A DNA stretch of 64,000 nucleotides from Spirochaetales bacterium (GTDB lineage Bacteria; Spirochaetota; Spirochaetia; UBA9216), in contig JAEKNX010000005.1 of NCBI GenBank assembly GCA_016839055.1, positions 1-64,000 of the forward strand, written 5' to 3'. A program made the translations under genes and the position numbers. This document shows, in pieces, positions 1-64,000 of the stretch; position 1 is the stretch's first letter, and the number at the start of each line of letters is the position of its first letter. Under the pieces are notes generated by a model that was not told where the DNA came from, made no database searches, and worked only from the letters and a program-made list of their open reading frames with translations.

Positions 1-76
1 TCGAGTTCATCCGTAATGTCGAGTTCATCCGTAATGTCGAGTTCATCCGTAATGTCGAGTTCATCCGTAATGTCGA
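1..76. repeat. 18-bp tandem repeat encoding DITDEL
   Basis: Four exact or near-exact 18-bp units (tcgagttcatccgtaatg) abut the left edge. Read on the minus strand they encode the hexapeptide DITDEL. The array probably continues outside the window. The identical DNA of the units suggests recent expansion or slippage within the acidic repeat gene. Confidence 0.9.
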
Positions 77-1868
77 GCTCATCATCTAATTCAAGGTCGA
101 TATCCTCTTCAGAAATCTCGACTTCCAGAGAATGCTCATCGAGATTGAATTTTTCATCATCAAAAGTGAGTTCTTCATCAATTTCCGGAGTGGATTCTTC
201 TTCGAGGCTGAACTCATCATCTGTAGTGAGTTCCTCATCGAGATTGAATTCTTCATTATCAAAAGTGAGTTCTTCATCAATTTCCGGAGCGGATTCGTCT
301 TCGAGGCTGAACTCTTCATCTGTAGTGAGTTCCTCATCGAGATTGAATTCTTCATCATCAATAGTGAGTTCTTCATCAATTTCCGGAGTGGATTCTTCTT
401 CGAGGCTGAACTCTTCATCTGTAGTGAGTTCCTCATCGAGGCTGAACTCTTCATCTGTAGTGAGTTCCTCATCGAGATTGAATTCTTCATCATCAATAGT
501 GAGTTCTTCATCAATTTCCGGAGTGGATTCTTCTTCGAGACTGAACTCTTTATCTGTAGTGAGTTCCTCATCGAGATTGGAATCTTCAGTCTCCATTCCT
601 TCGATATGCAAATCATTTGAGAGAAGCATATCGTCAAGATCCATACTGATGCCTTCTTCGGAAACCGCTTCTGAAGGAAGCGGTTCATCCTCTATATCGA
701 AAGTAATATCGTCGGTTAAAACTATGTCATCCGCAGCCGATTCTTCCGTGGTTTCAAGGACTATATTGTCAAGATCTATTTCATCTGAATCTTCGTCGTT
801 ATTAAAACCGGACAATAGTACCTCTGTGTCTTCCTGTGTAAAAATCTCGGAATCGAGAATGTCGTCGTTTAGAAGTGCTTCTACGTCGCTGTCGGTGATT
901 TCTTCTGAAGCATAGGGTTCTTCAGGTTCAGCATCTTCTATATATAGTTCGGATATGTCTATTTCTTCAAGAGCAGGGCTATGCTCTACTGATTCTTCAG
1001 CGGAAATGTCCTCGGGAGCCTCTTTCCCAGTACCGCTTTCTTCAGTGACAACTGCGGTATTTAGTATGTTGTCGAGTTCATCACCGGTAAGGGCTATTGT
1101 CTCATCCTCATCATCTTCAAAGAATCCCGGCACTTCTTCTGCTGGTTCTGCGGAAACATGTTTGTCAGTATATTTCATTGAGGAAAGTTCATTCTTTAAA
1201 TCCGAGAGCTCATTTTTAATAGAAAGCAGTTCTTCTTCTATTTTAAGCAGAATAGATCTGGAAGATTCGGTTTCAAGATCCTGTACTCCGGCAGCCTCCT
1301 TTAAGGATGAGATGCTGTCGGAAAAATCTTCTTCAACATTTGTCAAATCCGCTTCGAGTGCATCCAGGTCACTGAAATCATCATCGATGGACTCGTTTTC
1401 AAAGTCAAGGATATCTACTTCTTCTTCGAGATCGAGTTCCGGAAGATCCATCGACGAATCAATGGATTCAAATGAGGATTCATCAATAATTGAGTTTTCT
1501 TCTTCAGCTGTCGGTAGGGTAGAATCGGTTAGTTCATCAAAGGAAAAGTCATCATCAAGCGCATCTTCATCCGGAAGATCGAGTTCGCTCGATAAATCTG
1601 GAAGAGAGTCATCTTCAAGAGTACTTAGAAGTTCTTCTTCCTCGTCGGTTAGAGTTACATTTTCTTCAAAATCATCACTAATATCCAGATCTTCTAGTTC
1701 GAAATCGGTTTCAGCATTATCTTCAGCTTCGTCGATATCTTCCGGACCTGTTTTTACCCAGACACCGTATTTTTCAAGATCCCTATCTATTTCTGAATTC
1801 TTTTTACCAGTTGTCCCATCATTATCAAGTTCATCCATAGACAGATCAATATCGTCAAAAGCGGCCAT
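1..1868 (-). CDS. Acidic Glu/Asp/Ser-rich repeat protein, unknown function (partial, runs off the left edge)
   Basis: I translated this reading frame by hand. It starts at an ATG (1866-1868) behind a clear AGGAG ribosome site and stays open to base 1, so the C-terminus is missing. The start reads MAAFDDIDLSMDELDND, followed by a motif KYGVWVKTGPEDI near residue 33. The rest is extremely acidic. A short basic/leucine heptad region, probably a coiled coil, lies near residues 210-235, followed by the motif GFFEDDEDETIALTGDELDN. After about residue 425 come 33-residue repeats (EELTTDEEFSLEEEST-like), then hexapeptides DITDEL at the window edge. There is no signal peptide or membrane segment, so a cytoplasmic protein is likely. 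The Ser-rich open frames on the opposite strand are shadows of this gene. I do not recognise the family and assign no function. Confidence 0.85.
   Translation of the reverse strand, partial: MAAFDDIDLSMDELDNDGTTGKKNSEIDRDLEKYGVWVKTGPEDIDEAEDNAETDFELEDLDISDDFEENVTLTDEEEELLSTLEDDSLPDLSSELDLPDEDALDDDFSFDELTDSTLPTAEEENSIIDESSFESIDSSMDLPELDLEEEVDILDFENESIDDDFSDLDALEADLTNVEEDFSDSISSLKEAAGVQDLETESSRSILLKIEEELLSIKNELSDLKNELSSMKYTDKHVSAEPAEEVPGFFEDDEDETIALTGDELDNILNTAVVTEESGTGKEAPEDISAEESVEHSPALEEIDISELYIEDAEPEEPYASEEITDSDVEALLNDDILDSEIFTQEDTEVLLSGFNNDEDSDEIDLDNIVLETTEESAADDIVLTDDITFDIEDEPLPSEAVSEEGISMDLDDMLLSNDLHIEGMETEDSNLDEELTTDKEFSLEEESTPEIDEELTIDDEEFNLDEELTTDEEFSLDEELTTDEEFSLEEESTPEIDEELTIDDEEFNLDEELTTDEEFSLEDESAPEIDEELTFDNEEFNLDEELTTDDEFSLEEESTPEIDEELTFDDEKFNLDEHSLEVEISEEDIDLELDDELDITDELDITDELDITDELDITDEL
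124..590. repeat. 99-bp tandem repeats (33-residue units) inside the acidic gene
   Basis: The block beginning gtagtgagttcctcatcgag recurs at 223, 322, 421, 457 and 556. The spacing is 99 bp except for one extra 36-bp partial unit at 421-456. On the minus strand each unit encodes a 33-residue acidic repeat containing DEELTTDEEFSLEEE. The units are almost identical at DNA level, so the copy number may vary between strains. Confidence 0.9.
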
Positions 1869-2010
1869 TCTCTACTCCTGCAAAAAAACACTGCTTTTAG
1901 TATCGGCAGTTAAGCTTAATTAATAAATTATAATCATAATATATCAAATAAGAAAGTTACTTTCATCATAAAGACTCAAGAAAGATTTAAAAACAGCCGT
2001 TATTCCAATT

Positions 2011-2448
2011 ATGAATAGTTTTTCGAGAATTATAATTTCAGTCTATCTCATGGTCCTATGCTTTATGATAATTAATCTGATTTCAGGATCCGGCGGCATG
2101 ATGCCGTATAAGGAACTGGATTTATATAAAACGGCGATTATGACTAATATTAAAGACCTCGAGGGGATTAACAGGAGTCTTCAGATAGAGTCTGAGCGGT
2201 TGATTCATGATTCTGATGAAATCAAGATTAAAGCACGTGAGCTCGGCTGGATAGACTGGGATGAGGGTGTGATTATTGTTAAAGGATTCAGCAGATCGCA
2301 GATCGGTTATACAATGGGAAGGCTGCTGAGCCGGGAGCATAATAAGTATGAAAATACTACAATTTACAGGCTTGTGTCATTGATGATAGGCTTTTTATTT
2401 TATATAGCATCCGGTTTTCTGAAAAAAAACAGAATTAACTCAATTTAG
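2011..2448 (+). CDS. FtsB/DivIC-like septum-formation initiator family protein
   Basis: A 145-residue protein with a hydrophobic segment at about residues 6-25, a helical region at about 36-72 that may form a coiled coil, a conserved-looking KARELGWIDWDEGVIIVKG segment, and a second membrane segment at about 118-136. An N-terminal anchor, a coiled coil and a short ARELG-type motif are the layout of FtsB/DivIC divisome proteins, but the second membrane segment is unusual for them. If the match is right it would sit in the inner membrane and help assemble the division machinery. I see no ribosome site before the ATG. The gene stands alone and ends at a hairpin terminator. Confidence 0.6.
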   Translation: MNSFSRIIISVYLMVLCFMIINLISGSGGMMPYKELDLYKTAIMTNIKDLEGINRSLQIESERLIHDSDEIKIKARELGWIDWDEGVIIVKGFSRSQIGYTMGRLLSREHNKYENTTIYRLVSLMIGFLFYIASGFLKKNRINSI

Positions 2449-2531
2449 GTGAATATTATCAAAAAACTCGCAAATTAATTGGATTTTTGGATTCAAATTT
2501 ACTACACTAAGAGTAGGCAACACTTTCTCCT

Positions 2532-2584
2532 GTGAACGTGGGAGCAGAGCAGGGTATTTTTACCGCTTCCACGTTCGCTTCTTT
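2532..2584 (+). terminator. Hairpin terminator between convergent genes
   Basis: A 14-bp stem (gtgaacgtgggagc at 2532-2545 with gcttccacgttcgc at 2565-2578, including G-T pairs) is followed on the plus strand by the T-rich ttctttta. It lies between the convergent FtsB-like and DUF1015 genes. It fits termination of the plus-strand gene best, because the minus side lacks a T run. Confidence 0.7.
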
Positions 2585-2605
2585 TATTGCGAGAGATGTT
2601 CATCC

Positions 2606-3937
2606 CTATTTTATCAACCTTGATTCGACGTAAAATCTCTTCTCGAAGGCTTCGCCCATGGAAAAAGTCTTTCTAGGAAAGGCTCCGTCATCAATAACTG
2701 TCTGAAAGAAGGTGTCTTTGGATATCGAGGGCAGAAAGATGCCGATATTTCCTGGTTTTCTGCCGATATTATCGGTAATATCGACCCCGTGAATATAGTC
2801 TACAGTACCTTCGTATTTATCAAGATAATTATCGATAAAATTCTGAATTGTCCCCGCTATAATCGAGGAAGTTGGTTTTAGGGCTTCAATCAGCCCGTAT
2901 TCGCTGTCGCAGCTGTAGCCGCAGATCTGTTTGTCGCCCGCATTGTTTACCTCATTTATCATTTCGTCGAGGGTTTTAGTTGTTTTTATTATGAACTGAT
3001 TATCTTTGGAAAGGGATTCAAAAAAATGTTCAGGGTTAGTTTCGAAGATAGCCCTGTGAATTGCCTCAAACTCGATTCCTTCTGAGTAGATATTGACCAG
3101 CTCCACGAGCGCCCATCTTGAAGGATGACTCATCAGGCCCGGCTCATCTGCATGTTCTTTTTTGTAATTCTCCCAGATGGTTTTCGCAGTGGCGAGTGAA
3201 TGGTTGCCGTCACCCATGGCGAATAGAAAAGCATTTTCACTGTTATAATGTTTTTTAAGCTTATCAGAGGAACCGAGATTTTCGAGGGCAGCGGCGAGGT
3301 TGCTCAGAATTTCCTTTGAATTAACCCTATATCCGGTAAGGTGGCCGCTGTCCATCATCAGGTCAAAATCATAGACTTTTTCAAGGGAATCTTTTAATTC
3401 AGCTAGAGGTTCTATGATGCTTTTTTCAGCATCATCGATGAGAACCATAATATGTGGAAGCTCAAGCCGGGCATTTTCCCGAATTCTAACCCTGGGAGGG
3501 ATTCTCTCTAAAATGGTACCCTCTGTTGCCCGGATAAGGCTTTGTGAATTCTTGCTGAAATCATAATGCTCAAGATCCAGGGCGGTCATCAGTCCCCACC
3601 TGTTCTTCGTTTTCGGGGTGTCGCGCTTTAAAAGGATAAAACCTTTTTCCGGATCGGCTAAGACTCCTTGGTTGATATAATCCAGCATTGTACTGTTAAT
3701 TAATTCAATACGCTCATCCTCGTCGCCGTCATCGAGGTAGCATTCGGGAAAGATCAGATTAAGTGTACTGGGATATCCTGCAGTCAGCTTGGCGGCACTA
3801 GCCCAGTATTCAGGCTGTGAAGTGTACTGGTCGCAGGCGATGACAGCCCATTTTCCCATTGCCGTGTTCTTTTTCGGCAACATAATATCAGGTATCTGAA
3901 TACCGTAGTGTTTGAATATTTCCTCGTGCTTTTCCAT
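2606..3937 (-). CDS. DUF1015 domain protein
   Basis: A 443-residue soluble protein that matches the DUF1015 family over its whole length. It has the N-terminal segment KKNTAMGKWAVIACDQYTSQ and the highly conserved AMGDGNHSLATAK motif at about residue 240. The biochemical role of the family is not established. In several bacteria such genes lie near serine biosynthesis genes, but here serC is 20 kb away. There is no ribosome site upstream. A promoter with its -10 box six bases before the ATG suggests a leaderless message. Confidence 0.9.
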   Translation of the reverse strand: MEKHEEIFKHYGIQIPDIMLPKKNTAMGKWAVIACDQYTSQPEYWASAAKLTAGYPSTLNLIFPECYLDDGDEDERIELINSTMLDYINQGVLADPEKGFILLKRDTPKTKNRWGLMTALDLEHYDFSKNSQSLIRATEGTILERIPPRVRIRENARLELPHIMVLIDDAEKSIIEPLAELKDSLEKVYDFDLMMDSGHLTGYRVNSKEILSNLAAALENLGSSDKLKKHYNSENAFLFAMGDGNHSLATAKTIWENYKKEHADEPGLMSHPSRWALVELVNIYSEGIEFEAIHRAIFETNPEHFFESLSKDNQFIIKTTKTLDEMINEVNNAGDKQICGYSCDSEYGLIEALKPTSSIIAGTIQNFIDNYLDKYEGTVDYIHGVDITDNIGRKPGNIGIFLPSISKDTFFQTVIDDGAFPRKTFSMGEAFEKRFYVESRLIK

Positions 3938-3943
3938 AAAAAG

Positions 3944-3972
3944 ATTTTACTTGAATTATGATTTGTTGACAA
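3944..3972 (-). promoter_or_regulatory. Promoter of the DUF1015 gene (leaderless arrangement)
   Basis: On the minus strand, TTGTCA (3972-3967), a 17-bp spacer and TAAAAT (3949-3944) lie six bases before the ATG at 3937. The expected transcription start falls at or beside the A of the ATG, and there is no Shine-Dalgarno sequence. Confidence 0.65.
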
Positions 3973-4006
3973 CACTCAATTTTTAGGAAGAGTTTTCAGT
4001 TTTGCC

Positions 4007-4138
4007 CGGCAATTCTGAATTTTACTGCAATTCCCCCGAATGTCGGCCCTTGCTGACCCCAGCGGCGGCATACAAAGGCAGACAAATTTAGAACTACTGA
4101 GTTTAGCCGATTTTCCTTTACAGCGGGAATTACTTCTG
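4007..4138 (-). mobile_element. Copy A of the dispersed foldable repeat (internally deleted)
   Basis: This copy lies in the opposite orientation to the other two, at 30434-30699 and 50139-50406. Its left part (aattctgaattttactgcaa, then ttcccccgaatgtcggccct) is nearly identical to the reverse complement of 50355-50406. The sequence then jumps at a run of C to agcggcggcatacaaaggca, which matches the reverse complement of 50274-50293. About 60 bases of the apical stem are therefore missing. Inverted ends (aattctgaatttt and aaatttagaactactga) are kept at 4011-4100. Beyond 4100 the similarity weakens to fragments such as gcgggaatta. Confidence 0.8.
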
Positions 4139-4145
4139 GTATTTT
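4117..4145 (+). promoter_or_regulatory. Promoter of the 4152 gene (leaderless arrangement)
   Basis: TTTACA (4117-4122), a 17-bp spacer and TATTTT (4140-4145) lie six bases before the ATG at 4152. No Shine-Dalgarno sequence is present. The promoter overlaps the degraded right end of repeat copy A, so the element may supply part of it. Confidence 0.55.
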
Positions 4146-4151
4146 GTTTTA

Positions 4152-5057
4152 ATGCCTGCTGTCAAAGCTTATATTAATCTTGATTTCCTCCCTCCTTCGA
4201 CCGAAAGACTTTTCGAGCTGCCGGATGCGGCTCGGAAGGAGGGGGTAAATGAGATTGTTTTGAAAATAATCAACAATTTTCCCTGGGAATTCGAACCGAG
4301 AATGAGATCAGACTTTTTTTTCCCTGAGAATGTCATCGCTTATTTTTTTAGATTATGTACACAGGCTAATATACGGATATCCTTTGTGTTCCCCGGCCCC
4401 GATGATTTCGGGAGGCTGCTTAGACTTTCAGGTTATACAAGACTCGCTGGATCAAGCGGGGGGATGGTTTTAATTGATCCTGACAGCGTAGGGCTTAAAT
4501 CTTTTCTGGAATCTATTTTTGAAGACGTTGTCAGCCTGGTTCCAGATGTAGGCAACTTCATCCTTCGTCAGCCTGAGAAAAAGAATGAGAGCAGTCAATA
4601 CTGGACTGCTTTCAACAAGCTTGCCGTAGAGAGCGCGGAAGCATGCGGCTGTAAGACTGAAATGACCGAAAGAGAAATGCCTTTTACTTTTGCCGAGGAT
4701 GTCTTTACCGCAGCCGGAACGGGAAGTCTTCCCCGGCTTTCCGACATTCTGACTGACAGTATCGAAAATTTTCAGAAATCAGTCTTCAAACTCAGACAGT
4801 TTTCGATAATGAGCAGTCTGTGTTTTAACGGACCAGCCGCCGATTACGATAATGTCTTTGAGCTGTATGGACGTCTTTTAGTACAGAGAAGGAGGCTTGA
4901 TGAGAGTCTTGAGTCTTTCCGCCTTTCTGGCGGGGCTGTACTGGATCGTGACTGGCTTGAGAAGTATCTGTCGTCTATACGCATTGCTGCCGAGGAAGAT
5001 GTTTTTAATATTGCTATGAGGCTCAAACAGCTTGGGCTTTTAAATGAAGTTTTTTGA
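4152..5057 (+). CDS. Protein of unknown function
   Basis: A 301-residue soluble protein without a signal peptide or membrane segment. It contains a FFFPENVIAYFFRLCTQANI stretch and an alternating hydrophobic pattern (RISFVFPGP, GGMVLIDPDS) that would suit an alpha/beta fold. The C-terminal half (about 200-300) is mainly helical, with an RRRLDESLESF segment. I do not recognise the family. It stands alone between a divergent DUF1015 gene and ilvD, and appears to be read from a leaderless promoter. Confidence 0.75.
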   Translation: MPAVKAYINLDFLPPSTERLFELPDAARKEGVNEIVLKIINNFPWEFEPRMRSDFFFPENVIAYFFRLCTQANIRISFVFPGPDDFGRLLRLSGYTRLAGSSGGMVLIDPDSVGLKSFLESIFEDVVSLVPDVGNFILRQPEKKNESSQYWTAFNKLAVESAEACGCKTEMTEREMPFTFAEDVFTAAGTGSLPRLSDILTDSIENFQKSVFKLRQFSIMSSLCFNGPAADYDNVFELYGRLLVQRRRLDESLESFRLSGGAVLDRDWLEKYLSSIRIAAEEDVFNIAMRLKQLGLLNEVF

Positions 5058-5107
5058 CAATTTTTTACGCTATAATAGTTTAGCTTCTTGTCGTTAAAAA
5101 CACTTCA

Positions 5108-5162
5108 AAGGCTCTGTCAAAAAACCGCAGGTTTTCAATAACACGATTTTTGAAAGAGCCTT
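5108..5162 (+). other. Long hairpin between the 4152 gene and ilvD
   Basis: The arms aaggctctgtcaaaaa (5108-5123) and tttttgaaagagcctt (5147-5162) pair over 16 bases with one mismatch around a 23-base loop. No T run follows, so it is a poor intrinsic terminator. It could be an ilvD leader structure or a processing site. Confidence 0.5.
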
Positions 5163-5234
5163 AAATTTATACAATATTGCTAAATAAAATGAAAAATAGT
5201 ATTCTCGAATTACATTGAGTTTAAGGAGCTTATT

Positions 5235-7070
5235 ATGAGTATACCACTACGAAGCGCAGTAACAACTGAAGGCCGCCGCATGGCAGGTGCAAGAAGTCTC
5301 TGGAGAGCTAACGGGATGCGGAAAGAGCATTTCGGCAGACCTATTATTGGTATTGCTAACTCTTTCACTCAATTTGTTCCGGGGCATGTACACCTTCATG
5401 ATATAGGACAGAAGATTAAAGGAATTATCGAGGAGAAGGGCTGTTTTGCCGCCGAATTTAATACTATCGCGATCGATGACGGCATAGCAATGGGCCACAG
5501 CGGAATGCTGTATTCCCTTCCATCGAGAGAACTGATTGCCGACAGTGTTGAATATATGTGTAATGCACACAGGGTTGATGCCCTGATATGCATCAGCAAT
5601 TGTGATAAGATTACTCCAGGCATGATGATTGCAGCCGTCCGCCTGAATATTCCTGTTATTTTCGTATCCGGTGGCCCCATGGAAGCCGGAATGGTGAAGG
5701 GCAAGGCAACCGATTTAATCGATGTAATGATTAAGGGCGGCGACAATTCGGTTTCGGATGAGGATCTTGCGGACTATGAGGAACATTCCTGTCCAACCTG
5801 CGGATCATGCGCCGGAATGTTCACCGCGAATTCTATGAATTGCCTAAATGAGGCACTAGGCCTTGCTCTTCCGGGTAACGGAACAGTCGTCGCGACTCAT
5901 AGTAACAGAACTAAACTTTTCGAGAAGGCTGCCAGGCTGATAGTCGAACTTGCTGACCGTTATTACACCAACGGAGATGTGAGTGTCCTTCCTCGGAATT
6001 TGCTTACAAAGGCTGTCTTCAGTAATGCTATGGCTCTTGATATTGCGATGGGCGGATCTACTAATACCGTTCTACATCTTCTCGCGGTAGCCAATGAGGC
6101 AGGTGCTGATTTTACCATGCAGGATATCGATAAGCTTTCACGAAAGGTTCCCTGTATATCCAAGGTTGCTCCAAACTCGAGCTACCACATTCAGGATGTT
6201 AACCGGGCCGGCGGAATAATGGGAATACTGGGGGAGCTTGAGAGGGGAGGCCTTATTGACGACAGTGTCGGACGGCTTGATTTTAAGACCCTGAAAGATG
6301 CGCTTGAAGCCTACGATATAATGAGACCGGATCATACTAAATACGCTGAAGACTTGTATATGAGTGCGCCGGGGAATTCAGGCCGGAACCTCGTCATGGG
6401 ATCCCAGAGCACATTATATGCGGAACTCGATAATGACAGAGCCGGAGGCTGTATCAGAGATATTGAATCATGTTACTATCCTGACGGAGGACTAGCGATA
6501 CTTTTCGGCAATATCGCGGAGAAGGGATGTATAGTTAAAACCGCCGGAGTAGACCCGTCAATTTATAAATATTCCGGTTCTGCCTGTGTTTTCGAGAGTC
6601 AGGACGATGCCTGTGATGGTATACTCGACGGCACTGTAAAAGCCGGCGATGTTGTGATTATCCGGTATGAAGGACCAAAGGGCGGACCAGGAATGCAGGA
6701 AATGCTGTATCCGACAACCTATCTAAAATCGATGAAGATTGATAAGGAATGTGCCTTGTTAACCGACGGTAGATTTTCAGGCGGGACCTCCGGTCTTTCA
6801 ATCGGGCACGTATCACCGGAAGCGGCAGCAGGCGGAGCTATTGCGCTGGTCAGAACCGGCGACAGGATAGAGATTGATATCCCGAACAGGACAATAAAGC
6901 TACTAGTTGATGATGATATTCTTGAAAAAAGAAGAAAAGACGAAACGGCGAAGGGTAAGGATTCCTTCAAACCCATCGGACGCGACAGGCAGATTTCAAC
7001 AGCGCTTAAAGCTTATGCAATGTTTGCCTCTTCGGCAGATAAAGGCGCGGTAAGGGTTCTTCCTGAATAG
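5235..7070 (+). CDS. ilvD: Dihydroxy-acid dehydratase
   Basis: IlvD dehydrates 2,3-dihydroxy-isovalerate and 2,3-dihydroxy-3-methylvalerate to the 2-oxo acids, the third step of valine and isoleucine synthesis. The 611 residues match the usual length. Visible family motifs are [12 protein letters not shown] and [20 protein letters not shown], whose cysteines bind the iron-sulfur cluster, and [20 protein letters not shown] near the C-terminus. The start follows a clear AAGGAG. The gene is not in an ilv operon here: no ilvB, ilvC or ilvE is adjacent. A 175-bp leader with a long hairpin precedes it. Confidence 0.97.
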
Positions 7071-7076
7071 AGGAAG

Positions 7077-7223
7077 TCAGGCACAGACCAGATTTTTCCG
7101 ATGCTGTTCAACCTTGCGTGCCGTTTTGAGGGTTCTTAGGAGTTCATCGAGTTCCTGGGGGTCCTCTGTTTTTTTCATGCTGTATTCAAGAAAATTAATT
7201 AAATCAGTTATAGCACTACCCAT
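7077..7223 (-). CDS. Small 48-residue helical protein
   Basis: I translated this by hand. The ATG at 7221-7223 follows a strong AAGGAGAG site, and the frame runs to a TGA at 7077-7079, only 7 bases past the convergent ilvD stop. The product MGSAITDLINFLEYSMKKTE... is mostly helical and charged (DPQELDELLRTLKTARKVEQ), with no membrane segment. I do not recognise it. The strong ribosome site and amphipathic pattern favour a real gene. Confidence 0.6.
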   Translation of the reverse strand: MGSAITDLINFLEYSMKKTEDPQELDELLRTLKTARKVEQHRKNLVCA

Positions 7224-7322
7224 AAGTCACTCTCCTTCTTTTATATTATCGGAAAGGCTCTGTTATTTTTCCAGTAAATATGGTTAACTTTTATTTTAAA
7301 TTAACTATAAACGGAGAAAAAC

Positions 7323-7841
7323 ATGAATGCGCTTCTTGCTTCTGGAATAATTGTTCTTTTGATGCGAATTTTACAGGATCTTGTATTTAACTTTAAAATT
7401 GAAATGTTTAACCGAGGCAAAAAAGCCGGCGTAATCGGGATAAATTTTTTTGAGAGCATAATCGGAATGTCGGTTATTGCCCTGGTTGTTAAATATATTG
7501 ATCAAGATCCCAGGCTTTTAATATTTTTAGGCTTCGGTTCATCAATCGGCGGTCTGATTGTTATTAAAATCCGTGATAAGATGAATGTGAAGATAATCGG
7601 GCAACGTCAATATTATGCAAGAATATCATTTATTGGAAATGAAGATCTTGTTGAGATCCTCCGCGATAATAATTTCCTTTTTACTGTTGAAACTAAGGAA
7701 TTTCTCGATGGTCAGGTTCGGACTATTATTGAGGGATCTCTCGAGAACAGGGCAAGAAAAGAGAAGCTAAAAACCTTTTTGAAGGATAGAGAGAACAAAA
7801 TTGTTACAATTATTCCGGCTAGGGAAGTGTACTGGGTGTAG
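7323..7841 (+). CDS. UPF0316/DUF2179-like membrane protein
   Basis: A 172-residue protein with three predicted membrane segments in the first 85 residues (about 2-18, 38-58, 66-82), followed by a cytoplasmic domain. The layout and the segment LLMRILQDLVFNFKIEMFNR resemble the UPF0316 (DUF5698/DUF2179) family, whose function is unknown. The ribosome site GGAGA lies 5 bases before the ATG. It is a single gene. Confidence 0.6.
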   Translation: MNALLASGIIVLLMRILQDLVFNFKIEMFNRGKKAGVIGINFFESIIGMSVIALVVKYIDQDPRLLIFLGFGSSIGGLIVIKIRDKMNVKIIGQRQYYARISFIGNEDLVEILRDNNFLFTVETKEFLDGQVRTIIEGSLENRARKEKLKTFLKDRENKIVTIIPAREVYWV

Positions 7842-8137
7842 CTGTAGGTTCGGTTATTTAAAGTATTGGTGTTAATAATGTAAATTATTTTTATAGTCCG
7901 TCTATAGTTTCCGGGGGATTATGAACAAGGAGCAGAGTCTTTCTGTTTCTTTTTCTCAGTTATAGAGATTGCTAAAAACGAATTGAATCCTTAAGGTTTA
8001 AATGTCGCTTCATTATTTCATCTTTTTCTTGAGTAAGAGTAGGGTGAAGATAACATCCTTTTTCTTTTTAAATAATGTAGAGAATAATACTTTTAGGAGT
8101 ATGGTAATAAAGTTAAACATATTTATATTATCGGCAG
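7842..8137. other. Gap between convergent genes, nothing recognised
   Basis: AT-rich sequence downstream of two convergent genes. I found no open frame with a ribosome site longer than about 16 codons, no RNA motif and no copy of the dispersed repeat. Confidence 0.6.
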
Positions 8138-8168
8138 TTACTAATATGGAAAATTTTCCAATTAGTAA
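8138..8168. repeat. Near-perfect palindrome
   Basis: ttactaatatggaaaa and ttttccaattagtaa are inverted copies with a single bulged base and essentially no loop. It lies in the gap between convergent genes. It could be an operator-like or cruciform site, or a relic of a terminator. No T run flanks it. Confidence 0.5.
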
Positions 8169-8202
8169 ATAAAATTATAGTACGATCATGATGAAATGGA
8201 TA

Positions 8203-8236
8203 GAAAAAGATATTGTCCTTAGCCTGCAGGACAATA
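8203..8236 (-). terminator. Intrinsic terminator of the small exported protein gene
   Basis: On the minus strand a 9-bp perfect stem (tattgtcct at 8211-8219 with aggacaata at 8228-8236) is followed by TCTTTTTC. It lies 22 bases beyond the stop of the gene at 8258-8743. Confidence 0.75.
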
Positions 8237-8257
8237 CTTTCTAAGTAGTTATGGAAT

Positions 8258-8743
8258 TTACAGTTTGAATAGGATGCCTGCGCCTGAACCACTACTGCAT
8301 CCTTCGGCAAATACGGCAAGATTCTCAGAAAAATAGTAGCTAACACCGCTTAACCAGCCGAATCCGAAAGGAGACGCAGAACCTATGGTAAAGTTAAGTC
8401 CAAGGCCTTCATAGAAATCGAAATTTCCAATCCATTCAAGTTCTTCGGGAAGATCCAGAGCAGCAAGAGCAAAGTGGGCAGTTGCGTAAGCTCCGACTGT
8501 GGGGTAATTGAAAGACCATCCAACTCCAGCTCGAGCTGCAGCACCTATTGTAAAAGGGAGCTCTGCAATCTCCACACTAAGAATTGAATATTCAAATCCA
8601 CCGATAAGGGCCCCACCTGCACCAACATTAGCATTTATAGATCCAGGTGCTACAAGTATCCCCTCTTGGGAAAAAGATTCTCCAAATACCGTACTAGAGA
8701 TTAGTATAAGAATTACTAGGAAAAAGGTACTTTTAATTTTCAT
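8258..8743 (-). CDS. Small exported protein, probable outer-membrane barrel
   Basis: A 161-residue protein with a typical signal peptide (KIKSTFFLVILILISSTVFG, residues 2-21). The rest is Gly/Ala-rich with alternating hydrophobic strands (for example GAAARAGVGWSFNYPTVG and GWLSGVSYYFSENLAVFAEG), as in small eight-strand barrels. The last residues are LFKL. The start follows a strong GGAGG. It is monocistronic, with its own terminator. No specific function can be given. Confidence 0.75.
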   Translation of the reverse strand: MKIKSTFFLVILILISSTVFGESFSQEGILVAPGSINANVGAGGALIGGFEYSILSVEIAELPFTIGAAARAGVGWSFNYPTVGAYATAHFALAALDLPEELEWIGNFDFYEGLGLNFTIGSASPFGFGWLSGVSYYFSENLAVFAEGCSSGSGAGILFKL

Positions 8744-9125
8744 TATTCCTCCATATGATTAATTAGATGATTGAAAATACTATTGATTAGAGTGTCAAAA
8801 TACATACAGGCACAGAATGACTATTAACTCTATATAGATTGTCTGACAATTCTAATTATTTATAAAAAACTGTCAATTACTCCCAAGATTTTTATTGATG
8901 CCTATACTGAGCGATTTCTATATTGCAGGGAGTTTGTTCGTCTCGTAGTTTTATTTTATCGGGTAGATCTTTAAGCACTGCTTTATAATAATAGTTGTGC
9001 AATCCGCCTAAGAGTAGTTCTTTTTTGGGCTCGTCACATAAATTTGAAATTGAAAATGATAAGAATATACGCTAACTTCTGATATTATAGTTAGTTACCA
9101 AACATTCTATAAAGGTAGTAAGCGT
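8744..9125. other. Gap upstream of the small exported protein gene
   Basis: AT-rich sequence with two possible minus-strand promoters for the 8258-8743 gene (see 8770-8798, and TTGACA at 8876-8871 with TAGAAT at 8854-8849, spacer 16). The 11-base palindrome ttgtctgacaa lies at 8839-8849, and a short hairpin ctaact/agttag at about 9073-9095. No supported gene was found. Confidence 0.5.
8770..8798 (-). promoter_or_regulatory. Possible promoter of the small exported protein gene
   Basis: On the minus strand, TTGACA (8798-8793), a 17-bp spacer and TTCAAT (8775-8770) lie 26 bases before the ATG. The -35 box is perfect and the -10 box is weak. Confidence 0.4.
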
Positions 9126-9245
9126 ATGTTTGTAAAAACTACAGCACGAAAGACCTTAGGACCCAAGAAAACAGAGCCTGAACTTATTAAAGGAACTATG
9201 AAGAATCCCGCCCCGGAAAAGTCCCTGCTGACGGTGATGAAGTAA
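9126..9245 (+). CDS. Doubtful 39-residue basic ORF
   Basis: ATG at 9126 to TAA at 9243-9245, product MFVKTTARKTLGPKKTEPEL and on, with a weak AAAGG about 10 bases upstream. Its base composition is less AT-rich than its surroundings. It could be a small gene or the remnant of a longer one. I recognise no domain. Confidence 0.25.
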   Translation: MFVKTTARKTLGPKKTEPELIKGTMKNPAPEKSLLTVMK

Positions 9246-9280
9246 GCATTTTCTATCCTGTGACTTCAGGAAGAAAAACA

Positions 9281-9314
9281 TAAAAAACCGGCAGTTCATT
9301 GACTGAACTGCCGG
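9281..9314 (-). terminator. Intrinsic terminator of the aminotransferase gene
   Basis: A perfect 11-bp stem (ccggcagttca at 9288-9298, tgaactgccgg at 9304-9314) is followed on the minus strand by six T (9287-9282). It lies 22 bases downstream of the aminotransferase stop. Confidence 0.9.
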
Positions 9315-9335
9315 CATAGTTTTGTCTAATCGGCT

Positions 9336-10703
9336 CTATTTGAGGGTTGCCGTTACTCCACCGAAAACTACCTCTTTGAGAGTGTCTTCAAGTCTGTTTA
9401 GTACCTCATCAATTTCTTCTTTTGTGATAATTAATGCAGGTTCAAAACGTATTGTATTGGCGCTGATGAGGGTTCCGGCTACTAGAACCTTCCTCTTGAA
9501 TAGACCGGCTGCGACCTTGTATCCGACTTCCGGATCCTTGAAATGCTGGCCGATTAAAAGACCCTTTCCTGTGATTTTGTCGTAGACACCGGGGTATTTA
9601 TTTGAAAAATCATTGAGTCTGTCTATGAAATACTGACCGTTAACGGCCGCTTTCTCGGGGAGATTGTCTCTGAGGGTTACGTTGATTGCAGCAATAGCGG
9701 CCGCGCATGCCATCGGGTTTCCACCTGTTGTTGATGTATGAATAAACGGATTAGGCTCTTCGAATGCCTTCCAGATTTCCGCAGATCCCATGAAGGCGCC
9801 TATTGGCATAACGCCTCCGCCGAGAGATTTCGCTGTACACATGATATCCGGTGTTACGCCCCAGTGGTCAACACCCCATAACTTTCCGGTTCTTCCCATT
9901 CCTGTCTGAACCTCGTCGGCGATGAGCAGGATGCCGTAATCGGTACATATCTGGCGGGCACGCGGCCAGAAATCATCCGGCGGAACGATTGCTCCGGCTT
10001 CGCCCTGGATGGGTTCGGCAATGAATCCTGCAATGTCAATTCCGACTGTCTTACAGATTTCAAGTTGCTTCGCCAGCGCGTCGGCATCTCCATAGGGGAC
10101 AAAAAACGTCTGTCCGCCGAAGGGTTGAAGGCCTTGCCGGTAGTCTTTTTTTCCCATTACCGACAGTGACCCCTGAGTCTTGCCGTGAAAGGCTTTGACA
10201 GTGGATATGAAGTTGAACTTTCCGGTATAAAGCTTTGCTATCTTAAGAGCGCCTTCTATTGTCTCTGTTCCGCTGTTTACGAAGAATGAATGATCGATGT
10301 TACCGGGAGTTATCTTTGCCATGAGGGCTGCAAGAGCTCCTCGAAGCGGGTCCATGAGTTCCTGAGTAGGAATACCTGAACGTCCGGCCTGCATTCTTAC
10401 TGCCTCTACTACCTCAGGATGTGACCATCCAAGGTCCATCGCGCCGTAACCTCCCAGGCAGTCGATATATTCGTTATCGAAGACGTCGTAGAATTTAATA
10501 CCTTCTCCGCGCCATTCTGTTCCTGCATAGTCTCCAGCTTCGGTTACGGATTTTCGGTATTCAACCCAGCCCTTGTTGAAGTGGTCAACAAAGTTTGTTA
10601 CAGTTTCTTTTGACATCATCTGCGCTGTTTCTTTTGTGATATTTTCACTTAAAACAATATCATTCCATTTTTGAGCAAACTGCTGTGCGTCTTTGTAGCT
10701 CAT
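9336..10703 (-). CDS. patA: Class III aminotransferase, putrescine aminotransferase type
   Basis: A PLP-dependent enzyme predicted to move an amino group from putrescine (or a similar diamine/omega-amino acid) to 2-oxoglutarate. It resembles E. coli YgjG/PatA along its whole length: GWVEYRKSVTEAGDYAGTEW, ECF-like QELMDPLRGALAAL, SFFVNSGTETIEGALK, FHGKTQGSLS, DEVQTGMGRTG, and the PLP lysine in CTAKSLGGGVMPIGA. The start was set at 10703, behind AGGAG; a longer frame to 10802 would run into the neighbouring transporter gene. It follows the NhaC-type gene (65-base gap), so the two probably form one transport-and-catabolism unit. Confidence 0.85.
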   Translation of the reverse strand: MSYKDAQQFAQKWNDIVLSENITKETAQMMSKETVTNFVDHFNKGWVEYRKSVTEAGDYAGTEWRGEGIKFYDVFDNEYIDCLGGYGAMDLGWSHPEVVEAVRMQAGRSGIPTQELMDPLRGALAALMAKITPGNIDHSFFVNSGTETIEGALKIAKLYTGKFNFISTVKAFHGKTQGSLSVMGKKDYRQGLQPFGGQTFFVPYGDADALAKQLEICKTVGIDIAGFIAEPIQGEAGAIVPPDDFWPRARQICTDYGILLIADEVQTGMGRTGKLWGVDHWGVTPDIMCTAKSLGGGVMPIGAFMGSAEIWKAFEEPNPFIHTSTTGGNPMACAAAIAAINVTLRDNLPEKAAVNGQYFIDRLNDFSNKYPGVYDKITGKGLLIGQHFKDPEVGYKVAAGLFKRKVLVAGTLISANTIRFEPALIITKEEIDEVLNRLEDTLKEVVFGGVTATLK

Positions 10704-10767
10704 CTTTTTCTCCTTGTATATAAACCACTTACAGAGCCTTTTGGATGAAAGTGGTTTTTCATTCTTT

Positions 10768-12282
10768 TTATACGGCGACAAATCCTGTGATAAGGAAGGC
10801 AATAGAGGCTATGAGTGCCCCGAGAATACCGTATGGAGCCTGGGTGAAGGCATGTCTTAGGTTGTCACAGCCTGTGGCCGCGGATGTAAGTATTGTTGCG
10901 TCTGAGTAGAAGCAGATGTGAGAGCCCCATCCGCCTGCGGCTGCTACGGCACCAATTACTATAACAGGATTAACACCGAGGTTGAGCGCAATAGGAATGA
11001 CTAAGGGTATTGCAATAACATACATTCCCCATGAGAGACCCATGATGAACTCTGTGATTCCGAGTACAATGAAGACTACAAACGGAAGCATCTGAGGCGT
11101 AACATGGGCAGTCGCGGTTGTGATAACATAGTCGAGAAAGCCGATAGCCTGGTTGCCTGCTGCAAACATATAAGCGAGTACTACCATTATAAGCGGCAGG
11201 AGCATGTTTTTAATACCATCGACCACCAGGTCGAAGAATTCCATCTCGTCTATGATTCCCTGGAAAATATAGAAGAAGAAGGTGAACGCAAGTGTGATAA
11301 GAATACCTGCCTGCATGTCAACATCAGTAAGGATTGTCGCAGCTACAAGTACGATGATTGGTACGAAGAAGTTCATCAGTTTCGGATTCTCAGGAATTGT
11401 AACTTCTTTTCCACCGCGAATATCGATTTTCTCTGATCCATCGGGTGCAAGCTGGCCGGTTTCCTTGGCCCTCTTGTATGCGCCTTTCATTGGTCCGAAG
11501 ATTGGGATTACACCAATTATTACCAAGGGAACTATGAGAGCGGCTGCCCATGCATAGAAGTTATATGGAATTGAACCTATGAAGTATTTGAGTCCGTCAC
11601 CGTCTGCAGCGAGTCCCTGCTGTTCAATCAGGCTTCCTATAAAGATTGCCCAGGTTGAGATTGGAACAAGTAGGCAGACAGGAGCGGCTGTTGAGTCAAC
11701 AACGTAGGCGAGCATTTCTCGGGGAACATTGTGCTTGTCAGTACAGGGGGCCATACTTGAGCCTACTGTCAATGAGTTCAGATAGTCATCTATGAAAATT
11801 ACTACACCGAGAAGCCAGCTCCAGAGAAGGGTTCCTTTTTCAGTTTTTGCTCTACGAGCCACGAAGTTGCCGAAGGCATAGGCGCCGCCCGCTCTTTCTA
11901 TAAGGGCTATAAGGCTGCCCATAAGACCGCAGACAATGAAAAGCCAGCCGATGTCTTCATCGATCATAGTTTCAAGAAGAGCATCGCTCCAGGGCCAGAA
12001 AAAACCTGTTTTGTATGCCAAAATGAAACCGAAAATAGAGCCGAGTACAAGTGATTCTAGAATTCTCTTTGTCCAGAAAATGTAGAAAAGTAAAAATGCC
12101 GACGGCAGTATTGTCAAAATGCCCATATTCTCTACATCGGGCATCAGTGCGCCGATAATAAAGAAGACTGCAATGAGAATCCCCCATGTCAGCACCTTTT
12201 TTTTGATATTCGGATTATTCCCGCTGCTGTCTAAAAAAGACTTCTTCAGGGCCGAATCGGGCGTTGTCTTAGTCTTATCCAT
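10768..12282 (-). CDS. NhaC-family Na+/H+ antiporter-type transporter
   Basis: A 504-residue inner-membrane protein with about 11-12 membrane segments and typical NhaC features: FIDDYLNSLTVGSSMAPCTD with buried acidic residues, VDSTAAPVCLLVPISTWAIF, and an AAAGGWGSHICFYSDATIL segment near the C-terminus. Family members exchange Na+ and H+, and some carry amino acids or organic acids. Co-transcription with a putrescine-type aminotransferase suggests a diamine or amino-acid substrate, which is inference. The start follows a perfect AGGAGG. A regulator of the Lrp family is divergently transcribed. Confidence 0.85.
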   Translation of the reverse strand: MDKTKTTPDSALKKSFLDSSGNNPNIKKKVLTWGILIAVFFIIGALMPDVENMGILTILPSAFLLFYIFWTKRILESLVLGSIFGFILAYKTGFFWPWSDALLETMIDEDIGWLFIVCGLMGSLIALIERAGGAYAFGNFVARRAKTEKGTLLWSWLLGVVIFIDDYLNSLTVGSSMAPCTDKHNVPREMLAYVVDSTAAPVCLLVPISTWAIFIGSLIEQQGLAADGDGLKYFIGSIPYNFYAWAAALIVPLVIIGVIPIFGPMKGAYKRAKETGQLAPDGSEKIDIRGGKEVTIPENPKLMNFFVPIIVLVAATILTDVDMQAGILITLAFTFFFYIFQGIIDEMEFFDLVVDGIKNMLLPLIMVVLAYMFAAGNQAIGFLDYVITTATAHVTPQMLPFVVFIVLGITEFIMGLSWGMYVIAIPLVIPIALNLGVNPVIVIGAVAAAGGWGSHICFYSDATILTSAATGCDNLRHAFTQAPYGILGALIASIAFLITGFVAV

Positions 12283-12312
12283 CTAAAAAACCTCCTAAAA
12301 AGCAATTAAGAA

Positions 12313-12342
12313 AGCATAAAGCATGTTTTGATGTGTTGTCAA
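12313..12342 (-). promoter_or_regulatory. Promoter of the nhaC-patA unit
   Basis: On the minus strand, TTGACA (12342-12337), an 18-bp spacer and TATGCT (12318-12313) precede the NhaC gene, leaving a leader of about 24 bases with AGGAGG. The shared 167-base gap with the divergent Lrp gene is the natural place for Lrp binding. Confidence 0.6.
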
Positions 12343-12415
12343 GGAATAAATAATTACTTATTCGGAATAATAAAGGGTAGAAAGTGTTTTGCTTATGGGT
12401 GAAACATCTTTTAAG

Positions 12416-12443
12416 TTGACAAATGAGTTGATTTAACTACAAT
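12416..12443 (+). promoter_or_regulatory. Promoter of the lrp gene (leaderless arrangement)
   Basis: A perfect TTGACA (12416-12421), a 16-bp spacer and TACAAT (12438-12443) lie six bases before the ATG at 12450. No Shine-Dalgarno sequence is present. The transcript is expected to begin at or beside the start codon. Confidence 0.7.
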
Positions 12444-12449
12444 AGAGTT

Positions 12450-12926
12450 ATGTTCAGTCCATATGATGAGCTTGATTATAGAATATTAGTTAAACTTCGC
12501 GAGAATTGCAGGAAATCGGCATCTGATATAGCCCGTGAGCTGGATGAGAATGAACGCAAGGTTCGAAAGAGAATTGATCGGATGATTGATATGGGAATTG
12601 GAAAGTTCACCGTGGTTATTGATCCTAAAACTTTCGGATATGGAATAACTGTAGATATTTTTCTAGAAATCGAGTCAGAAAAAGAAAATAATATAATGGA
12701 GACTCTTGTTTCCATTCCGGAGCTAACGTATATAGCTAATGCTCAGGAGTCTAATCTCATCTCGATAGAGGGCTGGTTCAGGACCAATGAGGAACTTTAT
12801 ATCTTCCTCAGAGAAAGATTGCCCAGTATTGATGGTGTTAAAATAAAGAGTTACGCCCTGGTCCCTAGAATTCTCAGGGATATCGACAGCTGGATGCCGG
12901 ATCCTGAATCATTCGGAATAAAGTAA
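12450..12926 (+). CDS. Lrp/AsnC family transcription regulator
   Basis: A 158-residue regulator with an N-terminal helix-turn-helix (about residues 5-55: DELDYRILVKLRENCRKSAS, ENERKVRKRIDRMIDMGIG) and a C-terminal RAM/effector-binding domain (about 65-145). Family members bind DNA as dimers or octamers and respond to amino acids. Its divergent position from the NhaC-aminotransferase pair suggests it controls that unit and itself. It ends 8 bases from the convergent U32 gene. Confidence 0.85.
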   Translation: MFSPYDELDYRILVKLRENCRKSASDIARELDENERKVRKRIDRMIDMGIGKFTVVIDPKTFGYGITVDIFLEIESEKENNIMETLVSIPELTYIANAQESNLISIEGWFRTNEELYIFLRERLPSIDGVKIKSYALVPRILRDIDSWMPDPESFGIK

Positions 12927-12933
12927 AAGTTTG

Positions 12934-14169
12934 CTATTTAGCAGCAGAAGTCTGCTCGGCCGCAGCAGACTTTCGAATTATATAACCTTCCCGAATATTT
13001 TCTTCAGTTATTATTGAATAGATTTTTCCGTGATCGGCCTGGCTGACGTCTTGATTGTCTTCATTAACTATCCTGTAATCACTGCTCTTAAAGAACAGGA
13101 CATCAGGACCGATGAACTCGAGCTCTTCTCCGGGTCTTATCTGATTTTTTACTATTAGTTCCCATGAACCTTCTCCGTTTGACGGTCCGACTACTCCCAT
13201 GAAGATGAACTGCCTGAGGTATGATTTTTCTGTAGGTATTTCGATGTCGTCCCTGCCGAAATAAAATCCGGTAGAAAACTCACGGTGGCTGACCTTTTCA
13301 AGCTCTTCCCGGAAGCCTGCGATTTCTCCCTCGAATTTTCCAGTGAGTTTGTCCACCGCCTTGCGGTATGCTCTTGTGACAACGGCAGTATAATATATGG
13401 ACTTCATTCTGCCTTCAATTTTAAGAGAATCAACTCCTGCGTCACGAAGTTCTTTTAAATGATCTATCATGCAGATGTCTTTTGATGAGAGAATACTGGT
13501 GAATCCTTCTCCCTCGTATATCGGATAATATTCTCCGGGGCGTTTAGCTTCCTCGAGCACGAGTTCACGTTCGTGAACTTTGTAGTCCCATCTGCAGGAA
13601 TGGGAGCATTCTCCCTTGTTTCCGCTGCGGTCGGCCATCCATGCGCTAAGGAAGCAGCGTCCTGAGTAGGCCAGGCACATGGCGCCGTGAATAAAGCATT
13701 CAAGCTCAATATCGGGAACTTTCGACTTAATTCTCTCTATCTCTTTGAGTGAGGTCTCACGCCCCAGGACAACTCGGGTAAAGCCTATATCGCGGTACAT
13801 CTTTACGGCTTCGGAGTTAACACAATTTGCCTGCGTGCTGAGGTGAAGTTCGGTATTAGGAAAATATTCCCGGAGTTTCCTGACTATGCCTATGTCGCTG
13901 ATTATAAAGGCATCGAAGGGGTAGTTCGAGATGTAATCGAGGTTTTCCTCGAGGTTATCGAGGTCGTCTTCATGAAAATAGATGTTCAGCGCTCCATAGA
14001 GCTTCTTATTACCCTTGATTTCCCGGATTAGCTTGTGCTCGTCATGGTTGAAGTTGTCGGCTTTCTGCCTGAGCGAGAAATTTTTTATTCCGATATAGGC
14101 GGCATCAGCGCCGTAGAGATATGCGTATTTCAGTTTTTCGACATTACCTGCCGGTGATAGTAATTCCAT
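12934..14169 (-). CDS. U32 family protein, TrhP-like (tRNA hydroxylation)
   Basis: A 411-residue member of the U32 'peptidase' family: N-terminal MELLSPAGNVEKLKYAYLYG, TIM-barrel segments, and the cysteine signature CFIHGAMCLAYSGRCFLS...GECSHSCRW at about residues 158-196. YegQ/TrhP members act with prephenate to form 5-hydroxyuridine at the tRNA wobble base. Its length fits the short TrhP type, and other U32 roles (RlhA, proteases) are less likely. It has no ribosome site and a promoter six bases before the ATG. A 9-bp hairpin (12948-12972) inside its last codons may also stop transcription of the convergent lrp gene. Confidence 0.85.
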   Translation of the reverse strand: MELLSPAGNVEKLKYAYLYGADAAYIGIKNFSLRQKADNFNHDEHKLIREIKGNKKLYGALNIYFHEDDLDNLEENLDYISNYPFDAFIISDIGIVRKLREYFPNTELHLSTQANCVNSEAVKMYRDIGFTRVVLGRETSLKEIERIKSKVPDIELECFIHGAMCLAYSGRCFLSAWMADRSGNKGECSHSCRWDYKVHERELVLEEAKRPGEYYPIYEGEGFTSILSSKDICMIDHLKELRDAGVDSLKIEGRMKSIYYTAVVTRAYRKAVDKLTGKFEGEIAGFREELEKVSHREFSTGFYFGRDDIEIPTEKSYLRQFIFMGVVGPSNGEGSWELIVKNQIRPGEELEFIGPDVLFFKSSDYRIVNEDNQDVSQADHGKIYSIITEENIREGYIIRKSAAAEQTSAAK

Positions 14170-14175
14170 TCGCTG

Positions 14176-14204
14176 AAGATATCAGGAAAACGGTGGAAAA
14201 TCAA
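14176..14204 (-). promoter_or_regulatory. Promoter of the U32 gene (leaderless arrangement)
   Basis: On the minus strand, TTGATT (14204-14199), a 17-bp spacer and TATCTT (14181-14176) lie six bases before the ATG at 14169. No Shine-Dalgarno sequence is visible. Confidence 0.55.
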
Positions 14205-14250
14205 TTGCTCATTAATCACTGTTCAGCCGAAGTGAATACCTATAATCCTT

Positions 14251-15216
14251 ATGATTGAAAAAAATATGTATACAAAGAGGTCGTCTTTAATTATGATGGC
14301 CATAACTATGATGTATACGAGAATAAAAGAAACAGCGCTGATTTTTGCAATGCTTTTCATTGCCGCGGGCTCAGGGTTTTCAGAGGTGCCGGCCCGGCTA
14401 AGTTATGATGCTCAGTGGCCCGATTCAATTTTTCCGGTAGAGCCTTTTCAGGGAGAGGTCGCGGGTGTAGAAGAATCCGCGTTTTATCTGTCCTATGATG
14501 GCGGGGAGCTGCGGAAGGAGCTTAAATACTCACTTTTATTAACCTACGATGGTGAAGGCCGGCTTGAGAGTGAAGAATACTTCAACGAAGACGGCAGTTC
14601 TGCAAATTCGATCCGCTATGAGTATGAGAATGGACATATTGCCTTTAAGATTCAGAACCATCCCGATATTATAAATCCGGACAGGGAGATCTTCAGGATT
14701 TCCGAAGACGGGCGGATACTCGAAGCAGAGAAAATATTTTCTAAGGGAAACTACGGCTGGAGATATAAAAACTCCTTTGATAACGAGGGCAGAATTGTTC
14801 TTACAAGCAAATATGACCGTTTCTGGAAATGGAAACTGGTCTATAGCCGGATGTTTGACTATGACGAGCAGGGCAGGCTTGTGTCAACCGAGGGGTTCGG
14901 GATGGATTATAAGCTGCTCTGGCGTGATGAGCATAGCTATGATGATGAGGGCCGACTTGTAGAATCCGTTAAATATAATCCGGACGGCGGTCTTGTAGTC
15001 AAAATAGTGAACAGTTATAACAGCCGTGGCTTTGTCACAAAGCGGGAGTTTTTTGATAATACCGGAGAGAGCTACGCTATTTATACCTACGGATATAATT
15101 TTGATGAGAAAGGAAACTGGACCGAGAAAATAATCGGCAGGGAAGAGGCCGGTAAAGCTTCAAAATATCTGAATCCCGATTCTATGGTAGTACGGAGTAT
15201 TGAATATTCCGATTGA
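14251..15216 (+). CDS. Exported protein with YD-like repeats, unknown function
   Basis: A 321-residue frame. Residues 29-45 (ALIFAMLFIAAGSGFSE) look like a signal peptide core, so an ATG near 14311 giving MMYTRIKETALIF may be the true start; 14251 is the longest version. The body holds repeated Y-D-x-x-G-R-L segments (LLTYDGEGRLESEEYF, FDYDEQGRLVSTEG, YDDEGRLVESVKYNPDGG), as in YD/RHS-type and MORN-like toxin-antitoxin wall proteins. Here they probably form an extracytoplasmic beta structure. TATAAT lies 4 bases before the first ATG. The 3' end overlaps the convergent capA gene by 35 bases. Confidence 0.7.
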   Translation: MIEKNMYTKRSSLIMMAITMMYTRIKETALIFAMLFIAAGSGFSEVPARLSYDAQWPDSIFPVEPFQGEVAGVEESAFYLSYDGGELRKELKYSLLLTYDGEGRLESEEYFNEDGSSANSIRYEYENGHIAFKIQNHPDIINPDREIFRISEDGRILEAEKIFSKGNYGWRYKNSFDNEGRIVLTSKYDRFWKWKLVYSRMFDYDEQGRLVSTEGFGMDYKLLWRDEHSYDDEGRLVESVKYNPDGGLVVKIVNSYNSRGFVTKREFFDNTGESYAIYTYGYNFDEKGNWTEKIIGREEAGKASKYLNPDSMVVRSIEYSD

Positions 15217-16339
15217 AATAATCATGCATCAGAATAAACCTCTCTAAAAAAAAGTTCATCCATGGTTCAGGAACGGGCTGATGCGTCAGGTCTTCGAGAG
15301 GGGCAATTACAACCTCACGATTTGTCGTAAATATATTTGCTGTCGGAATAGCGGTAACATTATCGATAATTGTATTGCCCTCGCGGCTGCTTAGCTCAAC
15401 CTGGAGAATAGCCGAATCTCCTGTGTATGACCATTCCTCTTCGGGGAGATCCGGATCGATGATGCGTCCCTGTCCCGAGATGAAATTGCCAAGTGAGTTC
15501 ATTATTACCCCTTCCTTTCCGCCGATTGTTACTACCTCTACCGGTTGAACTATATGAGGGTGGTGCCCCCATATGATATTAACACCTGAGGCAATCAGTT
15601 TATGGAAAAACTCGGTTTTACGCTTAAGCGGCTTGGGCTGATATTCAATACCGCCGTGGTAGCTGAGGATGAAAAGATCGTAATTTCCGATTTGAGGCTC
15701 AAGCCAGCGGATAAACTCATCAGAACGCTTGGAGTTATTAAAATCGATCATCATCATGTGGCCCGGCCGGGGAGTAACGTTCGAGAACTGAGAGACCGCA
15801 AGATAACCTATCTTCCAGCCGTTTTTGTAGATTGTTATGGGGCTGAAGTCTGTATCGGGATTTACCTTCGCGCCCGAGAAACGGACGTCACGATCCTGCT
15901 GTTTATTAACCTTCGTACAGAGCTGCTGCATTGCTTCGACCGTCGCTATGAGGCCTTTGGTTCCCTGGTCTGCAGTATGGTTGTTGGCTATCGACAGCAC
16001 ATCAACTCCGGCATTGACTGCGGCCTCAACATATTCAGGATGGATGTTGAACACAGGATAGCTTGCCTGGGGAAGTTTCGGGTTGACCGGGAATTCGACA
16101 TTACTGAAAGTCAGGCTGTCCGACATTAGTATCTTCTCGATATCACGATAGATCAATGAGTAGTCCGGCATCTTGTAGTTGATGACATGCGCCATCATGT
16201 CGCCGGTGAAACTTAAGACAAGCTTCTCTCTGATTGCCGGGGGAGGTTCAGGGGTATCCTCTACATTGAGTGCCGTAAGCCTCAGCCCCGGTATAAGTAG
16301 TATTGTTAGGACAAGCAGTCCTCTAAAATATTTTTTCAA
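15182..16339 (-). CDS. CapA-family metallophosphatase-like exported protein
   Basis: A 385-residue protein with a signal peptide (residues 1-24) and a CapA/PgsA-type calcineurin fold: FTGDMMAH at about 45, SNVEFPV, SIANNHTADQGTKGL, LSYHGGIEYQ, IIWGHHPHIVQPVEV, and NSLGNFISGQ. CapA proteins act in poly-gamma-glutamate synthesis, but no capB or capC is nearby, so the role here is open. The start is a TTG inside the last codons of lon (17-base overlap), behind GGAAG, so translation is probably coupled to lon. The 3' end overlaps the convergent YD-repeat gene. Confidence 0.85.
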   Translation of the reverse strand: MKKYFRGLLVLTILLIPGLRLTALNVEDTPEPPPAIREKLVLSFTGDMMAHVINYKMPDYSLIYRDIEKILMSDSLTFSNVEFPVNPKLPQASYPVFNIHPEYVEAAVNAGVDVLSIANNHTADQGTKGLIATVEAMQQLCTKVNKQQDRDVRFSGAKVNPDTDFSPITIYKNGWKIGYLAVSQFSNVTPRPGHMMMIDFNNSKRSDEFIRWLEPQIGNYDLFILSYHGGIEYQPKPLKRKTEFFHKLIASGVNIIWGHHPHIVQPVEVVTIGGKEGVIMNSLGNFISGQGRIIDPDLPEEEWSYTGDSAILQVELSSREGNTIIDNVTAIPTANIFTTNREVVIAPLEDLTHQPVPEPWMNFFLERFILMHDYFNRNIQYSVLP

Positions 16340-18662
16340 TTACATCTTCCATTGTTTCGACAGGATGAAACGTTATCCCCTTCTTGATATGATCAGGGAT
16401 TTCCGAGAGATCTCGCTCATTGGCTTTAGGAATCAGTATTGTCTTGATTCCTGCGCGTCGTGCCGCTATTGTTTTTTCCTTGAGGCCGCCTATAGGCAGG
16501 ACTTTACCAACGAGCGACAACTCTCCAGTCATCGCGAGTTTCTTTTTAATCATCTTTCCGTTGGCAAGAGAGATTAGGGCCGATGCCATTGTAATGCCGG
16601 CTGACGGTCCGTCTTTCGGGGTTGCCCCCTCAGGAATATGCAAGTGTATCATATTCTTTTGAAAATAGTCGGGAGCTATGCCAACCTTTTCGGCAATATG
16701 CCGTACGTAGGTGTATGCAATTCCAACCGACTCCTGCATAACCTTGCCCATCTGTCCGGTCATCTTCATTCCCTCTTTTCCTGGGACGTTAACCGCTTCT
16801 ATCATGAGGGTGTCACCGCCGAAATTCGTCCAGGCCAGACCCACCGCCATTCCTGGACAGGTTATAGCCTTTATCTCGTCTTCACGGAATACCGGCTTGC
16901 CGAGAAATTCCTCGAGGCTTTCCGGGGTAATTTCAAAAGGAGGTTCCTGCTGCTCAAGTACTATTTTGAGGGCAAGTTTTCGGTGAATACGGTCGAGTGC
17001 CTTCTCATAGTTTCTCATTCCGGCCTCGCGAGCGTAATTAACCGCTATCGCCGACAGGGTTTTTGAGGTGTATTTCACATCTCTGCGTTTCAGGCCCGTT
17101 TTTGTTATGGATTTAGGAATGAGATATTTTTTTGCAATTGTCATCTTTTCTTTTGCAATATAACCTGACAGCCTGATTATCTCCATCCGGTCAATGAGAG
17201 GCCTGGGGATTGTGTCGAGGGTATTAGCCGTAGCGATAAAAAGGATGTTAGAAATATCGAAGGGCAGATCAAGATAATGGTCTCTGAAGGCCACATTCTG
17301 CTCCGGATCCAGAACTTCAAGCAATGCCGATGACGGATCACCCTGATAGGATGAGCCCATCTTGTCGATCTCGTCTATCATGAAGACCGGATCGCCTGTT
17401 TTTACAATCTTCAAGCCTTGGATAATCTTTCCCGGCATTGCGCCTACGTAGGTCCTTCGGTGTCCTTTTATCTCGGCTTCATCACGCATTCCGCCTACCG
17501 AGAATCTGAAAAACTTCTTATTGAGGGCGTTGGCAATAGACTTGCCTATGGATGTCTTTCCGACACCCGGGGCACCAATGAGGCAGATTATTGATCCTTT
17601 AGAATCATTTTTCAGTTTTCGGACGGCTAGGTATTCGATGATTCTCTTTTTTACGTCTTCAAGCCCGTAATGATCATTGTCGAGAATACTTACGGCCTCT
17701 TTCATCTCGAATGACTCCGGCTCTGGCTTATTCCACGGAAGGGAAATGATGGTATCCAGATAATTTCTTGTCACTACAAATTCTGATGAGTTAGGATCCA
17801 TCAGCTTGAACTTCTCGAGTTCCTGTTCGACCTGCTCCTTGACCTCACCCTCAAATTTGAAGCCTTCGATAGCTTCGGTGAATCTGAGGTATTCTCCGCT
17901 CTTGGCGTCCACCGGCATGCCGAGCTCCTGCTTTATCGCCTTAAGCTCTTCTTTAAGAAAATATTCCCGCTGGTTTTTCTCGATCTTCTCATTGATCTGA
18001 TTTTGGATTTTTCGCTGAATCTTCATCAGTTCCTGTTCTTTTTTGATGAAGATAAGAACGGCTTCCAGGCGCTGCTGAACATCAAGAGTCTCAAGAATCT
18101 TCTGCTGTTCAACTCTGTCAATATTCAGGATTGAACTGAAGAAATCTGCAATCTTGCCGGGCTGATCAATGTTCACCATTGAAAGCCGCATTTCTTCCGA
18201 GAACAGAGGATTATTCTCAGACAGCTGCTTCATTTCATTAATTATTGCTCGGGTTAGGGCTTTTACCTCGATTGTGTTATCGTTTTCATCATCAAGGTAC
18301 TCTACTGCAGCCGAAAACGGAGACGTCTCGGATATGAACTTCTTGACTTTAAATCTTTTAAGGGTGGAAATGAAAACATTAATCCCACCATCTGGAAGAT
18401 TGATTTTTTTCACTATCTTGCCGACTGTACCTATCCGGCATAGATCCTCGGTAGTCGGTAATTCGGTTTCGTCATCGTTGATCATTAGAAGGCCGACAAG
18501 GCTGTGCTGGCTGAGACTCTGGTCAACAACCGAGATGTCCTGTTCGGACTCAATCATCATCGGAGTGAAAATCCCAGGGAAAACTGGTTTACCCATAGTA
18601 GGTATTATGAACAAGTGGTTCGGCAGCATCTGATCTGCAGGCACAATTTGTTTCTCTGACAT
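16323..18662 (-). CDS. lon: ATP-dependent protease Lon
   Basis: A cytoplasmic AAA+ serine protease that degrades damaged and regulatory proteins. The 779 residues hold the N-terminal LON substrate domain (about 10-200), a coiled region, the AAA+ module with Walker A GAPGVGKTSIGKSIA and Walker B VFMIDEIDKMG, and the C-terminal protease domain with catalytic serine in PKDGPSAGITMA and lysine in GGLKEKTIAARRAG. The length is normal. The start follows GAGGT and a promoter lies upstream. Confidence 0.97.
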   Translation of the reverse strand: MSEKQIVPADQMLPNHLFIIPTMGKPVFPGIFTPMMIESEQDISVVDQSLSQHSLVGLLMINDDETELPTTEDLCRIGTVGKIVKKINLPDGGINVFISTLKRFKVKKFISETSPFSAAVEYLDDENDNTIEVKALTRAIINEMKQLSENNPLFSEEMRLSMVNIDQPGKIADFFSSILNIDRVEQQKILETLDVQQRLEAVLIFIKKEQELMKIQRKIQNQINEKIEKNQREYFLKEELKAIKQELGMPVDAKSGEYLRFTEAIEGFKFEGEVKEQVEQELEKFKLMDPNSSEFVVTRNYLDTIISLPWNKPEPESFEMKEAVSILDNDHYGLEDVKKRIIEYLAVRKLKNDSKGSIICLIGAPGVGKTSIGKSIANALNKKFFRFSVGGMRDEAEIKGHRRTYVGAMPGKIIQGLKIVKTGDPVFMIDEIDKMGSSYQGDPSSALLEVLDPEQNVAFRDHYLDLPFDISNILFIATANTLDTIPRPLIDRMEIIRLSGYIAKEKMTIAKKYLIPKSITKTGLKRRDVKYTSKTLSAIAVNYAREAGMRNYEKALDRIHRKLALKIVLEQQEPPFEITPESLEEFLGKPVFREDEIKAITCPGMAVGLAWTNFGGDTLMIEAVNVPGKEGMKMTGQMGKVMQESVGIAYTYVRHIAEKVGIAPDYFQKNMIHLHIPEGATPKDGPSAGITMASALISLANGKMIKKKLAMTGELSLVGKVLPIGGLKEKTIAARRAGIKTILIPKANERDLSEIPDHIKKGITFHPVETMEDVIEKIF

Positions 18663-18683
18663 GTTTCTAACCTCAATATTCTA

Positions 18684-18711
18684 ATTATATAACTTGTGGA
18701 GTGAAATACAA
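18684..18711 (-). promoter_or_regulatory. Promoter of lon
   Basis: On the minus strand, TTGTAT (18711-18706), a 16-bp spacer and TATAAT (18689-18684) leave a leader of about 15-20 bases with GAGGT before the ATG. No obvious heat-shock inverted repeat (CIRCE) is present. Confidence 0.55.
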
Positions 18712-18921
18712 AATCACTATTTTGTATTTTCGATTTTTCTCCAAAAACTCTTCCAACAAAATATGCATAAAACCAATAAAAGGCAATTGAACCTTTTCAA
18801 AAGGGGTTTATTCAGACTCCTGGAAACTGAATAATATCATTAAAAAGGCTTCATGATGATAGCAGTGGAAGAAAATCTTTGTTTTTTAAGTTTTACCGGA
18901 TTCAGAATAGTAACGATATGT

Positions 18922-18927
18922 TATAAT
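18922..18927 (+). promoter_or_regulatory. -10 box of recO close to the start codon
   Basis: A perfect TATAAT ends 8 bases before the ATG at 18936. The -35 region at 17-bp spacing (gattca) is weak. With no ribosome site, the message is probably leaderless or has one or two leader bases. Confidence 0.4.
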
Positions 18928-18935
18928 GCATTCCA

Positions 18936-19688
18936 ATGAGCCGAAACTATTGTACTGAAGCTGCCGTCCTTAAAACCAGACGGATGGGAGATATTCATAA
19001 GACTGTAATTATTCTCAGTCCTGAAAAAGGAATCCTCAATGCTGTTGTTCACGGGGCCTATAAGGGGAAAAGTCGGATAAGCAGTATTACCGATCCTTTC
19101 TGTCTCTCCGTTTTTGAGCTTTATCATAACCCTGTAAAGGATTTATGGAAGATTACCGGCTGCGAGTCACGCGAGCTGAATAGTAATATCAGAGAGAACC
19201 TGAACGCAGTATATAACGCATCATTCTGGTCCGAGCTTATACTGAAGAGTCACGCCTCAGGAGCCGATTTTGAGTGGGCATATTCGATTTTATGTTCGGC
19301 TCTGAGCAGCCTCAATGCTGCGCCCGATGACGGAATGATGATAACAATGCATTTTCTATATCGGTTTTTAATAGGTTCAGGCTTCATCTCGGACTTTTCA
19401 AGCTGCGGTCACTGCGGTCGGGAACGAGGCAATGCGGAAGTATATTTTTCACCCGTTGAAGGATGTTTTCTGTGTTCGCTCTGCGCATCATCAGGCTTGC
19501 CTGTTATTGATGGTAGTTCGGCCTCATATCTCGAAGCTTCTTTGTCTTTAAACCTTGAAGAAGCTGTTAAAAATAGGTTAGATTTACGGATAGTAAAAGA
19601 AATAAGAAATTTACTTTTAGCGATCATCAAGAGCATCATCGAGGTGCCGCTGAAAACCCTGGATTATATTGATTATGTTATGGAATAA
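18936..19688 (+). CDS. recO: DNA repair protein RecO
   Basis: RecO anneals single strands and, with RecR, loads RecA in recombinational repair. The 250 residues show the N-terminal OB domain (about 1-80: ALVLKTRRMGDIHKTVIILS-like pattern) and the C-terminal zinc finger: C at about 158 and 161 (CGHCG) and C at about 176 and 179 (CSLC). The length is typical. It overlaps recJ by 14 bases, so the two repair genes are coupled. Confidence 0.88.
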   Translation: MSRNYCTEAAVLKTRRMGDIHKTVIILSPEKGILNAVVHGAYKGKSRISSITDPFCLSVFELYHNPVKDLWKITGCESRELNSNIRENLNAVYNASFWSELILKSHASGADFEWAYSILCSALSSLNAAPDDGMMITMHFLYRFLIGSGFISDFSSCGHCGRERGNAEVYFSPVEGCFLCSLCASSGLPVIDGSSASYLEASLSLNLEEAVKNRLDLRIVKEIRNLLLAIIKSIIEVPLKTLDYIDYVME

Positions 19689-21783
19689 GAAAGACATTAA
19701 CCCCGAAAAGGTTCGGGAATTAGCCGTCCGTTTTGGGATAGATCTGCTGCCGGCATCTATTTTTGTAAGACGCGGCATAACCGATTTCGAAAAATTGAAG
19801 TTCTATCTCGAAGACGACATACAGTACCTTCACAATCCGTTTCTCTTTGATGAGATGGAAGATATTATAGACCGCATAAAGCAGGCGGCTTTAGAAGGTG
19901 AGATGGTCAAGATCTTCGGTGATCGGGACGTTGACGGTATAACATCCACTGTGATGATCTTCCAGGCAATGCAGGAGATAGGCATTGAGGCCGAGTGGAA
20001 CCTTCCCCAGGGAGATGCTCCTTACGGACTGACAATGGCAGCCATCGATGATTTTGCCGATAAGAACGGCAGCCTGCTGATAACAGTAGACTGCGGAATT
20101 TCCAATTACAACGAAATAGAGTACGCGGCCGAACGAGGGATTGATACTATAGTAATTGATCATCATAACAGCCCTGAGAAGCTGCCGCCAGCTTTCGGAA
20201 TAATAAATCCGAAGATGGAGGACTGTCCTTATCCGTTCATGCATCTTGCAGGCTGCGGAGTTGTTTCAAAGGTAATATGGGCGCTGCGGTTTTCACAGCT
20301 GGATCTCTATAATCAGGAATTCTGCCTGATGAATATCAGGCCTGGTAACGAATCGATCATCCTTGACGCTGTAAAGATTAAAAACCTAGTCCCCGGAGAC
20401 AGGATATCCGAAACACTGGCCCCGGGAATGATTAATCCTGAAAACACAAGACTGGTTGACTTCCTTAAGTCGCAGATCATTGTCTATGATGCTGAACCAC
20501 AGAAACGGATGCTCCAGAAGGTATTCGGAAAGAACACCGATATCAATCTTATTGATGCTGCCCCGGAAATATGGAAGGTTTTTCCGAGTCTGGACGGGAA
20601 GAGTCTGTTGAAGATGCGTGACGGCAGCCGAATGGTCAAGTACAGCTACAAGGCCCCAGATGAGCTTGATGTATTTCTCAACCTCTTTACAACTTTTATA
20701 ATAAAGAAGGAACCTAAACTATCCGCCCTCTATGAAAAGGATCTCGATCTGGTGGCGCTTGGGACGATAGCGGACCTCATGCCGCTTGAGGATGAAAACA
20801 GGATAATTGTGAAGAAGGGGATGAAGGAGCTTCTCTCAACTGGAAGGGATGGTCTTCGCAGCCTTCTCGCGGCCCAGAATTTACTCTCAAAGACCCTCAG
20901 CACTACTGATATCGGCTGGCAGCTGACTCCGCTGATAAACGCTACCGGAAGGATGGGCGTACCATCGGTTGCAGTGGAACTTCTTCTCAGCAAAGATGCC
21001 GACGAGATAAACCGGCTGACCGCCGATATTCTAAGTCTAAATAAGCAGCGCAAGAAACTTGGCGAAGAAATTTGGACTAAGGTTATGCCTTCTGCCAAGC
21101 GCAGCTACCAGGATATGAACGCGAAAGTTGTTCTTGTTGCCGACAAGGCCATGAACCGGGGGATTACCGGGATTATCGCCTCCAGGCTTGCCCATTTTTT
21201 CGGCGTACCGGCAATAGCCGTGTCCATCATGGACGATAAGGCCGTTGGATCCGTCCGCAGCGCCATGGGCATTAACGTTAAGGATTTTATATCCGGAGCC
21301 TCAGACCTCTTTATAGATTATGGCGGACATGATTTTGCCGCCGGTTTCAGTATCGAATTATCTAATTTTGCGGCTTTTACAGCACGAATCGAACAGCTTG
21401 CCCCGAAGCTTAAAGGGGCTGATACCGAGGAAGCCAGCATAAATATTGATGCGGAGCTTCCTGTTACCTACCTCAATCCAGATCTTATAAAAACAGTCGA
21501 AATGTTTGAGCCCTACGGGGAAGGTAATTCGCCCCTAGTATTTCTGTGCCGCGGAGTGTTAATTGAAAATATGGAACCGATGGGGAAGAGTGAACAGAAA
21601 CATCTCCGTATCCTCTTTAATACGGGTAAATACAAATGGCCTTCCGTATACTGGAATGCTTCAGAGAGGGCAAACCGTGACTTCAGTAAGAATGACAAGG
21701 TTGATATAGTCTTCCGGCTTGGACGAAATTATTTCATGAACAAGGAAAGTCTTCAGCTCACCATTCTGGATATGAAAAAATGA
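19675..21783 (+). CDS. recJ: Single-strand exonuclease RecJ with a ~150-residue insertion
   Basis: RecJ degrades single-stranded DNA 5' to 3' in repair. The DHH-family motifs are visible: FGDRDVDGITS (81-91), TVDCGIS (137-143), VIDHHNSP (160-167), AGCGVVSKV (192-200) and DLVALGTIADLMPL (358-371), then DHHA1 with the YGGHDFAAGFSIE motif and a C-terminal OB segment. The protein has 702 residues, while most RecJ proteins have about 560-580. The excess lies between residues 205 and 350, where a few segments (IIVYDAEPQKRML, INLIDAAPEIWKVFP) faintly recall a DnaQ-type exonuclease fold. The start was set at the ATG 19675 rather than a TTG two codons earlier. Confidence 0.92.
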   Translation: MLWNKKDINPEKVRELAVRFGIDLLPASIFVRRGITDFEKLKFYLEDDIQYLHNPFLFDEMEDIIDRIKQAALEGEMVKIFGDRDVDGITSTVMIFQAMQEIGIEAEWNLPQGDAPYGLTMAAIDDFADKNGSLLITVDCGISNYNEIEYAAERGIDTIVIDHHNSPEKLPPAFGIINPKMEDCPYPFMHLAGCGVVSKVIWALRFSQLDLYNQEFCLMNIRPGNESIILDAVKIKNLVPGDRISETLAPGMINPENTRLVDFLKSQIIVYDAEPQKRMLQKVFGKNTDINLIDAAPEIWKVFPSLDGKSLLKMRDGSRMVKYSYKAPDELDVFLNLFTTFIIKKEPKLSALYEKDLDLVALGTIADLMPLEDENRIIVKKGMKELLSTGRDGLRSLLAAQNLLSKTLSTTDIGWQLTPLINATGRMGVPSVAVELLLSKDADEINRLTADILSLNKQRKKLGEEIWTKVMPSAKRSYQDMNAKVVLVADKAMNRGITGIIASRLAHFFGVPAIAVSIMDDKAVGSVRSAMGINVKDFISGASDLFIDYGGHDFAAGFSIELSNFAAFTARIEQLAPKLKGADTEEASINIDAELPVTYLNPDLIKTVEMFEPYGEGNSPLVFLCRGVLIENMEPMGKSEQKHLRILFNTGKYKWPSVYWNASERANRDFSKNDKVDIVFRLGRNYFMNKESLQLTILDMKK

Positions 21784-22688
21784 AAAAAATTTCACTGATT
21801 GCTCTAATTGTTCTTTTAGTAACCGGTCAAGGTTTCTGTCTTCAGCTTATTATCCCATCCGAAGTGACTCAGGGAGAGGTTTTTACAGTATTTTTAACAG
21901 AGGACATCCTCGAAAATGGAATAACGGTCAGTCTGGGACGCGGAGGTGATATCTACTCGAGTACGAATTCTTTTAGCGCCGTAATTGACGGCGCAAGACG
22001 AACCCTAGCCCTGCTTGGTGTTCCGTCAACCCTGTCTCCCGGGAGATATACTGTTTCGGCGTCTGACGGCGAAGAAACAGTAGAAACTGAGTTTCTTGTC
22101 ATTAAAAAAGAATTCATAGAAGAGAATATTGTCCTTGGTAAATCTATGTCCTCCCTTCGTAAGTCTGATGATATTCGGAAGGCTGAACAGTGGCGAAATC
22201 TCTATGCAATTTTAAAGACGGTGAACACGGCCGATGTTTTCGAAGACGACGGGCTGATTCTTCCCGTTGAATCACTGCGAAAGACATCTTTCTTCGGTGA
22301 CAGGCGTACTTTTAAGTATAATGACGGCACATCAGCGCAGTCAATTCATAACGGCATAGACTATTCGGCCGAGACAGGAACGCCTGTTTATGCCGCCGGG
22401 GATGGGAAGGTTCTCTTGTCGGTAGAGCGTATCCTCTCCGGGCTGACTGTCGTTATTGAGCATCTGCCGGGAGTATATTCGCTGTATTTTCACCTCGACA
22501 GTATTGAAACCGGAGAAGGGCTGATGGTGAAAGCAGGAGATCTTATCGGGACAGTCGGATCCACGGGACTGGTTACAGGGGCGCATCTTCATTGGGAAGT
22601 GCGTGTAGCGGGAGTCGCCGTCGATCCTGAGGCCCTGGTGGGCTCTTTCATTATTGACAAAGATTTTATTTTGAGTAATATAGAGTAA
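21780..22688 (+). CDS. Exported M23-family metallopeptidase
   Basis: A 302-residue protein with a signal peptide (residues 1-20) and an N-terminal beta domain (about 22-110). The C-terminal LytM/peptidase M23 domain has zinc ligands in HNGIDYS (about 191) and [10 protein letters not shown] (about 266), plus HLDSIETGE. Such enzymes cut peptidoglycan cross-bridges or recruit amidases in the periplasm. The HxH motif and first His-Asp pair are intact, so it is probably active. Its ATG overlaps the recJ stop (ATGA). Confidence 0.9.
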
Positions 22689-22699
22689 CTTATAAACCA

Positions 22700-22717
22700 A
22701 AGGGGGTGATTGCTATC
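22700..22717 (+). promoter_or_regulatory. Extended Shine-Dalgarno and probable AUC start of rpsU
   Basis: aagggggtgat (22700-22710) matches the anti-Shine-Dalgarno complement aaggaggtgat at 10 of 11 bases. Eight bases after its G run comes ATC (22715-22717). The only ATG nearby (22722) is out of frame and stops at once. A GTG at 22706 would overlap the ribosome site itself. Confidence 0.6.
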
Positions 22718-22924
22718 GCTCATGTGAATATTGATGAAGGTGAACCGCTCGAAAAGGCTATTAAACGCTTTAAGAGAATTGTCGAGAAAGAAGGTATTAT
22801 ACGTGAATGGAAGAAGCGTGAATACTTTGAGAAACCTTCTACCATTAAAAATCGCAAAACAAAGGCGATGGAGCGCAAGCAGCTTAAAAAGCAGCGGAAG
22901 CTTCTGAACATGAAGAGTTACTAG
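22715..22924 (+). CDS. rpsU: 30S ribosomal protein S21
   Basis: S21 is a small basic protein of the 30S subunit that helps mRNA binding at initiation. The reading [20 protein letters not shown], then [13 protein letters not shown] and a Lys/Arg-rich tail, are typical. The family begins MAxVxVxxxEP. Here (M)[10 protein letters not shown] follows if translation starts at ATC 22715, the codon at the right distance from a very strong ribosome site. A GTG at 22706 is the in-frame alternative and gives three extra residues with no usable site. It lies 26 bases after the M23 gene and ends at a strong terminator. Confidence 0.9.
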
Positions 22925-22970
22925 CAATCCATGTCGTCTACTGCCAAGGCAGTCGGGCGGCTTGTATTCG

Positions 22971-23006
22971 AGGACTGTCCAATGTAATTGGGTGGTCCTT
23001 TTTTTT
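22971..23006 (+). terminator. Intrinsic terminator after rpsU
   Basis: aggactgtcc (22971-22980) pairs with gggtggtcct (22990-22999), with a short internal mismatch and a ten-base loop, and is followed by at least seven T. The remaining sequence to 23251 holds only the serC promoter region; a 67-codon open frame at 23020-23223 has no ribosome site and I do not call it. Confidence 0.85.
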
Positions 23007-23251
23007 ATGCCCGGAGAAGATGGGTCTTTTGATTTCTTTCAAACGTACCGCACGGATTGAAGTATTTTTTATCTCTGAGGGAATGATTTTCGGATTATCC
23101 GGTTTGAAGGCAATACAGATGATGATTAAGGTGTTTTACATAGTTTTCCCTTGTATTGAGAATTGTTGTGATATTTTAAAAACTCTTGTAAAACAGCCTC
23201 AAAAATGCGATAAAATTATATAAGTATATATTAAATATTCCGGAGGATATC

Positions 23252-24328
23252 ATGAGTCGAAAACTTAACTTTTTTGCAGGGCCTTCGACCCTTCCTGTAG
23301 AGGTTCTCGAAGAGCTTAAAGAGAATATGGTCGACTATAAGGGCATGGGAATGTCTCTTATCGAGACTAGTCACAGAAGTAAGGAGTATGATGAAGTGCA
23401 TAACGAGGCAGTAGGCCTTGTTAAGGAGCTGCTTGAACTTCCGGATAATTATAAGGTTGTATTTTTAGGAGGCGGGGCTACTCTCCAGTTCTCTATGGTT
23501 CCGATGAACCTTCTCATTGGTGAGAGAGTTTGTGACTATACATTGACCGGTGTCTGGGCAAAGAAGGCTTATGCAGATGCGGTAAAACTCGGAAAGGTAA
23601 ATGTCGCTTTCGACGGTAAGGATGATAAATACACTCAACTTCCGGCATCGGTTATGCCAAGCGCCGGTTCTTCCTACCTTCATCTGACATCGAATGAGAC
23701 AATCGGAGGCCTGCAATGGCAGAATTGGCCTGATACCGGCGGAGTTCCGCTTGTTGCTGATATGTCCAGCGACATCATGTCGCGTCCGCTTCCAATAGAG
23801 AAGTTCGGGATGATCTACGCCGGCGCACAGAAAAACCTGGGGCCTGCCGGTACCACTCTCGCTATTATTCGTAACGACCTTCTGGAGCGCAGCTCCGATA
23901 ATCTTACAGCCTACCTGAACTATTCAATTCATGCCGATAAAAATTCACTCTACAATACACCGCCTGTTTTCAGTATATGGGCAGTAATGCTTGTTCTTCG
24001 CCGGCTCAAGGCTCTTGGCGGACTCGGCGAGGTAGAGAAGATGAACCGTAAAAAAGCCGGCATTATCTATGACGCAATAGACTCAAGTGAAGGCTTCTAC
24101 AAATGTCCGGTCCAGACTGAAAACCGCTCGATGATGAATATTGTTTTTACTATGGCAAATGAGGATCTTGAAAAAGAATTTGTTACCAAGGCGGAAGCAG
24201 AAGGAATGGTCGGACTTAAAGGACATCGTGATGTCGGCGGTTGCCGGGCATCTGTTTATAATTCTATGCCGCTTGAGGGAGCTAAGACTCTTGCCGACTT
24301 CATGAAGAACTTTGCGGCGTCAAAATGA
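23252..24328 (+). CDS. serC: Phosphoserine aminotransferase
   Basis: SerC converts 3-phosphohydroxypyruvate and glutamate to phosphoserine and also acts in pyridoxal phosphate synthesis. The 358 residues match the family: NFFAGPSTLPVEVLEEL, ETSHRSKEYDEV, FLGGGATLQFSMVPMN, the PLP lysine in YAGAQKNLGPAG (about 192), and GLKGHRDVGGCRASVYN near the C-terminus. The start follows GGAGG. It heads a four-gene cluster with overlapping or close junctions. serA is not adjacent. Confidence 0.97.
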   Translation: MSRKLNFFAGPSTLPVEVLEELKENMVDYKGMGMSLIETSHRSKEYDEVHNEAVGLVKELLELPDNYKVVFLGGGATLQFSMVPMNLLIGERVCDYTLTGVWAKKAYADAVKLGKVNVAFDGKDDKYTQLPASVMPSAGSSYLHLTSNETIGGLQWQNWPDTGGVPLVADMSSDIMSRPLPIEKFGMIYAGAQKNLGPAGTTLAIIRNDLLERSSDNLTAYLNYSIHADKNSLYNTPPVFSIWAVMLVLRRLKALGGLGEVEKMNRKKAGIIYDAIDSSEGFYKCPVQTENRSMMNIVFTMANEDLEKEFVTKAEAEGMVGLKGHRDVGGCRASVYNSMPLEGAKTLADFMKNFAASK

Positions 24329-24768
24329 AATTTGATGATATAAATCTTCAGATTATCAGGCACCTTCAGGACGGCCGGAAGTCATTCAAGATTATCGCCG
24401 ATGAACTCTCTATTACCGAGAACACAGTAAGAGCGAGGGTTAACAAGCTCATCGAGGAAGGGATTCTTAACGTTAGCGGTTTAATCGATCCTGAGAACCT
24501 TCCCGGCCATCAGTCTGCGATTATCGGTGTAAAGATAAAGAACATGCGTCTTGTAGAAAAAGGCGAGGAGTTCAGTAATCTGAAGGGCGTAATCAGTGTG
24601 GCCGTTGTAACCGGCCGTTATGACCTGATTGTTCAGGTTCTCCTGAATGAAGAATTCAGTCTGCTCGAGTTTTACACTAGTGAAGTAACAAAGATTGATG
24701 AGGTTCAGGACGTTGAGACTTTTATTGTTTATAAGGGTTATAATATCAACGTTCCTTATATACTATAA
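24325..24768 (+). CDS. Lrp/AsnC family regulator
   Basis: A 147-residue regulator with an N-terminal helix-turn-helix (INLQIIRHLQDGRKSFKIIA, TENTVRARVNKLIEEGIL) and a C-terminal RAM domain (about 65-140, with VTGRYDLIVQVLL). Its ATG overlaps the serC stop, so it is co-translated with serC and could report on serine or a related amino acid. It is shorter than, and not closely similar to, the regulator at 12450. Confidence 0.88.
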   Translation: MKFDDINLQIIRHLQDGRKSFKIIADELSITENTVRARVNKLIEEGILNVSGLIDPENLPGHQSAIIGVKIKNMRLVEKGEEFSNLKGVISVAVVTGRYDLIVQVLLNEEFSLLEFYTSEVTKIDEVQDVETFIVYKGYNINVPYIL

Positions 24769-24783
24769 AACCGGAGAAGATAA

Positions 24784-25767
24784 ATGGCAGAAATTAAAAC
24801 AAAATACATGGGAATCGATCTTAATTCGCCCGTTATCGCGGCAAGCTCAGGCCTGACCTCGTCAGTAGATAAGGTGAAGAAGCTTGAAGACGCCGGTGCC
24901 GGCGCGGTTGTTCTTAAATCACTGTTTGAAGAGCAGATACTCTATGACAGCACAAAGATGACCGAAGGTCTAAACGCTGATATTCATGCCGATGCGTTTG
25001 ACTTTTTCAGCGGAATGAGCAGCAACTATTTTCTTGATGAATACCTTGGTCTGGTGGAAGACTGCAAGAAGGCTGTCGATATTCCGGTTATTGCGAGTGT
25101 TAATTGCGTGACCGACGGTGCCTGGCTTAAATACGCTGAACGCTTCGAGAATGTCGGTGCCGACGCGCTTGAGCTGAATGTTTTTCATCTTCCGGTGAAC
25201 AAAAAGATGAGTAGCGAAGATTATGAGAAAATATATTATAACATCGCTAAAGAGATTAAGAGAAAGGTTAAAATTCCAGTAGCATTCAAGGTTAGCCCCC
25301 ACTTTACAAGTCTATCCAGGGTTCTCGAGAACCTAGCTGACCTTAATATCGATGCACTGGTTCTTTTCAACCGGTTTTACAGGCCCGACATAGATATAAA
25401 TAAACTTAAGATTACTCATGCGCCCATCTACAGCGCGCCGGAGGAGATTTCTCTGGCTCTGCAGTGGATTTCCCTCCTGTCCGGCGAAATCGAGATTGAC
25501 TTTGCCGCTACAACCGGTGTCCACGATTCTGAGGGTGTTATAAAACAGCTTCTCGCCGGTGCGAAGGCTGTACAGCTTTGCAGCGCCCTCTATAAGAGCG
25601 GACCCGAGGTAATTACGAAGATTAATGATGAGTTATCAGCCTGGATGGATTCAAAAAACTACAGTACTATCTCGGAGTTCAACGGTATGCTCTGTCAGGA
25701 GGAGTCTGAGAATCCTGAAGCCTATGAGCGTACCCAATACATGAAGGCTGCCGTCGGTATCAGTTGA
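24784..25767 (+). CDS. Dihydroorotate dehydrogenase-like flavoprotein
   Basis: A 327-residue TIM-barrel protein of the PyrD/DHOD superfamily: TKYMGIDLNSPVIAASSGLT at the start, ASVNCVTDGAW, ALELNVFHLP, VPVAFKVSP, and a C-terminal FMN-phosphate-like segment FAATTGVHDSEGV with GAKAVQLCSALY. True PyrD has a catalytic Cys or Ser in the CPN segment; here the matching position reads LNVFHLPVNK. The substrate is therefore uncertain, and many genomes carry this 'DHOD-like' form beside other pathways. It follows the Lrp gene by 15 bases. Confidence 0.8.
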   Translation: MAEIKTKYMGIDLNSPVIAASSGLTSSVDKVKKLEDAGAGAVVLKSLFEEQILYDSTKMTEGLNADIHADAFDFFSGMSSNYFLDEYLGLVEDCKKAVDIPVIASVNCVTDGAWLKYAERFENVGADALELNVFHLPVNKKMSSEDYEKIYYNIAKEIKRKVKIPVAFKVSPHFTSLSRVLENLADLNIDALVLFNRFYRPDIDINKLKITHAPIYSAPEEISLALQWISLLSGEIEIDFAATTGVHDSEGVIKQLLAGAKAVQLCSALYKSGPEVITKINDELSAWMDSKNYSTISEFNGMLCQEESENPEAYERTQYMKAAVGIS

Positions 25768-26045
25768 TGAGTATGAGCATATTCGAGATTCTCATGCTTG
25801 TTTGTTTCGGGGCCGCCTGGCCCCTTAATATTTATAAGTCTATTACCTCAAGATCTACTTCCGGCAAGAGTCTTCTATTTCTGTTTGTGATCAACTTAGG
25901 TTATGTCTGCGGGATGATTCATAAGCTTGTGTTCAGTTTTGACGGGGTCATCTTTCTCTATGCGCTCAACTTTGTTATGGTATCGATCGACATTGCGCTG
26001 TATTTTCGTAACCGGCGAATAGAGAAGTCTTGCGCTTCTTCTTGA
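25767..26045 (+). CDS. SemiSWEET/PQ-loop-like small membrane transporter
   Basis: A 92-residue protein with three predicted membrane helices (about 4-20, 35-57, 60-80) and a proline-containing AAWPLNIYKSITSRSTSGKS loop in the place of the PQ/PN motif. This is the layout of SemiSWEETs, which work as dimers and move sugars, and of other PQ-loop proteins. The ATG shares one base with the preceding stop (TGATG), so it is translationally coupled. A TTG one codon earlier is also possible. Confidence 0.65.
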   Translation: MSMSIFEILMLVCFGAAWPLNIYKSITSRSTSGKSLLFLFVINLGYVCGMIHKLVFSFDGVIFLYALNFVMVSIDIALYFRNRRIEKSCASS

Positions 26046-26047
26046 GC

Positions 26048-26941
26048 TTACATAGCATTTCTGACGATTCTGAAACCCATCCCGAAATCTTTTCCTTTTA
26101 ATTCTTCAGCGCTGCGGTGGACTACTCTAGCGCTGTCTTCATCATAATTAAAATTACTACCGCGTCTGACACGTTTTCCGCCGTATGTTGTATCAATTTC
26201 TGTTCTCATGGGGCCCGCGGGATTTATTTCAGGTGAAATTTCATAATATCCTTTTAGATACCAATCATTACAGAACTCAAACAAATTACCACTCATATCG
26301 TAAATGCCTAACTCATTAGGTTTTTTCTGCCCAACGGCTTGAGTCGTCTCGGTATTCTCAGAATACCATCCGACCTCATCGAGAACATCGCTTCCTGAGT
26401 AAATAAAATTCCGGCTATGCTTTCCACCTCTGGCGGCAAATTCCCATTCTGCCTCGCTTGGCAGGCGATATCCGTTTTTTGAAAAATCGCAGGTAATTCC
26501 GGAGTAACAGGGATCCAGTCCTGAATTAATACTAAGCCAGTTGCAGAAGTCTTTTGCGTTCAGCCAGGAAACCCACATGACGGGTCTCTCTCCTCGTCCC
26601 CAGCCCTCATCCTTTGGTTTGACTTTTTGAGCTGATTCACAATAAAGATCATATAAGTCGAAGGTAATTTCATAAGCACTGATAAAATAATCTCTGGTTA
26701 GAATAACCTTGTGACCAGGTGATTCGGCATCAGCGCCCATCATGAAAGTCCCAGCTTCTACAAATACAAGTTTAAGAGAATTAACAGAGATCTGTATACG
26801 TTCATCAAGAGACGGGAGTACCGGTTCGGTTTGAACTGCTTTCGTATTAAGATCAGCCTGAATAGTCTGGTTTTTTGCGACACAGCCTGAGAAAATAAGT
26901 ACTGCAAATATTAACATTCCCCAAAGTTTTAAATATTTCAT
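26048..26941 (-). CDS. Lipoprotein with a formylglycine-generating-enzyme (SUMF1) fold
   Basis: A 297-residue protein with a lipoprotein signal (LIFAVLIFSGC, Cys at about 20). The FGE-sulfatase domain (about 45-297) shows the usual segments: VEAGTFMMGADAESPGHKV, PVMWVSWLNAKDFCNWLS, YRLPSEAEWEFAARGGK, GIYDMSGNLFEFCNDWY, and GMGFRIVRN at the end. True FGEs oxidise a sulfatase cysteine, but many members lack that activity and bind ligands. No sulfatase gene is in the window. The start follows AGGAGAGG; a GTG two codons upstream is less likely. Confidence 0.85.
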   Translation of the reverse strand: MKYLKLWGMLIFAVLIFSGCVAKNQTIQADLNTKAVQTEPVLPSLDERIQISVNSLKLVFVEAGTFMMGADAESPGHKVILTRDYFISAYEITFDLYDLYCESAQKVKPKDEGWGRGERPVMWVSWLNAKDFCNWLSINSGLDPCYSGITCDFSKNGYRLPSEAEWEFAARGGKHSRNFIYSGSDVLDEVGWYSENTETTQAVGQKKPNELGIYDMSGNLFEFCNDWYLKGYYEISPEINPAGPMRTEIDTTYGGKRVRRGSNFNYDEDSARVVHRSAEELKGKDFGMGFRIVRNAM

Positions 26942-27273
26942 CTGCACCTCTCCTGATTCATTTTAACATGCAGGTTATACAATTAAGAAGCAAAAACATT
27001 TCTTTTAGAAGAATGTTACTCGGGCCGGTGCTAATTCAATCTGCAGGCATCCTTCTGTTATTAGAACTCTGAGGTCTTCCGCATTCCGGTTCTTCATGGT
27101 AATGGCAAAAATGCGGCTTCGAAAATGATTTAAGACATTGAACATGCATATGCTTTCTTCTATGATTAGGTTTAATTTAGATAAAGCATTAAAACAGGAT
27201 TCTCTGTCGAAGTTTAAGTATAAGCTGAATAAGATGCTGTCATATTTCATCAGAAAAATAAAATTGAGGAAAT
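26942..27273. other. Gap with no supported gene
   Basis: Open frames on both strands here (27005-27250 minus, 27138-27413 plus) lack ribosome sites and have no recognisable domain. I see no repeat, RNA or terminator. The base composition is AT-rich, and the Imm-5-like gene follows. Confidence 0.5.
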
Positions 27274-27780
27274 ATGACGGATGTTCAGAGAAAATTTCAG
27301 CCGAAGGCAGTAAAAATGAGAGACAAACGATTTATAGCAGAACATCGCGGCGGACCGTTAAGAGAGGAGCAGCACAGGCTTTTGATAAAATGGGCCTGCT
27401 GCTGTGCTGGTAATGTATTATCACTTTTTGGCGGGGAAATAGATGAAAGGCTGATACATGCAATAGAAATTGCAGAGAGATGGGGAAAAGGAAGCGTATC
27501 GGTGGGTGAGGCAAGAAAAGCATCAGTGGGGGCAATTGCGGTGGCAAATGAATTATCAAACACTACTTCCATATTGGTAGCCCGTTCGGTTGGTCATGCT
27601 GCAGCTACGGCGCATATGGCCGATCATTCATTGATAGCAGCCGTGTATGCACTGAAAGCCGTGAAACAAGCTGGTGAATCGGTCGATGCGGAAAGAAAAT
27701 GGCAAAATAATCAATTACCGCCTGAAATCTCTGATCTCGTATTGACCGCAAGGCAGGAGAGAGAAAAAGCTATTTATTAA
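27274..27780 (+). CDS. Imm-5-like putative immunity protein
   Basis: A protein of 168 residues. From residue 15 (MRDKRFIAEHRGGPLREEQH) it closely resembles the helical 'putative immunity protein' family related to Imm-5: WACCCAGNVLSLF, GEARKASVGAIAVANELSN, ARSVGHAAATAHMADHSL and YALKAVKQAG. The family is named from polymorphic-toxin contexts, but no toxin or secretion gene lies nearby. The first ATG follows TGAGGA; the ATG at 27316 is the start suggested by family similarity. Confidence 0.75.
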   Translation: MTDVQRKFQPKAVKMRDKRFIAEHRGGPLREEQHRLLIKWACCCAGNVLSLFGGEIDERLIHAIEIAERWGKGSVSVGEARKASVGAIAVANELSNTTSILVARSVGHAAATAHMADHSLIAAVYALKAVKQAGESVDAERKWQNNQLPPEISDLVLTARQEREKAIY

Positions 27781-27823
27781 GGTGTGTTAAGCGCCTTGTC
27801 GAAATTATATTAATAGGGACTTT

Positions 27824-28672
27824 ATGAAATATTATCATGTTGATGTTTTTACTTCGGAACCGTTGGCCGGAAACGGCTTGACTGTTGTTTTTCCATCGGC
27901 GGATATTGAGCCTGAGATGATGCTGATGATCACTCAGGAATTTAAACAGTTTGAAACCATTTTTATATTCCCGAAAAAAAACGGCTGTTTCCCGGTGAGG
28001 ATATTTACTGTCGACGAAGAGCTTGATTTTGCCGGGCACCCGATTCTTGGCGCCGCTGCCGTGATACATCATCTACAGAAAGACAATTTAAAAGAAGTGA
28101 ACATTAATATTGCGGCAGGCGCGAGGCTCATATCCCTAAGCTCCAAAAAAAATAACATCTGGTATTCAGTCACAATGAATCAGGGGCAACCGGTCTTCCT
28201 CCGGACTCCGGATGAAGATGAGTACACGGATATTATAACCGCGTTGAATCTAACAATAGACGATTTATATCCGGGCTATCCACTCGAGGTGGTTTCCACC
28301 GGGCTGCCGTATTTATTAATACCGGTGAAGGACGCTCTGGCAAAAGTGAAGTTTAATATTACCGATATTGAACCCCTGCTCGAGACAGTGGGCGCGAAAT
28401 TTGCCTATCTTTTTGATCCTGGAACGCTGGAATGCCGCAGCTGGGATAATGCGGGTCTCGTTGAGGATGTTGCTACAGGCAGCGCCGCGGGCCCTCTTTG
28501 CGCGTATCTTGTAAAGAATGGATATAAATCATCAGGCGAGAAAATATTTCTGCATCAGGGACGATTTGTTAACAGAGACAGTATTATCACAGGCTGGGTA
28601 GATGAACACTCAGGTGATGTTATGATAGAAGGAGATGTTGCCTTATTCGGCTTTGGCGAGTTAGCTCTTTGA
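27824..28672 (+). CDS. PhzF family protein (isomerase/epimerase-like)
   Basis: A 282-residue cytoplasmic protein with the two-lobed PhzF/diaminopimelate-epimerase-like fold. It shows YYHVDVFTSEPLAGNGLTVV at the start, FKQFETIFIF with the catalytic-type glutamate, FTVDEELDFAGHPILGAA, and EDVATGSAAGPLCAYLVKNG. PhzF itself isomerises a phenazine precursor, but most relatives have unknown substrates and no phenazine genes are present here. It is a single gene, possibly transcribed with the Imm-5-like gene 43 bases upstream. Confidence 0.85.
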   Translation: MKYYHVDVFTSEPLAGNGLTVVFPSADIEPEMMLMITQEFKQFETIFIFPKKNGCFPVRIFTVDEELDFAGHPILGAAAVIHHLQKDNLKEVNINIAAGARLISLSSKKNNIWYSVTMNQGQPVFLRTPDEDEYTDIITALNLTIDDLYPGYPLEVVSTGLPYLLIPVKDALAKVKFNITDIEPLLETVGAKFAYLFDPGTLECRSWDNAGLVEDVATGSAAGPLCAYLVKNGYKSSGEKIFLHQGRFVNRDSIITGWVDEHSGDVMIEGDVALFGFGELAL

Positions 28673-28832
28673 TATATTGAGGTCTTCCGGAGGCTGAGAT
28701 ATTGATATTCTTAGAAAAAATAGATGATAACCGCGAATTGAAATTCTGCTGATTATCCCGTCATGATATGATAAAATAATTAATTTAATTTACACCCAAG
28801 ATGTATTTCATCCGTCGAATAGAGTGAACAAT

Positions 28833-29387
28833 ATGAAAGATGATCTGAAACTGAAAAACAGTGAATCAATCCGGCGCATAGAGAAGGCTTATCAGAGTGA
28901 TAAAAAACGCTTTCAGGCCCGAATGCGCGCGGCCGGCCGCAGCCTCGAAGAAGCCGAAGACATGGTCCATGATCTTTATGCCGAGACTTTGGAGTGTCTT
29001 CCTCTGGTAACAGGTATACGAAATTTGTCTGCCTGGATGAACTCGCTGTTTACACGGAGGATGATCGATGCCTGGAGGCATGACAAGGTTCGGAAGGCAG
29101 TAGGTGAGACCGATGTGGCAGAAGAGACCCTGTACGAGATAATTGCCGGGACGGGGCTCAACCCGCTCGATAGTTTTGTCAGAGACAGCCTCGTAGATGC
29201 CTTGAATGATGCAATGCGAGCTCTGCCTGAGAAGCAGCGCCGGGTTGTTGAGGCACAGGTCTTTGGAGGAATGACCTTCTGTGAGATAGCCGAAACAACC
29301 GGTGAGAGCATCGATACACTGAAGGCCAGGAAGCGTTATGCGCTGCGAAATCTATCGCGGGCTCTTGTTCACTGGATAGATCAATAG
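28833..29387 (+). CDS. ECF-type RNA polymerase sigma factor
   Basis: A 184-residue sigma-70 family protein with region 2 (about 25-95: SLEEAEDMVHDLYAETLECL, RNLSAWMNSLFTRRMIDAWR) and region 4 (about 120-175: ALPEKQRRVVEAQVFGGMTF, CEIAETTGESIDTLKARKRY). It lacks regions 1 and 3, as in extracytoplasmic-function sigma factors. A GTG at 28824 would add three residues. The next gene, 9 bases downstream, encodes a small membrane protein that may be its regulator. Target genes cannot be told from the sequence. Confidence 0.88.
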   Translation: MKDDLKLKNSESIRRIEKAYQSDKKRFQARMRAAGRSLEEAEDMVHDLYAETLECLPLVTGIRNLSAWMNSLFTRRMIDAWRHDKVRKAVGETDVAEETLYEIIAGTGLNPLDSFVRDSLVDALNDAMRALPEKQRRVVEAQVFGGMTFCEIAETTGESIDTLKARKRYALRNLSRALVHWIDQ

Positions 29388-29396
29388 GGGGATGAA

Positions 29397-29831
29397 ATGA
29401 CTGATGATGAAAAAAAGAAGAAAAAAGAGAGAGATGCGGAGCTTCAGGCAGAAATTGGAGCCGAAATAGAGTCTGAAATCGAAGATGCAATTGAACGAAA
29501 ATTCGGCGGCGGGGGCTGTGACGGTGAGCCCTGGTGGGATGAGCGCAGCCTGCCGGTCAAGATCGTTATGGGTTTCGGCTTGGGCGTTCTTGGACTAGGA
29601 CTCGGGGCGTTATGTATATGGCTGGTAATGCTGCTCTGGAACTGGCTGATGCCTGAGATTTTCGGTCTTACAACTCTTACTTACTGGAAGGCCGGAGGAC
29701 TGATGCTTCTCAGCTGCATTCTCTTTAAAAACATACGTTTTGGTAATGACAGTGGCAGAACAGAGCGAAAGAGAAAAAAGGAGCTTCGCCGCTATATGAG
29801 TGATGACCTTGCAGAGAATGGTGAAGTCTAA
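29397..29831 (+). CDS. Small membrane protein paired with the ECF sigma factor
   Basis: A 144-residue protein with a highly charged N-terminus (KKKKKERDAELQAEIGAEIE), a Gly-rich stretch, two membrane helices (about 56-80 and 97-114) and a basic C-terminal tail. The first helix contains LLWNWLMPEIFGLTTLTYW. It starts behind GGGGG immediately after the sigma gene. It has no zinc-type anti-sigma motif. From the context I infer a membrane-bound sigma regulator, but I cannot assign a family. Confidence 0.7.
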   Translation: MTDDEKKKKKERDAELQAEIGAEIESEIEDAIERKFGGGGCDGEPWWDERSLPVKIVMGFGLGVLGLGLGALCIWLVMLLWNWLMPEIFGLTTLTYWKAGGLMLLSCILFKNIRFGNDSGRTERKRKKELRRYMSDDLAENGEV

Positions 29832-29841
29832 GCTAAGATAA

Positions 29842-29871
29842 CCGGTTCCATCATATTAAACATGGAACCGG
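29842..29871 (+). terminator. Hairpin after the sigma/membrane-protein pair
   Basis: A perfect 10-bp stem, ccggttccat (29842-29851) with atggaaccgg (29862-29871), lies 11 bases past the stop. No T run follows, so termination would be weak. Confidence 0.5.
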
Positions 29872-29968
29872 CTATTCACGGAGATCCCATTCATACTATA
29901 ATTCTACAGCTGAAGTAATTCTATCTGGATCATGTAGTGAATGAAATTTTTTTATCAGGGGAATCTGA

Positions 29969-30412
29969 ATGGATATTTTATCAATAGTAATAATCATGTT
30001 TTGTGTGCTGGAAACGTCAAATATCCTGATGTTGTATTTTACACCCGGTACTCGCCGCGGAAACGGTATGGGTGTGTTCAACGCATATGAAAAATCAAAG
30101 GCTGATCCGGATATTCATGCATTGGTGAGATATCTGATAAACTGGGTGGCCGGGACCAAACTTATTTTTATTGCTCTGCTAATTGTTATTCTTTTTACGG
30201 GAAGCCCAGCAACAAAGATTTTCAGTGTGGTAGCGCTCATTCTCTCTATTCTGACATTTTTCTGGAGACTCTATCCAGCAATAAAAGGTCAGGACAAAGA
30301 AGGTCATATTACTCCAGCAGGATATTCAAAAACGCTGGGCATTATGATCGCAGGCTTTGTCGTTATATTCAGCATCGCGTTGATTCTCAGTCTGGTACTG
30401 CGGGCTGCATAA
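29969..30412 (+). CDS. Four-helix membrane protein of unknown function
   Basis: A 147-residue protein with four predicted membrane helices (about 4-22, 58-77, 83-102, 122-143) and a short cytoplasmic loop with YFTPGTRRGNGMGVFNAYEK. The start follows AGGGGA. I do not recognise it with certainty. It stands alone, followed by repeat copy B. Confidence 0.65.
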   Translation: MDILSIVIIMFCVLETSNILMLYFTPGTRRGNGMGVFNAYEKSKADPDIHALVRYLINWVAGTKLIFIALLIVILFTGSPATKIFSVVALILSILTFFWRLYPAIKGQDKEGHITPAGYSKTLGIMIAGFVVIFSIALILSLVLRAA

Positions 30413-30433
30413 TTTTTTACTCTAGCTGAAATC

Positions 30434-30699
30434 CAGTAATTCCTAATTAGACCTCCGAAAGCGGTTGAATAATTATTTATATGCAAGGAGATTATTTTAT
30501 TCCTCTTTGCCTTATTTTTATTAGCTCTAATCTCGCTTTCGGACAGTCTGTACTTCTGAATTTGGCTGCCTGTGTATGCCTACGCTGCGGGGTCTCGTAA
30601 CTGTGGAAAACATCTGCGTCTTCGCAGCAGTTTTTCATGGGTACGGGGTGCAGCAAGAGCCGGATGATTATATAATTGCAGTCAAATTTAGAATTGCTG
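30434..30699 (+). mobile_element. Copy B of the dispersed foldable repeat (266 bp)
   Basis: The ends are cagtaattcctaattagac (30434) and the inverted gtcaaatttagaattgctg (30681-30699). It matches copy C (50139-50406) in order and near-equal length. Shared blocks are gacctccgaaagcggttgaa, cctctttgcc, ttctgaatttggctgcctgt and ttgcagtcaaa. A nested hairpin lies at 30584-30655 (gctgc, cgta, aaaac, ctgcg with their complements around tctt). An outer hairpin tccgaaagc/gctttcgga lies in the left part. No clear target duplication flanks this copy. It fills the gap between a membrane-protein gene and the YgjP-like gene and encodes nothing. Confidence 0.85.
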
Positions 30700-30830
30700 A
30701 GCAGGGGGCTTAGTCCTTGCACCCGCCTTTAATCTGACATATGCTGCCGAATATGAACTGAGTACATGCTATCACAATCCATCCGGGAAAATATGAGGAG
30801 ACAGATCTGACCGTTTTTGAGCTTGAAGAC

Positions 30831-31529
30831 ATGCAGGTAGAATTAATAAGGAAGAACATTAAGAATGTCCATCTGAGGGTTTATCCGCCTGACGGAAGGG
30901 TTGTTGTCTCAGCCCCCCGGCTTATGAGAGAGTCCGCCGTACGCAGGTTTGTTGAGTCAAAGCTGCCATGGATCAGGAAGCAACAGGGGAAGTTTATCGC
31001 TCTCGAAAGTGAGGCTCCCAGGGAGTACGCCTCCGGTGAGCTTCATTACTTCCTGGGACATCAATATATACTTAGGATCGTAGAGGCTGACAGAAAGGCC
31101 CGGGTTGAGCTTGAAGGACAATATATAACGCTTTTTATTCGCCCTGGAACGGAAAAAGATAAAAAAAGAGCTGTTCTGGAACACTGGTACCGCGACAGGT
31201 TGAAAGAAATTTTGCCCGGAATAATTACTCGTTATGAGATAATAATGAAGGTTTCTGTTTCCGGCTTCGGAATAAAGCGGATGAGGACCCGCTGGGGAAC
31301 CTGCAATATCGCGACCGGGCGTATCTGGATAAACCTCGAACTGGCAAAACGATCTCTTTTATGTCTGGAATATCTTGTAGTCCATGAAATGAGCCATCTT
31401 ATTGAGCGTCATCATAATAAGCGTTTTAAATCAATCATGGATAAATACCTGCCTGACTGGAGAGAGCATAAGGACGGCTTGAACCATTTTCCACTTTGTA
31501 ATACCGAAAGTTACTCCCGTAATCATTAA
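30831..31529 (+). CDS. YgjP-like (DUF45) zinc metallopeptidase
   Basis: A 232-residue protein of the DUF45/YgjP metallopeptidase family, with the zinc motif HEMSHLIERHHNKRF at about residue 187 and the family segments RTRWGTCNIATGRIWINLEL and VHLRVYPPDGRV. Relatives are predicted cytoplasmic metallopeptidases with few known substrates. The ATG at 30831 has no good ribosome site. The frame stays open upstream, and GAGGAG (30795-30800) lies 6 bases before an in-frame CTG at 30807, which would add eight residues (TVFELED after the first Met). Confidence 0.85.
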   Translation: MQVELIRKNIKNVHLRVYPPDGRVVVSAPRLMRESAVRRFVESKLPWIRKQQGKFIALESEAPREYASGELHYFLGHQYILRIVEADRKARVELEGQYITLFIRPGTEKDKKRAVLEHWYRDRLKEILPGIITRYEIIMKVSVSGFGIKRMRTRWGTCNIATGRIWINLELAKRSLLCLEYLVVHEMSHLIERHHNKRFKSIMDKYLPDWREHKDGLNHFPLCNTESYSRNH

Positions 31530-31597
31530 TAAAAATATTGTTAAACTAAGGTGTCCGCGATATCTTATGAGTAATGGTAAAATGTTGGAGTTAATAA

Positions 31598-32242
31598 ATG
31601 GGAACTAGGCTGGAGACGATAGGGGCAAGGTCTTCCGGACTAATGGGGCAGATATCCGGAAGAATCATGAACCTAATTCACCGCAGGATGTACCGACGAA
31701 TAATTGAGGGCTATCTATTCGAGAAGCTCGAATTAACATTCGGCAATACAGTTCTTGATATCGGCTGCGGAGGCGGAGCGGCTGTGAAATTATTTTCCGA
31801 AATGATGGGGAACTCGAAGATTTGCGGAATCGACTATTCAGATGAGATGGTCAGGCTCGCTGGAAATGTGAATAGAGCACGGATTAGAACAGGGACTGTC
31901 GAAATTAACGCCGGTAGTGTCGCGGAAATTCCCTATGAGGACGGCTTATTTAATATTATAACCGCCTTCGATACAATAAACTTCTGGAATGATTACACGA
32001 AGGCTTTCTCAGAGATAGACCGCGTGCTGAAAGAAAACGGTGTCCTTGTAATTGTAAACGGCTGCCCACAAGAGGGCAGCAGGTGGTGTGACTTCGTTAA
32101 GTTTAAGACAATAGAAGCCTATATCGACCTGCTGAAAAAAAACTGTTTCTTTGATGTTCATGCCGAGTTGATTAAGAACACAGTCATCGTTTATGGCCGA
32201 AAAATAAATCAGGATAGACTTTCCGGAAGAGTCTTTACATAA
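31598..32242 (+). CDS. SAM-dependent class I methyltransferase
   Basis: A 214-residue cytoplasmic enzyme with the Rossmann-type SAM site: motif I TVLDIGCGGGAAVKLF at about 49-64, the acidic residue of KICGIDYSDEMV, motif with AGSVAEIPYEDGLFNII, and FDTINFWNDY (about 127). It resembles the UbiE/Methyltransf_11 group. The substrate is unknown. The start follows GGAG. Its last 34 bases overlap the convergent arsC gene. Confidence 0.85.
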   Translation: MGTRLETIGARSSGLMGQISGRIMNLIHRRMYRRIIEGYLFEKLELTFGNTVLDIGCGGGAAVKLFSEMMGNSKICGIDYSDEMVRLAGNVNRARIRTGTVEINAGSVAEIPYEDGLFNIITAFDTINFWNDYTKAFSEIDRVLKENGVLVIVNGCPQEGSRWCDFVKFKTIEAYIDLLKKNCFFDVHAELIKNTVIVYGRKINQDRLSGRVFT

Positions 32243-32646
32243 GCTTTAATTTCATCCCTGACACGCCTGTAGTGGTTAAGCGCTTCTTCTTCGGTTTTTG
32301 CCGTCTTTGAAAGCTCCGGCGGATCATCAAATCCGATATGTATGTGTTTTGTCTTTCCGGGAAATACCGGGCAGGTCTCATTCGCATGGCCACAGACGGT
32401 CACAACATAATCGAATTCGATCCCGCGGTCTATGTAATCAGTGACAAGCTCACTGTTATAATTAGAGATATCAATTCCTTCTTCATTCATTACCTTTACA
32501 GCATTCGGGTTCAGGCCGTGGGTTTCTATACCGGCAGAGTATGCATCAATTCCATCTTTTTTTAGCGCCTGCGTCAAACCCTCTGCCATCTGGCTTCTGC
32601 AGGAGTTGCCTGTACATAAAAATAATAGCTTAATTTTACCCTTCAT
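32209..32646 (-). CDS. arsC: Arsenate reductase, thioredoxin-coupled type
   Basis: A 145-residue protein of the low-molecular-weight phosphatase fold. The P-loop FLCTGNSCRSQMAE carries the first catalytic cysteine (about 10) and Arg. The second and third cysteines are in VCGHANETCPVF (about 82 and 89). This triad marks thioredoxin-dependent ArsC, which reduces arsenate to arsenite. No arsR, arsB or acr3 gene is adjacent. The ATG at 32646 fits the ribosome site AAAGGG better than an ATG four codons upstream. Confidence 0.9.
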   Translation of the reverse strand: MKGKIKLLFLCTGNSCRSQMAEGLTQALKKDGIDAYSAGIETHGLNPNAVKVMNEEGIDISNYNSELVTDYIDRGIEFDYVVTVCGHANETCPVFPGKTKHIHIGFDDPPELSKTAKTEEEALNHYRRVRDEIKAYVKTLPESLS

Positions 32647-32902
32647 ATCTGTTTCCATCCCTTTGTTATAGGAAAAATGCCATATAAGGAAATGAAGATC
32701 AAGATGCTCTGCATTAGAGTTTGGTTAATTATTCGCAGTCAGTTGCCTTTCGAGGAGTGATTGAGTGAGGAGAGGTCAAATCCCGTAATATTATATTTTC
32801 AGTCATAGGCTATTGAGTTCGGTCCGCTTGGATTCGGCAGCAGTGCTGAGGTGACAATACCGGTTTATGCACCTGTTTTTCTAATTCCGGCAAAATAATC
32901 AT
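32647..32902. other. Gap between arsC and the phosphonate-type transporter
   Basis: No supported gene. One short plus-strand frame near 32810-32900 reads IEFGPLGFGSSAEVTIPVYA, which resembles a piece of a beta-barrel protein. It could be a gene remnant or chance. Confidence 0.35.
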
Positions 32903-32936
32903 TAAAAAACAGCCTGCCGGTCAATGCCGGCAGGCT
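32903..32936 (-). terminator. Intrinsic terminator of the phnDCE operon
   Basis: A perfect 10-bp stem, agcctgccgg (32911-32920) with ccggcaggct (32927-32936), is followed on the minus strand by gttttttaat. It lies 20 bases beyond the phnE stop. Confidence 0.9.
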
Positions 32937-32955
32937 AAGAAGCGTAGACTCTTGT

Positions 32956-34464
32956 CTATACGAACTTCTCTCTAATCTTAGAGCTTACATAGTCGAGGAT
33001 TGCGACTGTTATAGCAATGAACCATACCGCAATTCCGGCGGACTTATAGTCAAGCAGTCTTATGTACTGAACAAGCAGGAATCCTATTCCGCCTCCGCCG
33101 ACCATACCTATGACTGTAGACATTCGGACATTTATGTCCCAGCGGTAGATAGTAAACGAAACAAAGGGCGGAATCATCTGAGGCACAACGGCAAACATTA
33201 TAGTCTGAAGCTTGTTCGCGCCTGTTGCCTGAATTGCCTCAATTGGGCCCGGATCAATACTTTCTATTGCCTCAGAGTAGAGTTTTCCGAGAGCGGCAAT
33301 TGTATGGATTGTAAGTGCAATAATGCCCGCGAAGGGCCCGAGGCCTACCCATACAACGGCAATGAGCGCCCATATCATCGGTTCGATAGAACGCGTAATA
33401 TTAAAGATAGTCCTTATTATGTAATAGATGGTTATTGTTATCCACGAACCTGACATCAGGTTGCGCGCCGCGAGAAAACTCAAAGGGATGGCAAGTATTA
33501 TGCCGAAGAAGGTCGCCATCATTCCCATGAAGATAGTCTCAAGCATAAGCTCAATTGTCAGAAGCAGGGGCTCACTTGGCTTCAGCGGGCCTACATCCGA
33601 TGTCTGCCGGGCATGAACGTGATGAATCTGCTGTCCGACCGCGCTCGGCGGCGTTAATCGGTAAGGCATTACGAGGTCAAATGTGAAACTGCCGTCTGCA
33701 TCAGTAATTAAGCTTATATACTCACCATCCTGCCGGGGCCGGAACTCATTTCCAATCGAGTCTTCCCAGTATATGAAGGTCACTGTATCCGGTTCGAAGC
33801 CGCTGCCTTCAAGATGCAGAACCGAACCCTTAACCGCCTCATTTTTTTCATCGAGCGTAGACATATTACCATAGGTCGGTGTTGATTTTATATAAGGTTT
33901 ACCCTCGATGTACTCCGGAATAGGAGGAGGATTGACCGAGTCGTCGGCCAATATTGCGGCCTTGGCCTCGACCGATGAGGTATCCCGGGTTACGGCAGCT
34001 TCCCAGGGCCAGAGAATCCTGGACAGCGGAGGCCATGCATCGGGAAATTCCTTCACCATCTTGTAGACGTCTATCTCGCTTATCTGCCATCCGAGGGAAA
34101 AGAACAGTAATAGTACCAGGGTGAATATCCCAATACCCTTGGTCTTACGTCCCTTGGCAACATGGTAGGCATCATAGATAATCCACAGCCAGAGGAGGGC
34201 AAGAACGGCACTGATGAAGATTACAAACATTGGCTGCCTGCTGAATGATTTTACAAACTTATCCGCATATGTAAGCTCACGGTGGGCAAGTAAGGTCAGT
34301 CTCCAGAGAAAAAGTCCGATTATACTTATAAACGAGAAGAATAGCAGAAGACCTCGTTTTATCCTGTGTGAAAAAAGTTGTCCCAGCCCCGGGACAATAG
34401 CTGACAGAACTGCGGCAAACGGGGCGGCAATCAGAGGTATTTTTATGATTTTGGTATTACGCAT
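32956..34464 (-). CDS. phnE: PhnE-type ABC permease with an N-terminal membrane and Ig-like extension
   Basis: The C-terminal part (about 300-502) is a PhnE-type permease, with ETIFMGMMATFFGIILAIPL, the EAA-type loop EAIESIDPGPIEAIQATGA and GMVGGGGIGFLLVQYIR. PhnE is normally about 260 residues; this one has 502. The first 130 residues hold about four membrane segments, starting with VPGLGQLFSHRIKRGLLLF. Residues about 205-290 form a beta-rich extracytoplasmic domain (GSVLHLEGSGFEPDTVTF, DADGSFTFDLVMPYRL) like IPT/Ig folds. The start follows GGAGG and overlaps phnC by 8 bases. Confidence 0.85.
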   Translation of the reverse strand: MRNTKIIKIPLIAAPFAAVLSAIVPGLGQLFSHRIKRGLLLFFSFISIIGLFLWRLTLLAHRELTYADKFVKSFSRQPMFVIFISAVLALLWLWIIYDAYHVAKGRKTKGIGIFTLVLLLFFSLGWQISEIDVYKMVKEFPDAWPPLSRILWPWEAAVTRDTSSVEAKAAILADDSVNPPPIPEYIEGKPYIKSTPTYGNMSTLDEKNEAVKGSVLHLEGSGFEPDTVTFIYWEDSIGNEFRPRQDGEYISLITDADGSFTFDLVMPYRLTPPSAVGQQIHHVHARQTSDVGPLKPSEPLLLTIELMLETIFMGMMATFFGIILAIPLSFLAARNLMSGSWITITIYYIIRTIFNITRSIEPMIWALIAVVWVGLGPFAGIIALTIHTIAALGKLYSEAIESIDPGPIEAIQATGANKLQTIMFAVVPQMIPPFVSFTIYRWDINVRMSTVIGMVGGGGIGFLLVQYIRLLDYKSAGIAVWFIAITVAILDYVSSKIREKFV

Positions 34465-35248
34465 TGTCGCCTCCGGTTAATGAGCCGGCATTGACCCTGA
34501 CGGCTTCTTCTCCATATATTTCCTTAAACTCGCCGTCGGTCATCTTTCTGATTTCCGCATTACTGCCTTCATAGACGAGGTTTCCGTCCCGAAGTCCGAT
34601 TACTCTCGAGGAATACTGCTGAACAAGATCAAGATAGTGCAGGCTGCACATGATTGTAATATTACGGTTTTTATTAATGTCCTCAAGGTAGCCTAGAATT
34701 GAGTGTGCGAGTACTGGATCAAGGCTTGCCACAGGCTCATCGGCAAGGATCATCAAAGGATCCTGCATGAGTGCTCTGGCAATACCGACTCTCTGCTGTT
34801 GCCCGCCTGAGAGCTCATCTGCCCGTTTTTCGGCCTGATCGGTTATGCCGACCATCTCAAGTGCCTCAAAAGCTTTCTTTCTGTCACTCTTGGGAAAGTG
34901 GTGAAGAAGGCTTGATGACGGTTTAACATATCCAAGCCGCCCCGCGAGTACGTTTGTCATAACGCTGGAACGTTTCACGAGATTGAAATGCTGAAAAATC
35001 ATTCCAATCTGCCGGCGAACTTCCCTGAGGCTTCTACCGTCAGCCTTTGCCACATCTTTTCCGTTCCAGAGGATTTCTCCCTCGGTAGGCTCAATCAGTC
35101 TGTTTATACACCTGAGAAGGGTGGATTTTCCTGAGCCTGACAAACCAATTATTACAAGAAACTCACCGTCTTCGACTTTGAAGCTAATATTTTTAAGCGC
35201 TACAGTTCCGTCGTTATAGATTTTGGTGAGGTTACGAATTTCCAGCAT
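34457..35248 (-). CDS. phnC: Phosphonate-type ABC transporter ATP-binding protein
   Basis: A 263-residue ATPase with Walker A GLSGSGKSTLLRCINRL, Q-loop IGMIFQHFNLV, signature LSGGQQQRVGIARAL, Walker B LMILADEPVASLD and H-loop MCSLHYLD. This closely follows PhnC. It powers uptake with PhnD and PhnE. The ATG at 35248 is preceded by GGAGG; a longer frame begins upstream without support. Confidence 0.92.
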   Translation of the reverse strand: MLEIRNLTKIYNDGTVALKNISFKVEDGEFLVIIGLSGSGKSTLLRCINRLIEPTEGEILWNGKDVAKADGRSLREVRRQIGMIFQHFNLVKRSSVMTNVLAGRLGYVKPSSSLLHHFPKSDRKKAFEALEMVGITDQAEKRADELSGGQQQRVGIARALMQDPLMILADEPVASLDPVLAHSILGYLEDINKNRNITIMCSLHYLDLVQQYSSRVIGLRDGNLVYEGSNAEIRKMTDGEFKEIYGEEAVRVNAGSLTGGDNA

Positions 35249-35307
35249 TGGACCTCCAAAAAAGGGACTGAACAGTAAAGTCAGTCCCAATAAATTGATA
35301 TAGGAAT

Positions 35308-35339
35308 GTTTGATGCTTCCTTATCGGGAAGCATCAAAC
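35308..35339 (-). other. Hairpin between phnD and phnC
   Basis: A perfect 13-bp stem (gtttgatgcttcc with ggaagcatcaaac, 6-base loop). It follows the phnD stop within the operon and has no T run. It would suit an attenuator or an RNA stabiliser that keeps the binding protein more abundant than the ATPase and permease. Confidence 0.6.
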
Positions 35340-35370
35340 TCCGAATTGAAACCAACTTGTTGATTACAAT

Positions 35371-36276
35371 CTATTTATTCAGTTCTTCGATACTGAGGCC
35401 TGCAGCCTGGAGAACCTGTCTGAAGGGATCGTAGAAGGTGTCGTCATGCTTTTCAAGTGCGTTCCACTGGTAAGCGGTCTTGAGAGCATCCTTTCCTTTT
35501 TCGGTGTCAGCAATCTTGAGGAGAGCGTCGACAATTTTCGTTTTCATTTCTTCATCCATGTCGGGAATAAACTGTACGCCGTCATTCGGAATGTTTTCAG
35601 TAACTGCTATTACAACAACCTTGTCCATGACATCGGGGAAGTCTTTTTCAATTCTCGTTCTGGCATCAACGTAGGAAGCTCCTGCGTCGACGTCTCCGTT
35701 GTAGATGGCTGCAACAACACCGTCGTGACTTCCTGCGTCTACTATTCCCTTGAGGCCTGTCTCAGTGTTAACACCGGCTGCTCTGAGGGTAAGCATAGGA
35801 ATTATCCAGCCGCTGGTTGAAAGCGGATCGGGTCTGCCGAAGGTTTTTCCATTGAGATCAGAAACTTTAGTAATTCCGCTGTCGGCTCTAACCATTATCT
35901 GCCCGTTATAGGTCGGAGAACCGTAACGAACTGATACGAGTGCTACATCCGCAACGCCTTTTTCGGCTGCGAGAACGTAGGCGAAGGTTGCAAGGGACGC
36001 CATGTGAGCCGAAGGAGGATCACTTGCCATGGCTTCGATTACACCCGCATACTCTGTTGCAACATTTGTAGCGAAGTAATAGCCTGTTTCATCATGAAGC
36101 ATATCGGCAACTGCCCGAGCTCCGGATGAGACTCTTTCCATTTCTCCAGATGGAACGAATGACCAGACAATCGGATTTTCTTCAGTGCCAAGTTCAGGTG
36201 CTTTTTTACAGCCAGAAATTACAAAAACTGTAAGAAGAACCAAAACTGAAATGGATAGTGAAATTGTTTTTTTCAT
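35371..36276 (-). CDS. phnD: Phosphonate/phosphite-type ABC substrate-binding lipoprotein
   Basis: A 301-residue PhnD-family protein with a lipoprotein signal (LLTVFVISGCKK, Cys at about 23). It shows SFVPSGEMERVSSGARAVAD, family-typical MVRADSGITKVSDLNGKTFG, and DAGSHDGVVAAIYNGDVDAG. It captures the ligand outside the inner membrane and passes it to PhnE. No phosphonate-breakdown genes (phnX, phnGHIJ, ptxD) are in the window, so the ligand could be phosphonate, phosphite or another oxyanion. The start follows GGAGG and a clear promoter. Confidence 0.9.
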   Translation of the reverse strand: MKKTISLSISVLVLLTVFVISGCKKAPELGTEENPIVWSFVPSGEMERVSSGARAVADMLHDETGYYFATNVATEYAGVIEAMASDPPSAHMASLATFAYVLAAEKGVADVALVSVRYGSPTYNGQIMVRADSGITKVSDLNGKTFGRPDPLSTSGWIIPMLTLRAAGVNTETGLKGIVDAGSHDGVVAAIYNGDVDAGASYVDARTRIEKDFPDVMDKVVVIAVTENIPNDGVQFIPDMDEEMKTKIVDALLKIADTEKGKDALKTAYQWNALEKHDDTFYDPFRQVLQAAGLSIEELNK

Positions 36277-36305
36277 ATTTTCCTCCGTTATATTATTAAC
36301 TCCTA

Positions 36306-36334
36306 ATTATACGCCCCACCTATAAAATGTGCAA
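36306..36334 (-). promoter_or_regulatory. Promoter of the phnDCE operon
   Basis: On the minus strand, TTGCAC (36334-36329), a 17-bp spacer and TATAAT (36311-36306) lie 29 bases before the phnD ATG. I see no convincing Pho-box direct repeat. Confidence 0.6.
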
Positions 36335-36361
36335 TCCAATAAATTGAAAATGTCTTCGGAC

Positions 36362-36390
36362 TTGAATTGACGATACTATTAGGATATTAT
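36362..36390 (+). promoter_or_regulatory. Promoter of the acyltransferase gene (leaderless arrangement)
   Basis: TTGAAT (36362-36367), a 17-bp spacer and TATTAT (36385-36390) lie seven bases before the ATG at 36398. No Shine-Dalgarno sequence is present. Confidence 0.55.
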
Positions 36391-36397
36391 TATAGAC

Positions 36398-37546
36398 ATG
36401 AATGAAAATAATGATGAGTTTATAGATATCAGGCCTTATTCCGATGAGCAGTTTCCGGCAATAAAGAAGCGGCTTGCGGATAATAAATACCTACAGGGTT
36501 TTCTCCGGGGCCTCAAGTGGCCTCAGTGTCCTAAGTTGTTTGAGCCTGCCGCCGAGAAGCTTATTGGCCTGTATATCAGACGTGAGCTTGGAAAGATAAA
36601 GACAATAGAAGAATTTCAGAAAGATCTGATAGTTGCAAAGCTCATGCAGTGGATTGTGGACAAGACTACCGACGGCGTTAGCAGTTCAGGATTGGAGAAT
36701 CTGGACAAAAACATGTCTTATCTGTTCATCAGCAACCACAGGGATATTGTGCTTGATTCCGCGCTTATCAATTACTTTCTGGTTCATGATAATTTTGATA
36801 CAACCCAGATTGCATTCGGCGATAATCTTCTTATAAACGATTTTGTCAGCGATCTCATCAGGATTAACAAATCATTTATTGTGAGGAGGAATCTGCCTTT
36901 AAGAGAGCAGATACAGGCTTCCATCACTCTCTCAAAATATATAAATCACACCCTTGAAACGGGAGATTCCATCTGGATTGCTCAAAAGGAAGGCAGGTCT
37001 AAGGACGGTGCCGATCTGACAAATCCAGCAATTATTAAGATGTTTTATCTTTCTCAGCGAAAGAGCGGCGTCGACTTCTCTAATTTCATCAATAAATGCA
37101 GGATTGTACCCGTTTCAATTTCTTACGAGCTCGATCCATGCGACACCCTCAAGGGATGGGAAGTTCACAGGATGGAAACCCGCGAGGCGTTTTTGAAGAC
37201 AAAGACGATGGATCTTATCAGCATGTGGACCGGAATGAAGGGTGCCAAGGGGCATGTTCATATTCATTACGGAAAACCGCTTGAGGGGACGTTCTTAAAC
37301 GACAAGGAGGTAGCCCTTGCCCTGGACAGGGAGATTCACCGAGGTTACAAGCTGTGGTCGAGCAATTACATCTCCTATGATGAGATAAACCAGACCGGAA
37401 AGTATGCCGACAGGTATAGTGAGGAAGAACGCACTGACTTTCTAAGCAGATACAGGAAACTTGGTGAACCGGTCCTCCAAAAAGTGTTGAGCATGTACGC
37501 CCGTCCGGTCACCAATCAGGAAGAAGCTGTATTTACTAATGAATAG
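36398..37546 (+). CDS. Glycerolipid acyltransferase (PlsC/PlsB-like)
   Basis: A 382-residue protein with the acyltransferase signature: FISNHRDIVLDSALIN at about residue 110, KSFIVRRNLPLREQ (about 162), IWIAQKEGRSKDG (about 195) and a later CRIVPVSISYELDP. Such enzymes put acyl chains on glycerol phosphates or related lipids at the inner membrane. There is no membrane helix. The sequence type, with NHRD instead of the classic NHxxxxD spacing, resembles a group also found in Bacteroidota. A lipoprotein gene overlaps it by 8 bases. Confidence 0.8.
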   Translation: MNENNDEFIDIRPYSDEQFPAIKKRLADNKYLQGFLRGLKWPQCPKLFEPAAEKLIGLYIRRELGKIKTIEEFQKDLIVAKLMQWIVDKTTDGVSSSGLENLDKNMSYLFISNHRDIVLDSALINYFLVHDNFDTTQIAFGDNLLINDFVSDLIRINKSFIVRRNLPLREQIQASITLSKYINHTLETGDSIWIAQKEGRSKDGADLTNPAIIKMFYLSQRKSGVDFSNFINKCRIVPVSISYELDPCDTLKGWEVHRMETREAFLKTKTMDLISMWTGMKGAKGHVHIHYGKPLEGTFLNDKEVALALDREIHRGYKLWSSNYISYDEINQTGKYADRYSEEERTDFLSRYRKLGEPVLQKVLSMYARPVTNQEEAVFTNE

Positions 37547-38219
37547 GATGATGAAGCTTATTGCCGCAGCCGCGGCAGCACTTTTGTTCTCATGCGGGAA
37601 CAACCCTCCTGATATAAACCAGCTTAACAGCCAGATTAATTTAAGAAAATCTCCTATAACCGGCGCGGTCACCGCGGAACTCCTTGTCCTTTTGAACGCG
37701 GATGATGAGGATGGGGATGAAGATATTGAAACAATCTATGTGATAGACGACGAGAGCGGAATACTCTGGTCTGCCGAGCGCGGAAGCTGGGCAGTCAGGA
37801 ATAACAGGGGAATGACCTGGATAGGCTCAGAGAGGTTCATCCTGCCCTATGGAGAGCTTCCGGCTCCGGGCAGATACCGAGTGATTGTAACCGATAGAGG
37901 CGGTGAGCGGGTCGAGGGCACTGCCTTCATTCCGCTTGTGAAACAGCTTCCTGAAGATGCTGTCTATCCCGAGCTGCTCTTCGGTAAGGATGATCTAATC
38001 GAGGTTAAGAGCCTTGAAAAAAACAACATTGTCTCTTTTTATGATATTAGTGGGAATCTTCTTTCTTCCTTCTCTATAACACCCGGAACCTTCAGATGTA
38101 AAGATCTTAATAACGGAGAAAAAATTTTTTCAGAATACAGATACGTGGATATCGGTTATTATAATAACAGCCTGGGAACAGGCCTTATTAAAGGTTCATA
38201 TGAGAGGAGAAGCGAATGA
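37539..38219 (+). CDS. Lipoprotein of unknown function
   Basis: A 226-residue protein with a lipoprotein signal ([16 protein letters not shown], Cys at about 19), then a beta-rich extracytoplasmic body with an acidic stretch ([20 protein letters not shown]). The start at 37539 overlaps the acyltransferase; the ATG pair a few codons on (37548-37553) is an alternative. It overlaps kbl by 4 bases (ATGA). I do not recognise the family. Its place between a lipid acyltransferase and kbl gives no clear function. Confidence 0.75.
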
Positions 38220-39403
38220 GCCAAAGCTTACTGAAATTTTATGATGATGAGAGTAATCTTCTAAAAGAGAAGGGCTTTTACAAGGAGGAGAGAATCATTT
38301 CCTCTCCCCAGCAGGCCGAGATTGAAGTAGAGGGAGGACGAAAGGTACTTAACTTCTGCGCCAATAATTATCTCGGCCTCGCTGATGATCCGCGGCTGAT
38401 AGAAAGTGCTAAAGAGGGGCTCGACGAGTTCGGATACGGCCTGTCGTCGGTTAGGTTCATTTGCGGTACGCAGACGGTTCACAAGAAGCTTGAGAACGCG
38501 ATAAGCGGGTTCCTTGGAACCGAAGATACCATCCTCTATTCCTCCTGCTTCGACGCAAACGGAGGCCTTTTTGAGACCATTTTAGGTGAAGAAGACGCGG
38601 TTATCTCCGACGCGCTTAATCACGCGAGCATTATTGACGGAATCAGACTCTGTAAGGCTCAACGTTTCCGCTACTCAAATAGTAATATGGAAGAACTAGA
38701 GGACTGTCTTAAAAAAAGCAGTTCCTGCCGTTTCAGATTGATAGCCACCGACGGTGTCTTTTCAATGGACGGGACAATAGCCAATCTTAAGGGCATATGT
38801 GATCTGGCCGAACGCTATGATGCCCTCGTGATGGTGGATGACTCTCATGCTGTAGGTTTTATCGGAGAAACAGGCGCGGGTACTCCCGAGTACTGCGGGG
38901 TGAGCGGGCGAGTGGATATTATTACCGGGACCCTCGGTAAGGCCCTCGGAGGAGCCTCCGGCGGATATACTTCCGGACGGAAGGAAATTATCGGCTGGCT
39001 GCGTCAGCGGTCGAGACCCTACCTTTTTTCGAATTCACTCGCGCCGGTTATGGCATATACGGCTATTATAACAATAGAACTCGTTAAAAACGCCGACGAA
39101 CTCCGGGCGGCACTGCGGGCGAATACCGATCTCTTCAGAAACGGCCTAAAGAAAGCTGGATTCACCCTGGTAGACGGAGAGCATCCGATAGTGCCGCTGA
39201 TGCTTTTTGAGGCGCCTCTCGCGGTTAAAATGGCCGACATGCTCCTTGAGAAGGGAGTCTATGCAATCGGGTTCTGTTATCCGGTAGTGCCTGAAGGTCA
39301 GGCCCGTATCCGGTTTCAGATGTCGGCCGCTCACAGCAGGCAGCAGATCGAAACCGCCCTTAGCGTCATCATCGACTGCGGAAAAGAGCTCAGGGTCATC
39401 TGA
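38216..39403 (+). CDS. kbl: 2-amino-3-ketobutyrate CoA ligase (glycine C-acetyltransferase)
   Basis: Kbl splits 2-amino-3-oxobutyrate with CoA into glycine and acetyl-CoA. The 395 residues show family motifs [70 protein letters not shown] and the PLP lysine in [17 protein letters not shown] (about 243). It overlaps tdh by one base, and together they convert threonine to glycine. Confidence 0.96.
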
Positions 39404-40428
39404 TGAAGGCCCTCGCGAAGATAAAACGTGAGGAGGGGCTCTGGCTAATCGACGCTCCGGTTCCCGAATGCGGTCATAATGATCTTCTTATTAAAATCAA
39501 GATAACCGCCATATGCGGTACTGATGTGCATATTTTCAACTGGGACGAATGGTCAAAAAAGACTATTCCAGTACCGATGATTACCGGTCATGAGTTCGTC
39601 GGTATTGTCCAGCAGGTGGGCAGCGAGGCAAGCGGTTTTGCTATTGGCGACAGGGTAACCGGGGAAGGTCATCTTACCTGCGGACACTGCCGTAACTGCA
39701 GGGCGGGCAAGAGGCACCTCTGCAGAAATACCAGCGGAATAGGCGTGAACCGTAACGGCTGCTTTGCCGAGTACCTTGTTCTTCCGGCATATAACGCGTT
39801 TAAGCTTGATGATTATATCTCTGATGAGATAGCGGCGGTCTTCGATCCGCTGGGAAACGCCGTACATACGGCTCTGTCATTCGATCTTGTAGGTGAGGAT
39901 GTTCTTATAACCGGTGCCGGACCCATAGGCATCATGGCCGCAGCCGTTGCCAGGCATGCCGGAGCACGTTATATAATCATTACCGATGTAAATGATTACC
40001 GTCTGGAACTCGCCCGCAGAATGGGGGCTACGAAGGCCGTTAACGTCAGCCGCGACAGTATTCCCGATGTGATGAGCGAACTTCACATGCTCGAAGGTTT
40101 CGATATCGGACTCGAGATGTCCGGGCAGGTTGAGGCTCAGCGACAGATGTTTTCGTTGATGAACAACGGAGGGAAGGTGTCGCTGCTTGGAATACCGTCC
40201 GGAACCTGCGATATAGACTGGAATGAGGTTATCTTTAAGGGACTCACCCTGAAGGGGATCTACGGACGCGAGATGTTTGAAACCTGGTATAAGATGGCCG
40301 CAATGGTCCGGACCGGTCTTGATATTTCCCCGATAATCACCCACCAGATGCCGGTGGATAATTTCCTTGAGGGCTTTGAGATTATGAGATCAGGCCGCTC
40401 CGGGAAAATTCTCCTCCATTGGGACTGA
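39403..40428 (+). CDS. tdh: L-threonine 3-dehydrogenase
   Basis: A zinc- and NAD-dependent medium-chain dehydrogenase that oxidises threonine to 2-amino-3-oxobutyrate, the substrate of the preceding Kbl. The 341 residues show catalytic zinc site [15 protein letters not shown], the GHEFVG motif, the structural-zinc cysteines ([15 protein letters not shown], about 93-107) and the NAD fold ([18 protein letters not shown]). The kbl-tdh order is the common one. Confidence 0.97.
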
Positions 40429-40435
40429 GCCGCAA

Positions 40436-41785
40436 TTATATTTTTTTCAGCATTGCCTGAAGTTTTTCCTTTCCCACAAGATTAATAGGCCTGCTCTCGG
40501 TGTAATCTCGGGCCTTCTTCGAGAAATTTGAACTTGTTACTATCATGCCGCGTCCTACAGAATTTTTCTTCATAGATTCAAGCATTGCGCGGGGGCTTGT
40601 CTCGGAGACAAGATCCGGGACACGGAGGAACCAAATGAGAAGGGGTATCTTCTTGGCGCCCCTCCATTTTGATTCTGCTTCAACTGCTACAATCTGGCAT
40701 CCGTTCGGAATGTCGCCCATGTCTCTGATGCTCATGCCTATGCTTGCCGTAATCTTCTTGCATATGTTTAAAAACTCGTCTCTGCCGGCGGTCAGGTAGT
40801 CTTTCATCATGTCGTCGGTACGAAGATCCTGATATTGGCTGAGTTTTTCGCCCACGTCTTTAAAGGTCGGTTTCTTGGAATATATTTCTTCCCATTGTTC
40901 GATTGCATTGTCAATATCGCGGCGCTGTTCATAACAAAAGGCAAGGAAATATCTTGCAAAAATAATTTCCTGGCCGACATTGTCAGAATTTGCGATAGCC
41001 CTCTCAAGTTCGGAAATAGCGCGTTCGAAATTCTTCACGTTTATATAACATATACCGCGTTCAAGCAGAGATTTTACCTTGAGCTCCGGATCACGCTGCG
41101 ATTTTTCAAAGGCATTGAGTGCTCCGGCGAAGTCTTTCTTGTCTTTCAGTAGTTTTCCGATATAAAAATTAGCCTTGTGGTTTTCGGAATTATAGCGGAG
41201 GGCAAGTTCTAGTTCGGTCTTTGCTTCAGCGGCACGTTTGCTGCGATAGAATATGCTTCCCAGCCGAAAATGAGCATCGGTATGTCTCGGGTTTAATTCG
41301 ATGGTCTTTTTATAGTGGCCTACGGCGCTGTCGGTTTTATTCCGCTGCTCAAAAAGAATCGCGGAGTTATAATACCATTCAGCTTCTTCCGGCTCCATCC
41401 TAATAAGAAGCAGAAATTCTTTCAGGGCTTCTTCAGGCTGATTGAAATCGTTGTAAAGCTTTGCTATAGTTTTCCGGTATTCAACTTCCTTAAGGATGCC
41501 TGTAAACTCACCGTATTCGTTGATCTTCTTCATTTCCATGAGAGCCAGCTCAGATTTGCCGTCGCCAAGATATGACAGCCCGAGGATATAGTGAACTTCA
41601 TAATTTCTGTTGTCATTAGCTAACAGCTGTTTTGCCTGCTTAATTGCAGCTGCATATTTACCCTGCTTGTAGAGATCATAAATACCTGCTACTTTTCTAG
41701 GCGCTAATATTGATTTTAAGACGAATATTATAAGAACGACGAATCCGGCGCCGAAAATAATAATGAATAGTACTACTGGTGCCAT
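40436..41785 (-). CDS. Membrane-anchored TPR protein with a C-terminal Mrr-like domain
   Basis: A 449-residue protein with an N-terminal membrane anchor (residues 4-24), about seven to eight TPR repeats (about 35-330: EYRKTIAKLYNDFNQPEEAL, PEEAEWYYNSAILFEQRNKT, HTDAHFRLGSIFYRSKRAAE), and a C-terminal 115-residue domain. The end reads RGMIVTSSNFSKKARDYTES then INLVGKEKLQAML, as in Mrr-type restriction endonuclease folds. The usual catalytic Q-x-K is replaced by LIWFLRV, so it is probably inactive. It starts behind AGGAG and is divergent from the next TPR gene. The location may be envelope or cytoplasm. Confidence 0.8.
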   Translation of the reverse strand: MAPVVLFIIIFGAGFVVLIIFVLKSILAPRKVAGIYDLYKQGKYAAAIKQAKQLLANDNRNYEVHYILGLSYLGDGKSELALMEMKKINEYGEFTGILKEVEYRKTIAKLYNDFNQPEEALKEFLLLIRMEPEEAEWYYNSAILFEQRNKTDSAVGHYKKTIELNPRHTDAHFRLGSIFYRSKRAAEAKTELELALRYNSENHKANFYIGKLLKDKKDFAGALNAFEKSQRDPELKVKSLLERGICYINVKNFERAISELERAIANSDNVGQEIIFARYFLAFCYEQRRDIDNAIEQWEEIYSKKPTFKDVGEKLSQYQDLRTDDMMKDYLTAGRDEFLNICKKITASIGMSIRDMGDIPNGCQIVAVEAESKWRGAKKIPLLIWFLRVPDLVSETSPRAMLESMKKNSVGRGMIVTSSNFSKKARDYTESRPINLVGKEKLQAMLKKI

Positions 41786-41860
41786 ATATTATACTCCTGG
41801 TAAAGATTAATCTGTAATTCCAAGAGTGTCAAATGTTATGCCTGAAAAAAAGAGGATTGT

Positions 41861-42562
41861 ATGAAAAAAAAGCTATTGTTTTTAATTCTGATTTCAATTT
41901 CCGCTCATCAGCTGATAGGCCAGAACATGTTTAAAGAGGGTGAGGCTCTGCTTCTGGATAACAGGCTTTCAGATGCGGCCGTAATGTTTGAGGCGGTAAT
42001 TGATCAGGATCCGGCAAATTCGGCTGCATATCTTTATCTTGGTTATATTTATGAAGTAAAGCAGGATTACAATTCAGCAGTGATGGTTCTCTCACAAGGC
42101 CTAACCGCTGTCGACAGAGATCAAGATAAGTTCTATTTTAATATAGCAAATAATTATTTTAAAGACGGTGACTATAAGAGCGCCGCTGAGATGTATTCAA
42201 AGGCAGTTCGAAGCAGAACGGGCTTCGCCGAACCCTACTTGAATAGGGCTAACTGCAGGGTCAAAACAGAGGAGTATTCACTGGCTGTGAGGGACTACCG
42301 CCTTTACCTCAATATGAAACCTGCAGCCCCCCAGCGAAGCAGTATCGAAAAGATGATTTCAATGCTGGAGCTCACTATTGTCGAGGATGAAAAACGCCGA
42401 GAAGATGATGAGCGGCGGCGGCTTACCGAGGCAGCCAGACAAAAGGCTCTTCTTGATTCAGTCCTGAATTCTTTGAGTAATGCCGGTTCGGATACTACCA
42501 ATCTTTCGGCAGAATCCGAGAATATAGAAGATATTGAGTTAGAATTAGATATAGAGGATTAA
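41861..42562 (+). CDS. Exported TPR protein
   Basis: A 233-residue protein with a signal peptide (residues 1-20), four TPR-type repeats (about 25-165: AVMFEAVIDQDPANSAAYLY and so on), and a charged helical tail rich in Arg/Glu (about 170-200: EDEKRREDDERRRLTEAARQ) that ends in a very acidic stretch. Probably periplasmic. It is followed after 3 bases by the large TPR gene, so the two are co-translated. No function can be assigned from sequence. Confidence 0.78.
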   Translation: MKKKLLFLILISISAHQLIGQNMFKEGEALLLDNRLSDAAVMFEAVIDQDPANSAAYLYLGYIYEVKQDYNSAVMVLSQGLTAVDRDQDKFYFNIANNYFKDGDYKSAAEMYSKAVRSRTGFAEPYLNRANCRVKTEEYSLAVRDYRLYLNMKPAAPQRSSIEKMISMLELTIVEDEKRREDDERRRLTEAARQKALLDSVLNSLSNAGSDTTNLSAESENIEDIELELDIED

Positions 42563-42565
42563 TAA

Positions 42566-44488
42566 ATGGATAAACGAGTTATTATAATAGGGGCAGCTGT
42601 ATTGCTGATTATTATCGGCGCCGCCCTGTTTTTTATGCTGCGGCCCGGCACGGAGCCAGTTGTCGAGCAAACGGGTCTGACGGAGTTTGAGCGAATAAGA
42701 GATAACACAATGATTCTGGCCGAAGACTATATGCAAAAGAGCGATTATCAGCGGGCCTTGGATCTTCTTGACGGACTACTTATTCAGGATGCTTCCGACG
42801 AGAATGTCAGAGCCCTCCGGGAGAAAGTGCTGCAGGCGCGAAAGCTTGCCGAAGAAGCGGCAAAGGCCGAGGACCGCCAGCAGAAAGAGGATCTTGTCGG
42901 TTCCATAGAGGATCTAGGCCAATCATTTAACAACAATCCTCAGACGGTTACTCTCCAGCAGGATAGAGGCCCGACTGAAAACGAGAAGCAGCAGCTTGCT
43001 AAACAGCTTGCCGAGCTTGAAGAGCAGAAACGTCTTGCTGAGCAGCGACGGAAGGACGAAGAGGCGCGGCTGGCGGCCCTGTCTGAGGCTGAACGTCAGA
43101 AGGCTGAGAAGGTCCGCAGCCTCATTGCGGACGGCGTCCGGCAGATGGATGAGCAGAAGTTTAGCGAAGCCAGGAGAAATTTTGACGAGGCAATAAGCCT
43201 CAGTCCACGAGAGGCAGTAGCCTTTGCCCAGAAGGGCGAGTCCTACTTCCTTGAAGATAAGACTAACCAGATTAACATCCGGGAAGCAGTAGAATTCGCT
43301 AATAAGGCTGTTGATTATGATAATACTCTCTGGATTCCTCATAATACTCTAGGTAAAATTTATGTAGAAACAAGGAACTGGGGTCAGGCCATAAATGAAT
43401 TCAGGGAAGCCTCTCGTCTGAACCCCGATAACGTAAATATTCTATATGAACTGGGTAAGGTCCAGTATCGGGCCGGTCAGTTTAATGACGCGAGAATGTC
43501 TTTTGAAGGAGTAGTACACCTTGATACTAACAACTATAAGGCTCTTTACAATTTAGGCGCCGTATTTTTAAAACTCGGCAAAGCCGGTTCGGCTCTGGAT
43601 TCCTACAAGAAGGCAATAGCCGTGAATCCTTCGTATGATGCGGCCCATTACGCGGCGGGAAATCTGCTTAATCAGGCTGGGAAGTTTGCCGACGCGGAAA
43701 CCCATCTTAAGAAGGCAGCGGCTCTTCAACCGGGGAATAGTAAGTATCTTGACGCCCTGGCTGTAGTCCTTTTCAAGGAAGGCAAATACTCTGACGCCGA
43801 GAAATATTTCAACGCTTCTTTGAAAATCGATCCGGAATCAGCCGAATCAAACAATAATATGGCCCTTGCCATTATGAAGCAGAACAGATATTCAGAAGCG
43901 CTTGATTTTTCAGCGAAAGCGGTACAGCTGGAATCTTCAAATGCAGTTTATCTCTATACCCTCGGTGAGATAAGCAGCTCGCTTGGTGACAAGACTAATG
44001 CCGCCGTTGTGTATGAAAAAGCTGCCGCGGTTGATCCTGCCTATCTTCTGCCGCGCATAAATCTAGGTAAGATATACGATGAGAGCGGTGAGTATGACAA
44101 GGCGCTCGAGCATCTGCTGAAAGCTTACAAGCTTGATCCTGAATCACTTGAAGTCAATAATAACCTTGGAAATGTGTATCTTCATACCGAGCTGTATGAG
44201 GACAGTATCAGACATTACAAGAAGGCAATAGAGAAAAAGCCCAATGCTACGCTGATAAGGTATAATCTCGCAAACGCCTACATAGAGACCAAACGTCAGG
44301 ATCTCGCGGTTAAGACGCTTCAAGAACTTATTAAAGTTGATTCGAAATTTTGGGATGCATATTACCGTCTCGGCAACCTGATGTTCAAGGACGGTGACGA
44401 GGCGGGAGCTTCAGCAGTATTTAAAACTCTCCTTGAAAAAAATCCGAATTATAAAAATAGAGAGGAGATAGAAGCCCTCATTCAGTAA
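42566..44488 (+). CDS. Large membrane-anchored TPR protein
   Basis: A 640-residue protein. Residues 5-26 form a membrane anchor; 45-190 are a long charged helical region (KQQLAKQLAELEEQKRLAEQ), likely a coiled coil; and 190-640 hold about 12 consecutive TPR units (FDEAISLSPREAVAFAQKGE, INEFREASRLNPDNVNILYE, YDAAHYAAGNLLNQAGKFAD). This layout recalls spirochaete periplasmic TPR proteins such as Borrelia Lmp1 (encoded next to mutL) and the flagellar collar proteins. A role as a periplasmic scaffold is inference. The 3' end lies 18 bases from the mutL stop. Confidence 0.8.
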   Translation: MDKRVIIIGAAVLLIIIGAALFFMLRPGTEPVVEQTGLTEFERIRDNTMILAEDYMQKSDYQRALDLLDGLLIQDASDENVRALREKVLQARKLAEEAAKAEDRQQKEDLVGSIEDLGQSFNNNPQTVTLQQDRGPTENEKQQLAKQLAELEEQKRLAEQRRKDEEARLAALSEAERQKAEKVRSLIADGVRQMDEQKFSEARRNFDEAISLSPREAVAFAQKGESYFLEDKTNQINIREAVEFANKAVDYDNTLWIPHNTLGKIYVETRNWGQAINEFREASRLNPDNVNILYELGKVQYRAGQFNDARMSFEGVVHLDTNNYKALYNLGAVFLKLGKAGSALDSYKKAIAVNPSYDAAHYAAGNLLNQAGKFADAETHLKKAAALQPGNSKYLDALAVVLFKEGKYSDAEKYFNASLKIDPESAESNNNMALAIMKQNRYSEALDFSAKAVQLESSNAVYLYTLGEISSSLGDKTNAAVVYEKAAAVDPAYLLPRINLGKIYDESGEYDKALEHLLKAYKLDPESLEVNNNLGNVYLHTELYEDSIRHYKKAIEKKPNATLIRYNLANAYIETKRQDLAVKTLQELIKVDSKFWDAYYRLGNLMFKDGDEAGASAVFKTLLEKNPNYKNREEIEALIQ

Positions 44489-44498
44489 TTTGAAACAG

Positions 44499-44522
44499 CG
44501 GCCGGATTAGAAAGTCCGGCCG
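44499..44522. terminator. Hairpin at the junction of the convergent TPR and mutL genes
   Basis: A perfect 8-bp GC-rich stem, cggccgga with tccggccg, and an 8-base loop. It lies across the end of mutL and beyond the TPR stop. No T run follows on either strand. Confidence 0.45.
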
Positions 44523-46300
44523 AACATTCGATAAAGCTCGTCACGTGATATCAATTGGATCACAGGCCGTCCGTGCGGGCAGCGAGGATTGTCCAGCTCG
44601 AGAATCTCTGTCGTAAGTTCTATGGCACTTATCTCATCTATCCTGTCTCCGTCCTTAATCGCGGATCTGCAGGAAATCATCGCATACAGCCTCTTCTTGA
44701 GCTCCTCTGCGTCTGTAAGCTTGTTTCTGAGGAATAGTATGATATCATCCTCGATGCCGCTGCAGACTGCCGGCATCGCATTAAGCATCCAGTCGCAGTC
44801 TCCTGCTTTTTCGAGTTCGAATCCCATTTTCAGGTATTCATCAATCTGTGTTTCGAGCACAGCTTGCTCGTCTTTTTCGATCGAAAAACGGAGGGGAACA
44901 AGCAGGTCTTGAACTTCAGGGTGTTTGTTGCTGAGTCTGTTGAAAATCAGTCTTTCATGGGCCGCGTGCTGATCGACTATCAGAAGCTCATCATCATGCT
45001 CAAAAACCAGAAACAGCTTGAAGAGCTGCCCGAGGTAGACAAGCCTCGCGGCCGGATCCGGTCTGCTGCGAACTTCAAGAATTGCTGCCGGAGCCGGCTC
45101 TGCCGCTATTTCACGGCTCAGCTCGGAAAGGCTTTCTCTCCTGAAGATACTCTTGTCAGCAATACTCCGGGGGCCTGCCGGCATCACCCGTGAAGAGGGT
45201 GATGGCCCCGGTGCTCCGCCGGCGCCGGATGCGCTACTGTCAAATCCGAAGGCGGGCTGGCTGTAGATACTGCGGGCATTGGCCCTGAAGCTGTTGCGGC
45301 CGCCGAGGTGATTACTTACAGTCTCGGTAACCATGTGGTGGATTTCCGGAAGGTTCCTGAACTTTACCTCACGCTTTGCCGGATGGATGTTGAAATCTAT
45401 ATGTTGAGGCGGAATTTGAAGAAAAAGGAAACATACAGGATGACAACCGCCCGGCATATAGTTCGAATAGGCGTAATCAACCGCCTGTACGAGGGAATAA
45501 TCATTGATCCTGCGGTTATTGATAAAGATCTGGATGTATTTTCGGTCTTTCCTGTATAGAGAGGGACTTCCGGCGGCGCAGGTGATTCTCAGCCCGCCAT
45601 CGTCGGCCGAGAAGCTTTGAATAAATTCTTTCTGAAAAAGTCCGCTGTATGCCGAATGTACCCTCGTTATAAGGTCGGAGGCCGGAAGAAAGAGTTTTAG
45701 CTTGCCGTCATTGAAGTAACGGAAATTGATTGACAGCTGAGGAAGGGTTTTTTCGATAAACATGGACCTGCACTGGGCCGATTCGGCGCCTGCGCTCTTG
45801 AGGAAATTTTTTCGGCCTGGCATTGAATAGAAGAGATCCCTTACGCTGATGACGGTGCCTTTGCCGCCCTGGTATTCGCTTATGTCACGCAGCTTTCCGT
45901 CATATATCTCCAGTTTGTTTGCCGGAAGGGCATCAGAGGTTGAGCTTATTATCCGCAGCTTTGAGCAGGCGGCAATACTCGAGAGGGCCTCTCCCCTGAA
46001 GCCAAGGGTTGTTGTGCTGTAGATGTCTTCAAAGTCGTGAATCTTGCTTGTCGCGTGAGGAAGGAAACATTTGCGAAGATTTTCAGCGTCCATCCCGCTG
46101 CCGTTATCGATTATCCGAATTTCCTCCATTCCGCCCTTTTCGACGTACAGGGATATATCGGTTGAATCGGCATCAATGGAGTTATCGAGAATTTCCCGCA
46201 CTACTGCCTGCGGCCGGTCAATTACTTCGCCGGCGGCAATGCGGCGGGCAACAGAATCCCGGAGAATGTTAATTCTCCGGGATTGAATATTGTCAGTCAT
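44507..46300 (-). CDS. mutL: DNA mismatch repair protein MutL (endonuclease type)
   Basis: The 597 residues have the N-terminal GHKL ATPase (motifs EVIDRPQAVVREILDNSIDA, IIDNGSGMDAENL, TTLGFRGEALSSIA) and a C-terminal dimerisation/nuclease domain. Motifs LLIVDQHAAHERLIF, SCRSAIKDGD and CPHGRPVIQL indicate the endonuclease-active type, as expected where mutH is absent. A Ser/Ala/Pro linker joins the domains (about 350-420). It starts 9 bases after the stop of the FecR-barrel gene, without a ribosome site, so it is probably read by coupling. Confidence 0.95.
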   Translation of the reverse strand: MTDNIQSRRINILRDSVARRIAAGEVIDRPQAVVREILDNSIDADSTDISLYVEKGGMEEIRIIDNGSGMDAENLRKCFLPHATSKIHDFEDIYSTTTLGFRGEALSSIAACSKLRIISSTSDALPANKLEIYDGKLRDISEYQGGKGTVISVRDLFYSMPGRKNFLKSAGAESAQCRSMFIEKTLPQLSINFRYFNDGKLKLFLPASDLITRVHSAYSGLFQKEFIQSFSADDGGLRITCAAGSPSLYRKDRKYIQIFINNRRINDYSLVQAVDYAYSNYMPGGCHPVCFLFLQIPPQHIDFNIHPAKREVKFRNLPEIHHMVTETVSNHLGGRNSFRANARSIYSQPAFGFDSSASGAGGAPGPSPSSRVMPAGPRSIADKSIFRRESLSELSREIAAEPAPAAILEVRSRPDPAARLVYLGQLFKLFLVFEHDDELLIVDQHAAHERLIFNRLSNKHPEVQDLLVPLRFSIEKDEQAVLETQIDEYLKMGFELEKAGDCDWMLNAMPAVCSGIEDDIILFLRNKLTDAEELKKRLYAMISCRSAIKDGDRIDEISAIELTTEILELDNPRCPHGRPVIQLISRDELYRMFGRTF

Positions 46301-46309
46301 AAAATTAGT

Positions 46310-48655
46310 TTAAAAATGTATTCTTGTATCGATTGTGAAAGCATAGTAGATATCCGCAACACCGTCTGTGAAGATGATATTTCCGTTCTCGTCCCTGCTA
46401 AGAGCTGTCGCAAACTGCATTGCTATATCAAGGAAGTCGTCGAAGGGATAAACAAGTTCACCGGTGAAGACTGTATTGTCGTCAAACAGCTGGAAGCTAG
46501 TCGTTCCGGCCACGGCGTCCGCTATGCTGCCCACGAGGTTGTCACGGCTGTATGAAATAGAACCGTAGAGACCGACTACTGGAATTATGTCAGGCATAAG
46601 GTAGAGGGCAATGTGAAAATTATCTTCGGCTTCAAAGCTTACTGCGGTGCCGTCAAATACCCATGGCCAGAGATAACCGCCTTTGAGAGTCACGGCATCG
46701 AAGAAGTTGGCCGAAAGCTCTCCGTAGACACCCATTGTTATATCCTGATAGGCGGCGAGGCCCGGTGCTGCTGTATAGGTAGTCAGCTCATTGAAGTATT
46801 CGGTTTTGTTTACGAGGTATCCGCTGTTGTAGAATGATGACCTGAACAGTCCCTTACTCAGCCTATACTCGAGCCGGTAGTCGATGGTGAAGAAATCTCC
46901 GTAAACACCTGCCGAGACGCCGAAGTTATTAAGGGCCGTCATGAAGTCAGGCTCTGCTGAATTGTATATAGTGTCCCAATGCCAACCTGTTTCATCAAAG
47001 AGGGTCAGGGCCGCGAGGTCTGTAAACAGGGTCATACCGAGGAGTTCTATTGGCAGGCCTAGGTCGATGGCGCCGTTTAATATCATGGTATTCCAGAGGA
47101 CAGTGGTGTCCTCAAGTTCAGAGTCAGGATTTATATCGGTAATGGCAGAAAGACCGATTCCAAGCGGAAAATCCGGACCGAAAGGCATATATACAAAGCG
47201 TCCGCCGAAGATTGTCGGATCGGCTGCATCGTCTAGAACAGCTTCGAGTCCGAAATAATCAAAATTGAAACCGGTATTTATACCGACTTTTCTGATTGCC
47301 GGAAACTCGTTGTTGTTGGCGAAATTGTACATTAGAATACCGTGGCCGATACTCATGTTATCGAGATTTCCGAATTTAAGGTAGAAATCGTCGCCGTTAT
47401 CGCCCCACTGAATGTATTTAATCTTGAGAAAAAGATCACTCATTATATCAAGGAGGATATTTCCGAGTTCAATCTGGTCGGTTCCGAATGACCACTCATT
47501 ATTGCCTGCCGGCTTATACCAGGTTGCAGGATCAAAAAGATTGTCCTGATAGATTACAGGCAGATAGAGACCCATCTGAAGATCTCCTATGGCAAACTCC
47601 GGCTGAATGACCGCCTTTGCATAAGTTGTGCCGTCTACCGTAACCGAACCGATTTCAAAGGCGAGCATATCCGCTATTCCTTCAAAAAACTCATCGAAGG
47701 GGCCGGGGACAGACGGTTCCGCGGCTGCTTCCTCGGTATCAGGCTTTTTATCGGTCGAGGGGATGCCTCTGCCGGTTATGTTGGCGGCCGCCGAGCCCTG
47801 ACCTGAAGCCTTAGGCTGCGCCGGGCTGTCCTTCGTTCCGGTATCCGCTGTTGCCTTGCCGTCTGAATCAGCTGCGGTATCATTATCAGCTGTGTCCCCT
47901 CCGGCAGGTTCATCAGCAGGTGTGTCTTCTCCGGCAGGTTCGTCAGCAGGTGTGTCTTCGTCAGCAGGTTCACCAGCAGGTTCAGGGCTAACAGTATGGC
48001 CCGGGACCTGAGCAGGATCTGCGCCTGTGAAGTCCATGCCGCTGAATATTGACGCGAGGCTCTGCGCCGTGGCCGTAGTTGCGGCGAAGGTGTCGGCAAA
48101 GACGTCGGCAATCTGGCCGGAGATAACATTGATGGTTTCCCCGCTTAACAGGCTTGAGAAGGAAACTGCTCCGTCTAAAACCGCGAGAACTCCGATTGAG
48201 TCAATTACAAGGTCGGTTCCTCGGACTCCGCAGACGGCCGATTGGGTAATAATCGAATAATTCTCATACCCGAGCCCTGCACGGGCGGCTATGACTCTGA
48301 GTTTGCCGTTGAACAATGAAAAATCATTCGACTCATCGGCAGCCCTCTGGAAGGCCTCAATCTGGAAAACCGAATTTTCTGAAATCTTCAGGATTGAGCC
48401 GTTCGGTTCCAGCTGAATTTCCGCTGTTGTATTATAGGTCTTTATCGTAGCTCCTGGAAAGAGCTCCATGCCGGTAAAAACCTCGCCGACATAGCCTCCG
48501 GAACTGTCAAAAACCTCAAGTTCAAAATCGTCGTCGTAATAAACGAGAAAGGCTGTAGGATTGGTTTTGTCCTGTGCTGTTACCGGAAAAACAAGTACCG
48601 TCAGCAGAGCAAGGACAGTTAAAACTGTTATAAAAAATCTTCTATTTTCATTCAT
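46310..48655 (-). CDS. FecR-domain protein fused to an outer-membrane barrel
   Basis: A 781-residue protein: signal peptide (about 1-28), a FecR-type beta domain (about 35-190: GMELFPGATIKTYNTTAEIQ, ISENSVFQIEAF, AVCGVRGTDLVIDS), a Pro/Ala/Glu/Asp-rich linker (about 215-330) with repeated EDTPADEPAG, then a beta-rich domain (about 335-781) ending in TIDTRIHF, a typical outer-membrane C-terminus. The barrel part is a paralogue of the next gene upstream (shared KIKYI, GDxxYxKFG, FGGR elements). It precedes mutL by 9 bases. Start behind AGGAGG. Confidence 0.82.
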   Translation of the reverse strand: MNENRRFFITVLTVLALLTVLVFPVTAQDKTNPTAFLVYYDDDFELEVFDSSGGYVGEVFTGMELFPGATIKTYNTTAEIQLEPNGSILKISENSVFQIEAFQRAADESNDFSLFNGKLRVIAARAGLGYENYSIITQSAVCGVRGTDLVIDSIGVLAVLDGAVSFSSLLSGETINVISGQIADVFADTFAATTATAQSLASIFSGMDFTGADPAQVPGHTVSPEPAGEPADEDTPADEPAGEDTPADEPAGGDTADNDTAADSDGKATADTGTKDSPAQPKASGQGSAAANITGRGIPSTDKKPDTEEAAAEPSVPGPFDEFFEGIADMLAFEIGSVTVDGTTYAKAVIQPEFAIGDLQMGLYLPVIYQDNLFDPATWYKPAGNNEWSFGTDQIELGNILLDIMSDLFLKIKYIQWGDNGDDFYLKFGNLDNMSIGHGILMYNFANNNEFPAIRKVGINTGFNFDYFGLEAVLDDAADPTIFGGRFVYMPFGPDFPLGIGLSAITDINPDSELEDTTVLWNTMILNGAIDLGLPIELLGMTLFTDLAALTLFDETGWHWDTIYNSAEPDFMTALNNFGVSAGVYGDFFTIDYRLEYRLSKGLFRSSFYNSGYLVNKTEYFNELTTYTAAPGLAAYQDITMGVYGELSANFFDAVTLKGGYLWPWVFDGTAVSFEAEDNFHIALYLMPDIIPVVGLYGSISYSRDNLVGSIADAVAGTTSFQLFDDNTVFTGELVYPFDDFLDIAMQFATALSRDENGNIIFTDGVADIYYAFTIDTRIHF

Positions 48656-48670
48656 TGTTAACCTCCTTTC

Positions 48671-50071
48671 TTAGAAAAGCTTGAGTGAACAGCTGAGGGT
48701 TGAATTAATGTCAAAGTCTTCCCAGCTCAAGCCCGCCGTACCATCTGAAATGTACATCAGATCATAGGACAGGGTGATAACCGCGGCTCCGGCGTTATAG
48801 TTAATTGCCATATTAATTAATGCGTTTTCAGCACTGATAAGATCGGCTATATCTGTTATGAATTTCTTGTCATAGGACGCGGATAGTGAAAAATCAGGAA
48901 TAAGTCCTTCTTCGACCAGGAACATTGCATAGACATGAGGATACTCAACAAAACTGTTGTTTTCTATTCCATCAGTGGGTATAGCTGCAAAAGGACCGTC
49001 GAGAGTGGCCGTGAACACTAGCTGATCATCGAGCAGTGAGACTCCGGTTGTTCCAAGCCATGAGATGCTGCCCGGAATAACAATACTCGTTCCCGAATTG
49101 AGAACAGCGTATTCTATTCCCCTGTATAGATCATAGGAATTGTTGAAATATGATGGAATAAAATTGTCTCCGAGGAATCTAAGCTGAAAGACATAGGGAA
49201 TTATGCCTATGAGTCTTCCTCCGAATCCAACCATGGAACCGGAATTTATACCCTGGAAGGCAAGGTCTCCAAACACTGCAAGGGAAGCGAAATCTAAATT
49301 GATTATAGGCAGCACAAGGTCTGTGCCGTATACTAATACCATTTCGGCATCGGTTACACCCGTGATTGTCGAATCGAAATAATCGGTTCTATAATCCGCA
49401 TCGATGTCAAATACTCCGGTAATTCCCCACTCGAGATTTTCAATAATCGGGATGGCCGACCATAGAAGCGGTCTTGCATACAGCCGCCCTCCGAAAACGT
49501 CGAAATGTGCAAGGTTTCCGACAAATGTCTCAATACCAAGATAAGGAAAATTAAAAATTTGTCCATCGAGGTCGAAATTAAGGCCCATTATCTTTTCATC
49601 AGGCTGGAATAGAGTATTTGAGTACTGGTTTACAATAAATCCTGTTCCCAGTGTCGCATCTTCTATCTGGCCGAATTTTGCGTATAAAGCATCGCCCTTA
49701 TACCCGTAGCGGATATATTTAATCTTGGGAAGATACAGGTCAAGGAAGGTCTGCCCATTCATGGGAATCCAGTCTTCTTCTCTTATGTCAAAACTGCTGC
49801 CGTCATTTGTCTCAGGTGAAACAAATCTGTAATGAAGAACCAGATCCAGACCGATTCCGAAATCGCCGAGTGCAAGATCGGGACTTAGAGCAAGTGTCTG
49901 ATAGGTTTCAGATTCTGTAGATCCGTCAACAGGATCAAAAGTTTCAACGCCAAGAAGAAGTCCTAGGCCGAAATCGGCGCCGGGTGCCTCTGAATCCTGA
50001 GCGGAAACCGACATTACAGGAACAAACAGGCTGAGCGCTATCATCAGTATCATAATTTTGTTTGGTCTCAT
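48671..50071 (-). CDS. Outer-membrane beta-barrel protein
   Basis: A 466-residue protein with a signal peptide (about 1-24). The beta strands alternate and the C-terminus STLSCSLKLF is aromatic. The sequence YLPKIKYIRYGYKGDALYAK and the following FGQIEDATLGTGF correspond to the barrel half of the FecR-fusion gene downstream, so the two are paralogues: one plain and one with a FecR module. The start follows AAGGAG. It probably forms an operon with the fusion gene (15-base gap). No channel specificity can be inferred. Confidence 0.8.
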   Translation of the reverse strand: MRPNKIMILMIALSLFVPVMSVSAQDSEAPGADFGLGLLLGVETFDPVDGSTESETYQTLALSPDLALGDFGIGLDLVLHYRFVSPETNDGSSFDIREEDWIPMNGQTFLDLYLPKIKYIRYGYKGDALYAKFGQIEDATLGTGFIVNQYSNTLFQPDEKIMGLNFDLDGQIFNFPYLGIETFVGNLAHFDVFGGRLYARPLLWSAIPIIENLEWGITGVFDIDADYRTDYFDSTITGVTDAEMVLVYGTDLVLPIINLDFASLAVFGDLAFQGINSGSMVGFGGRLIGIIPYVFQLRFLGDNFIPSYFNNSYDLYRGIEYAVLNSGTSIVIPGSISWLGTTGVSLLDDQLVFTATLDGPFAAIPTDGIENNSFVEYPHVYAMFLVEEGLIPDFSLSASYDKKFITDIADLISAENALINMAINYNAGAAVITLSYDLMYISDGTAGLSWEDFDINSTLSCSLKLF

Positions 50072-50129
50072 AGCTTAATCTCCTTATAGTCAAGTATATA
50101 CCTTTGCATCTTAATACTCAATTTGATTA

Positions 50130-50138
50130 GTAATATTT
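50130..50138. repeat. Left copy of a 9-bp target duplication
   Basis: GTAATATTT immediately before repeat copy C. The identical GTAATATTT follows its right end at 50407-50415. Confidence 0.85.
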
Positions 50139-50406
50139 CAGCAATTCTAATTTTGACCTCCGGAAGCCCCTGAATAATTTTTAAAATGTCTAAATATCTA
50201 AATTTTTCCTCTTTGCCACCTGTTGAAAAGTTCTAATTCCTGCTTCCGGGACATCAGTAGTTCTGAATTTGGCTGCCTTTGTATGCCGCCGCTGGGGGCC
50301 CCGGTGCCGTCAGAAATAATTGAGGTCTTCCGAACCCTAGTCTGATGGTGTCGGGGTCAGCAAGGGCCGACATTCGGGGGAATTGCAGTCAAATTCAGAA
50401 TTGCTG
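50139..50406 (+). mobile_element. Copy C of the dispersed foldable repeat (268 bp, with target duplication)
   Basis: The left end cagcaattctaattttgac and right end gtcaaattcagaattgctg are imperfect inverted repeats. A second forward copy of the end (cagtagttctgaatttggc) starts at 50255. The left third carries the hairpin tccggaagc/gcttccggg. The right part (50255-50406) folds into a long interrupted stem: gctg, ccccg and ccgtcaga with tctgatgg, cgggg and cagc. It is flanked by the perfect 9-bp repeat GTAATATTT. It sits between two minus-strand envelope genes, touches the stop codon of the large surface-protein gene, and encodes nothing. Confidence 0.9.
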
Positions 50407-50415
50407 GTAATATTT
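50407..50415. repeat. Right copy of the 9-bp target duplication
   Basis: GTAATATTT, identical to 50130-50138. Its last base is part of the stop codon of the downstream minus-strand gene. Confidence 0.85.
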
Positions 50416-53400
50416 TAGTAGAAGATACTCGCGCTTACACCGGCGCTGAATCCGAAGAGGCTTATGTTGTTTTCCGACAGAGTGTTAAACTTATAGCCTA
50501 TACTTCCGAAGGCCGAGAGGGTAAGGGTCTGAGGGATGATGAGGGAGGTTACATGCTTAAGCTCGGTCCTGAAGACAGTATCAAATCCGATTAGAATTTT
50601 TTCTTCGTTTGTGAAAATTTGAAGGGCTTCTTCCTCTTCGGTGAACAGAGGAAGATCAAGCGGAACCTCCGGACTGAAATTCCAGATATAGAGCAGGTTC
50701 TCAGTAAATGACCAGAGAGAATCGGCCTTGTTTACGGGGATATAAAGGTCAGTATCCAGAGAGAGAGTCTGATCTTCAAAACCGAAAATCGAAATACCGC
50801 CCTCGATAAAGTATTCCTGAGTCAGAACGGCGTCGGTAAGCCTGGAAAGAACAGCATCAACCGACCAGCTGAACTCATCCGAATAATAAAAATCGAAGGC
50901 GGAGTAGGCGCCTGCCGTGCCGAAAAGATTTCTCGCGGTTGTTCTGCAGCTGAGTGTGAAATTAAGCTCATCTTCAGTCTCGGTGAAATCCTGGACAAGG
51001 TCCCTGCCGAGTTCAATACTCAGCGTATGTGGAAGAAAAAGGTCTATAATTCTGCTGCTGTAATCTCTTGAAAGGCTGAAGTACAGGGAGTTGCCGAAGA
51101 CAGCTTCATCTATTCCGGCTGTCAGGCAGTCGGTTGAAAAGAGACTTACTGTGCTGTCGGAGAATAACTCGGCGACCGGTATTGAACTGTAGAGATACTG
51201 CCGCCCTGCAAGCAGAGAGAAAAGTCCGGCAAGATCTTCTGCAAAGGACACGGGAAGCGAAACCGGGGCGGAGTCGAAGAACTCGGCACTTCGGACGTAG
51301 CCTATTTCCATCGAAAACTCAGAGTTATCCAGCTGGAAATTAACTGGAAGGCCAAGCTTGAGTTCGGCCGAATCAAAATATCTGCTGTCAGTTATTCCGG
51401 CGCCAAGGCTCAGATTCGCCTTTATTCCCAAGGGCTTGGTGGCCAGGACCGGGCTAAGCTTGAGGCTTGTTTTTCTCATCCTGAGGCTGCTGTTATCGAA
51501 GACTCCGGCAAGCACGGTAGCTGAAGCCCAGCCGCTGAAGTAATTGTCCCAGGTGCCGCTGTAACCGGTGCCGGAGAGCAGCATTTCACAGCTTGAACTG
51601 ATACTGAAGGGGGAGAAGGCTGCGGAGAGCTCCGAGTTCCATTGCTGGGTGAGCAGTCCGGTGTTCAAGGTTGCGCTGAAGCCCGCTAGTCTTCCGGAAA
51701 CCGGTCCGGCATTTATATTTATATTATCAGTCTTTGTGAAGTCTCCCCCCCCGGCATTATCGGTTCTGAATGAGTCGGAGATGGACAGGTAACTGCCGAT
51801 CAGAGGTATTTTTATATCATGAGCGGCCGAGAGCCGGCTGTTTCCGGTAATATTCTCCCAGGAGATGTCGAGGGCGGCGTCTGTTCCGAGGATTCTTGTT
51901 TTAACTCCCGTATAAAGATCAAGATCTGATACCAGCTGATCCTCATCAACCGCCGTGTAAGACAAGCTCGAGATTAAGCTGGACGCGCCTATTATTTCGA
52001 GCGCACCTGCACTAAGAAGGGGTGTTCCTGAGGCCATGCTGAAGTCCGCTGTTACTCCGGCTGTAGTATTGAGGGCAGGATTGAGGAGGTGAATCTCATC
52101 TATATACAGAATTCCGGAAGAAGCATCATTAACCTCAATTTCGAGTCTTATGAGGCTGCCGGCGGAGGTGTCAACAGACAGCAGGGCTGCTGGTGAGAGG
52201 ATGTCGTCGATGTAGATCTCATTATCCGACGGTTTTATTTCAATTTTCTGCCAGGAGGAAGTTTCTGAGAACGGTATGGAGGCTGCTATGCCGCTGCCGC
52301 CGGTATCTGTCATCCTGAAATTAAGGATGGAGGTGTCTGTCGGGCTGCTGCCTAGTTCTGGAACGTGAATATAAAACACAATGCTGCCGTAATCATTATA
52401 TTTTATCGGAGAGAGCACTGAATAGAGCCTCCACGGGGCTGCCCAGTCTATTCTCATTACCTGATTATCATCGGCCGAATTCTTGTAGGGGTAGATCAAT
52501 GGCGACGAGCTTTTCTCTTCTATAGCTGTAAGAGATTCTTCAATTTCTGAAAAATTCGGCTCAGTCAGCCCCGCTTCGCTGTCCGGAAAGAGGGACTTGC
52601 CCTCAAAGCGCAGATCGTCTATCAGGATACGTCCCGTCTTTTCGCCTGCGGCGGTGCTCACCGCGGTAATTCGGACAAACTCCGCGTTCTTAAGCCTTGC
52701 CCTGTCTGACTCGGATGTGCCGCTGAAATAAAGTCGAACCCGGCTCCAGGCCGAGCCGGGAATCACGAGGTCGGCGTCGTAGGCATTGTCTGACGCATCT
52801 GTCGTGAAGACTGCGACGGCATCGGACTTGTCGATATCAATGAATCCGTTATTATTAATATCCTCGGTGTCCAGGATATTGTTTCCGCCTCCTCTGCTGT
52901 CACCACCTATGAGTGTTCCCGCCACTGTATTTTTATCATTGAAGGTGAAACCGCTAGAATACTGTCCCGTTTCAGAGTCAAGAACTCCGTCAGCATCGAG
53001 ATCTTCGGAGACGGCGCCTATTTCAAGATAGAATTCCACTCCGCTGAGATCCCCCTCTGATTTACAGTCGAAGGATACCGAATTGTAGCCGCTGAGGTCG
53101 GTATTAGCCGAACCCCGGGAAATAGGAATCTGTACGCCGGCCCATGACCCCGAAGACGGGAGCACCCAGTCCATGACAAGGACCTCGCCTGACTTGCCGT
53201 CCTTCTGGGCCGCGGTTGTATAGGGGCCTGCCTTGTATTTATCGGCGGCCGTTGACTCATCAGGGGAGTAGATCATCGATTCATCAATGACGTCATTATA
53301 ATCCTGAAGTCCGTCGGATAAAGCCGATGTGTTGATGCGGTAATCCTTATAGTAGAGAAGTCCGCGGTCTCCGGCCAGGAGGCCGATATAGGAGGACGGG

Positions 53401-55172
53401 CTGGCAGGAAAGATTAAATTAGAATTAATATTGACACCCAGGCTGTCGTCGGACATGTTTTTCAGAACCAGGATTCCGGCTGAGTTGTCGCTCTGGATTT
53501 TGAGCCCTGCCGTGATTCCGGCTGTAATCTGCAGGTCCCCATCCTTCGCGCTGTTGTCATAATTAAAGGATGCCGAGGTGTTCAGATAGCCGGAGTTTTC
53601 CTCGGTTGGAAGAGCGTATGTTCCGGAGAGTACATTCCATCTGAATCCGGCGTTAAAGGCGGCCGACAGGCCTTCTGTTATGCTGAAGCGGTTTGCCGAG
53701 GCAAAGAGTAGATCTCCTCCTGTTTCTCCGCTGTTTGCCTTCCTGTAGATTATCTCTATCCGGTCTTCATTTCCGGGTTCGGTGTCAAAGGTGACTGTAT
53801 TTCCGCTTAGATCCCAGTTGAAAGTCTCCCGTCCGTTTATGTAGATTCGCACGGTTCCCGGAACCGGATCGTCGAGGGTGTAGGAAGTTGACTCCTCCCT
53901 TATTACGGTGATGAGTTTTAGGTAATTATTGTCTGAAGCCTTCAAGGCCTCGGGTCCGTACACCGAGCGGAGGTCGGATGTAAGGCTTTCCAGCGGATAG
54001 AGGCTGTTTCCGCCGCCGGCCGGGTGAAGCAAGATAATTCCCGCATCAGCCATCGGTGAGACGTTTAGTTCTATTCCGCCTGCAAGGGAACTCGAAGACG
54101 GAGCAAGGTATACTCTGGTCTTCCAGCTGTCCTCAGGCAGAACCGTATTTATGTTGTAAGCGGCTGCCGATTCAAAGGGAGAAAACTCGCCTGCGTTCGT
54201 AAGGACAATATCACCCTTGTCTGAAAGGCAGAGCATCGGCCCTGCCGATGTTGTCTTCTGGAAATCAGAAAGGATGTGACCGGAGATATAATCATTATCG
54301 ACTGCCGCCGTCCAGTCAAAATCGGCCGAGTAGGCCAGGAGGATGCCCTCAGGCTTTTTTTTCAGATATAACAATCCTGTTATCGGAGAATAGGAATAAG
54401 CATCGGCGGAGAGTTTTTTAAAACTGCGGACGATGGTTCCGGAGGAAAGGGTAACAGCCGGTGAAGTGCTGCCCGTACTCTCAATATAAAAAGCGGCAGA
54501 GGCGGGTGCCCCCGGCAGGTAGTAAAATCTCTCTCGCAGATAATCAGACACCTCAAGTTCTATCTCCGTGACTGAATCTGTGCCTATATACACCTTTGTA
54601 TGCTCCTTGTCGGGATCAAACCTCAGCAGCAGCTCATGAGATGAGCCGCCTCCGTTGAAGGAGGAATAGAAACCGAAAGAGGACGGACCGCCGTCGGGGA
54701 CGTAGAAGAAATCAGAAGTTTCGGCATCCTCTGAGAGGTTAATACCCATATTTCCGGCCGAGATAGTTTGCAGGAATTCACCCGGACGGCCCTGGTAACC
54801 GAGCCTGAAGGTTGAGTCTTCTAATTCGTCAGTAAATGCCGCTTCAAAAAGGTATCTGTCGAAGATTGAAAGTGAGGCTGTGAAATCAGGGGTCTGAAAA
54901 AAAGAAAAACCGGATTCCATTCCCGGATAGGCTATCGTTGTATCAAATCCGGCCTCCGGCGACCAGCCGAAACCTGTTGAAGCCCATATTTCGGCATTCC
55001 AGCTTCCTGTGAGAAACAGCATTACATCTTCAGTTCCGAGGGACGCTTTAACGAAAGAGTCTTGTGCCTCCTCTGCAGGCAGAAGAGGAGGCTCATCGGC
55101 TGAAGTCAGCAGGGGGAAAAAAGTTAACAACGCCATACTTAAGGTAAGGATTTTTTTTGTAAAATCAGCCAT
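50415..55172 (-). CDS. Very large exported surface/outer-membrane protein
   Basis: About 1585 residues with a signal peptide (about 1-26, ending LLTSA). Residues about 430-480 contain PVPGTVRIYINGRETFNWDL. Two galactose-binding/CBM-like beta domains follow (about 650-860 and 900-1085), the first with GVEFYLEIGAVSEDLDADGV and DTEDINNNGFIDID. The last ~450 residues are amphipathic strands ending in SASIFY, a barrel-type C-terminus. The YINGRE and 'LEIGAVSED...D.DGV' phrases recall Bacteroidota SprA, the type 9 secretion barrel, but I cannot confirm homology. The ATG at 55172 was preferred over a TTG at 55181. No ribosome site is visible. Confidence 0.8.
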   Translation of the reverse strand: MADFTKKILTLSMALLTFFPLLTSADEPPLLPAEEAQDSFVKASLGTEDVMLFLTGSWNAEIWASTGFGWSPEAGFDTTIAYPGMESGFSFFQTPDFTASLSIFDRYLFEAAFTDELEDSTFRLGYQGRPGEFLQTISAGNMGINLSEDAETSDFFYVPDGGPSSFGFYSSFNGGGSSHELLLRFDPDKEHTKVYIGTDSVTEIELEVSDYLRERFYYLPGAPASAAFYIESTGSTSPAVTLSSGTIVRSFKKLSADAYSYSPITGLLYLKKKPEGILLAYSADFDWTAAVDNDYISGHILSDFQKTTSAGPMLCLSDKGDIVLTNAGEFSPFESAAAYNINTVLPEDSWKTRVYLAPSSSSLAGGIELNVSPMADAGIILLHPAGGGNSLYPLESLTSDLRSVYGPEALKASDNNYLKLITVIREESTSYTLDDPVPGTVRIYINGRETFNWDLSGNTVTFDTEPGNEDRIEIIYRKANSGETGGDLLFASANRFSITEGLSAAFNAGFRWNVLSGTYALPTEENSGYLNTSASFNYDNSAKDGDLQITAGITAGLKIQSDNSAGILVLKNMSDDSLGVNINSNLIFPASPSSYIGLLAGDRGLLYYKDYRINTSALSDGLQDYNDVIDESMIYSPDESTAADKYKAGPYTTAAQKDGKSGEVLVMDWVLPSSGSWAGVQIPISRGSANTDLSGYNSVSFDCKSEGDLSGVEFYLEIGAVSEDLDADGVLDSETGQYSSGFTFNDKNTVAGTLIGGDSRGGGNNILDTEDINNNGFIDIDKSDAVAVFTTDASDNAYDADLVIPGSAWSRVRLYFSGTSESDRARLKNAEFVRITAVSTAAGEKTGRILIDDLRFEGKSLFPDSEAGLTEPNFSEIEESLTAIEEKSSSPLIYPYKNSADDNQVMRIDWAAPWRLYSVLSPIKYNDYGSIVFYIHVPELGSSPTDTSILNFRMTDTGGSGIAASIPFSETSSWQKIEIKPSDNEIYIDDILSPAALLSVDTSAGSLIRLEIEVNDASSGILYIDEIHLLNPALNTTAGVTADFSMASGTPLLSAGALEIIGASSLISSLSYTAVDEDQLVSDLDLYTGVKTRILGTDAALDISWENITGNSRLSAAHDIKIPLIGSYLSISDSFRTDNAGGGDFTKTDNININAGPVSGRLAGFSATLNTGLLTQQWNSELSAAFSPFSISSSCEMLLSGTGYSGTWDNYFSGWASATVLAGVFDNSSLRMRKTSLKLSPVLATKPLGIKANLSLGAGITDSRYFDSAELKLGLPVNFQLDNSEFSMEIGYVRSAEFFDSAPVSLPVSFAEDLAGLFSLLAGRQYLYSSIPVAELFSDSTVSLFSTDCLTAGIDEAVFGNSLYFSLSRDYSSRIIDLFLPHTLSIELGRDLVQDFTETEDELNFTLSCRTTARNLFGTAGAYSAFDFYYSDEFSWSVDAVLSRLTDAVLTQEYFIEGGISIFGFEDQTLSLDTDLYIPVNKADSLWSFTENLLYIWNFSPEVPLDLPLFTEEEEALQIFTNEEKILIGFDTVFRTELKHVTSLIIPQTLTLSAFGSIGYKFNTLSENNISLFGFSAGVSASIFY

Positions 55173-55244
55173 TATGGCCAAGTATAACGCGATTATCGGG
55201 ATTTTGTCTTATCAAAGTTGATTTTTTAGCAATATCGGACGAAA

Positions 55245-56189
55245 ATGTATCAAATGGAAATAAACGAATCAGATAAAATAAAGGCATCATCCTTCATTCA
55301 GAGATTAACTGCAAATCCTGCCCTTAAAAGTTATTCACTACTTCAGCGTGAGGAACAGATTATGCAGTTTTTAACTGTGAATGCCAGGCAGCTTTTTCCT
55401 ACACTTTCCTCACCGGCGTTTTTTGCCGGAAGGAGCTGGGATGAAATATGGCAGGTATTGATAGCGGTACTGTATGAAACAACAAATGAAGATCTTCTTC
55501 CTGAAATAAGGAATATCATAAGCAAGATTGATTTGACTTTTTTTACCTTTTTAAAGAATGATTCAGTAAAACAGGAATCTGTGAATAAGATGCTGAATGA
55601 GATGATTCTGCGGGGGCTTAAAGTTGATCAGACTCGAAGAGTCCTCTCGGGTGCGCTCACCGCCATAAAATATGATATTGTTAAGAAATTTATCAGGGAA
55701 GTATACAGGCGTAATAAATATATTCACTTCGAACTAATAAAGGTAGAAAGGCTTAAATTAGGTGAAAAAGAAGCAGAGAATATGCTTTCAGTGACAATGC
55801 TCCTGCGGCCCCTCATCTATCTGTTTGCTCCGCAGGGAACTGTCATGAAAAATACGGCAAACGGTCATGTTTTTCTGAGCCAGTTCACAAAAAATGTTGC
55901 TCATTCGATGATTCAGAAGGCGCCTTTTGTTCCTGAACAGGTCTTTCTGAGCGCGATGAACTCGAACGCGTCTTTCGCCGAGGACCGGTCAATTGAGGCC
56001 ACCGCAAGGATGAGCAATATTTTTACAGCGATGTGCAGGAATTATAAACCTGAGATTAAAAAAGACCGCGGAGCCGATACCGCGCAGAAAAGCTGGATAA
56101 ATGTTGCACGCAAGAATTATAGATTCTATGGTTATGATATTAAGATGCTTGATGAGCTTTATAATATTGCGGCTGACAATAGCTGGTAG
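55245..56189 (+). CDS. Conserved-type protein of unknown function
   Basis: A 314-residue soluble, mainly helical protein without a signal peptide. It has features such as LQREEQIMQFLTVNARQLFP, RSWDEIWQVLIAVLYETTNE and, near the C-terminus, TAQKSWINVARKNYRFYGYD. I do not recognise it. It starts 73 bases from the divergent surface-protein gene and is followed after 8 bases by the voltage-sensor gene, so the two are likely co-transcribed and may work together. Confidence 0.75.
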   Translation: MYQMEINESDKIKASSFIQRLTANPALKSYSLLQREEQIMQFLTVNARQLFPTLSSPAFFAGRSWDEIWQVLIAVLYETTNEDLLPEIRNIISKIDLTFFTFLKNDSVKQESVNKMLNEMILRGLKVDQTRRVLSGALTAIKYDIVKKFIREVYRRNKYIHFELIKVERLKLGEKEAENMLSVTMLLRPLIYLFAPQGTVMKNTANGHVFLSQFTKNVAHSMIQKAPFVPEQVFLSAMNSNASFAEDRSIEATARMSNIFTAMCRNYKPEIKKDRGADTAQKSWINVARKNYRFYGYDIKMLDELYNIAADNSW

Positions 56190-56197
56190 GAGCTGTT

Positions 56198-57295
56198 ATG
56201 AATAAAAAAACTAAAGATTTAATCGAAAATATAGTACTCGCGGCAATTTTTCTTGTACTTATTCAGACGTTTATCGAAGATTTCGCGGTAATTAGAGGAT
56301 GGAGCTGGAATACGCGGCAGCTATTGATTCTAACGGGCTTCTTTTTTGATATTTTTTTCACTGCCGAGTTTCTGATACGCTTCTATGCCGCAATGGCCGA
56401 GGGCCAGGTTAGGGATTATCTTGTTCTGCGCAGGGGGTGGATTGACCTTCTGGCTTCGGTACCTCTGCTGCTTCTAAGCTCCGGACCGTCGGCACTCGCT
56501 GTAATTATCGGCGGAGGGGCTATAGGCGGAGCCGCGGGAATACTGAATGTTCTAAAAGTTGTTAAAGCTGTACGGATAGCCAGGATTCTCAGACTACTCA
56601 GGGTTCTGAAGATTTTCAAGCAGATAAAGAATGCCGATTCGGAGATGGCTCAGCGTCACATATCGAAGATTGCGACCTTGGGGGTCTCGGTCTTTGTTTT
56701 CATTCTTCTGATTTCATCGATCTTTTCCCAGATGCTGAATATGCCGTCTGCTGAAAAGAAGAATGAGAGGGTGATTATTGATATAATAATGGCATACTCA
56801 GGCGGAGAAACCGGCGGGGCCGAAATGCAGAGTGATCTGCTCATCGTTAAAGAAGACGGTCTGACGGTTTTTACCCGTTTTGATAATGCCTATTATAGTG
56901 ATAACTTCGGTTTTGAAGATTACCAATATGCCGAATACCTGAATTATCAATTCTTTTTTGATACGCGGGAGATTGAGAAGATCCAGTCAAAAGATAATAT
57001 AGTGTACTTTATAATTATCCTTGTACTGGTTTTAGCCTATACCTTATTCTATAGTCCGCATTTTGCGATAACAGTAAGTGATCCTATCCATGTTATGAGA
57101 AGAGGTCTCGTAGAAAAATCATATAATTTTGAGGTTAAAATTGATCCTGATTACAAGAATGACGATGTTTTCCTGCTTGCGAAAGACTATAATAATATCT
57201 ATCTGCCGATGAAAGACCGCAGCCTTGCTGAAGAGGAAGAAATTGATGCTGATTCTCTGGAACTGAAGATGGATGATATCAGGAAACTATTTTAG
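56198..57295 (+). CDS. Voltage-sensor-like membrane protein with HAMP-like region, no pore
   Basis: A 365-residue membrane protein. Residues about 11-140 resemble an ion-channel voltage sensor: S1 (11-28), S2 (43-62, with Asp51 and Glu57), S3 (82-102, Asp83) and S4 (119-142), where Lys120, Lys123, Arg126, Arg129, Arg132, Arg135 and Lys138 recur at every third position. A helix (160-180), an extracytoplasmic loop (about 185-265) and another helix (266-286) follow. Then SDPIHVMRRGLVEKSYNFEV and VFLLAKDYNNIYLP resemble a HAMP linker. I see no pore filter and no output domain. Start behind AGGAG. Confidence 0.75.
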   Translation: MNKKTKDLIENIVLAAIFLVLIQTFIEDFAVIRGWSWNTRQLLILTGFFFDIFFTAEFLIRFYAAMAEGQVRDYLVLRRGWIDLLASVPLLLLSSGPSALAVIIGGGAIGGAAGILNVLKVVKAVRIARILRLLRVLKIFKQIKNADSEMAQRHISKIATLGVSVFVFILLISSIFSQMLNMPSAEKKNERVIIDIIMAYSGGETGGAEMQSDLLIVKEDGLTVFTRFDNAYYSDNFGFEDYQYAEYLNYQFFFDTREIEKIQSKDNIVYFIIILVLVLAYTLFYSPHFAITVSDPIHVMRRGLVEKSYNFEVKIDPDYKNDDVFLLAKDYNNIYLPMKDRSLAEEEEIDADSLELKMDDIRKLF

Positions 57296-57582
57296 TGATA
57301 GTCTCGATGATACAGTTAGTCTTTGAACTTCCCGATGTTGAGAATATCAAGGATAAACGGAGAATTGTAAAATCTTTTAAGGAAAAGCTGATAAAGAAGT
57401 TCAATGTATCGGCAGCGGAGGTGGATCTTCAGGAGTCCCTGCGTTTTACGCAGATAGGGGCCGCCTTCGTCTCAAATTCAGCAGCCTTCGGAGAAAGCGT
57501 TATGAACAAGATACTTAAATATGCTGAAGACGAGGTGCCCGGACGGCTTCATAACGTTGAGATTCATTCCGAACAATTCTGA
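57295..57582 (+). CDS. DUF503/YlxP-like small protein
   Basis: A 95-residue protein of the DUF503 family (YlxP of Bacillus): start IVSMIQLVFELPDVENIKDK, then KRRIVKSFKEKLIKKFNVSA and AEVDLQESLRFTQIGAAFVS. YlxP-type proteins are linked to ribosome maturation and usually lie near nusA/infB/rbfA, which is not the case here. The GTG start overlaps the stop of the preceding gene by one base, so it is translationally coupled. Confidence 0.85.
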   Translation: MIVSMIQLVFELPDVENIKDKRRIVKSFKEKLIKKFNVSAAEVDLQESLRFTQIGAAFVSNSAAFGESVMNKILKYAEDEVPGRLHNVEIHSEQF

Positions 57583-57589
57583 ACTACCT

Positions 57590-58297
57590 CTATTGAATAA
57601 TTTCTTCCGGTTCATTCTGATCGAAGAGATAAATTGATTCAACAGTATATATTCTATTTACTTCCATCGAATTGACAAATTTATCATCCGAGGTAAGGTT
57701 GAAGGTGATAAAGTGTCTCACCTGTTTATAGCCATCTGCTTCAAGTTCTAATGCGAAAGAAAAAGTACGCTCTTCACCTGGTTTGTCGGCTGAAACAGGC
57801 ATTGGCCAGAACAGGAATCTTCCCTCTGTCTCTTCAATAAGCGGGCAGGGGTTGTTCCATCTGTTGTCTCTCATCGGAACCAGTCCGTAATCTGATTTCA
57901 GATTAATGGCGCTTCCTGAATAGGGGGCGAAGGTTCTTCCGTCAAAAACCTGACCCTTGATAATAGGGAAGTTGAACATTGGGGGCTCGGGAAACTCTTC
58001 GGAAGCCGGGTCACTCGAAGGACGCTGATGCGTGGCAACCTGCCTTATGCCCTCGTTTACCAGGGCGGCAATGTCGGCTGTGCTCTGCGGCTGTTCGATA
58101 TAGGTTTTTCCAAGGTGGGCAAGTCCACGGCTGGAGGTTGTGTAGAGCGGCGGAATTCTGTTTAGAACATAGCAGACTACGTCAATTCGGCATTGGTCCG
58201 AGTTCGGACAGCCGGTGCGGGTTAGATAATCCTCGTTACTAAAAATATCGTCAACAGTATTAATTACGAGCTCTTCCATTAAATTATGCGGTTTCAT
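57590..58297 (-). CDS. ComFB-domain protein with a unique C-terminal part
   Basis: A 235-residue soluble protein. Residues about 1-90 match the ComFB domain: MEELVINTVDDIF, then GCPNSDQCRIDVVCYVLNRI and PPLYTTSSRGLAHL, with cysteines at about 30, 36 and 42. ComFB proteins are recently described receptors for cyclic dinucleotides. The C-terminal half (about 100-235) is beta-rich (GQVFDGRTFAPYSGSAINL) and unfamiliar. Its start follows AGGAGG and directly abuts the stop of the upstream gene. It is the last gene of a five-gene unit with aconitase, an HD hydrolase and TtcA. Confidence 0.82.
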   Translation of the reverse strand: MKPHNLMEELVINTVDDIFSNEDYLTRTGCPNSDQCRIDVVCYVLNRIPPLYTTSSRGLAHLGKTYIEQPQSTADIAALVNEGIRQVATHQRPSSDPASEEFPEPPMFNFPIIKGQVFDGRTFAPYSGSAINLKSDYGLVPMRDNRWNNPCPLIEETEGRFLFWPMPVSADKPGEERTFSFALELEADGYKQVRHFITFNLTSDDKFVNSMEVNRIYTVESIYLFDQNEPEEIIQ

Positions 58298-58735
58298 CTA
58301 GTCCTCCTGACCCTCGGAGTTGATTTCAATTATTTCCTTTATATCATCTATGCAGAAAAGAAAATCCTTGAGCGTCTCTTTTAAAGAATAATAGTTTAGT
58401 CCGGCAAAGTAAACCTTGGAGAAAACAGAAAAGTTAAAATCGTCGAATTTCTGGATGTTCATATAACAGCCGTATTCGTAGCAGATCTTAAGCATTTCTT
58501 CGAGCCGTTCCTGAATGAAGGTTACAAGCCTTGGTGAAAACGCGAAAGTGAAGGCGATCTCGAGAAACTTACTTTCATCATCAATAAAAAATCCGCCTCG
58601 AAACTCAGAGTCTTTGTCAAAGGAGGAGGTGTAAGTGTTTTCGGTCATCTCTCCTTCGCCGAGTTCATATCCGAGTTCCTTGAAAATCACGTTTACTCTT
58701 CTTATTCGTTCTTTCATAAGTTTTGTGTACTTCAT
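58298..58735 (-). CDS. Small protein of unknown function
   Basis: A 145-residue soluble protein, acidic in its tail, with alternating helices and strands (RRVNVIFKELGYELGEGEM, GGFFIDDESKFLEIAFTFAF, YNIQKFDDFNFSVFSKVY-like). This suggests a YbjN/secretion-chaperone-like alpha/beta fold, but that is only an impression. It lies between ttcA (51-base gap) and the ComFB-domain gene (adjacent stop/start, TAG-ATG), so it is probably co-translated with the latter. Confidence 0.7.
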   Translation of the reverse strand: MKYTKLMKERIRRVNVIFKELGYELGEGEMTENTYTSSFDKDSEFRGGFFIDDESKFLEIAFTFAFSPRLVTFIQERLEEMLKICYEYGCYMNIQKFDDFNFSVFSKVYFAGLNYYSLKETLKDFLFCIDDIKEIIEINSEGQED

Positions 58736-58786
58736 GATGTGTCCTTTAATATAAATGTATTATGGAAATGAATAAATGACAAGAAA

Positions 58787-59545
58787 CTATAATACATTGA
58801 AGTCATCTTTTTCCTTCCAGAAGGAATTGTAGATGTGTTCTCTTGTTAATTTGTCGATGTGGCTTAAACTGCTGATAATGGGTTTGACCTTGCTTCGGAT
58901 GTTTGTCTCGTTATAGGGGCAGGGTGATTTACATACCGGAAACTTAAGATTATCCGAAAGCCTGGAGACTAGGCTTTCATGAACCTCACACATGGGTCTT
59001 ATAATATGCAGTTTGCCTTTGAAGAATTCCTGAACCGGAAGCATTGTTGTAAAGCGTCCCCTGAAGCAGAGATTTATGAGGGTAGTTTCCACGATATCAT
59101 CGAGGTGATGTCCCAGCGCGATTTTTGTATAACCCAGTTCTTCCGCCTTGGTAAAGAGAATACGCTTCCGGTTTCTTGAGCAGAGATAGCAGTTGAACTC
59201 ATTGTCGAAAGATTCGGCGAACATCTTCGCGTTGACCGACTCGAACGACACACCGATTGTACTGAAGAATTCCTTCAGTCCGTCAAGCTGGGCGTCGGTT
59301 ATCGGATGCTCCGACCAGTTGATATGAACAGCGTGGAGATCATAGTTAATAGGAAGCCAACGCTTGCGCAGCGCCAGAGCAAAGGCCAGCGCCAGAGAAT
59401 CTTTACCGCCGGATATTCCAAGCAGAACTCGCTCGTTTTCCTTAATCATGTCAAAGCGGTTAATGCCCTTCCCAGTCTGTTTTACAAATCTCATTACCCA
59501 GGGAGGAATGCTGCCGCCGAAAATTTCAGCTGTAAGGCTTTTCAA
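58787..59545 (-). CDS. TtcA-family tRNA thiolation enzyme
   Basis: A 252-residue PP-loop ATPase with LGISGGKDSLALAFAL (about 43-58), CYLCSRNRKRILF (about 117), GHHLDDIVETTLINLCFRGR and KSPCPYNETNIRSKVKP. This is the TtcA group, which places sulfur on C32 of tRNA and needs an iron-sulfur cluster bound by the paired cysteines. It starts with a TTG inside the stop of the HD gene (TTGA overlap), so it is translationally coupled. TtcA-like enzymes for other sulfur transfers are possible. Confidence 0.87.
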   Translation of the reverse strand: MKSLTAEIFGGSIPPWVMRFVKQTGKGINRFDMIKENERVLLGISGGKDSLALAFALALRKRWLPINYDLHAVHINWSEHPITDAQLDGLKEFFSTIGVSFESVNAKMFAESFDNEFNCYLCSRNRKRILFTKAEELGYTKIALGHHLDDIVETTLINLCFRGRFTTMLPVQEFFKGKLHIIRPMCEVHESLVSRLSDNLKFPVCKSPCPYNETNIRSKVKPIISSLSHIDKLTREHIYNSFWKEKDDFNVL

Positions 59546-60777
59546 TTTAATATGTCTCCGCCGTGCTTTATCTTATTAATCTGGTTTTCAGGAGCATAGA
59601 CCCTGATTTTCCGAAGTGAACGGGTAAAGCCTTCTACTACCGGACCTGAGAAAACAGATTCCGATTCAATATAGGAAGTATACCTGCCTCCGTCGAGCAC
59701 CGGAAGATTAATCTCGAATGATATAGGCTCGGGAATATCGATGATAATATCGGTACATCCGAGTTCCTTCGTCTTTTGTTTCTCAAAATCGAGTCTGTAT
59801 TCAAGGTCTGTAAGAGAAGCATGAAGGCGATCTCCGGAGTCGAAGGGTGTTTCGGAGACACATTTATATAGTTTTCTCTCATTTACCATATCGATGAGAC
59901 TCATAACCGGATGAAAAGATTCTGTATAGCGAGAGAAGAACCGGTTGTCATCGAGTCCGTATAGATCATTCGGGTTTATTGAACCGTCGAGAAGCGCTGT
60001 TATCATCGCTTTTTTAATCATCGCCGTCGCTATGCGTACCGTCTTATGCCAGTATACGGTTTTATACATCAGATACTTTGAGAAGAGAATGTTTTCGACG
60101 GCTGTTATTCCCTGAACATTAATGCCAATACCCTCGGGGGCGGGCACAATCTTGGAAATAGCAAAATCAGTGTCCTGTATTCCGTAGGGCACGCCGCAGA
60201 AAAAAGCATCACGGTTCAGGTAGTCGAGTTTGTCCGGATCAAGGACTCCTGATAGGATGTTGCGGAAGAAGATAACCTCCGAGTCATTCTCGTGCGGCAT
60301 CTCAAGGTTGACAATAGCGGCTGTCTTCCAGGCTGACGCTCCGACCTCATACTCGATACAGCCCTTCAGCGGTTCCTCGAGAATCAGCTCACCGGTAATA
60401 ACCTCATGATCCTTTAGAGGCAGCTCTTTGAGAGAGTGCGCATAGGGAAAATGTCCGAGGTCATGAAGAAGAGAAGCGCAGAGAAAGGATTTTACGCCTT
60501 CTTCCGAGAGGCTGATACAGTCCCGATGGCTGACAAGGTGGCTGATTATCCTCTTTGAGATATGAAAAACGCCAAGGCTGTGGCTGAGCCTTGTGTGCGT
60601 TGCTCCGGGATAGACATGATATGACGGCCCAAGCTGTTTTATGCCCGCGAGATGCTGGAATGGCTTGAGGCTGACAAGCTTTTTGAATCCTGGTGAAAGA
60701 AAGATATTCTGCCAGAGCGGATCTCTGACAGGTTCGGTATACTCGTTGTTTAGATGCCGGAGTATTTTTTCTTTCAA
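59542..60777 (-). CDS. HD-domain phosphohydrolase (dGTPase-like)
   Basis: A 411-residue protein with the HD-superfamily metal site: H in ATHTRLSHSLG (about 63), ASLLHDLGHFPYAHSLK (about 107-123) and a later DPDKLDYLNRDAFF (about 180). This is the YwfO/SAMHD1-like group of nucleotide triphosphate or related phosphohydrolases. The start is a TTG overlapping the aconitase stop (AATTGA), and the stop overlaps the TTG start of ttcA. It should be translationally coupled to both. The substrate cannot be told. Confidence 0.87.
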   Translation of the reverse strand: MKEKILRHLNNEYTEPVRDPLWQNIFLSPGFKKLVSLKPFQHLAGIKQLGPSYHVYPGATHTRLSHSLGVFHISKRIISHLVSHRDCISLSEEGVKSFLCASLLHDLGHFPYAHSLKELPLKDHEVITGELILEEPLKGCIEYEVGASAWKTAAIVNLEMPHENDSEVIFFRNILSGVLDPDKLDYLNRDAFFCGVPYGIQDTDFAISKIVPAPEGIGINVQGITAVENILFSKYLMYKTVYWHKTVRIATAMIKKAMITALLDGSINPNDLYGLDDNRFFSRYTESFHPVMSLIDMVNERKLYKCVSETPFDSGDRLHASLTDLEYRLDFEKQKTKELGCTDIIIDIPEPISFEINLPVLDGGRYTSYIESESVFSGPVVEGFTRSLRKIRVYAPENQINKIKHGGDILN

Positions 60778-62705
60778 TTTCTGCTCATTGTATAATTGAG
60801 AAGTCCGCCCTCGATGATGATATCAAGCTGCCTGTCGGCAAGGTCATGGACAATTTCAAACTCGATTCCATTCGAGGTATTTACCGCTGTAAGAACTTTT
60901 GATTTTTTTATTCCTTCCTTAAGATTCTCTATTACTAAAATATCTCCCTCTTTGATGTGCTCATAGGCGGCAGGATCGGCGAAGGTGAAAGGAATAATTC
61001 CGAAGTTGATAAGATTTGCCTTGTGAATACGCGCGAAACTCTTCGTGATAACGGCTTTGATTCCGAGGTACATGGGCGCGAGGGCGGCATGTTCACGGCT
61101 GGAGCCCTGTCCGTAGTTCTCTCCGCCGATTATTACTCCGGTTCCGGCCTTCTGCGCTTTGAGATGAAAGTCGGGATCGAGGGCTTCGAAAACATGCTTG
61201 GAAATCTCGGGAATATTCGATCTAAGCGGGAGAATCTTGGAGCCCGCAGGCATTATATGGTCGGTAGTTATGTTGTCTCCGGTTTTAAGAATTACCGAGG
61301 CTTCGAGCCTGTCAAGGAGTTTGTCGGCCTTCGGGCATTCCTTGATATTCGGACCACGGATTATTTCAACCTCCGAAGCTTTGTCGGCCGGAACCGGCGG
61401 TATAACCATGTTGTCGTCAATTTCTATGAAGGAGGTATAGTCTTTTTTCTTAATTTCGGTGAGACTCCGCGGATCGGTAATTACTCCGGTGAGCGCCGAA
61501 GCGGCGGCCGTCTCAGGAGATACGAGGTAGACCTCGGCATCGGCCGTTCCGCTTCGGCCCTTGAAGTTGCGGTTGAAGGTTCGGAGGGTAACGCCGCCGC
61601 TTGCGGGGGAGAAACCCATGCCTATGCAGGCGCCGCAGGCGCTCTCGAGAATTCTGGCGCCGGAGGCGACGAGTTTTTTGATAATTCCACCTTCAATACC
61701 GCTGCTCAATACCTGGCGTGAGCCGGGCCCGATGCCGAGCGAGAGATTCTCGGAGATGGTTTTTCCCGCGAGGATGTCGGCGGCGATACCAAGGTCATTG
61801 ATTGATGAATTGGTACAGGAGCCTATTGCAACCTGGTTTACAGGTTTTCCAGCCACCTCGCTGACCTTCCTGACGTTGTCGGGCATATGGGGCAGGGCAA
61901 TCATCGGAACTACCTCATCAAGGTTTATCTCAATTATTCTGGAATATTCGGCATCTGTGTCGGCTTCGAGTTTACGCCAGAGATCTTCTCTTTTCTGAAG
62001 GATGAGAAATTCCTGGGTTATCTCATCGGACGGGAACACCGAGGTTGTGGCGCCGAGTTCGGCACCCATGTTGGTAATGGTTGCCCTCTCCGGAACACTG
62101 AGGGTTTTAACGCCCTGTCCGTGATATTCGTAAACCTTGCCTAGGCCGCCTTTGACCGTCTCGGACTGAAGGACTGTCAGGATGATGTCTTTGGCGCTGC
62201 ACATGGGCTGCAGGCTGCCTGTGAGACGAACTCCGACTACCTCGGGGGCTTTCAGAAAGAAGGGTGCTCCAGCCATTGCGGCGGCCACATCCAGTCCGCC
62301 GGCACCGATTGCAAGCATCCCGAGACCGCCGCCTGTAGGGGTGTGGGAGTCAGAGCCGAGCAGGGTTTTTCCTGGAACGCCGAAGCGTTCGAGATGTATC
62401 TGATGACAGATGCCGTTTCCGGGCCGTGAAAAATGAAGACCAAATTTAGCTGCCGCCGATTGGAGAAAACGATGATCATCCATGTTGCGGTAGTCGGTCT
62501 GAAGGGTGTTGTGATCAACGTAGGAAACCGATAATTCAGTCTTTACCCTGGGAATTCCCATTGATTCGAACTGAAGGTATACCATTGTTCCTGTGGCATC
62601 CTGAGTCAATGTCTGATCAATTCTGATTCCTATTTCATTACCCGTCTTCAGTTCGCCTGAGATGAGGTGTTCTTTAAGTATTTTTTCAGTCAGGGTAATT
62701 CCCAT
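60774..62705 (-). CDS. acn: Aconitate hydratase
   Basis: Interconverts citrate and isocitrate in the TCA/glyoxylate route; a [4Fe-4S] enzyme. The 643 residues (from the ATG at 62705, behind AAGGAG) fit the ~640-residue bacterial aconitase group. The cluster cysteines are in IGSCTNSSINDLG (about 300) and CGACIGMGFSP (about 366). Also visible are LLGSDSHTPTGGGLGMLAIG near residue 114 and the C-terminal swivel domain with TDHIMPAGSKILPL and GENYGQGSSREHAALAPMYL. It heads a five-gene minus-strand unit. No citrate synthase or isocitrate dehydrogenase is adjacent. Confidence 0.93.
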   Translation of the reverse strand: MGITLTEKILKEHLISGELKTGNEIGIRIDQTLTQDATGTMVYLQFESMGIPRVKTELSVSYVDHNTLQTDYRNMDDHRFLQSAAAKFGLHFSRPGNGICHQIHLERFGVPGKTLLGSDSHTPTGGGLGMLAIGAGGLDVAAAMAGAPFFLKAPEVVGVRLTGSLQPMCSAKDIILTVLQSETVKGGLGKVYEYHGQGVKTLSVPERATITNMGAELGATTSVFPSDEITQEFLILQKREDLWRKLEADTDAEYSRIIEINLDEVVPMIALPHMPDNVRKVSEVAGKPVNQVAIGSCTNSSINDLGIAADILAGKTISENLSLGIGPGSRQVLSSGIEGGIIKKLVASGARILESACGACIGMGFSPASGGVTLRTFNRNFKGRSGTADAEVYLVSPETAAASALTGVITDPRSLTEIKKKDYTSFIEIDDNMVIPPVPADKASEVEIIRGPNIKECPKADKLLDRLEASVILKTGDNITTDHIMPAGSKILPLRSNIPEISKHVFEALDPDFHLKAQKAGTGVIIGGENYGQGSSREHAALAPMYLGIKAVITKSFARIHKANLINFGIIPFTFADPAAYEHIKEGDILVIENLKEGIKKSKVLTAVNTSNGIEFEIVHDLADRQLDIIIEGGLLNYTMSRN

Positions 62706-62767
62706 GGCCGGCTCCTTCAATAAAAAATCATCTAATTGTTTTCAACTGTTATAATACAGATCAAGCA

Positions 62768-62796
62768 TTGACGCGTCAATTCGGTTCTGGTAGCAT
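62768..62796 (+). promoter_or_regulatory. Promoter of the lipoprotein gene (leaderless or near-leaderless)
   Basis: TTGACG (62768-62773), a 17-bp spacer and TAGCAT (62791-62796) lie 8 bases before the ATG at 62805. There is no Shine-Dalgarno sequence. The leader would be at most one or two bases. Confidence 0.55.
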
Positions 62797-62804
62797 TTTG
62801 TTTA

Positions 62805-63491
62805 ATGAAAAAGATATATTTAAACAGAATGTTCATGTTTTTCCTTCTTCTTACTCTATTTTGGTCCTGTACGCAATCCGGAAAAAAGCAGCCGGCTGAG
62901 ACTATCGGCGGCGGGGCCGCAGAGGCACAGCAAACCGATGCCGCCTCCGGTGACGGCGAAGAAAAAAACTCCTCTGCCGGCTCTGGTGCGGCCTCGGTAT
63001 CAGAACCCAAGGGTAATGATTTTCTTCTTTTTTCAGAGATGAGAACTGAGCCGGTTATCGCGCAGGACTTTGAATTAGGCCCGCTTCAGCGGGGATTTGG
63101 AAATGAAGGGATAACTGCCGATATATTCAGTACCGCTGAAGTTTTTCTTCGCGGGCTTGAGACAGGTGAAGTTGTTTCTTCACTCATCGGTTCAGGTAAA
63201 AAGAGCATGGTTGAGCGTATGATGAGGGACGGACTGGCTATATCAGTCCCGGACGGTTTCCGGATAGGAGAGATCAATATAATTTCTGTTCCGGCTCGTG
63301 CTGGGGTGAAAATGTACGGTAAAGACGGCTATAGTAGCGGAACAATGTATTTTATACGTGAAGGCGGATGGAAGGTTTATGATTTCCATTTTGATTTTGC
63401 TGATCTTGAGAAACCGGTTCGACATGAACCGGAGGTCTGGGATCCTTCTGATAGAAAAATGATAGAGGTCGAGTATGGGAAATACAATTAG
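62805..63491 (+). CDS. Lipoprotein of unknown function
   Basis: A 228-residue protein with a lipoprotein signal (FMFFLLLTLFWSCTQ, Cys at about 22), a low-complexity Gly/Ala/Glu linker (about 30-70) and a globular extracytoplasmic domain (about 75-228) ending WDPSDRKMIEVEYGKYN. I do not recognise the domain. It overlaps the PilZ-type gene by 17 bases, so the two are translationally coupled, which hints at a cell-envelope or motility-linked pair. Confidence 0.78.
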   Translation: MKKIYLNRMFMFFLLLTLFWSCTQSGKKQPAETIGGGAAEAQQTDAASGDGEEKNSSAGSGAASVSEPKGNDFLLFSEMRTEPVIAQDFELGPLQRGFGNEGITADIFSTAEVFLRGLETGEVVSSLIGSGKKSMVERMMRDGLAISVPDGFRIGEINIISVPARAGVKMYGKDGYSSGTMYFIREGGWKVYDFHFDFADLEKPVRHEPEVWDPSDRKMIEVEYGKYN

Positions 63492-64000
63492 CAGAATAGA
63501 AAGAGAGTTTATAATTAAGGCTCTGGATGACAATAAGTTTCCGGTAATGCTTCACGGTCTCCGCAAAGAAGTTTGTGTTGTTATTTTGAATTATGAGGAT
63601 GAGGAATTTATAGAGGTTTCTTCCAAGGACAGGAACCTTTATGAATTCGAGAAGGGGGAGGCTGTACGTCTTTTTTTCTCATACTATGGACATGTGATGA
63701 CTTTCAATTCTAAGATTCTTTCCGGGAATGAGGATAAGCTGAGGCTTTCCTATCCCGAACTGGTTCTGAAGAACCTCCAGCGTAAATATGAGCGGGTTCA
63801 TCCTCCTGAGGGAATTGATCTGTCTTTTACCGTTGATAATGTTAAGGTTGAACTCACGTTTCCTGAGTCAGGGCAGTTTACAAGACTTGAGGATTACAGC
63901 GGTAATGACAGCTTTGATATTTCCAGCCTTAATACGCTTATAGCTGAATTTCGGGGGATAATCTCTTCGCACTGTGATATTGACCGTATAACGATGTTTC
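63475..64000 (+). CDS. PilZ-type protein, partial (runs off the right edge)
   Basis: I translated this by hand; 175 codons are in the window and no stop was reached. It reads MGNTISRIEREFIIKALDDN at the start, then beta-rich sequence, a segment LKNLQRKYERVHPPEGIDLS (about 102-121) and an FTVDNVKVELTF segment. The arginine-containing RKYERV followed by a beta strand recalls the RxxxR-type entry of PilZ domains, with an N-terminal PilZN-like part, as in spirochaete c-di-GMP effectors. The missing C-terminus would hold the D/NxSxxG motif, so this call is tentative. Start behind GAGG. Confidence 0.6.
   Translation, partial: MGNTISRIEREFIIKALDDNKFPVMLHGLRKEVCVVILNYEDEEFIEVSSKDRNLYEFEKGEAVRLFFSYYGHVMTFNSKILSGNEDKLRLSYPELVLKNLQRKYERVHPPEGIDLSFTVDNVKVELTFPESGQFTRLEDYSGNDSFDISSLNTLIAEFRGIISSHCDIDRITMF

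Follow-up and report, generated by a model that had tools for sequence, protein, structure and literature searches.

The window, as we call the whole 64,000-nucleotide stretch of spirochaete DNA analysed here, carries at 44507-55181 a tandem of genes for MutL, a FecR-domain protein, and two proteins of 466 and 1588 aa without a Pfam match. Between the last two lies a 268-bp element in which no ORF of at least 80 aa was found. Its 19-bp ends are complementary at 17 of 19 positions (CAGCAATTCTAATTTTGAC at 50139-50157 against the inverse of CAGCAATTCTGAATTTGAC at 50388-50406) and it is flanked by a perfect 9-bp duplication, GTAATATTT; the inverted ends and the duplication had been described by an earlier, sequence-only reading. 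Not part of that reading is a further end-like repeat within the element, at 50255-50276, in opposite orientation to the right end. The sequence-only reading also had the right duplicate touching the stop codon of a surface protein of 1585 residues; the contact stands, as a one-base overlap, whereas the ORF is 1588 aa long from its TTG start. The features concerned are as follows.

4007..4099, minus strand: degenerate copy of the element, reduced to a right arm that has lost the hairpin tip, from sequence comparison
30434..30699, plus strand: diverged second copy of subfamily B (identity 70%), whose target duplication can no longer be made out
50093..50121, minus strand: promoter-like site TTGAGT-17-TATACT of the 466-aa gene downstream, supported only by conservation, the scan count being at chance level
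50130..50138, unstranded: left copy of the 9-bp target-site duplication, GTAATATTT, from sequence and copy-flank comparison
50139..50406, plus strand: MITE of subfamily A, 268 bp, non-coding, from 34 full-length genome copies and the congener empty site
50139..50157, plus strand: left terminal inverted repeat, 19 bp, CAGCAATTCTAATTTTGAC, the same end as in IS elements of other phyla
50159..50250, plus strand: left arm, a hairpin closed by CCGGAAGC/GCUUCCGG, from the fold and a three-species comparison
50255..50276, plus strand: internal end-like repeat CAGTAGTTCTGAATTTGGCTGC, which pairs with the right end and is the exact left boundary of a 152-bp short form
50255..50406, plus strand: right arm, a 152-nt long hairpin, from covariation and a plus-strand G-U excess
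50281..50374, plus strand: hairpin core (model R2), common to congener hairpins without IS ends, from the core covariance model
50385..50406, minus strand: right terminal inverted repeat, from end comparison and pattern scan
50407..50415, unstranded: right copy of the 9-bp target-site duplication, from sequence
50415-55181, minus strand: 1588-aa ORF with TTG start, its stop codon (50415-50417) overlapping the last base of the right duplicate

Copies of the element and its empty site

The genome is a 5.0-Mb draft in 43 contigs, and copies were taken as full length at 260-272 bp. A copy search of this genome, one of the checks proposed by the sequence-only reading, returned 34 full-length copies and a number of partial ones; a phage collection gave no match to the element. 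Twenty-nine of the full-length copies belong to subfamily A (84-100% identity to the window copy), four to B and one to D (both 70-73%). The 9-bp duplication is perfect in 10 of the 34 and agrees at 8 of 9 positions in 8 more, against none of 1122 combinations at 8 or more of 9 when left and right flanks of different copies were paired, and duplication lengths other than 9 showed no excess. The duplications are 74% A+T, compared with 63% in the adjoining flanks. Divergence within subfamily A averages 10% and no pair is closer than 3.3%, so that the burst looks old and not recent. The end pattern itself, at up to three mismatches, matches six times in the window (0.07 expected); at up to two mismatches it marks 120 sites in the genome, against one for the reversed pattern and 0-10 in relatives, the last counted with a slightly narrower pattern.

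Shorter forms are also present. In variants of 152 bp the left boundary coincides exactly with the inner repeat, and two of them show duplications of 7/9 and 6/9; a 138-bp variant (L054) ends at a cryptic CTG and has a perfect duplicate, TCAAGGTTT; and some variant copies are without the hairpin tip. One copy (L033/L261, G000:C17:207311-207569) is a chimera of an A-type left half and a B-type right half, which suggests recombination between subfamilies. Among the partial copies several are right-end-only fragments. Truncation of the 5' end as in retroelements, which these might bring to mind, was set aside, as left-end fragments exist too and the full-length copies are consistent with a DDE mechanism. 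All 34 full-length copies are intergenic. The absence of insertions within genes fits purging and A+T-rich targets, and is not by itself proof of a host function.

An element-free locus was sought in relatives, again as had been proposed, and was found with the same gene order in three congeners. The 466-aa neighbour has orthologues at 64-67% identity in G001, G003 and G004, in each of which it is preceded by an orthologue of the 1588-aa protein, so keeping the order of the window. Their spacers measure 58-59 bp, compared with 66 bp for the window spacer minus the element and one duplicate; GTAATATTT itself is not visible in them, their target being too diverged. The spacer of G002 is longer and different. 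The promoter-like site at 50093..50121 lies about 17 bp from the insertion and is intact, and its TATACT part is conserved in the congener spacers. Ends, duplication, copies and empty site are direct observations, and on these grounds the segment 50139-50406 is a MITE: short and non-coding with inverted ends, duplicating 9 bp, dispersed in many copies and having empty sites.

Shared ends and a candidate transposase

The remaining hallmark of a MITE, ends in common with an autonomous element, was found in other genomes. An exact-end scan of GTDB species genomes gave 85 stretches, some single matches among them being chance, from cyanobacteria, Desulfobacter and relatives, Chloroflexota, Kiritimatiellae, Spirochaetes, Gammaproteobacteria and others. 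Many of these stretches bound local MITEs whose 9-bp duplications are perfect and whose interiors are unrelated, as in Chloroflexota, Desulfobacter and Kiritimatiellae. A bacterial MAG, GL140_5 (L069, L074, L075, L095 and others), holds many similar 133-bp MITEs that share these ends and likewise have perfect 9-bp duplications, in what looks like a burst of its own. A 19-bp end common to MITEs and IS elements in so many phyla provides a handle for finding non-autonomous elements that have gone unrecognised.

One stretch belongs to an IS of 2029 bp from a Kiritimatiellae genome (L129), with both ends identical to the pattern and a perfect 9-bp duplication; this IS has a reading frame for a DDE transposase and also encodes a DUF6788 protein. 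The latter lies within the IS at 2356-2697, at the 5' end of the transposase and in another frame, and is possibly an IS accessory protein. CAGCAATT ends together with perfect 9-bp duplications are seen in the IS elements L157, L158 (in Calothrix), L163 and L161; plasmid-borne relatives with this combination come from Anabaena, Calothrix, Nostoc and Saccharobesus. Fischerella carries a 1570-bp element with matching ends and a perfect 9-bp duplication, and a copy in Gloeothece is annotated ISNCY. DDE_Tnp_1 was detected in 5/7 members of the group and DDE_Tnp_1_assoc in 4/7 (E up to 0.01), a domain pair that we take to point to ISAs1; the L129 transposase falls below the Pfam cut-off. The ISAs1 group makes duplications of 8-10 bp and has ends beginning CAGGG. 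The candidate partner group duplicates 9 bp and its ends begin CAGCAATT, not CAGGG. A search of solved structures with the transposase profile gave nothing credible, a literature search for the end sequence gave only unrelated papers among the matches listed, and one for ISNCY together with DUF6788 gave none.

An IS with matching 19-bp ends, for which the sequence-only reading had proposed a search, exists with 9-bp duplications in other genomes, and none was found in this one. Here a DDE_Tnp_1 search returned nothing, nor did transposase searches with single proteins and profiles, and a draft assembly may drop multi-copy IS elements. The congener G004 keeps a transposase relic of 37 aa at 62% identity. 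The MITE resembles the IS elements in the 19-bp ends and nowhere else, and so none of the IS elements examined can have given rise to it by simple internal deletion. The proposal that the segment is MITE-like is nonetheless borne out by its genome copies, the congener empty site and the IS elements elsewhere with matching ends.

Structure of the right hairpin

In the predicted plus-strand fold the right half of the element forms one hairpin and the left part another, and the minus strand folds less well; the same holds for 30 of the 34 copies. Across three species the sequence of the left arm is conserved, including its inner motif CCTCTTTGCC. The right arm covaries: of its 48 pairs 15 show double changes and 95.7% of cells are paired, compared with 21-45% in sliding controls and none of 500 shuffles as good, and in the core across three species 20 of 25 pairs show double changes (again 0/500 shuffles), all of these counts being on related copies, so that pairs are not independent events and shuffles ignore relatedness. 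Much of the covariation between A and B may reflect one branch. No Rfam family matched above its gathering score over the element or the hairpins that lack IS ends. Integron attC sites were considered and rejected, the RYYYAAC/GTTRRRY motif being absent from the hairpin foot in 4/5 hairpins and present as one isolated motif in the fifth.

The pairing is also strand-biased. In a strand-neutral alignment that scores G-U and A-C alike, the plus strand has 38 G-U to 11 A-C over four subfamily sequences (A 13:5, B 10:2, C of congener G004 6:2, D 9:2), and adding up eight congener copies, whose orientation was read from the left arm or the MITE end, gives 79:15. Together with the core covariation, this preference indicates that one folded strand was probably under selection. 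The likeliest folded form is RNA, single-stranded DNA, in which G-T also pairs, being the alternative. Mutations private to single copies behave differently: they break pairs freely and, at 16 G-U to 10 A-C events in the right arm, show no clear preference, which argues that single copies are apparently not under structural selection now. Since single copies decay neutrally and covariation lies at the level of subfamilies, we infer that the structure was needed by the amplifying lineage and not by the host.

The core of the hairpin is found outside the MITE as well. Of 248 genomes of the class, three were matched by a covariance model of the family, and these are of the same genus. The model of the core across three species gave 41 matches in this genome (G000), 24 in G001 and 14 in G004, a few of them second-strand matches; there was no core match in seven other relatives, nor, under stricter filters, in 295 further genomes of the phylum. 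Several cores in G001 and G004 are without IS ends and stand on basal stems of their own, their orientation being taken from sequence motifs and from the model that found them. One locus (L279, 2100-2549, in G001:C51) holds three imperfect tandem cores with a common leader (TATAAATACT and AATCCGGC) and no IS ends; the gene beside this array reads as argR-like. In some congener cores (L271, L273, L266, L267) a second small hairpin is inserted at the tip of the first.

Cores with their own feet mean that the core is not merely palindromic IS end sequence. It is possible, though less likely than not, that the right hairpin is an undescribed structured RNA or single-stranded DNA motif, here seen in three species of one genus, which would spread in the MITE and by a route independent of the ends, and whose fold would be maintained by selection acting on the mobile lineage and not on the host. 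It is likewise possible, if short of probable, that the core is a mobile or structured element in its own right around which IS ends came to lie, with the MITE as its vehicle, a view compatible with the MITE reading. The cores with different, well-paired basal stems and the tandem array speak for it, whereas every match inspected in this genome sits in a MITE context.

Could the biased pairing instead have arisen with no selection on a folded strand, as a side effect of the way palindromes form and of strand bias in mutation? MITEs commonly form foldbacks and the copies share ancestry, yet palindrome correction would yield Watson-Crick pairs and not a G-U excess over A-C on one strand, and rare changes lack the bias that would be needed (23 C>T per 64 C, 31 G>A per 65 G). 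We regard this account as unlikely. Quite improbable, too, is a regulatory or structural RNA of the host, such as an mRNA leader, stabiliser or processing site, spread by transposition and kept for its function. Its strong conserved structure, the intergenic position of all copies and a right-hand gene transcribed away in 26/34 would suit such a role. However, the orientation in tandem contexts is 10:5 and not significant, the upstream excess occurs on both sides (left 21/34) as expected from longer upstream spacers, the free disruption of pairs by private mutations is contrary to it, and the scan gave no terminator-like and no promoter-like site inside the element. A chance inverted repeat beside a chance 9-bp duplication can be dismissed, refuted as it is by the end-pattern scans, the copies, the flank controls and the empty site.

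Proposed explanation and known systems

Returning to the MITE, we consider it highly probable that it was moved in trans by a DDE transposase from an IS since lost, and that its folded plus strand was needed by the amplifying lineage. The transposase would recognise the end CAGCAATTCTRAATTTGRC and cut with a 9-bp stagger, leaving the duplication of GTAATATTT, with the non-coding element as its passenger. It would belong to the widely scattered IS group with DDE_Tnp_1 and DDE_Tnp_1_assoc, ISAs1-like and with one member annotated ISNCY, in which the pairing of such ends with a transposase is directly observed in other genomes; this lineage presumably once carried such an IS and then apparently lost it. 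The interior can be read as a two-arm structure closed by the ends, the left foot of the 152-nt right hairpin being an internal end copy. Covariation and strand bias, themselves direct observations, suggest that this hairpin was kept in shape on the plus strand across subfamilies and three species, and the amplifying lineage may thus have relied on a single strand in folded form, for which an RNA transcript is the likeliest candidate. As to what the hairpin does, our best guess is a role in protecting or silencing read-through transcripts of the element, or else in helping the element to move.

Among known systems the nearest are the ISAs1-like/ISNCY elements with CAGCAATT ends, whose 19-bp ends are identical (L129) or similar and whose 9-bp duplications are perfect; they encode a DDE transposase, whereas the MITE is non-coding and resembles them nowhere but at the ends. 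IS605 makes no target duplication, in contrast to the element described here with its inverted ends and 9-bp duplication. The IS605-type stem loops near Borrelia lipoprotein genes (PMC2775950) are likewise stem loops of mobile elements in a spirochaete. REP/BIME sequences mobilised by RAYT are hairpins of 20-40 nt with a GTAG or CGTC tag (PMC3733652). The hairpin here is about 150 nt, a size that argues against REP/BIME. BOX and RUP repeats of pneumococcus are from another host and presumably have other ends. Compared by description, they are likewise dispersed short intergenic repeats with conserved folds (PMC3049150). QMITE2 of Coxiella, with 7-9 bp repeats and 23-29 bp ends (PMC10969869), and Nezha of cyanobacteria, for which mobilisation by ISNpu3-like elements was proposed (PMC3049150), resemble the present MITE in being small and non-coding, with inverted ends, direct repeats and a strong predicted fold. 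What sets the present structure apart from these two, Nezha being compared by description, is that it is backed by covariation and strand bias and is partly found outside the MITE. The usual view of MITEs is that they are passive foldbacks; in this one the covariation, together with G-U pairing biased to one side, points to a particular folded strand that mattered to the lineage while it amplified.
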